A stretch of 26,895 nucleotides of DNA, taken from Candidatus Sumerlaeota bacterium. Its GTDB lineage: Bacteria; Sumerlaeota; Sumerlaeia; JADFCT01. Below, piece after piece: positions 1 to 26,895 of this stretch (positions are counted from its first letter, which is position 1; each line of letters starts with the position of its first letter). Both the position numbers and the translations under genes were made by a program. The stretch lies in the NCBI GenBank assembly GCA_026398575.1, contig JAPLSP010000302.1, forward strand, positions 1 to 26,895. The letters run 5' to 3'. The notes under the pieces were generated by a model that saw only the letters and a program-made list of their open reading frames with translations, did no database searches and was not told where the DNA came from.

Positions 1-1
1 C

Positions 2-61
2 CAGACTGCGCTTTCTTATACTTGCTCAAGGTTGACGGACTGGAGGATGCCCTTGCCGTGA
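2..61 (+). CDS. Possible C-terminal end of an upstream gene (partial)
   Basis: The frame beginning at base 2 is open until a TGA at 59-61, which overlaps the GTG start of the next gene as GTGA. Such 4-nt overlaps are typical of translationally coupled operons, so this may be the last 19 codons of a preceding gene; a DUF58 or Bat-type protein would fit the vWA neighbour. An alternative frame from base 3 stops at 33-35 and would also be a plausible gene end. Too little is visible to name a family. Confidence 0.2.
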   Translation, partial: QTALSYTCSRLTDWRMPLP

Positions 62-1923
62 AATTTTTGGTTCCATGGGCTTTTGGCGCGTTTGCCACGC
101 TGCCGGTTATCGTCGTGTTTTATCTGCTCAAGCTGCGACGCGACGAATGGCTGGCGCCGAGCACGCTGCTGTGGCGCAAGTCCGTGGATAATCTGCAAGC
201 CAACTCCCCCTTCCAAAAATTGCGCGCCAATCTGCTCCTGCTGCTGCAACTGCTGTTGGCGGCGGCGCTGGCTTTCGCGCTGACCCGTCCCTTGATGAAT
301 CTGGCGTCGCAGCAGGGCGCCTCACGCATCCTGCTGATGGACGTAAGCGCCAGCATGGCGGCCAAGGACGGGCCGGGCGGCTCGATGCGGATGGACGCGG
401 CCAAAGCCCTGGCCTTCAAGGAAATCAGCGGCATGCTTCCCGGCGACGAGATGATGCTGGTGGCTTTCGCCAATTCGGCCGAGGCGCCCAGCCCCTTCAC
501 ACGCGACCGTTCGCAGTTGAACAGCCTCGTCAGCCGGCTGGAGGCCCGCGCGCTGCCGACCGATGTGACGGAGGCGCTGTCGCTTGCCGTGTCGCTCCTC
601 AAGGGGAAGAGTCATCCGCAGATTGTGATCATCAGCGACGGCAAGTTTCCGCCGCTGGCCAGCGACGCGACCGGCGGCATCCCCATCGAACTCGTGACGG
701 TGGGCCAGAGCGGCGACAACGTCGCCATCACAGCGGTGGACGCGCGCTCGGATTTCAGCGGACGCAAAGAGAAACAACTCTTCGTCGTCGTTCACAACTA
801 TGGCGCGAACGAAGCGAAAGTCGAACTCGACGTGGCGCACAACGGCACGATGCTCGAAACGCGGCGGCTCACGCTCAAAGCCGGCGGCGAAGAGTCGGCG
901 TTGTTCAAGGATTTGGGCGCGCGCGAAGGCCGGCTCGTCATCAGCCTCAACAACCAGGACGTTTTCCCCGCGGACAACGTGGCGTATTGCGTCCTGCAGC
1001 CGGAGACCAAGACGCGCGTGACCCTGGTCACGACCGCCAATCCATTCCTGGCCCACGCGCTCAAGCAGGACCCCAATGTGGAACTGGAGTTGGTGGCGCC
1101 GGCCTCCTACCATCCCCGCGAGACGGCGGATCTGACGGTTTTCGACGGGGCCGCGCCGCCTGCGCCGAGCGATCTGCCCAAAGGCGCCTACTGGTTTGTC
1201 AATTGCCTTCCTGCGTGGGCGGGATTCGAGCGGTCCGGAACCGATTCCACGCCGGAAATATACGACTGGAACGCGGACGCCTTTTTTTTGAGATTTGTCC
1301 AACTGGATGACGTGCTGCTGGCCGAATCGCTGCTGGTCAAACTCCCGAAGGAATGCGAAATCCTGGCCGAATCGCGGCGCGCGCCGCTGCTAGCCCTTTA
1401 TTCCTCGGCGGGGCGCGACTGCCTGCTGCAGATGTTCGACTTCTACAATTCCAACATGCCCTTTCGCGCCGCGTTTCCGGTCTTCGCCTCAAACGTGCTG
1501 AGCTGGGCGAACAAGCGCAAGGCCGGCGGCGGAAAAGTCACCTTCCGCGCCGGGGATTTGATTGACGTGGCCGCGCCGCTCGAAGCCTCGAACCTGACCA
1601 TGATCGGACCGGACGACAAGGGCTGGCGGCTCGAACGCAACCCCAATGGCCGTATCGCGTTTGACAAAACCTTCTCCACCGGCTATTACCGGACCGAGGC
1701 GGGCGGCAAGAAGATCGCCGAATACGGCGTCAGCCTTCTCAACGCGGCGGAGTCCGACATCGCGCCGCAGCCGTCGTTCAGCATCGGCGGCGTGACGAAG
1801 GCGGCCGCCACCGGCGTGCAGGTTCATCGCAGCAACCGCGAAATCTGGCCCTGGTTCGCTCTCGCGGCGCTGGGGCTGCTGATGGTGGAATGGATTATTT
1901 ATCACCGGCGGATATGGGTATGA
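58..1923 (+). CDS. Membrane-anchored vWA-domain protein (BatA-like)
   Basis: 621-residue protein of the BatA/aerotolerance-like type. The N-terminus carries two hydrophobic segments (about residues 5-23 and 58-77) separated by a basic stretch, as in the N-terminal double-TM domain of Bat proteins. A vWA domain follows, with the MIDAS motif DVSAS near residue 94 and a downstream ISDGKFPP segment that supplies the usual third MIDAS Asp. The middle and C-terminal parts are beta-rich and unassigned, and a last TM segment (IWPWFALAALGLLMVEW) lies near the end. The GTG start at 58 is preferred over the upstream TTG at 22: GGAGG sits at 42-46, 11 nt upstream, and the start overlaps a TGA of the preceding frame. 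Bat proteins usually act with DUF58 and MoxR-type genes, which would lie to the left of the window. Its stop overlaps the rel start as ATGA. The precise function is unknown; the family is linked to envelope homeostasis. Confidence 0.85.
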   Translation: MKFLVPWAFGAFATLPVIVVFYLLKLRRDEWLAPSTLLWRKSVDNLQANSPFQKLRANLLLLLQLLLAAALAFALTRPLMNLASQQGASRILLMDVSASMAAKDGPGGSMRMDAAKALAFKEISGMLPGDEMMLVAFANSAEAPSPFTRDRSQLNSLVSRLEARALPTDVTEALSLAVSLLKGKSHPQIVIISDGKFPPLASDATGGIPIELVTVGQSGDNVAITAVDARSDFSGRKEKQLFVVVHNYGANEAKVELDVAHNGTMLETRRLTLKAGGEESALFKDLGAREGRLVISLNNQDVFPADNVAYCVLQPETKTRVTLVTTANPFLAHALKQDPNVELELVAPASYHPRETADLTVFDGAAPPAPSDLPKGAYWFVNCLPAWAGFERSGTDSTPEIYDWNADAFFLRFVQLDDVLLAESLLVKLPKECEILAESRRAPLLALYSSAGRDCLLQMFDFYNSNMPFRAAFPVFASNVLSWANKRKAGGGKVTFRAGDLIDVAAPLEASNLTMIGPDDKGWRLERNPNGRIAFDKTFSTGYYRTEAGGKKIAEYGVSLLNAAESDIAPQPSFSIGGVTKAAATGVQVHRSNREIWPWFALAALGLLMVEWIIYHRRIWV

Positions 1924-4166
1924 TGGATGACGGAAAAATATTCAGGGGTCCGATCGGCGACACGACGGAAGTGTTGAGCTACGTTCTGGCGGGCGATCGT
2001 TCGCGCTTCGGCGAGCCGGAATACGACCTGCTGGTCCGTTCCTATGAGCTGGCTCGCGAGGCGCACGAAGGCCAGTTGCGCGACTCGGGCGAGCCTTACG
2101 TCACCCACTGCATCGAAACAGCCCGCATCCTGTCCGAATGGCGCATGGACCCGGCCACCTTATGCGCCGCGCTGCTTCACGACACCATCGAGGAGGCGGG
2201 CGACGACGCCAGCCAGCAGCGAATACGCAAGCGCCTGTCCGAATCCTTCCCGACGCCCATCCCCGAGCTCGTCGAAGGCGTCACAAAGATCTCGCAGCTG
2301 AATCTGCGCGCGGGCGAAGACGCCAATTTCGAGAGTCTGCGCAAGCTGATCCTGGCCATGTCCGAAGACTTGCGCGTAACGCTGATCAAACTGGCGGACC
2401 GGCTGCACAATATGCGCACGCTCTGGCGCTTGAACATCGAACGGCAGGAACGCATCGCGCAAACGACGCTGGATATCTATGCCCCCTTGGCGCACCGGCT
2501 GGGCATGATGCAAGTGCGCTCGGAATTGGAGGACCTGGCGTTCCGATACCGATGGCCGGTAGAATTCCGGCGCATTGAAGCGCTGGTCAAACAAAAGCGC
2601 GAAATCCGCGACCGCTACGTGCATCTGACGCTGGAGTATCTGCGCAAGCGGCTGAAAGAGGAAGGCATCGAGGCGGAGACGGAAGGCCGCTACAAGCATT
2701 ACTACAGCATCTATGACAAGATACAGCGGCAAGGTCTGGAATTCGACGATATCTATGACCTGGTCGCCGTGCGCGTGATCTGCGCCACGGTCGGCGATTG
2801 CTATCACATCCTCGGCCTGGTTCATTTGTGGTTCACGCCGATTGAAGGACGCATCAAGGATTATATCGCGCTGCCCAAAGAAAACGGCTACCAATCGCTG
2901 CACACCACGGTAATCGGGATTCAAAAGCAGGTCACGGAAGTTCAGATTCGCACGCAGGATATGCACCGGACCGCCGAATACGGCGTGGCCGCGCACTGGA
3001 AATACAAGCAGGGCATGCGCACGACGGCGACGATAGACCCGCAGTTGCTCTGGCTGCGCCGTCTGACCGACTGGCTCAAGGACGTGGAAGACCCGAAAGA
3101 ATTCATGACGGCTCTGCGCAACGACGCCTTCAGCGAGACGATCCAGGTCCTGACGCCGCGCGGCGACGTGATCGAACTGCCCATCGGCTCGACGCCGCTG
3201 GATTTCGCTTACGCGATCCATTCGGACGTCGGCGACCACTGTGACGGCGCCAAAGTCAACCACCGCGCCGTGCCAATCCGGACACCGCTCGAAAATGGCG
3301 ACATCGTTGAAATCATCACCCGCAAGAACGCCGCGCCCTCCTCTCACTGGCTTGACATCGTCAAGACGCACCGCGCGCGCACGAAAATCCGGCACTACCT
3401 GCGCACGGTCAATTGGGAGCAGAACGTGCAGCACGGGCGCGAAGCCATGCAACACGCCTTGCGAGCGCGCGGCATTTCCGCGCCGTGGACGGAAGTATCG
3501 GCGCGCATCGAGGAGAATCTGCGGTCGCTGCGCGCGCATACGGTGGACGAGTTGCTCTCGGAGATCGGCTTCGGCGCGATCAAGGCCATTTCCGTTATCA
3601 GCCGTCTTTATCCTGCTGCGTTGAAGAAGAAAAAGGAACCGCCGGCCGCCGCCGGCGCGGCGCATCTGGAAACCGCTGCGGCCGCCGGCCCCGCCCCGCG
3701 CGCCAAGTCGTCGGGAGGCGTTTTTATCGAAGGCATGTCGGGAGGCGTAATCTATTTTCCGAAGTGCTGCTCTCCCCTGCCCGGCGATTCCATTGTGGGC
3801 TTTGTCACGGTGGGCCGCGGCGTCTCGATTCATAAATCCGCCTGCAAAAATCTGCGCAAAACCATCGAGGCCAATCCCGACCATCAGCATCGCCTCCTGC
3901 CGGCCAGCTGGGACGCCGAGCATCCGCCGGTCCGCGCGGTCGAAATCCGCCTGATCTGTGTCAACCGGCGGGGCTTGCTGGGCAACATCGCCACGCTGAT
4001 CGCCTCCAAGGACATATCCATCATTTCCTCGGTGGGCCGGGCGACCAAGGACGGACACGCGGCGCTGCGACTTACCATCGAGATCCGGGATAAGAATCAT
4101 CTCCGGGACCTTCTGGCGGTTTTGAGCAAGCAGCCCGACGTTCTTTCGTTGAGCCCGAAGGCTTAG
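1920..4166 (+). CDS. rel: Bifunctional-type (p)ppGpp synthetase/hydrolase, Rel/SpoT family
   Basis: Long RSH protein (748 aa) that makes and degrades the alarmone (p)ppGpp in the cytoplasm. In order: an HD hydrolase domain with HCIETA, LLHDTIEE and LADRLHN; a synthetase domain with GRYKHYYSIY, IYDLVAVR, the G-loop RIKDYIALPKENGYQSLHT and EVQIRT; a TGS domain (IQVLTPRGDVIELPIGST); a zinc-finger-type segment with FPKCCSPLPGD; and a C-terminal ACT domain. RIKD matches the RXKD motif of bifunctional Rel/SpoT enzymes rather than the EXDD of RelA, and the synthetase key residues are present. The hydrolase motif reads HDTIEE where HDxxED is usual, so the second acid is Glu instead of Asp. A Lys/Ala/Pro-rich linker separates the helical region from the zinc finger. 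The start is uncertain: ATG at 1890, 1914 or 1920 are all in frame; 1920 is chosen because it overlaps the previous stop as ATGA. Confidence 0.95.
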   Translation: MMDDGKIFRGPIGDTTEVLSYVLAGDRSRFGEPEYDLLVRSYELAREAHEGQLRDSGEPYVTHCIETARILSEWRMDPATLCAALLHDTIEEAGDDASQQRIRKRLSESFPTPIPELVEGVTKISQLNLRAGEDANFESLRKLILAMSEDLRVTLIKLADRLHNMRTLWRLNIERQERIAQTTLDIYAPLAHRLGMMQVRSELEDLAFRYRWPVEFRRIEALVKQKREIRDRYVHLTLEYLRKRLKEEGIEAETEGRYKHYYSIYDKIQRQGLEFDDIYDLVAVRVICATVGDCYHILGLVHLWFTPIEGRIKDYIALPKENGYQSLHTTVIGIQKQVTEVQIRTQDMHRTAEYGVAAHWKYKQGMRTTATIDPQLLWLRRLTDWLKDVEDPKEFMTALRNDAFSETIQVLTPRGDVIELPIGSTPLDFAYAIHSDVGDHCDGAKVNHRAVPIRTPLENGDIVEIITRKNAAPSSHWLDIVKTHRARTKIRHYLRTVNWEQNVQHGREAMQHALRARGISAPWTEVSARIEENLRSLRAHTVDELLSEIGFGAIKAISVISRLYPAALKKKKEPPAAAGAAHLETAAAAGPAPRAKSSGGVFIEGMSGGVIYFPKCCSPLPGDSIVGFVTVGRGVSIHKSACKNLRKTIEANPDHQHRLLPASWDAEHPPVRAVEIRLICVNRRGLLGNIATLIASKDISIISSVGRATKDGHAALRLTIEIRDKNHLRDLLAVLSKQPDVLSLSPKA

Positions 4167-4245
4167 TACTCATATTCGTAAATAAGATAGCATAAAATCA
4201 TCGCGAATACTCATGCCGGAAGAAAAGATTCATGCGGATAGGAAC
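4167..4245 (+). repeat. Diverged intergenic repeat, copy A
   Basis: The roughly 80 nt directly after the rel stop codon align, same orientation and with small gaps, to the segment directly after the anti-sigma stop at 7570. Shared blocks include TATTCG, AAATA, GCATA, TCATC and ATTCATGC. It contains no credible gene and ends where the large hairpin starts. It could be an old mobile or REP-like element, or a conserved 3' UTR. Confidence 0.5.
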
Positions 4246-4360
4246 GGCGCCAGCATTTGGAGTGCGATTGCTTGCTGCCGCTTTTGTTACGCAGAGCTCC
4301 AAGATCATCGAAGCAAAAGCGGCAGCAAGCAACCGCACTCCAAATGCTGGCGCCGCTTCC
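4241..4360. repeat. Large inverted repeat (46/47-nt arms)
   Basis: The left arm at 4241-4286 is complementary to the right arm at 4314-4360, with one mismatch and one single-base gap, around a 27-nt loop (4287-4313). The arms carry GGCGCCAGCATTTGGAGTGC. No T-run follows, so it is not a classic terminator; it lies between rel and recX on the same strand. A REP/MITE-like intergenic element is more likely. The remaining 80 nt up to recX show no gene. Confidence 0.85.
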
Positions 4361-4443
4361 GACTGCATTGTTTTCATCCCTTAGGCAAAAATACGTGATC
4401 GTAATTCTGAGTCAGAGCACTTAGGGATTTTTCCCCGCTTCTC

Positions 4444-5121
4444 ATGCCTTTCATCACCGATCTCAAATTAGCCAAATCCCGCGCTGGAATCAAGACGGAG
4501 GTCTGGCTGGACGGCGTTTTATGGCGGCGGATCGAAGCGGACATGGCCTTCCGCTTCCATCTCAAAACCGGGATGGAGTTGTCGGAAGAGCGGCTGAGCG
4601 AAATCGAGGCAGAGGACGAGGCTTTGCGCGCGCGGCAGGCTGTGGCGCGCTATACGGCGCTGACCATGCGCAGCCGGCGGCAGTGCGAGACATATTTGCG
4701 GCGGCGCGGCTTTGCCGCTGAAATCTCCACACAGGCGGCGCAATACGCGCAGGACTATGAATGGATAAATGACGAACGCTATGCCGGGGCCTTTATCCGG
4801 CAGCGCAATGCTTTGCGTCCGGCGGGACCGGCCCGATTGCGGGCGGAGTTGGCAGCCAAGGGAATCGAAGAAAGCGCGGTCGAAGCCGCCCTCGCGCAAT
4901 TCGGGCCTGATGAGACGGCGCAGCGCCTGGCCGCGCAGCGCGCCGCCGGCAAGCGATTGGCGTCATGGAAGGGACGCTTTGAAATTCCAGAGTTGCGAAA
5001 AAAGCTCCGGGATTATCTAATCCGTCAGGGATATGAGCCAACCATTGCGCGGGAGGTAGCGGGGGAAGCGGGGGAGGAAGCAACGGAGGAAAAGGTGGAA
5101 GAAACAACTGAGGAAGAATGA
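4444..5121 (+). CDS. recX: Regulatory protein RecX
   Basis: 225-residue protein of the RecX family, which binds RecA and modulates its filament and recombinase activity. The three-helix repeats characteristic of the family are visible: YTALTMRSRRQCETYLRRRG near residues 69-88, then YEWINDERYAGAFIRQR near 103-119, then GPARLRAELAAKGIEESAVE and a final KLRDYLIRQGYE. The family core ends at about residue 208; the last residues are a Glu/Thr-rich acidic tail encoded by a purine-rich tract that merges into the downstream A-rich repeats. I see no good Shine-Dalgarno before the ATG (TAGGGA lies 16 nt away), so the start is moderately sure. recA is not in the window; rel and the ECF sigma factor flank it. 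Confidence 0.9.
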   Translation: MPFITDLKLAKSRAGIKTEVWLDGVLWRRIEADMAFRFHLKTGMELSEERLSEIEAEDEALRARQAVARYTALTMRSRRQCETYLRRRGFAAEISTQAAQYAQDYEWINDERYAGAFIRQRNALRPAGPARLRAELAAKGIEESAVEAALAQFGPDETAQRLAAQRAAGKRLASWKGRFEIPELRKKLRDYLIRQGYEPTIAREVAGEAGEEATEEKVEETTEEE

Positions 5122-5126
5122 AAATC

Positions 5127-5166
5127 AATGTAAAATGTAAAATATAAAATGAGAAATGAAAAATGA
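5127..5166 (+). repeat. 40-nt AT-rich module, copy 1
   Basis: This segment begins AATGTAAAATG and ends AAAATGA. It matches 26194-26233 (+) at 35 of 40 positions, and a third copy lies inverted at 26331-26370. It follows the recX stop directly and has no coding potential. Confidence 0.7.
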
Positions 5167-5181
5167 AAGGCGCCAACTTCA

Positions 5182-5255
5182 AACTGAAAACCGAAATCCG
5201 AAAACCGAAAACTGGAAACCGAAAATTGAAAACCGAAAACCGAAAACCGAAAACT
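5182..5255 (+). repeat. Short tandem repeat, CGAAAAC-type unit
   Basis: About nine imperfect copies of a 7-8 nt unit (CGAAAAC, GAAAACC and variants such as CTGGAAAC) lie in tandem between recX and the ECF sigma gene. It is strongly A-rich on the plus strand. No coding or RNA function is apparent. Confidence 0.8.
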
Positions 5256-5272
5256 TTTCTGCGCGAGGCTGC

Positions 5273-5298
5273 GAACTTTTGAAAGGGATCGGCGTCTA
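5273..5298 (+). promoter_or_regulatory. Candidate ECF-type promoter upstream of the sigma factor gene
   Basis: GAAC at 5273-5276 is followed after exactly 16 nt by CGTC at 5293-5296 (CGTCTA). This is the classic GAAC-N16-CGTC pattern of ECF sigma promoters. It lies just upstream of the ECF sigma gene, as expected for autoregulation. Transcription would begin about 5304-5306, leaving an almost leaderless mRNA, which agrees with the lack of a Shine-Dalgarno before 5309. Inferred from motif and position only. Confidence 0.45.
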
Positions 5299-5308
5299 AA
5301 GCAAACAG

Positions 5309-5941
5309 ATGGCTGAAGAAAAAGCCTACATCGTCACCGACGAGCAACTCGTTCCGGCGCTACAGAAAGGAGACGAGGACGCTTTTGCCGAGCTGATGCG
5401 ACGCTATCAAAGCCGCGTCTTCGGAATGGTCTGCCGTTACCTGGGCGATTATGACGAGGCGAGCGATGTGGCCCAGGAGGTGTTTGTCAGCGTGTTCCGG
5501 CATATCAAAGACTTTTCGGGGCGGTCGCGGCTTTCAACGTGGATTTATCGGATCGCCGCCAACATGGCGGTCAATGCGTTGCGCAGCCGGAATCGGCGAG
5601 TGGTTTCGATGGCCGAATCGTTGGATGAATTGAATGATCAAGAGGACCGGCCCCGGATCGAACCGGTGGCGGGAATAAAATCGGATCCGCGCGAACAACT
5701 GCATCAAAAGGAGTTGGACGCCGCGCTTCAAGTAAAACTTCAAGAGTTGCCGGAGAGCTACCGCATGACGTTTATCCTGCGAGAAATGCGGCAGATGTCT
5801 TACGACGAAATCGCGGAAGTAACCGATGTGCCCGTCGGGACCGTGCGTTCGCGGTTGCACCAGGCCCGCCAGCGATTGCGCGAAATGCTGGCGCCTTATC
5901 TCGGGATGGATTCCAGCAGGATAAAGGTGATTGAACGATGA
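5309..5941 (+). CDS. ECF (RpoE-like) RNA polymerase sigma factor
   Basis: 210-residue ECF sigma factor. Region 2 (about residues 12-92) includes AFAELMRRYQSRVFGMVCRY, the DVAQEVFVSVFRHI core-binding segment and STWIYRIAANMAVNALR for -10 recognition. Region 4 (about 150-205) includes LPESYRMTFILREMRQMSY and the helix-turn-helix DEIAEVTDVPVGTVRSRLHQ. Region 3 is absent, as expected for ECF factors. Its stop TGA overlaps the ATG of the anti-sigma gene (ATGA), so the two are co-expressed and likely co-regulated. The start has no obvious Shine-Dalgarno; a GAAC-N16-CGTC promoter just upstream would make the transcript nearly leaderless. The regulon is unknown, but the VIT-vWA genes directly downstream are candidates. 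Confidence 0.95.
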   Translation: MAEEKAYIVTDEQLVPALQKGDEDAFAELMRRYQSRVFGMVCRYLGDYDEASDVAQEVFVSVFRHIKDFSGRSRLSTWIYRIAANMAVNALRSRNRRVVSMAESLDELNDQEDRPRIEPVAGIKSDPREQLHQKELDAALQVKLQELPESYRMTFILREMRQMSYDEIAEVTDVPVGTVRSRLHQARQRLREMLAPYLGMDSSRIKVIER

Positions 5942-7569
5942 AATGCGAACATGCCAAAGAATTGATTTCGCCGTTGCTTGACGGCGAACTGGACCGCCTG
6001 AAGGCCGCCGAGGTTCAGGCGCACGTCAGCCGCTGTCCGGAATGCGCGGAAGAGATGGAAGGGCTGCGGCGCCTTTCGACGCTGTATCGCGCGCTCCCGG
6101 AACCGCAAGTTCCCGCGGATCTGGAGCAGCGCGTCTGGGCGGCAATCGGCAAGCGCGGCGCGAACACGGCCAGGCAACCCGCCCAACGGCCGGCATGGCG
6201 TTGGCCGTGGCTGACGGGTCCGCGGCTGGCCTTCGCCGGCGGAGTGATGGTGTTCTTGTGCGTGATGGTTCTCGTCTATAAAATCCCGGAATCCAACAAG
6301 CCGACAGCCAACGTGAATCGAGCGCTGAATGCAATGGACAGATCCGCCGGTCACGACGCTGAAAAGCGCGATGACCTTCTGCATGAAAGCCGGAAAAACG
6401 CAAGCGACTTCAGTAACGCGCCTGCGCCGGCGAAATCTGAGACCGTCAAAGAGGAAATCGCCAAGCTTAAAAAGGACGAGGCGCAACCTGGAGAGATCGC
6501 GGCGCCCGTTCCCATCGGTTCGCCGTCCGATCTTCGCGACGCCAGTCCCAAGCCCCAAGAGGCCACACTCTTGCGCGTGGCGCCCGAGAAGAACGACAAT
6601 GGAGCAGTCCTTCCCGTAAAAGATGGAACAGAAGATCGGGCGTCGCGAATGGAAACAAAGCCGTCGCCATTCGCCGATGCAAGCCAGAGCAAAGAAAGCA
6701 GAGCGCTAAAAAGCATGGCAAATGCCGCGCCAGGCGCGCCCGGAGCCCCCTTGGCAAAACCATCCGCAGCCAACGACACCGCTGAAGCTGAGAAGCCCGG
6801 TGCGCCGATGGGCGCTGCAACGGCCGCTCAACCGCCTTCTCAATTGGCCGCCGCCGCCCCATCCAAAATAGAGCCCTTGTCAAGGACCGCCAGGTTATCC
6901 CCGGCCGCTCCGGGAATTCAGATCTCCGAAGAGACGAATAAAGCTGCCTTAAGGCGAAACGCTGAAACCAGCCGTACCAAAGACGCCCCCGTCAATGGCG
7001 CCGCCGTGTTGGACGAAAGGGCAATCGCAAAGGCGGCGCGAGGAACGGCGGGCGGAATCAACCTAAGCGAGGCCGGCTTTAAGGAATCTTTAAGCCTGGG
7101 CATAATCGCAGGCGATGGCGCGCGACGCTCCCAAATGATGACATTCAAGTATAACAACGAGTTGCCGCTTGGAGAGGCTTTTTCGCTCCCGAACGGCGCC
7201 ACAATAAAGATCGAATCCATTTCCTTCAATCAAATGGCAAATGGCAGGATGGAGATGCAGCTCAGGGCTGTGGCGCAAATCGCCAAGCCGGCGGACGCGG
7301 ACACGGACCCGGGAAAACAGCGGGTCCTCTCTTCTACTTTGGGTCGCGTTCAAGTGGAACGATTCACATCCGCCACGGCGCAACTCATTCTCTACGTGGA
7401 TGGCGAGGCAAACGGCGCCACGGAAATCAACGCGGGACCGATCCGGTTTTCCCTGCCTTCCGAAACAACGCCGGACGCGGAGATCGTCAACATCGCCGTC
7501 ATCCCGCTCAACGCTTCCCGGCTGACGGGCGTCCGGAATTTTTCAGTGAGTTTGATCCCCCGGCCTTAG
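5938..7569 (+). CDS. Anti-sigma factor with zinc-binding ZAS domain and long extracytoplasmic region
   Basis: 543-residue single-pass membrane protein. The N-terminus has C3 and the HxxxCxxC motif (H29, C33, C36) of zinc-binding anti-sigma domains, which hold the partner ECF sigma factor inactive at the membrane. One TM segment (LAFAGGVMVFLCVMVLVY) follows at about residues 96-116. The region beyond, about 120-400, is Ala/Pro/Lys/Glu-rich and probably disordered; it is followed by a beta-type domain of roughly 140 residues that I do not recognise. Family members are usually much shorter, so the long outer part may sense or bind something at the cell surface. The gene overlaps the sigma gene by 4 nt (ATGA). 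Anti-sigma activity is inferred from motif and context. Confidence 0.88.
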   Translation: MKCEHAKELISPLLDGELDRLKAAEVQAHVSRCPECAEEMEGLRRLSTLYRALPEPQVPADLEQRVWAAIGKRGANTARQPAQRPAWRWPWLTGPRLAFAGGVMVFLCVMVLVYKIPESNKPTANVNRALNAMDRSAGHDAEKRDDLLHESRKNASDFSNAPAPAKSETVKEEIAKLKKDEAQPGEIAAPVPIGSPSDLRDASPKPQEATLLRVAPEKNDNGAVLPVKDGTEDRASRMETKPSPFADASQSKESRALKSMANAAPGAPGAPLAKPSAANDTAEAEKPGAPMGAATAAQPPSQLAAAAPSKIEPLSRTARLSPAAPGIQISEETNKAALRRNAETSRTKDAPVNGAAVLDERAIAKAARGTAGGINLSEAGFKESLSLGIIAGDGARRSQMMTFKYNNELPLGEAFSLPNGATIKIESISFNQMANGRMEMQLRAVAQIAKPADADTDPGKQRVLSSTLGRVQVERFTSATAQLILYVDGEANGATEINAGPIRFSLPSETTPDAEIVNIAVIPLNASRLTGVRNFSVSLIPRP

Positions 7570-7655
7570 CGCTCGTATTCGCAAATACGATGGCATAGAT
7601 TCATCAAATATTCAGCAGAAAGCGAGAATTCATGCAGATTGGAGCAGCGCCTGAG
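7570..7655 (+). repeat. Diverged intergenic repeat, copy B
   Basis: This is the counterpart of 4167-4245: it begins right after a TAG stop and shares blocks such as TATTCG, AAATA, GCATA, TTCATC and ATTCATGCA in the same order. The match also takes in the preceding TAG. It holds no gene. Confidence 0.5.
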
Positions 7656-7666
7656 CGCGTTGCAAA

Positions 7667-7721
7667 AAAATTCTTTTCCAAATGCGCGCGCGTTCCTCGC
7701 ACGCATTTGGGAGAGGATTTT
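7667..7721 (+). repeat. Hairpin upstream of the first VIT-vWA gene
   Basis: Arms 7667-7690 and 7698-7721 can pair over 24 positions, with three G-U wobbles and one mismatch, around a 7-nt loop. The core is CCAAATGCGCGCG against CGCACGCATTTGG. It ends in TTTT, so it could act as a weak terminator or attenuator after the anti-sigma gene; it lies about 40 nt before the Shine-Dalgarno of the next gene. Confidence 0.55.
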
Positions 7722-7775
7722 ATGCTTTGTCAAAAAGCCATGTCATAAACATTGCCAATTGGGAGGTTGGCTCCT

Positions 7776-10220
7776 ATGAACACACACAGCCAGTTCAGGG
7801 AAACATTCCCGCAATACGCATTCAGCGCCATTGGATTGCTCGCCTTCGTTGTCGCTTTGGCGGCATTCGCCCCCGCGCAGGGCATTCTGCAACTGCATGA
7901 ACCCGGAGCAAACGTTGGCGCCGGGCCCCAACCAGCCATCGAGATACTTCCGGCGCCTGTTCCGATTCCCGACGGTCGCCGCCTTCCGCCCCATCCCGTT
8001 CCCTGGCGTCCCTGGCCGGGGCCGGTTCCTGTCTTGCCGGCGGACTTGACCAGTCTTGAAGTCAATGTCCAGATTGACGGCATGACCGCGACCACCGCGC
8101 TGGATCAAACCTTCCGCAATCCATTCCAACGCCGGCTGGAGGGAACGTATCTCTTCCCGCTGCCGGCCAACGCCGTGATCCGCGACATGAGCCTCTATAT
8201 TGACGGCAAGCCGGTCAAGTGCGAGGTCGTCGAGGCCGACAAAGCGCGCGCGATTTACGAGGAGATCGTCCGCCGCGCGCGCGACCCGGCGCTGCTTGAA
8301 TACGTCGGGCGCGATCTGGTGAAGTTGCGCATCTTCCCCGTCGAGCCTGGCCAGACGCGGCGCGTCAAGTTCCAATACAGCCAGATTCTCAAGCGCGACT
8401 TCGGCCTCACGGAATATTCCTATCCCCTGCTGACGCAACAGCAGGCCGCGCAGCCGATCTGGAGTTTCACGCTGACCGGTTCCATTCATTCCGACAAGCC
8501 CATCACCGCCGTCAACTCGCCGACGCATGACATCGAATTCAAGCGCAAGGACGACAAGAACTTCACCTTCGGCTTCGAGAAAGAAAACTTTCAGCCTGCC
8601 GCCAATCTAAAAATGTATTATGGGATTTCCGACAAGGAATTCGGCGCGGGCCTCGTTGCTTATCGGATTAAAAGCGAAGACGGCTACTTCATGCTGATGA
8701 TCGCGCCGCGCGGGAAAGACGAGAAGGCCAAACGCATCCCGAAGGATGTGACCTTCGTCTTCGACACCTCCGGCTCGATGGCGGGCGACAACATCGAACA
8801 GGCCCGGCGGGCGCTTCAGTATTGCCTCAACTCGTTGCACGAAGAGGACCGATTCAACATCATCCGGTTCAGCACCGAAAGCGAACCGTTCGCCAAAGGG
8901 CTGGTTCCCGCGTCGAAGGACAAGATCAAAGAAGCGCTCGGATTCGTTAAGAGCATCGAGGCGCGCGGCGGCACCGCGATCAACGACGCCTTGATGGAAG
9001 CGCTCAGCGCCAAAGGCTCGAAGGAACGCCCGCACCTGATCGTCTTCCTGACCGACGGCAAACCGACAGTTGGCGAGGTCAACACCAACGCCATTCTGAA
9101 GAATATCGCCGCGAAGAACGAGAACAAGCCGCGGATATTCGTTTTCGGCGTCGGCAATTCGGTCAACACGCTCCTGCTCGACAAGATCAGCGACGAGCAT
9201 GGCGGCGTCACGGATTATATCGGGCCCAAGGAAGACATAGAAGTTAAAGTTTCAAATTTCTTCACGAAGGTCTCCGATCCGATCCTCATGAATCTGGCGC
9301 TCGATTTCGGCTCGATCAAATCCTCGAAGGCGTATCCCAAAGCGCTGCCGGACCTTTTCGCCGGCGGGCAAATCACCTTGATTGGCCGCTATCAAGGCGC
9401 CGGCAAAGCGGACTTGGTTCTCTCCGGCTTGCAAGGCGGCGATAAGAAGGTGTTCGAATATGCCGTGGACTTTCCCGAGGAGGCCACGGACGCCGACTTC
9501 CTGCCGCGCCTGTGGGCTATCCGCCGCGTCGGAAATCTGGTGGATGAGATTCGCAAGAACGGCGAAGAAAAAGAATTGAAGGATGAGGTTATCGCGCTGG
9601 GGAAGAAATACGCGATTGCCACGCCCTATACTTCGATGCTGGTGCTCGAAGATGGCGCCATGCCACCAGGCGCCGCGCAATGGGGAATGCGTGACGGACG
9701 CCGCGCGGAAGCAGGCCGCGGCGGCGGCGCGGCGCCAGGGGCGCCAGCCAATACGGGACCGATTCCTGCGGATTGGGAACCACTGCCAATCACTATCCCC
9801 AGGCCGTTGTTTATCGGCACGCCCAAAAACATCCGCGGCAATTTCGCGTCGCCTGCCGAAGAAAAAGCCGCCGCTTCCGCCGCGAGCGAAGCGCTCAAAG
9901 CCGACAGCGGCGCAACGGGAGTCGCCATCGCCCGTGCGACAAAGCAGATGAAGGATACCGATCGCGTCACGGTATCAGGGACGGAAGGCTCCCCCGAAGT
10001 GCGCCAGATCGCCGGCCGCACTTTCTATTTGATCAACGCCTGCTGGACCGACAGCGAGTACGACGGCAAAGCCGCGACGATCAATGTCGTCTATGACACG
10101 GATGAATACAAAGCATTGCTGAAAAAAGGCGGCGACATAACAAAGTTCCTGGCATTGGGATTCAATGTCATCTTCAAGTATGATGGGAAGTGGTATAAGA
10201 TCACAGAGCCGAAGCAATAA
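7776..10220 (+). CDS. Secreted VIT and vWA domain protein, paralog 1
   Basis: 814-residue exported protein. The start is ATG 7776, with GGGAGG 9 nt upstream (7761-7766). A hydrophobic signal segment (about residues 16-34) ends near APAQG. A VIT domain (about 88-200, with LDQTFRNPFQRRLEGTYLFP and ADKARAIYEEIVRRARDP) is followed by a vWA domain (about 320-500) with an intact MIDAS: DTSGS, the Thr of ARGGTAINDA, and LTDGKPT. This is the inter-alpha-trypsin-inhibitor heavy-chain-like arrangement. A Gly/Ala/Pro linker leads to a C-terminal domain of about 70 residues (from AGRTFYLINACW to GKWYKI) shared with paralog 2. These proteins probably bind ligands in a metal-dependent way in the periplasm or at the surface; the partner is unknown. 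It follows the ECF sigma/anti-sigma operon. Confidence 0.93.
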   Translation: MNTHSQFRETFPQYAFSAIGLLAFVVALAAFAPAQGILQLHEPGANVGAGPQPAIEILPAPVPIPDGRRLPPHPVPWRPWPGPVPVLPADLTSLEVNVQIDGMTATTALDQTFRNPFQRRLEGTYLFPLPANAVIRDMSLYIDGKPVKCEVVEADKARAIYEEIVRRARDPALLEYVGRDLVKLRIFPVEPGQTRRVKFQYSQILKRDFGLTEYSYPLLTQQQAAQPIWSFTLTGSIHSDKPITAVNSPTHDIEFKRKDDKNFTFGFEKENFQPAANLKMYYGISDKEFGAGLVAYRIKSEDGYFMLMIAPRGKDEKAKRIPKDVTFVFDTSGSMAGDNIEQARRALQYCLNSLHEEDRFNIIRFSTESEPFAKGLVPASKDKIKEALGFVKSIEARGGTAINDALMEALSAKGSKERPHLIVFLTDGKPTVGEVNTNAILKNIAAKNENKPRIFVFGVGNSVNTLLLDKISDEHGGVTDYIGPKEDIEVKVSNFFTKVSDPILMNLALDFGSIKSSKAYPKALPDLFAGGQITLIGRYQGAGKADLVLSGLQGGDKKVFEYAVDFPEEATDADFLPRLWAIRRVGNLVDEIRKNGEEKELKDEVIALGKKYAIATPYTSMLVLEDGAMPPGAAQWGMRDGRRAEAGRGGGAAPGAPANTGPIPADWEPLPITIPRPLFIGTPKNIRGNFASPAEEKAAASAASEALKADSGATGVAIARATKQMKDTDRVTVSGTEGSPEVRQIAGRTFYLINACWTDSEYDGKAATINVVYDTDEYKALLKKGGDITKFLALGFNVIFKYDGKWYKITEPKQ

Positions 10221-10231
10221 GGCCATCAACA

Positions 10232-11338
10232 ATGTGTTCACGAGCTTTCATTGTTTTCGTCGTGCTGCATCTGCTGGCATCGCCAACAAGCCGTGCCTCA
10301 CAGGTTACGTTCCTTCCACTCGGAGAGGCAATCAGCGCTGATACTGTTATTTTCGAAGCGACAGTTGGGGAGATCAACGACAAGCAGGAAAAGAAATATG
10401 CAAAACGCTCTATCTCTATTACCTCTGCTGTAATCATAGCCGGAGAAGCGCCTAGCACTTTGACAAAAGTGCTGCATAATAGGATTATTCCTCTCATCTG
10501 GGATAAAGATGGCAAAGTAATTGGGCATGAATCGCCAATTCTAAAAGCCTCCGGCCATGAATTCAGCCTTCAACCCGGCGAGCGATGTCTTTTCTATGCT
10601 GATCGCCAGGATATGAACAAGGATGAGTGGCTTGTCTTTCGCATTGACCCGATCAGCGCCAAACCTAACTTGATGAGAATTATCAATCAGAGAACGCGCT
10701 CAATTTCTCAATTATCTGCCCCAACAAGCGCATCAAAAGCTGCCGCAATGCCGACCGCAGATGCCAATTTGATTGTTGCTACAAACATTGCTCGTAAGTA
10801 TTACCAATGCGAACCTACGCTAACTTCCTGCACGCAGCATCGCGCAATACTCGCAACATTTGCACGCAATCACGATATGGGAAATGTTCGGACTCTTTTG
10901 CTGAAGGAGGAAGGCTTCTATCCTTTGAGCATGGTATCCAATGAAAGGACCATGACGGCTGTAGTCAATAAAAAAGATTGCCCTCCCGAAGACATTGCAT
11001 TGTTGTTCTCGGAAGAGACATTTCAAAACCTCGCGGGATATGGCAATCTATTCACATTGAATGCTTTTGCTCCAAGCAAGTCCGAGGAAGTGGACTATCC
11101 TAGCAAAGTACTCCCTGTTGCAGCTAAGCATGTATTCTCACAATATTCGATAATAGATAAGAACCAGTGGAAAGAAATGTACTACACTTTGAAGCCATTG
11201 GTGGTGGTCCGCTATCACTTCAAAACTAATGTGAAGATCACCGGACTCGGGGGATTCATCACTGATTGCTCGGTCTATATGGAACCGTGTGGCTTGGTAG
11301 TCTGTCACGTTGCAGACGGCACGAAATATGTGGACTAA
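10232..11338 (+). CDS. Secreted hypothetical protein, AT-rich orphan
   Basis: 368-residue protein I do not recognise. An N-terminal signal peptide is visible (AFIVFVVLHLLASPTSRAS), so it is probably exported. The mature part has several Cys residues, in pairs around CEPTLTSC and toward the C-terminus (DCSVYMEPCGLVVC), compatible with disulfides. Base composition is clearly lower in GC than the genes on either side; a sampled 60-nt block at 10381-10440 has 25 G/C. TAAGG at 10218-10222 lies 9 nt before the ATG. It starts 11 nt after paralog 1 and ends 15 nt before paralog 2, so it is probably co-transcribed with both VIT-vWA genes. The unlike composition suggests later acquisition. A partner role with the vWA proteins is inference only. 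Confidence 0.75.
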   Translation: MCSRAFIVFVVLHLLASPTSRASQVTFLPLGEAISADTVIFEATVGEINDKQEKKYAKRSISITSAVIIAGEAPSTLTKVLHNRIIPLIWDKDGKVIGHESPILKASGHEFSLQPGERCLFYADRQDMNKDEWLVFRIDPISAKPNLMRIINQRTRSISQLSAPTSASKAAAMPTADANLIVATNIARKYYQCEPTLTSCTQHRAILATFARNHDMGNVRTLLLKEEGFYPLSMVSNERTMTAVVNKKDCPPEDIALLFSEETFQNLAGYGNLFTLNAFAPSKSEEVDYPSKVLPVAAKHVFSQYSIIDKNQWKEMYYTLKPLVVVRYHFKTNVKITGLGGFITDCSVYMEPCGLVVCHVADGTKYVD

Positions 11339-11353
11339 TATAAGGAGACGCTT

Positions 11354-13882
11354 ATGAAACGCAATGATTTGATCAAAAATATTCGGATTATCTTCGCAAC
11401 AATAGCAATGCTTGTATTGCTGTTGCCCAATAGCTTATTTGCCCAAGGCATCCTGCAACTGCACGAGCCGGGAGAGAAGATTTCGGCGGACGCGGCCAGG
11501 ATCACTATTGAAATCGCGCCCGTTCCGATTCCTCTACCTCCCGATCATCGCCGCATCCTGCCTCCGCCTCCACCGCGTCCGTGGCCGGCGCCGGTTCCTT
11601 ATCAAGCGGCCGATCTGACCAGCCTCGAAGTGGACGTGCAGATTGATGGGATGACCGCCACAACGGCGATTGATCAGACTTTTCGCAATCCTTTCAGCCG
11701 GCGCCTGGAAGGAACGTATCTTTTCCCGCTGCCGACGAACGCCGTCCTGCGCGACTTGAGCCTTTATATTGACGGCAAGCCGGTCAAGTGCGAGGTCGTC
11801 GAGGCGGACAAGGCGCGGGCAATTTATGAAGACATCGTGCGGCGGGCGCGCGATCCGGCGCTGTTGGAATACGTCGGACGCGACCTCGTGCGGCTGCGCA
11901 TCTTCCCCATCGAGGCCGGACAGACGCGCCGCGTAAAATTCCAGTACAGCCAGGTCCTGAAGCGCGACTTCGGCCTGACGGAATACGCCTATCCGCTGCT
12001 GACGCGCGATCAGGCGATGCAGCACATCGGCAGTTTCGCGATCAAGGGAACCATCCATTCGGACAAGCCGATCACCACGATCAACTCCCCCACCCACGAC
12101 ATCGAATTCAAACGCAAGGACGATAAGACCGCCACCTTCGGCTTCGAGAAGGAAAATTTCCAGGCAGCGGCGAACTTGAAAATCTTCTTCGGCGTTTCGG
12201 AAAAAGAAATGGGCGCCAGCGTCGTCGTTTATCGCGTCAAGGGCGAGGACGGCTACTACATGCTGATGATCGCGCCGCGCGCCGCGAGCGACAAGGAAAA
12301 GCGCAAGGCGATCCCCAAAGACGTGACCTTCGTGTTCGACACGTCCGGTTCGATGGCGGGCGACAATATCGAGCAGGCCCGCCGCGCGCTGGCATTCTGC
12401 CTCAACTCGCTGCGCGAGCAAGACCGGTTCAATATCATCCGATTCAGCACGGAAACGGAGCCATTCGCCAAGGAACTCGTTCCCGCCACCAAGGGCAAGA
12501 TCAAAGAGGCGCAGGAGTTCGTCAAAGGAATCGAGGCGCGCGGCGGCACGGCGATCAACGACGCCCTCATGCAGGCGCTCGATTCCAAAGGCTCGAAAGA
12601 GCGCCCGCATCTGATCGTTTTCATGACGGATGGCAAGCCAACCGTCGGCGAATGCGGCACGGACGCGATTTTGAAAAACATCGTATCGAAAAACGAGAAC
12701 AAGGCGCGCGTTTTCGTTTTCGGCGTCGGCAATACGGTCAACACGCAACTGCTCGACAAGATGAGCGACGAAAACGGCGGCGTCACGGATTATATCGGCC
12801 CCAAAGAAGACATCGAGGTCAAGGTCTCCAATTTCTTCAGCAAGGTTTCCGATCCCATCCTGACGGGACTGGAGCTGGACTATGGCGCGATCAAGCCGTC
12901 GAAATCCTATCCCAAGTCGCTGCCCGATCTCTTCGCCGGCGGGCAGGTCACGATCCTGGGGCGCTATCAGGGAGCGGGCAAGGCCGACATCGTCTTGAAG
13001 GGATCGCAGGCGGGCGAGAAGAAGGTATTCGAGTATGCGCTAGAGTTCCCGGAAGAAGCCTCGAACGCCGATTTCCTGCCGCGTCTCTGGGCGATCCGGC
13101 GCGTCGGGCATCTGGTGGACGAGATCCGCAAGAACGGCGAATCGAAGGAGTTGAAGGATGAGGTCGTCGCGCTGGGGAAGAAATACGCCATCGCCACGCC
13201 TTATACTTCGATGCTTGTTTTGGAAGACGGCGCCGCGCCCGCGCTGGCGGCAGCGCGGCCGGGAGAGACAATCGTGACATATCATGGAACGAAGGCCACA
13301 GGAGCAGCGGAAGGTAAAGCGGCATTCTTTTATGATCCCATTGGCGGCCCGGTCTCGAACGGCGAAATTGCCAGAAGGACGCCTGGCGTTTCCGGCGGAT
13401 CAATGCCATCCGACAACAAGAGAGAAGCGCCTGCCGCTTCCCGTTCGCGCCTCTCTGTTGGCGACAAAGATCGTTCCACCGCCTATCTCAGTCCCTACTA
13501 TTCCGGAGATACCCGAACAAAAGATCCGAGCGACTTCGCGCCATTCCCCGCGGCCATGAAAGCCGAAAGCGGCGCGGACGCGGTGGCCATGGCGCGCATC
13601 ACGCGCGAGATGAAAGAAACCGAGAGCCTCTCGAAAAGCGGTAGTAAAGAGCAGGCCGATGCGCAGCAGGTGGCCGGGCGGACGTTCTATCTGAAGGACG
13701 GCGTCTGGACCGACAGCGAATACGACGGCAAGGCCGAGGCGGTGAAGATCGCCTCCATGTCGGATGAATATTTCGCGCTGCTGAAGAAAGGCGGCGACAT
13801 CGGCCGCTTCCTGTCGGTGGGGACGAAGGTAATCTTCCGGTTCGAAGGCAAGTGGTATCAGATCACGGACGCTGTAAAATAG
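11354..13882 (+). CDS. Secreted VIT and vWA domain protein, paralog 2
   Basis: 842-residue paralog of the gene at 7776, near-identical in order and motif content. TAAGGAG (11341-11347) lies 6 nt before the ATG. The signal peptide (IRIIFATIAMLVLLLPNSLFA) is followed by the same mature start, QGILQLHEPG. The VIT domain spans about residues 85-200. The vWA domain, about 320-500, has DTSGS, ARGGTAINDA and MTDGKPT, so its MIDAS is intact. The linker (about 640-770) is longer than in paralog 1 and of different sequence, rich in Ser, Pro and charged residues. The shared C-terminal domain (AGRTFYLKDGVWTDSEYDG to GKWYQI) closes the protein. The two genes arose by duplication, and most divergence is in the linker and signal peptide. 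Likely envelope function; no enzymatic role is suggested. Confidence 0.93.
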   Translation: MKRNDLIKNIRIIFATIAMLVLLLPNSLFAQGILQLHEPGEKISADAARITIEIAPVPIPLPPDHRRILPPPPPRPWPAPVPYQAADLTSLEVDVQIDGMTATTAIDQTFRNPFSRRLEGTYLFPLPTNAVLRDLSLYIDGKPVKCEVVEADKARAIYEDIVRRARDPALLEYVGRDLVRLRIFPIEAGQTRRVKFQYSQVLKRDFGLTEYAYPLLTRDQAMQHIGSFAIKGTIHSDKPITTINSPTHDIEFKRKDDKTATFGFEKENFQAAANLKIFFGVSEKEMGASVVVYRVKGEDGYYMLMIAPRAASDKEKRKAIPKDVTFVFDTSGSMAGDNIEQARRALAFCLNSLREQDRFNIIRFSTETEPFAKELVPATKGKIKEAQEFVKGIEARGGTAINDALMQALDSKGSKERPHLIVFMTDGKPTVGECGTDAILKNIVSKNENKARVFVFGVGNTVNTQLLDKMSDENGGVTDYIGPKEDIEVKVSNFFSKVSDPILTGLELDYGAIKPSKSYPKSLPDLFAGGQVTILGRYQGAGKADIVLKGSQAGEKKVFEYALEFPEEASNADFLPRLWAIRRVGHLVDEIRKNGESKELKDEVVALGKKYAIATPYTSMLVLEDGAAPALAAARPGETIVTYHGTKATGAAEGKAAFFYDPIGGPVSNGEIARRTPGVSGGSMPSDNKREAPAASRSRLSVGDKDRSTAYLSPYYSGDTRTKDPSDFAPFPAAMKAESGADAVAMARITREMKETESLSKSGSKEQADAQQVAGRTFYLKDGVWTDSEYDGKAEAVKIASMSDEYFALLKKGGDIGRFLSVGTKVIFRFEGKWYQITDAVK

Positions 13883-13888
13883 AACCGC

Positions 13889-14010
13889 TGTAACCCTTCA
13901 GCGATGTGCCGTAGGCCGCTCGATCCGAGAGCGGCTCGGGGAATTCCAAAGCATTCGAATCTGGCCGCTCTCGGATCGAGCGGCCTACTGCGCATCGCTA
14001 AAGGGTTACA
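13889..14010. repeat. Large inverted repeat between convergent genes
   Basis: Arms 13889-13935 and 13964-14010 are complementary at 44 of 47 positions, around a 28-nt loop. The core is GTAGGCCGCTCGATCCGAGA. It fills nearly all the space between the stop of paralog 2 (13882) and the stop of the minus-strand gene (14014), so it could end transcription from both sides, though no T-run follows. It could equally be an intergenic repeat element. Confidence 0.85.
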
Positions 14011-14013
14011 AAG

Positions 14014-14763
14014 CTAGAAGTGCGATTCATCGTGCGCATGGAAGTGGATAAGCGAATCCCAACAGGCCGGCGAACAGCGGGACTTCAGCGCGGTGATGAT
14101 AATCTCTTCGCAGGCAAGAAGCGGCACGCGCGAGGTATCGAGGCATAGGTCATAATCGCGCACGTTATTGACGTCGGCATTAAAGACATTCCGGATGAAG
14201 CTGCGCCGTTGCTCGTCCACTTCATGGACTTTTTTCTTCGCTTCTTCCTCCGGCACATTATCGTATTCCATCACCCTGCGAATGCGAAACTCCACAGGCG
14301 CATAGAACCGCACGCGCAGACTGGCGTGTTCGCCAAGGACGCGGCAGGCGCCCCGCCCCAGGAAGATCGCCCGTCCATGCTCGGCAATGATCGTGATGGC
14401 GCGCGCCAGCCGGACGGAATATTCTTTTTTGTCTATCACGCGTCCCGTCAAAAGCCCCAGGATGCGATTCTCGATGCTTGATTGCATCGCCTCGTCCAGC
14501 GTGTCCACCACGCGCCGCTCGAGCATGGCGTCTTCGGCGATGGCGTCAATGATCGAGATGCCAAAAATATCCATGTGAAGATTTTCGCTCAGCGCTTTGG
14601 CAATGGTACGGCCACCGGCGCCGATCTCGCGCGATATGGTTATCACGGGACAGGCGACGCCTCCCTCCCCTTTGCCTTTCCCATGTTTCCTGCACAGCAC
14701 GGCATTGATGCGGTCCCACTGGTGAATCTGCCGCTCGACGAGCTTGCTTTTGACATCGGACAT
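14014..14763 (-). CDS. Cytidylate-kinase-like P-loop protein
   Basis: 249-residue protein of the cytidylate-kinase-like family (Cytidylate_kin_2 type), whose true substrate is generally not known. A glycine-rich P-loop (ISREIGAGGRTIAKAL) is at about residues 43-58, followed by a helical lid region and a FLGRGACRVL segment typical of the family. The start is taken as the ATG at 14763 because AGGTGG lies 10 nt upstream on the minus strand. A longer open frame reaches 14856, but its extra codons are read from a 10-bp tandem repeat and give a Cys/Ser/Val-rich sequence unlike a protein N-terminus. It lies 135 bp after pilB on the same strand and may share its transcript. Nucleoside monophosphate kinase activity is a family-based guess. 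Confidence 0.82.
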   Translation of the reverse strand: MSDVKSKLVERQIHQWDRINAVLCRKHGKGKGEGGVACPVITISREIGAGGRTIAKALSENLHMDIFGISIIDAIAEDAMLERRVVDTLDEAMQSSIENRILGLLTGRVIDKKEYSVRLARAITIIAEHGRAIFLGRGACRVLGEHASLRVRFYAPVEFRIRRVMEYDNVPEEEAKKKVHEVDEQRRSFIRNVFNADVNNVRDYDLCLDTSRVPLLACEEIIITALKSRCSPACWDSLIHFHAHDESHF

Positions 14764-14790
14764 CGCTGGATCACCACCTTTCATGCAAGC

Positions 14791-14860
14791 TGGCACGGAC
14801 TTGCACGGACTGACACAGACTTGCACGGACTGGCACGGACTCACACAGACCGACACGGAC
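14791..14860 (-). repeat. 10-bp tandem repeat, seven units
   Basis: Seven exact-length 10-bp units lie in register: TGGCACGGAC, TTGCACGGAC, TGACACAGAC, TTGCACGGAC, TGGCACGGAC, TCACACAGAC, CGACACGGAC (plus strand). A weaker 30-bp pattern appears because every third unit ends in CAGAC. It lies in the pilB to kinase-like gap, upstream of the kinase-like gene's Shine-Dalgarno. Confidence 0.9.
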
Positions 14861-14898
14861 TCAAATTGCTGCGGTTTTCTGTCTCCTGTCTTCTGCGT

Positions 14899-17307
14899 TT
14901 AATCCATCGCCGTAATGCGCATCACTTCTTCGATGGTTGACTGGCCCATCAGGATTTTTTCCCATCCGTCCATGCGCAGCGTCCGCATTCCGTAGCGGAT
15001 GGCGGCGGCTTTGATACGGCTGCCGGATTCGCGGCGAATCACCATCTGGCGCAATTCCGGATTCATGATAAAAATCTCGTGGATTGCAGTTCGTCCGCGG
15101 TAACCGGTATTTGAGCAGCGCCCGCACCCGCGCCCAATGGCATATTCGCGGTCAATAAAATCTTTGGGATCCACGCCGACGGAGGCAATCTCTTGCGCCT
15201 TATAAGTGTAAGGCGTCTTGCACGAGGAGCAAATCCGCCGGATGAGACGCTGGCCGATTGCCGCCTCCAGGGCCGAAGCGATGAGGAATGGCTTGATGCC
15301 CATGTCTATGAGGCGGATGGTGGAGCCGGGCGCATCGTTGGTATGCAGCGTGCTGAAGACAAGGTGGCCCGTCAAGGCGGCGCGGATGGCGGCGCCCGCC
15401 GTTTCCTCGTCGCGGATTTCGCCGACCAGGATGATGTCGGGCGACTGGCGCAAGACCGTGCGCAGTCCCATGGCGAAATCCAGCCCCAAGTCCTTGTTGA
15501 CCTGCATCTGATTGATGCCTTGCACCTGATACTCCACCGGGTCTTCGATCGTGATGATTTTCGTGTCGGGCGTATTCAGAACGTTCAAGGCCGCATACAG
15601 CGTCGTTGTTTTCCCGCTACCCGTCGGCCCCGTCATCAGGATGATCCCATTCGGCGATTTAATCAGGGTGTTGAACTTCTCGATATTATCCGGCAGAAAG
15701 CCGACGTCCACCAATCCCAGCATGACGCTGCTCTGATCGAGGATACGAAGAACCAGGGCTTCTCCATAGATGGAGGGGAGGCATGAAACGCGCAAATCCA
15801 GCGCCCGCGCTTGCACGGTCAGCTGAATGCGCCCGTCCTGGGGGACGCGCTTTTCGGCCAAATCCATGCCCGACATGACTTTGAGGCGCGAGATGATCAT
15901 GTTCTGCCACTTTTTGGGCGGCGAAGGCATCTCCTGAAGCACGCCGTCTATCCGGAACCGGATGGTCACGGAAAAGCGCGTCGGCTCGATATGAATATCC
16001 GAAGCGCGCTCATGAATCGCTTCGCGGAACAGCAAGTTGACAAACTTGACAACCGCCACCTCGTCATCCGGCGCATCCGCGTCCAAATCAATCACTTTGG
16101 TGTCGGCGCTGGCGTCGAAATCATCCGCGTCGCCTGAAGCCAAATCATCCTCACGGCGCTGCGTTTCCTCCTGAATGGTGGATTGGATGATTTTGGTCAT
16201 CCGGTCGCCTTCATAATAATTGCGAATGGCGAAGCCGATTTCATTTTCCGGCGCCAGTTTGGCGATGATTTGTTTTCCCAGACGCAAGCCCAGCTCATCC
16301 GTGATGCGCACGTCCAGCGGATCGGCCACGGCCACGGTCAGCGTCTCAGGCGTGGACTCGAGCGGAAAGATATGATAGGCTTTGGCAACTTTGATGTCTA
16401 TCTCCGCCAGCACTTCGGGCGGGATGTCCAGGTTGCGTTTCAGCGAGACGCATTCCATGCCGATGCTGTTCGCAATGGCCTGCAACATGTCGGCTTCGCT
16501 GACCAGTTCCGTCTCGGCCATCAAGCCGCCCGTCGCCGGATGCTCCCCTGCTTCCGCCTCATTGACGCGCATTTTGAGGGCTGCAAGCTTGCTCTTGTCC
16601 ACCAGACCCGCTGCTTCGATCTCGGAGATCAATTTGGTGATTTGTTTGCTTGGCCCGGAATAGGTGGCTTGTTCCCCCTCAGGAACTTGCGGTTGTTTGG
16701 CTGTCACCGGCTTGGGCGCAGCGGCCTTGAGCGCCGATTGCAGGGGCGCGGAAGATTGCGGCACAGCAGTTTTAGCGGTCGCCGGCATCGGCGCGGGCGA
16801 TGAAGCCGGCGCTTTGCGCACGGCGCCAATAGCGGCAGGCGCCGGCTTGGGCGCCGGCGCCATCGCGGGCGCAGCAGGGGCGACCGGTTTGGGCGCCGCT
16901 GCTTGAGGCGCGCTGGGTTGCCGCGCGGAAGGCTTGGGCGCCGCCACTGGCGGCGCGATGGGCTGTGGCGCGGAAGGCTTGGGCGCGGCGGACTTGGGCG
17001 CCATCGCCGGGGCTGAAGCGGGCTTGGGAGCCGTTGCAGGCGCCGGAGCGGACTTGGGCGCCGCGGCAGGTTTTGACGGCCCCGGAGAAACAGGCGCTTT
17101 GGCGATTGCAGGCGGCGCGGGTGGTTTGCCGGCCGCCGGCGCCGCCGCTGGCTTGGGCGGCGCGGTTTTCAATGCCGGACCAGGCGCGGACGCCATGCGC
17201 AAGGGATCCACCAAATCGCTGACATCGTCCGCGACGGAAGGCTCCTTGACAGCCTGGTTTCCCGCCGCTTTTTTTTCTTTATCCGTCTTTCTTCCAAAAA
17301 AGCCCAT
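14899..17307 (-). CDS. pilB: Type IV pilus assembly/type II secretion ATPase (PilB/GspE)
   Basis: 802-residue hexameric-type ATPase that powers pilus extension or pseudopilus assembly at the inner membrane. The first 200 residues are mostly Ala/Pro/Lys repeats, longer than is usual. An N-terminal T2SSE domain follows (SEADMLQAIANSIGMECVSL to about residue 365), then the ATPase core: Walker A GPTGSGKTT at about 558-566, Asp box GEIRDEE near 622, a His box, and the zinc site CSSC near 692 with CGRC near 730. All key motifs are intact. AAAGGA lies 8-9 nt before the ATG at 17307. No PilC, PilT or pilin gene is in the window, so pilus versus type II secretion cannot be decided; the four-Cys motif is found in both. 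Confidence 0.93.
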   Translation of the reverse strand: MGFFGRKTDKEKKAAGNQAVKEPSVADDVSDLVDPLRMASAPGPALKTAPPKPAAAPAAGKPPAPPAIAKAPVSPGPSKPAAAPKSAPAPATAPKPASAPAMAPKSAAPKPSAPQPIAPPVAAPKPSARQPSAPQAAAPKPVAPAAPAMAPAPKPAPAAIGAVRKAPASSPAPMPATAKTAVPQSSAPLQSALKAAAPKPVTAKQPQVPEGEQATYSGPSKQITKLISEIEAAGLVDKSKLAALKMRVNEAEAGEHPATGGLMAETELVSEADMLQAIANSIGMECVSLKRNLDIPPEVLAEIDIKVAKAYHIFPLESTPETLTVAVADPLDVRITDELGLRLGKQIIAKLAPENEIGFAIRNYYEGDRMTKIIQSTIQEETQRREDDLASGDADDFDASADTKVIDLDADAPDDEVAVVKFVNLLFREAIHERASDIHIEPTRFSVTIRFRIDGVLQEMPSPPKKWQNMIISRLKVMSGMDLAEKRVPQDGRIQLTVQARALDLRVSCLPSIYGEALVLRILDQSSVMLGLVDVGFLPDNIEKFNTLIKSPNGIILMTGPTGSGKTTTLYAALNVLNTPDTKIITIEDPVEYQVQGINQMQVNKDLGLDFAMGLRTVLRQSPDIILVGEIRDEETAGAAIRAALTGHLVFSTLHTNDAPGSTIRLIDMGIKPFLIASALEAAIGQRLIRRICSSCKTPYTYKAQEIASVGVDPKDFIDREYAIGRGCGRCSNTGYRGRTAIHEIFIMNPELRQMVIRRESGSRIKAAAIRYGMRTLRMDGWEKILMGQSTIEEVMRITAMD

Positions 17308-17381
17308 GAAGATGATCCTTTTTGCTCACCGATACTTAGGTTCTTTTACGCTGCCGCCTCCGCCAAGTCAACGCTTAACGT

Positions 17382-18737
17382 TCAATCCTCTTTTTTCCAT
17401 AGCGCCAAATCGCCCCGGGCCATGAAATCCGAGCGCACGTCGCGGCGGCGCTTTTGAGTTTTCTCGCGGTCCCGCTGTTTCTCGCGCTCCTTGCGCTCCT
17501 TTTTAATGCGGCTTGTGTCACGGAAGCCCGGCTGGGATTTTGCCGCTGCCGCTGGCCTTTCCTTCATTTTTTCCTTCCTGGGTTTCGCCGCAATTTTCGC
17601 CGCCGCAGGCGCCTTCGATGGAACGGCCGCCAAGAGGCGCGAATGCTCCTTCTGTTTTTCCAGGCGCCGGTTTTCTTCCTGCTCTTTGGCGCGAATCAAC
17701 GCGGCGCGCTCGCGCAATTCGCGGACGGATATCTCATATTCTATGGTGTATAGATCCTCCCATCGCGACGCGTCTTTTTGCTTGAGCGCCAGCGCTTCGC
17801 CGCGAACAGCCATGGTTTCAGCAGCCAGCAAGCCCCGGCGCCATTCCTCCGGAATCGCCTCGGCGCCGAATCGCGCGCCGAGCATCGCGCCGGTGATCGC
17901 GCCCGCTGCGCCGGCAGAATGGCCGCCATTGATCGCCGCCGTCAAGCCTTCCCGCGCCGAACGGGCCGACAACGCCCGATAGATCGCCGCCGGGACGCAG
18001 ACGGGCGCAAACGGCTGATTGAACGCGGAGATGGGATACGGCGGTTCAAATGCGACGGGCAAATGGCGTTCGCGCAAGAACGCTTCCAACCGCTCCTGGG
18101 CGCGGCGGACGGTGTCGCATATTTCTTGCGCGACGGCGGGGGCGTCCAGCTTGCGCGCTGTTGCCTGCCGCGCCAAAGCCGCCACGGCCGCAGCCACGGC
18201 AGCGGCGCCCAGCGCGGCGCGCGAATCGCAGTGCGTCATCAAGGCGCATTCCAGCGAGGCTTCAATGAGTCCAGCGGCGTCTTCGTCATGCCATAAGCCA
18301 ACGGGCGACATGCGCGCAGCGGCTTCCGGTCCGGGCGAGGGCGCCCCGCACGCCAGCGGATCGCCGCCTTCCCTCATGCGCAAGACGCTGTTGCGAAACT
18401 CCCGGGCGGTTCCGCGATGAACGCCGTATTCGAGTTCCGGCGCCGCATCGCTGAAAGCCAAGAGCCATTCCGCGAAGGTCCGGGCGTTCCAGCCCGAATG
18501 ATCGAGCAATGTTTCCTCGATCATGAGAGCATGCTGCGTATGGCAGGTATGCGCTCCCCGCAGGCGCCAGCGATGCGGCTTCTCGCGCCAGGCCAGCAAT
18601 GGGTCCACGAAATCCTCGACCACCCCGCCATAAATCTGCTGGATATGCCCCGGCTTCAGGCCGTCCATCGCAGCGCCCATCGCGTCGCCAATGGCCATCA
18701 TCAATATCGAACCGACTGCGCGATCAACAGGGATCAT
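17382..18737 (-). CDS. ADP-ribosylglycohydrolase-fold protein with replaced metal ligands and basic tail
   Basis: 451-residue protein matching the ADP-ribosylglycohydrolase (ARH/DraG) fold: AIGDAMGAAMDG near residues 15-26, RMSPVGLWH and ALMTHCDSRAALGAA in the middle, and GGHSAGAAGAITGAMLGARF at about 271-290. The family binds two Mg ions with the motifs TDDT and GDTDT. Here these read TCHT (residues 64-67) and GHSAG (272-276), so the metal Asp residues are Cys, His, His and Ala. Classical hydrolase activity is therefore doubtful. The last 105 residues or so are a Lys/Arg/Glu-rich, coiled-coil-like tail ending in GDLALWKKED, unusual for the family and suggestive of nucleic-acid or ribosome contact. 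AAAGG lies 8 nt before the ATG. It is upstream of pilB on the same strand (74-nt gap). Confidence 0.8.
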   Translation of the reverse strand: MIPVDRAVGSILMMAIGDAMGAAMDGLKPGHIQQIYGGVVEDFVDPLLAWREKPHRWRLRGAHTCHTQHALMIEETLLDHSGWNARTFAEWLLAFSDAAPELEYGVHRGTAREFRNSVLRMREGGDPLACGAPSPGPEAAARMSPVGLWHDEDAAGLIEASLECALMTHCDSRAALGAAAVAAAVAALARQATARKLDAPAVAQEICDTVRRAQERLEAFLRERHLPVAFEPPYPISAFNQPFAPVCVPAAIYRALSARSAREGLTAAINGGHSAGAAGAITGAMLGARFGAEAIPEEWRRGLLAAETMAVRGEALALKQKDASRWEDLYTIEYEISVRELRERAALIRAKEQEENRRLEKQKEHSRLLAAVPSKAPAAAKIAAKPRKEKMKERPAAAAKSQPGFRDTSRIKKERKEREKQRDREKTQKRRRDVRSDFMARGDLALWKKED

Positions 18738-18964
18738 TCATGCTGCCTTTGCGCTTTTCCGTTTGCCGATGACTTATGCGGCTGATTCTTTGCGGAATCA
18801 AGCGATTTGTCAACCTGAGAAGCGCCCGATCGTTTGGCGGACGGCGCATTTTTTATTCGCTTGAGCTGGGACGCGCCTCTTATCATCATCGGGTGGTTGC
18901 GGAAATGCACAGGGCTCCCGCGACAAACATAAAGTCTCCGTGTATGAAAGAATAGGCGCCGACC
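18738..18964. other. Intergenic region between divergent genes
   Basis: This 227-nt stretch separates the minus-strand ADP-ribosylglycohydrolase-like gene from the plus-strand MNT gene, so it must hold both promoters. I could not identify convincing -35/-10 pairs. A small inverted repeat (TGATTC and GAATCA, 6 bp) lies near 18783-18800. On the minus strand a short frame reading FMFVAGALCISATTR before two stops may be a gene remnant, but this is too weak to call. Confidence 0.4.
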
Positions 18965-19360
18965 ATGATTCCGATGAAGACCATTCGAGGCTTTGCCAAG
19001 AGGGTTGGGAAGGAATTCAACCCCCACAAGATTATTCTTTTCGGGTCCTATGCCTACGGAAAGCCCAACGAGGATTCCGACGTGGATTTGCTGATCATTC
19101 TCCCTTTCGAAGGAAGGCCGGTCGAGCAATCTGTAGCCATACAAATGAAATGCCGCCCTCATTTCCCGGTCGATATCATTGTTCGGACTCCTGAAAAAAT
19201 CCAGGAACGCTTGAGCATTGAGGATGGCTTTATCAAGGAAATCTTGGATAAAGGGAGAGTCCTTTATGAAACCACTGACGCGGGAATGGATCGCGAAAGC
19301 GGAAGAGGATTTCGCGATGTTGGGAAGAGAAATGCGCGCTCGAAAAGACCCAAGCTATAG
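18965..19360 (+). CDS. MNT-type minimal nucleotidyltransferase
   Basis: 131-residue protein of the minimal nucleotidyltransferase family, the antitoxin-type partner of HEPN proteins. The signature GSYAYG with D39 and D41 (GS-x10-DxD) is intact, and a third acid lies at D70 (PVDIIV), so it could transfer a nucleotide, as in MntA, which AMPylates its HEPN partner. The domain normally ends about where GRVLYE appears (residues 94-99); here the frame runs on for about 32 more residues across the start of the HEPN gene, giving a 95-nt overlap. That tail is Arg-rich and looks like a read-through frame. An alternative start is ATG 18974. Confidence 0.85.
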   Translation: MIPMKTIRGFAKRVGKEFNPHKIILFGSYAYGKPNEDSDVDLLIILPFEGRPVEQSVAIQMKCRPHFPVDIIVRTPEKIQERLSIEDGFIKEILDKGRVLYETTDAGMDRESGRGFRDVGKRNARSKRPKL

Positions 19361-19649
19361 CGGCGCTTGCTTCCATGCCCAGCAGTGCGCGGAAAAATAC
19401 CTAAAGGCTTACCTGACTGAATCCAGTATCCCATTCAGCAAAACCCATTACTTGGTCGCATTATTGGAATTGGCCCTTCCCACTGAACCATTATGGGAAT
19501 CTTACCGGGAGGATTTGGCGCAGTTATCCAGTTTCGCAGTGGATTTCAGATATCCAGGAGAATCAGCAGACAAGAGCACGGCCCGCGACGCCTACCGAAA
19601 GTGCAAATCAATTCGGCAAGCATTACGAGAATCGCTTAGCCTGGAATAA
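19266..19649 (+). CDS. HEPN-domain protein, partner of the MNT gene
   Basis: 127-residue all-helical HEPN-domain protein. It begins MKPLTREWIAKAEEDFAML and has the family hallmarks FHAQQCAEKYLKAYL and FRYPG. The start at 19266 is set by AGGGAG 8 nt upstream (19252-19257). No R-x4-6-H motif, the RNase signature of toxic HEPN proteins, is present, so it may not cleave RNA. With the upstream MNT gene it forms the common two-gene HEPN/MNT module, interpreted as a toxin-antitoxin or nucleotide-binding pair. Its start lies inside the MNT frame, so the two are co-translated. Confidence 0.87.
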   Translation: MKPLTREWIAKAEEDFAMLGREMRARKDPSYSGACFHAQQCAEKYLKAYLTESSIPFSKTHYLVALLELALPTEPLWESYREDLAQLSSFAVDFRYPGESADKSTARDAYRKCKSIRQALRESLSLE

Positions 19650-19687
19650 CATCGTTAATACTGTCTTTCATCTGCCCGTTATTTAAT

Positions 19688-20842
19688 ATGAACGCATGCC
19701 CCATTTCATCAACCGCAAGCAAAGAAAAATCTAAAATAAACTACAACACGTTGCGCCGCAGCCTGCTGACTTGGTTTGACCGCCATAAGCGCTCTATGCC
19801 GTGGCGCGGCGAGAGCGATCCGTACCGCATCTGGGTCTCGGAAGTGATGCTCCAGCAGACACAGGTCAAGACGGTCATTCCCTATTACCTGAGATTCATC
19901 GAGCGGTTCCCGACGGTTGAGGCGCTGGCGCGCGCGCCGGAGGACGAGGTTTTGCGCTTATGGGCGGGCTTGGGATATTACTCGCGCGCGCGCAATCTCG
20001 CTCAAGCCGCCCGCATTATCTGCGAATGCGGCGCCTTTCCGGACACCTACGACGAGCTGCTGGATTTGCCGGGCTTGGGACGCTACACGGCCGGCGCGGT
20101 GGCAAGCATCGCCTTTGGACTGCCACGCCCATGTGTGGATGGCAACGTCTTGCGAGTGGTGGCGCGGCTGCTGGCGCTGCGAGGCGATCCACGCAAAGGC
20201 AAACCGCGCGCGCGAATTGAGCAAGCCGCCGCCGATTGGATGGACGCGCGCCGCCCCGGCGATTTCAATCAGGCGATGATGGAACTGGGCGCGACGGTTT
20301 GCGTTCCCGACCGCCCTGATTGTTTGCACTGTCCTCTCCGGCGTTCATGCCGCGCCTGCGCCCGAAATGTCGTATCAACAATCCCGCCGCGCCGCCCCTC
20401 AAAGACGGAATCGCGAATCGCCGTGATCGGCGTGCTGAAAGAGCGGGGACGCGTCCTGATTGCGCGCCGCCCGGAAGGCAAGCGCTTCGCGGGAATGTGG
20501 GAATTTCCCGGCGGCAAAGTGGAGAAGGGAGAAACGCTGGAAGCGGCGCTGGCGCGCGAATTCAAGGAGGAGACAGGACTTGTGATTATGACGGGAGAAA
20601 AACTGGCAGTGATAAAACACACTTATACCAAGTTCCGAATCGCGCTTCATGCGTTTGAGGTTCATCGCCGTTCGGGCCGCCCCGAAGCGCTTGCCGTCAC
20701 AGAGGTGAAGTGGGTTCCTCTGAAGCGCCTTGCGGATTATGCCTTTCCCGCCGCCAACCAGCGATTGATCGAAATCCTGAAAGGGAAATGTTGCGCGGCA
20801 TTGCGGCAACAGGTGCGGAACTTATGTGCTTTAACAGAATGA
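19688..20842 (+). CDS. mutY: A/G-specific adenine glycosylase MutY with intact Nudix domain
   Basis: 384-residue base-excision repair enzyme that removes adenine opposite 8-oxoguanine. The HhH-GPD domain has the catalytic Glu at E52 (SEVMLQQTQ), the hairpin LPGLGRYTAGA, and the catalytic Asp at D151 (VDGNVLRV). The 4Fe-4S cluster ligands are C205, C212, C215 and C221 (C-x6-C-x2-C-x5-C). The C-terminal domain has a complete Nudix box at about residues 275-298, GGKVEKGE followed by REFKEETGL; this box is usually degenerate in MutY, so the protein may also act like MutT on 8-oxo-dGTP. No clear Shine-Dalgarno precedes ATG 19688, and the first 18 residues are low complexity. The last codons (LTE, stop) are read from the downstream 15-bp repeat. 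Confidence 0.95.
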   Translation: MNACPISSTASKEKSKINYNTLRRSLLTWFDRHKRSMPWRGESDPYRIWVSEVMLQQTQVKTVIPYYLRFIERFPTVEALARAPEDEVLRLWAGLGYYSRARNLAQAARIICECGAFPDTYDELLDLPGLGRYTAGAVASIAFGLPRPCVDGNVLRVVARLLALRGDPRKGKPRARIEQAAADWMDARRPGDFNQAMMELGATVCVPDRPDCLHCPLRRSCRACARNVVSTIPPRRPSKTESRIAVIGVLKERGRVLIARRPEGKRFAGMWEFPGGKVEKGETLEAALAREFKEETGLVIMTGEKLAVIKHTYTKFRIALHAFEVHRRSGRPEALAVTEVKWVPLKRLADYAFPAANQRLIEILKGKCCAALRQQVRNLCALTE

Positions 20843-20950
20843 TGAAAAGCAGGATGATAAAAACAGAAAGATCAAAAACAGAAAGATGAAAAACAGAATG
20901 ATGAAAAACAGAATGATAAAAAACAGAATGATAAAAACAGAGTTATGAAA
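20834..20950 (+). repeat. 15-bp tandem repeat downstream of mutY
   Basis: About eight imperfect copies of ACAGAATGATGAAAA (variants with AAAGATC, GTTATG or an extra A) lie in tandem. The first copy contains the mutY stop codon. The tract is A-rich on the plus strand and shows no coding or RNA function. Confidence 0.85.
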
Positions 20951-20970
20951 ATCAAAAGATCTATGTTTTT

Positions 20971-20989
20971 TTTCAAACTCAGTTTGAAA
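20971..20989. repeat. 19-nt perfect palindrome
   Basis: TTTCAAACT and AGTTTGAAA flank a single central C and follow a T-run. The run precedes the stem on the plus strand and would read as A on the minus strand, so it is not an intrinsic terminator. It could be an operator or a cruciform; only symmetry supports it. Confidence 0.4.
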
Positions 20990-21011
20990 GTTATGCCGCC
21001 TGCCGGCGCAA

Positions 21012-21073
21012 AATCCGTTTAATCCTGTAATCCGTGGTTAAAAACTACCACGGATTACAGGATTAAACGGATT
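21012..21073. repeat. Perfect 27-bp inverted repeat
   Basis: Arms 21012-21038 and 21047-21073 are perfectly complementary around an 8-nt loop (TAAAAACT). It lies between the convergent mutY and DUF2304-like genes. On the minus strand a TTTT follows, so it could terminate the DUF2304-like transcript; its exactness also suits a mobile intergenic element. Confidence 0.88.
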
Positions 21074-21143
21074 ACTATGAACGACAATATGTTATCGGTC
21101 GCGATGTGATAATGGCCTATAGCTTCAGGCTTGAATGCCTTTC

Positions 21144-21524
21144 TCATTTCTCATTTTGCATTGGCTTCTCCGAATCCTTGCGCATGAGCCGGTCCACTTC
21201 TTCCCGAAGGATCGCCACCTCTTGAACCATGTTTTTCTGAATCATGGTCAGACGTGAGATTTTTATCGAAGCATGAAGATTGATAAAGACGAGAAACATC
21301 AGGCCAAAGAAGACAACCACGTTGGCCTGAGAGACGAATCCCAGCCACCGGCGCAGCGCTTCGAGTCCGGAAGACCAGCCTGCCAGGGCAAAGATCGCAG
21401 CTCCCGTCAGGAGCCAAAGCCAGGAATATTCCTCGCGCAACTGGCCGTAATACACTCTGGAAACAATAAAAACCAGCAAGGCCAGCGCCAGGGAAATTAC
21501 GATGATATTTTGAGGGAAAGGCAC
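21144..21524 (-). CDS. DUF2304-family membrane protein
   Basis: 126-residue membrane protein of the DUF2304 type. Three hydrophobic helices are visible (IIVISLALALLVFIVSRVYY, WLWLLTGAAIFALAG, ANVVVFFGLMFLVFINLH), followed by the ISRLTMIQKNMVQEVAILREEV coiled segment and a charged tail. The GTG start at 21524 is chosen because a strong Shine-Dalgarno (TAGGAGG, 21531-21537) lies 6 nt upstream; an ATG at 21545 would place this motif inside the gene. Homologs often neighbour glycosyltransferase genes; one begins at 26386. The last residues (MQNEK) are encoded by a partial copy of the 40-nt AT-rich module. Function unknown. Confidence 0.82.
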   Translation of the reverse strand: MPFPQNIIVISLALALLVFIVSRVYYGQLREEYSWLWLLTGAAIFALAGWSSGLEALRRWLGFVSQANVVVFFGLMFLVFINLHASIKISRLTMIQKNMVQEVAILREEVDRLMRKDSEKPMQNEK

Positions 21525-21719
21525 GGGACGCCTCCTATGGGCCATTGCTGCGATTCGCGTGAGATGCGGCACGGGAAAGAAAGTGGGTTATTTATTATCA
21601 TTTCCGCAGATACGCGCGCAACTGCATAAAATCAGCTTGCGCGCGGCGCGGGCCAACGGCTATCCTAGCAAGCGCATGTGGAGTTACGTGAAGGAGAGCG
21701 GGCGTTAGCTCGCGGCGGG

Positions 21720-21744
21720 AAGTGGGCGTTTGCCCACTTTTTTT
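21720..21744 (+). terminator. Intrinsic terminator/attenuator upstream of nusA
   Basis: An 8-bp GC-rich stem (AAGTGGGC/GCCCACTT), a GTTT loop and a run of seven T form a typical Rho-independent terminator read on the plus strand. No plus-strand gene precedes it in this gap, so it probably sits in the leader of the nusA-infB transcript. NusA autoregulation through early termination is known in other bacteria and would fit. The gap 21525-21719 shows no other gene or tRNA. Confidence 0.75.
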
Positions 21745-21770
21745 GTCCGCCTGAAAACTATCAAGGAAGC

Positions 21771-21845
21771 ATGGCTTACTTCGCATTGCGATCAAGCCAA
21801 TTGAAAATCGCGAGCCTGGAGAAGGGCTGCGCGGGGATAAGCTAA
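21771..21845 (+). CDS. Possible 24-codon leader ORF coupled to nusA
   Basis: An ATG at 21771, with AAGGA three nt upstream, opens a 24-codon frame (starting MAYFALRSSQLKIA) that stops at TAA 21843-21845, sharing one base with the nusA ATG (TAATG). Position and coupling suggest a leader peptide or small upstream gene; the Shine-Dalgarno spacing is short and the codons could be chance. Confidence 0.3.
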   Translation: MAYFALRSSQLKIASLEKGCAGIS

Positions 21846-23257
21846 TGCCAGTATCGAACCAGACATTGTTGGGCTTTATTCAGCAGATCAGCAAAGAAAA
21901 AGGCCTGAATCCGCAGATCATCAAGGAAGCCGTCGAACAGGCCGTCGTGGCCACGTCGAAAAAGAATCTGTCGCAATTCATCAACGCCCGCGCGGAATTG
22001 AACATGGAAACCGGCGAGCTGCAGGTTTTGGTGACCAAGAAAATCGTGGAGACCGTAAGCAATTGGCGCTCGGAAGTCTCGCTGAAGGAAGCGCGCAAAA
22101 TCAGCAAATCGCTCGAAATCGGCGGCGAGGCGGAAGTGCCCATTCCCGCCAGCGATTTCGGCCGCATTGCCGCCCAATCCGCGCGCCAGATCATCATGCA
22201 GAAAATCCGCGACGCCGAACGCGAGAAAATATTCGAGGAATACAAGGACCGCGTCGGGCAGATCGTCACCGGCGTCATTCAGCGCTTCGAACGGCGCGAC
22301 GCCGTCGTTAACATCGGCGACACGGAAGCGATCCTGCCTTATGAAGAGCAGCCCATTGGCGTGCACTATAAATTCGGCGACCGCATCAAGTGTCTGATCC
22401 AAAATGTTGAAATGACGCCACGCGGCCCGCATATCCGAATTTCGCGCGCCTGCCCGGAATTGATCGAAAAGATGTTCGCGCTCGAAGTGCCGGAAATCGG
22501 CGACGGCGTTGTGCGCATCGTGAATATCGCGCGCGAGGCGGGCGTGCGGACCAAGCTGGCCGTATCCAGCCGCAATCCGGACGTGGATCCCGTCGGCGCG
22601 TGCGTGGGGATGAAGGGATCGCGCGTCCAGATGATCGTCCGGGAGTTTGAAAACGAAAAAATTGATATTGTGCCCTTTTCCGCCGACCCGGTTCGATATA
22701 TCATCGCCGCGTTGAATCCCGCGCAGATTCAGCGCGTGGACCTATCGCCTGAAAAACAGCGGGCCATGGTCGTCGTCCCCAAAGACAGTTTGTCCCTGGC
22801 GATCGGCAAGCGGGGACAAAATGCGCGGCTGGCGGCGAAACTGACGGGATGGCAGCTGGATATCAAGAGCGCCGAAGAGGAAGCGGAAGAAGAGGCCGTC
22901 GAGGAGGCGCGGATTCATTACCTGAACGACCTGCTGGAGCAGGTGGAGATGGCGGCCGAAACGCGCCAGGCTATTGCAGCCTCCGCCTATAACAGCGTGG
23001 AAGCGCTGGCCGAAGCCGAGCCGGCCGACTTGATGGCGCTGGTGGGCGGAAGCGAGGAGCTGGCCGACCTCATTTGCGGCAACGCCCGCAGTTATGTCGA
23101 GGCGCTGCAGGCCATGCAGGCGGCGCAGGAGGCGGACGAAGCAAAAGCCGCCGCCGAGCAGGCCACCGCCGCGCAAGCCACAGCGGGCGAAGGCGTGACG
23201 CCCGCCGCAGAAACCTCCGCCCCAGGCGCGAACGATACGCCGAAATCATCGCAGTAA
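21845..23257 (+). CDS. nusA: Transcription termination/antitermination protein NusA
   Basis: 470-residue RNA polymerase-associated factor for pausing, termination and antitermination. In order: an N-terminal RNAP-binding domain (residues 1-130); an S1 domain (DRVGQIVTGVIQRFERRDAV and ILPYEEQ, about 135-200); KH1 with GACVGMKGSRVQMI; KH2 with SLAIGKRGQNARLAAKLTGW; and a helical C-terminal region (LNDLLEQVEMAAETRQAIA) with a Glu/Ala-rich tail. It is directly upstream of infB, as in many bacteria, but rimP, which often precedes nusA, is missing from this position. A terminator and a possible 24-codon ORF lie in the leader; the gene starts at a TAATG junction. Confidence 0.97.
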   Translation: MPVSNQTLLGFIQQISKEKGLNPQIIKEAVEQAVVATSKKNLSQFINARAELNMETGELQVLVTKKIVETVSNWRSEVSLKEARKISKSLEIGGEAEVPIPASDFGRIAAQSARQIIMQKIRDAEREKIFEEYKDRVGQIVTGVIQRFERRDAVVNIGDTEAILPYEEQPIGVHYKFGDRIKCLIQNVEMTPRGPHIRISRACPELIEKMFALEVPEIGDGVVRIVNIAREAGVRTKLAVSSRNPDVDPVGACVGMKGSRVQMIVREFENEKIDIVPFSADPVRYIIAALNPAQIQRVDLSPEKQRAMVVVPKDSLSLAIGKRGQNARLAAKLTGWQLDIKSAEEEAEEEAVEEARIHYLNDLLEQVEMAAETRQAIAASAYNSVEALAEAEPADLMALVGGSEELADLICGNARSYVEALQAMQAAQEADEAKAAAEQATAAQATAGEGVTPAAETSAPGANDTPKSSQ

Positions 23258-23272
23258 CCGAGGATGTACTTT

Positions 23273-26191
23273 ATGGCAATGCGTGTGTGCGAGTTGGCGT
23301 TGGAACTGGAAATCGAAACGGGCAATTTGCTCGGCGAGATTGAAAAGCTGGGCATATCCGTTCGCAATCATATGTCCCGGATCAAAGACGATGAAATCGC
23401 CAAGGTTTATGAGCGTTATAAGAATCTGAAAAATGCGCAGGCGTTGAAGTGGGCGGCGCCTCAGGCCGCCCAAGCGCCGGCGCCTTCGCAGCCTCCTGTG
23501 GCCGAGCCGGTCATCAGCGAAGAGCATGCGATGCGGATCAAGGAGGCCCATGCCCGGGCCGACGCGGCGGTGGCCGTGGCTGACGCCAAGCGCAAACAAG
23601 CCACGGCGATCGTCGAACGGCATAAAGCCGTCCAGATGAAAAAAGCCGCCGAAGAATCCACGGAAGCAGCGGCAGCCAAACCCGCGGCGGCCAAACCCGC
23701 GGCGGTCAAGCCCATCGCGGCGCCGGCAGCCGCAAAAAAAACCGAACCACATGAAGGCGCCGCAAGACCGAAAGTCGGAGCAAGACCGACGAGACCCGCC
23801 GAACCTGGCGCCGCGCGACCCCTGCGCCCCGCCGAACCCGGCGCCGCGCGACCCATGCGCCCTGGCGAACCCGGCGCCGTGCGCCCCGCGCGCCCCACGC
23901 GCCCTGGTGAAGCCGTCGCCGCGCGTCCCGCGCGACCTGGCGAAGCCGGCGCCGCGCGTCCCGCGCGACCCGCCGGACGCGGAGGAGAAAGACCGGAAAG
24001 ACCGGGAAGACCTGAAGAACGTGGCGGCGCTCCCACCCGCCCGGGTGATCGCGGCAGAGGCCGTGAGCGCGCCCCTGAAAAGCCCGGCGAGCGCCCGCAG
24101 AAAGGAAGAGGAGGACGCCGCGAACCCGGTCAGGATGAGGAAACGCCGCTGGACCTGTCGGACTTGACTATCGAGGTCATGAAGCTGTCGCCGGAGGGTG
24201 GCAAACGCCGGCGCAGCAAAGACAAGAAAAAGACCAGCGCCAAAATATACGAAGACGATACCGATCTGCTGCCCGGCGCCCGCAAAGGGCCGCGTACGCG
24301 TCCGGGACGCCCCGCTTCCGGCGCCCCTGGCCGCCGGATTCCCATCGGCGCCGCCAAACCGCGCTCGCTCGTGATCAAGAAGCCGCTGCCCAAGCGGGTG
24401 GAAATGCCCCATCCGATTCTTCCCATCGCGAAAAAAATCATCACGCATGGCGCCGTGACGCTCGGACAGATGGCGGAAAAAATGCGCCTCGACGCCTCGG
24501 AACTCATCAAAAAGACATTGATGATGGGCGCGCCTCTGGCGATCAACGACATCGTGGACAACGACTTGATCGAACTGCTGGCAATGGAGTTTGGATTCGA
24601 GGTCGAGATCATTCCCGACACGGATGAATCGGACGTCGCCCCCTATATGGCGCAACGGCGCGATCCCAACCGCAACGTCGCGCGGCCGCCCGTCGTAACG
24701 ATCATGGGCCACGTGGACCACGGCAAAACGTCGCTGCTCGAACAAATCGCCAAACTCGAACTGCTGGACGCCGAATTCGGCGGCATCACGCAGCACATCG
24801 CCGCCTATCACGTCCATACGCCCCGCGGCGAAGTCATTTTTCTGGATACACCCGGCCATGCCGCCTTCACGCAGATGCGCATGAGAGGCGGCAAAGCGGC
24901 CGACATTGTGGCTTTGGTCGTGGCCGCCGACGACGGCGTCATGCCGCAGACCATCGAGGCCATCAATCACGCCCGCGCCGCCAATGCGCCCATCGTGGTG
25001 GCCATCAACAAAATAGACAAGCCTGGCGCCGATCCTCAAAAGGTCAAACAGCAGCTCATGGCCTATCAGCTGCTTTCCGAGGAACTGGGAGGCGACACGC
25101 TGTTTGTTGAGATATCAGCCAAAAAGGGCATCAACATAGACGCATTCCTCGAAGCGCTGCTGCTGCAGGCCGAAATCCTGGAATTGCAGGCGGACCCGGA
25201 AGGCCCGGCGGATGGAATCGTGCTCGAAGCCATGCGCGATCAGCAGCGCGGCATCGAAGCGACGGTTCTCATTCAGCAGGGAACGCTGCGGCGCGGCGAC
25301 GTCATCCTGGCCGGACGGACCTTCGGCCGTATCCGCACCATGCTCGATAATCTGGGCCGCACGATCGAAGAAGCGCGTCCCTCCTTCCCGGCGCGCGTCT
25401 ATGGCCTGTCGGGCGAGCCGCCGGAAGCCGGCGAGGCGTTCCTGGTTCTGCCCGATGAGCGCGAGGCGCGTCAGATCGCCGAGAAGCGCGCGGACCGCCG
25501 CCGCAACGCGGGACTGTCCAAGCGCAAACATATCTCGCTCGAAGGGCTGAAAGATTATCTCAAGGACCACGGCGCCAAGGAACTGCGCGTCATCCTTAAA
25601 GCCGACGTCCAGGGATCGCTCGAAGCCATCGAGCAATCCTTCAAGCAAATCCCCGGAGAAAAAGTGCGCCTGTCCGTGCTGCATTCGGCCGTGGGCGCCA
25701 TTACGGAATCCGACGTGCGCCTGGCGGCGGCCTCCGACGCCGTCATCATCGGCTTCAGCGTGCGTCCCGATTCTCTCTCTGAATCGCTGGCGCAACAGGA
25801 AGGCATCGAGATCAAATGCTACAACATCATCTATGACCTGTTGGGCGACGTGCGGTCTTCGATGCTTGGCCTGCTGGACGTCAAATACCGCGAACAGCCG
25901 GAAGCCAAAGCCAAAGTCCTGCAGACGTTCAAAGTCTCCAAGGTGGGCACGGTGGCCGGCTGCTTCGTCGAAGAGGGCGAAATCCGGCGCAATTCCCATG
26001 CGCGCCTGGTGCGCGACGGCAGCGTCGTATGGAGCGGCAAGATTGGCTCGCTGCGGCGCGTCAAGGACGCCGTCGAGCGCGTGCAAAGCGGCGTGGAGTG
26101 CGGCATCGGACTCGAGAATTTCAATGACGTCAAGACCGGCGACGTCATCGAAACCTACACGCTCATCGCCTTGGAAAAGACCTTGGAATAA
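23273..26191 (+). CDS. infB: Translation initiation factor IF-2
   Basis: 972-residue GTPase that places initiator tRNA on the 30S ribosome. The IF2 N-terminal domain ([20 protein letters not shown]) is followed by an Ala/Lys region and a stretch at about residues 165-285 of Arg/Pro/Gly/Glu-Ala repeats (ARP-RPxEPGA type, about 33 bp per DNA unit). The G domain has [25 protein letters not shown] and SAK. Domains 2 to 4 follow ([13 protein letters not shown] and [21 protein letters not shown]). All GTPase motifs are intact. Start 23273 is preferred because GAGG lies 9 nt upstream (23260-23263); ATG 23264 would add three residues. It follows nusA by 15 nt and is co-transcribed with it. The basic repeat stretch is unusual. 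Confidence 0.97.
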
Positions 26192-26193
26192 TT

Positions 26194-26370
26194 AATGTAA
26201 AATGCAAAATTGAAAATGAGAAATTGAAAATGATACCGCGACGGCAGCGCATGTTAGCCGCGCGTTCATTTGATGAAACTGATATTCATCGCCATGCTAA
26301 AGCTTTAGAGATGTTCGCCAATACGCGATTTCATTTTTAGTTTTTCATTTTGCATTTTTCATTTTACATT
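26194..26370. repeat. Inverted pair of 40-nt AT-rich modules (MITE-like)
   Basis: Arms 26194-26233 and 26331-26370 are complementary at 34 of 40 positions, enclosing 97 nt. Each arm is a copy of the module also present at 5127-5166. The inner segment contains CTAAAGCTTTAG but no gene or transposase. It lies 3 nt after infB and may be a non-autonomous element or a large 3' hairpin. Confidence 0.7.
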
Positions 26371-26385
26371 GTCCCCGCTTTTCCT

Positions 26386-26895
26386 GTGCGTTCTCCCGTT
26401 CTCATCTTTATTGCAATTGTGGCCGTGGCGTTTGTGATCCGCGTGCCATTCGCCAGTCTCAACAACCTGTCGCCCGATGCGGTGGACTATATTGACATCG
26501 CCCGCAACGTCGCCCACGGACAGGGCGTCACCCAATCCATCAAATGGCATTACTTTACCGATGCCCCGGCGCCGCGACCGGCCTGGGGCGAGCGGCCCGT
26601 CCTGCTTTCGATCCTCATGGCGCCGCTGGTGGCGGTTTCCGATTCCCTGATTCTGCTGCAATATTTCAACGCGCTGATCGGCGCGCTGGGAGTGGCGCTC
26701 TTATATGCATGGATACGGACGATGGGGGGCGCTGAAAAAACGGCTTTGTGGGCTGCCGGACTCGCGGCAATCAATCCCGCCGCGATTATGTGTTCATCCT
26801 ATGTCTGGACCGAGCCGCTGTTTATCGCATTAGCGATCACGGTTTTTATTGCGCTGGGAGCGCCACTGGGAGCGCCACTGGGAGCGCCGGCATCT
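26386..26895 (+). CDS. GT39/ArnT-like polytopic glycosyltransferase (partial, N-terminal part)
   Basis: 170 codons remain open to the window edge. The product begins with a hydrophobic helix (VLIFIAIVAVAFVIRVPFA) followed by LSPDAVDYIDIARNVAHGQG, the acidic first loop typical of dolichyl-phosphate-mannose/ArnT-type (GT39/GT-C) enzymes, where the Asp is catalytic or lipid-linked-donor binding. Further helices follow (ILMAPLVAVSDSLILLQYF, ALIGALGVALLYAW, ALWAAGLAAINPAAI). The start is uncertain: GTG 26386 is the first codon of this frame after the repeat and no Shine-Dalgarno is seen. The C-terminus at the edge is a LGAP x3 repeat from a 12-bp tandem unit. The donor and acceptor cannot be told. 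Confidence 0.75.
   Translation, partial: MRSPVLIFIAIVAVAFVIRVPFASLNNLSPDAVDYIDIARNVAHGQGVTQSIKWHYFTDAPAPRPAWGERPVLLSILMAPLVAVSDSLILLQYFNALIGALGVALLYAWIRTMGGAEKTALWAAGLAAINPAAIMCSSYVWTEPLFIALAITVFIALGAPLGAPLGAPAS

Follow-up and report, generated by a model that had tools for sequence, protein, structure and literature searches.

The hydrolases of the ARH/DraG superfamily (MJ1187, DraG, ARH1 and ARH3; PF03747) combine an all-helical core with a binuclear metal site, whose four aspartates lie in two catalytic motifs, [ST]-D-D-T and G-D-[TA]-D-[TS]; in ARH3, Asp316 bridges both metals according to PMC7050489. The same fold also occurs in proteins of other standing. PMC10601310 and PMC7390403 describe the vertebrate cardiac ARH2/ADPRHL1 as a pseudoenzyme, and PMC7050489 as suspected to be inactive; as an ARH family member so described, this vertebrate heart protein may parallel the one reported here. 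Two further ARH-fold proteins are known from structures of large complexes: mt-SAF23 of the trypanosome mitoribosomal small-subunit assemblosome (6sga chain FP, with a relative in 9hny) and ARHL of the Orf2971/Ycf2-FtsHi motor complex (8xks, 8xqw), the latter from a green alga; by analogy, mt-SAF23 and ARHL offer a precedent for ARH-fold proteins serving as subunits. ARH pseudoenzymes are thus already known, and what is apparently undescribed is a bacterial lineage of them with a dedicated tail motif: in a search of mostly open literature, we found no such lineage, nothing that ties ADP-ribosylglycohydrolases to Nitrospinota, to mitoribosome assembly or to Ycf2-FtsHi, no work on ADP-ribosylation in Sumerlaeota and no mention of mt-SAF23.

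The stretch of DNA analysed here (the window: 26,895 nt of contig JAPLSP010000302.1 from a Candidatus Sumerlaeota bacterium) harbors one gene of this superfamily, with the following features:

17382..18737, minus strand: whole gene, an uninterrupted ORF for a putative ARH-fold pseudoenzyme of 451 aa, plus stop
17772..18737, minus strand: ARH core, residues 1-322
18537..18548, minus strand: TCHT (residues 64-67) where TDDT is expected, from column counts
18048..18086, minus strand: gap relative to the clade of its relatives, after residues 218 and 229, from the alignment
17907..17924, minus strand: GHSAGA (residues 272-277) where G-[GY]-D-[TA]-D-[TS] is expected, in gap-free register
17625..17753, minus strand: long charged helix C-terminal to the core, residues 329-371, from DSSP of the model and column counts
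17397..17516, minus strand: C-terminal basic helix, residues 408-447, with the tail variant of the window subclade, from the model, alignments and counts

The ARH fold, which had initially been proposed from the letters alone, was borne out: the all-helical core matches PF03747 over residues 9-298 (Pfam scan, E 1.1e-39), and the AF2 model is confident (pLDDT 91.2) and close in fold to ADP-ribose-bound ARH3. Unlike the hydrolases named above, the window protein lacks all four metal aspartates and carries about 130 additional C-terminal residues, and against the DraG equivalog TIGR02662 it scores 64.8 bits, below the curated cutoff of 337.05. In the alignment it is shorter at the gap by 29 to 40 residues than the 24 other members of its clade (35 residues against both P0002 and P0003).

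In the first motif, the change of TDDT to TCHT was confirmed by alignment, the two aspartates (D65 and D66) being present in 25 of 25 Isosphaeraceae relatives; the flanking T64 and T67 are still present. For the second motif, the initial annotation had set GHSAG against GDTDT, and while the loss of aspartate stands, this register does not: without gaps, the letters facing D-[TA]-D-[TS] are S274-A275-G276-A277, so that Ser274 and Gly276 occupy the places of the two aspartates and His273 aligns with the residue preceding the first of them, which is not a ligand position (Gly in 24/25 Isosphaeraceae relatives and 14/25 clade members, Tyr in P0002).

TCHT and GHSAG are not conserved across homologs. 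Among the matches listed, the nearest relatives are P0002 (46% identity), P0003 (44%), P0004/L001 (34%) and P0005 (31%), of which P0002 retains TDDT and GYDTDT, while the others read TGPA/GYDTPR, AAAA/GSDTES and AGAC/GGDAES, and a further relative GYAT/GYASAT. Both observations that had been named beforehand as contrary to the proposal (a homolog with intact motifs, and assorted residues in other close relatives) were thus made. Wider protein searches (best 120 of 319 and best 120 of 196 matches listed) were dominated, among the matches listed, by PfkB-ARH fusions; the second yielded two extra family proteins, P0121 and P0122, which lie on contigs equal in length to those of L152 and L021 and are for that reason probably identical with these genes.

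At the genome level, the family profile matched 31 of 40 Sumerlaeota genomes (1e-10) and 43 of 45 Isosphaeraceae genomes (1e-20). The long form, judged by match length, was found in 22 of the 40 (in one of them as fragments); in a 23rd genome a short fragment sits where a contig ends, and only shorter ARHs occur in the remaining matching genomes. Within the long-form clade (n=25, mostly Sumerlaeota) all four metal aspartates are present in two members (P0002 and L097), two in one, one in four and none in 18, and 20 of the 21 examined genome copies of the Sumerlaeota long form are without the full site. The Isosphaeraceae relatives (e.g. L002, L003, L123-L140), which unlike the window protein are untailed, with a short C-terminus and no basic helix, keep all four in 25/25 examined, and the other ARHs (n=69) keep four in 61, three in one and two in seven. 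Position by position, D65 and D66 occur in 25/25 Isosphaeraceae sequences, in 63/69 and 67/69 other ARHs, and in 3/25 and 2/25 clade members. These counts omit duplicate loci, fragments in genomes G004 (L085, L024/L090) and G010 (L114), secondary hits (L091, L093-L096) and hits below 55 bits. When the core columns are ordered by conservation (column entropy), position 65 comes 290th and position 276 comes 255th among the 305 of the long-form clade; among the 281 of the other ARHs they come 26th and 25th. Seven Sumerlaeota genomes without a long-form match (L115-L121) hold another ARH group, untailed and altered in part of the site: a second-motif aspartate is replaced by Ala or Gly in 7/7 and Asp65 is gone in 5/7 (as in GIDT/GDAAT).

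In two trees computed without the catalytic columns (sampling 13 and 9 of the 25 Isosphaeraceae rows, and 26 and 22 of the 69 other ARHs), the 25 long-form sequences group together as a single clade, with good but not decisive support (93/89 and 90/90), within which the window protein, P0002, P0003 and L099 constitute a subclade (100/99). Since the intact P0002 and L097 are nested inside the clade, at least five losses are required within it if loss is irreversible (nine over the whole tree); with regain allowed, five changes are enough for the whole tree. Few columns of the clade's core are conserved as poorly as those of the metal site, while the fold and the tail persist, and the binuclear metal site has therefore been lost several times independently within the long-form lineage.

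The part that this lineage shares beyond the core is its C-terminal extension. In the charged helix, E333 is invariant (25/25 clade members) and residue 340 is E in 23 and D in two. Most long-form proteins then carry a proline-rich FAPPPxxWL, followed at the end by the basic motif DPxxKKxxKAxRGRKRIxWKExRR, in which R418 is kept in 25/25 clade members, W in 21/25 and K in 22/25. A profile of this motif, built from 12 sequences, matched 20 of the 40 Sumerlaeota genomes at E <= 2e-8, always at the end of a long-form ARH ORF (12 of these genomes supplied the profile, and eight did not). No convincing match was obtained elsewhere in the 40 genomes (six others, E 0.055 or worse), and in the 45 Isosphaeraceae genomes there were seven with a match at E 0.1, the best reaching only E 0.015; judging by these searches, the common tail motif looks private to the long-form ARH protein. 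The RGRKRIxWKExRR portion marks most of the clade and not all of it, being absent from the window protein, P0002, P0003 and L099, in which a basic K/R-rich helix is followed by [RK][AS][DE]F[MI]ARGxxA[LF] (RSDFMARGDLA in the window protein, after its K/R-rich stretch). Because these four sequences are without RGRKRIxWKE and have a variant tail instead, their tail could have a different role. The C-terminal helix is modelled with confidence in the window protein (block pLDDT 93-94 at 411-430), and in L097, which combines an intact site with the common motif, a helix is likewise predicted at the end of the tail (459-492, pLDDT 87-92 in blocks 461-490). Against solved structures, the motif profile gave no match better than chance (best E 1.2), and the tails of the scanned proteins gave nothing above Pfam cutoffs. 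With its conserved tail, and with no counterpart found in the literature covered, the long-form clade apparently does represent an undescribed subfamily, as had been suggested at the outset.

The neighbourhood of the gene is not conserved in Sumerlaeota. Across 25 compared loci (including those of L009 and L013 from other phyla, and six without an ARH ORF in the main cluster) no neighbour family recurred in more than three, by longest-first ORF calls that weak conservation could escape, and a Pfam scan of 20 neighbours assigned families to 15 of them, without any recurrence. In the window itself, a PilB/GspE-type ATPase, as the next gene, and a cytidylate-kinase-like gene (14014-17307, minus strand) lie 74 bases downstream of the ARH gene on the same strand, an order that was not seen at the other compared loci. 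On the other side, nucleotidyltransferase and HEPN genes overlap head to tail (18965-19649, plus strand), in the manner of an MNT-HEPN toxin-antitoxin pair, and a minus-strand ORF laid over them (18734-19162) is probably spurious. Farther away, we observed two similar long proteins (7752-10220 and 11354-13882, plus strand; VIT and VWA domains in the first by Pfam), between which lies a 368-aa ORF that matches no Pfam family, and a 543-aa protein with an anti-sigma-type zinc finger (zf-HC2) at its start (5938-7569, plus strand), directly preceded by a sigma-factor-like ORF. In Isosphaeraceae, a TPR protein is found near the intact, untailed ARH at 7 of 17 loci (e.g. L002, 11317-11835, plus strand), at several of them directly downstream.

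A comparable situation was encountered in a second phylum. A relative was detected (1e-20) in 57 of 77 Nitrospinota genomes, in one (G091) via a short stretch only. In a sample of 21 sequences (from the 20 best-scoring of the 57 genomes, plus L013), no metal aspartate is left in 12 and a single one in nine, and the altered site is itself conserved: position 273 is R or K in 21/21 and E274 is present in 19/21, with H169 in 0/21. These proteins end in a motif of their own, KEDxxxWRKFxKDKTRxKRDRRRN, and a profile of 11 such tails matched 56 of the 77 genomes at E 0.01, always at the gene of the ARH relative (by contig and coordinates); three of the matches are weak (E 2e-6 to 0.004), and two of the 56 contain an internal stop codon. 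Profile comparison gave no relation between the Sumerlaeota and Nitrospinota tail motifs, with profiles so short that the comparison has little power. The position of the Nitrospinota sequences differs between the trees (beside the Sumerlaeota clade, 94/80, in the first, with two Nitrospinota rows; Isosphaeraceae nearer to that clade, 85/82, in the second, with 12), and in either their loss of the site is separate from the losses inside the Sumerlaeota clade. In contrast to Sumerlaeota, the order of genes is conserved at the 20 Nitrospinota loci examined (L202-L221): the gene is preceded on the same strand by an MBL-fold hydrolase in 19 (adjoining it in 18 by ORF calls), which we take to resemble the YycJ/WalJ group, with an aldehyde dehydrogenase ahead of that in 15; a small protein that looks secreted and belongs to no known family follows in 17, and beyond it, on the opposite strand, come a TPR protein (16), a DksA-like protein (13), RsfS (14) and NadD (15).

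We consider it probable (at about 70%) that the window protein belongs to an ARH-fold pseudoenzyme lineage that keeps the core as a scaffold and docks by its basic C-terminal helix. By computed fold and ancestry, it descends from a metal-dependent ADP-ribosyl hydrolase, in a lineage whose charged C-terminal extension closes with a conserved basic helix and whose metal site has repeatedly been lost. Since the binuclear site was lost several times in this lineage, the retained function would be something other than metal-dependent hydrolysis, and would be exerted by binding, with the helix docking on a partner. Given its many Arg and Lys residues, a first, weak guess at that partner may be RNA or a ribonucleoprotein, for instance the ribosome; nucleic-acid or ribosome binding by the tail, as initially suggested, is plausible. 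The neighbouring genes, which vary among Sumerlaeota, give no indication of the partner of the window protein. P0002 and L097 look catalytically intact from their motifs, and enzymes may still exist among the members of the clade.

The main rival, which takes up the ADP-ribose binding considered in the initial annotation, is that the protein acts as a reader of ADP-ribose (or of a nucleotide), whose pocket binds without cutting and whose tail brings it to the site. The clade retains R108 and G272 in 25/25 members, H169 in 21/25 and P145 in 18/25, residues which we assume line the ARH pocket, and the retention of R108 and H169, like the closeness of the fold to ADP-ribose-bound ARH3, is compatible with ligand binding. 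However, the 21 Nitrospinota proteins examined all lack H169 and all place a basic residue at 273, and many of the conserved core residues may be structural; we therefore regard a reader as possible but distinctly less probable than a docking scaffold. Relaxed selection on a decaying former hydrolase appears improbable: the drift of the motif residues and the 29 to 40 residues that the window protein lacks at the gap would agree with it, but open frames of mostly 440-500 aa are maintained in two phyla, tail and core hold invariant residues, the model is confident, and loss of the metal site alone does not mean that the rest decays. The view that this is not simple decay, already advanced in the initial annotation, is thereby probably right. 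Equally improbable, in our judgement, is a hydrolase or transferase that still works without the binuclear metal, which the full site of P0002 and L097 and the kept T64 and T67 of the window protein would favour, since the substitutes share no chemistry across the clade and a common mechanism there is unlikely. The zinc or iron site with new chemistry that had been envisaged for Cys65, His66 and His273 is the least probable reading and is rejected, for although C65 and H66 are adjacent within the former metal motif and L107 also has His66, relatives do not conserve the positions (Cys65 in the window protein only among the 25 clade members and in 1/21 Nitrospinota; DD, GP or YA in the nearest relatives) and H273 lies off the ligand position. 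The one Nitrospinota sequence concerned, L194, has SCHM at the first motif, with the same Cys-His pair as TCHT; because the other 20 mostly read GVQT or GAPT, we take this likeness to be a coincidence.

Returning to the pseudoenzyme scaffold, a broader version may be put forward only tentatively: Sumerlaeota and Nitrospinota might each have converted an ADP-ribosyl hydrolase to a conserved factor that no longer catalyses, has a C-terminal docking helix of its own and now takes part in a core process, for instance the assembly of ribosomes or RNPs. The sole tie between the window protein and a ribosome assembly factor is a fold match, mt-SAF23 being weakly related in sequence (E 0.0036 with the single sequence, 2e-6 with the clade profile).

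For annotation, these observations imply that the label ADP-ribosylglycohydrolase, which a Pfam scan gives to the long-form and Nitrospinota proteins, rests on fold alone. Such proteins occur in at least 22 of the 40 genomes from Sumerlaeota and in 57 of the 77 from Nitrospinota, and nearly all of those examined are without the full site; a reading from the fold alone would therefore overstate ADP-ribosylation capacity. The dedicated tail motifs provide a handle for a partner search. Moreover, the family presents a natural series, from an intact site without a tail, through an intact site with a tail, to a tail without the site, along which the change from enzyme to pseudoenzyme can be studied.
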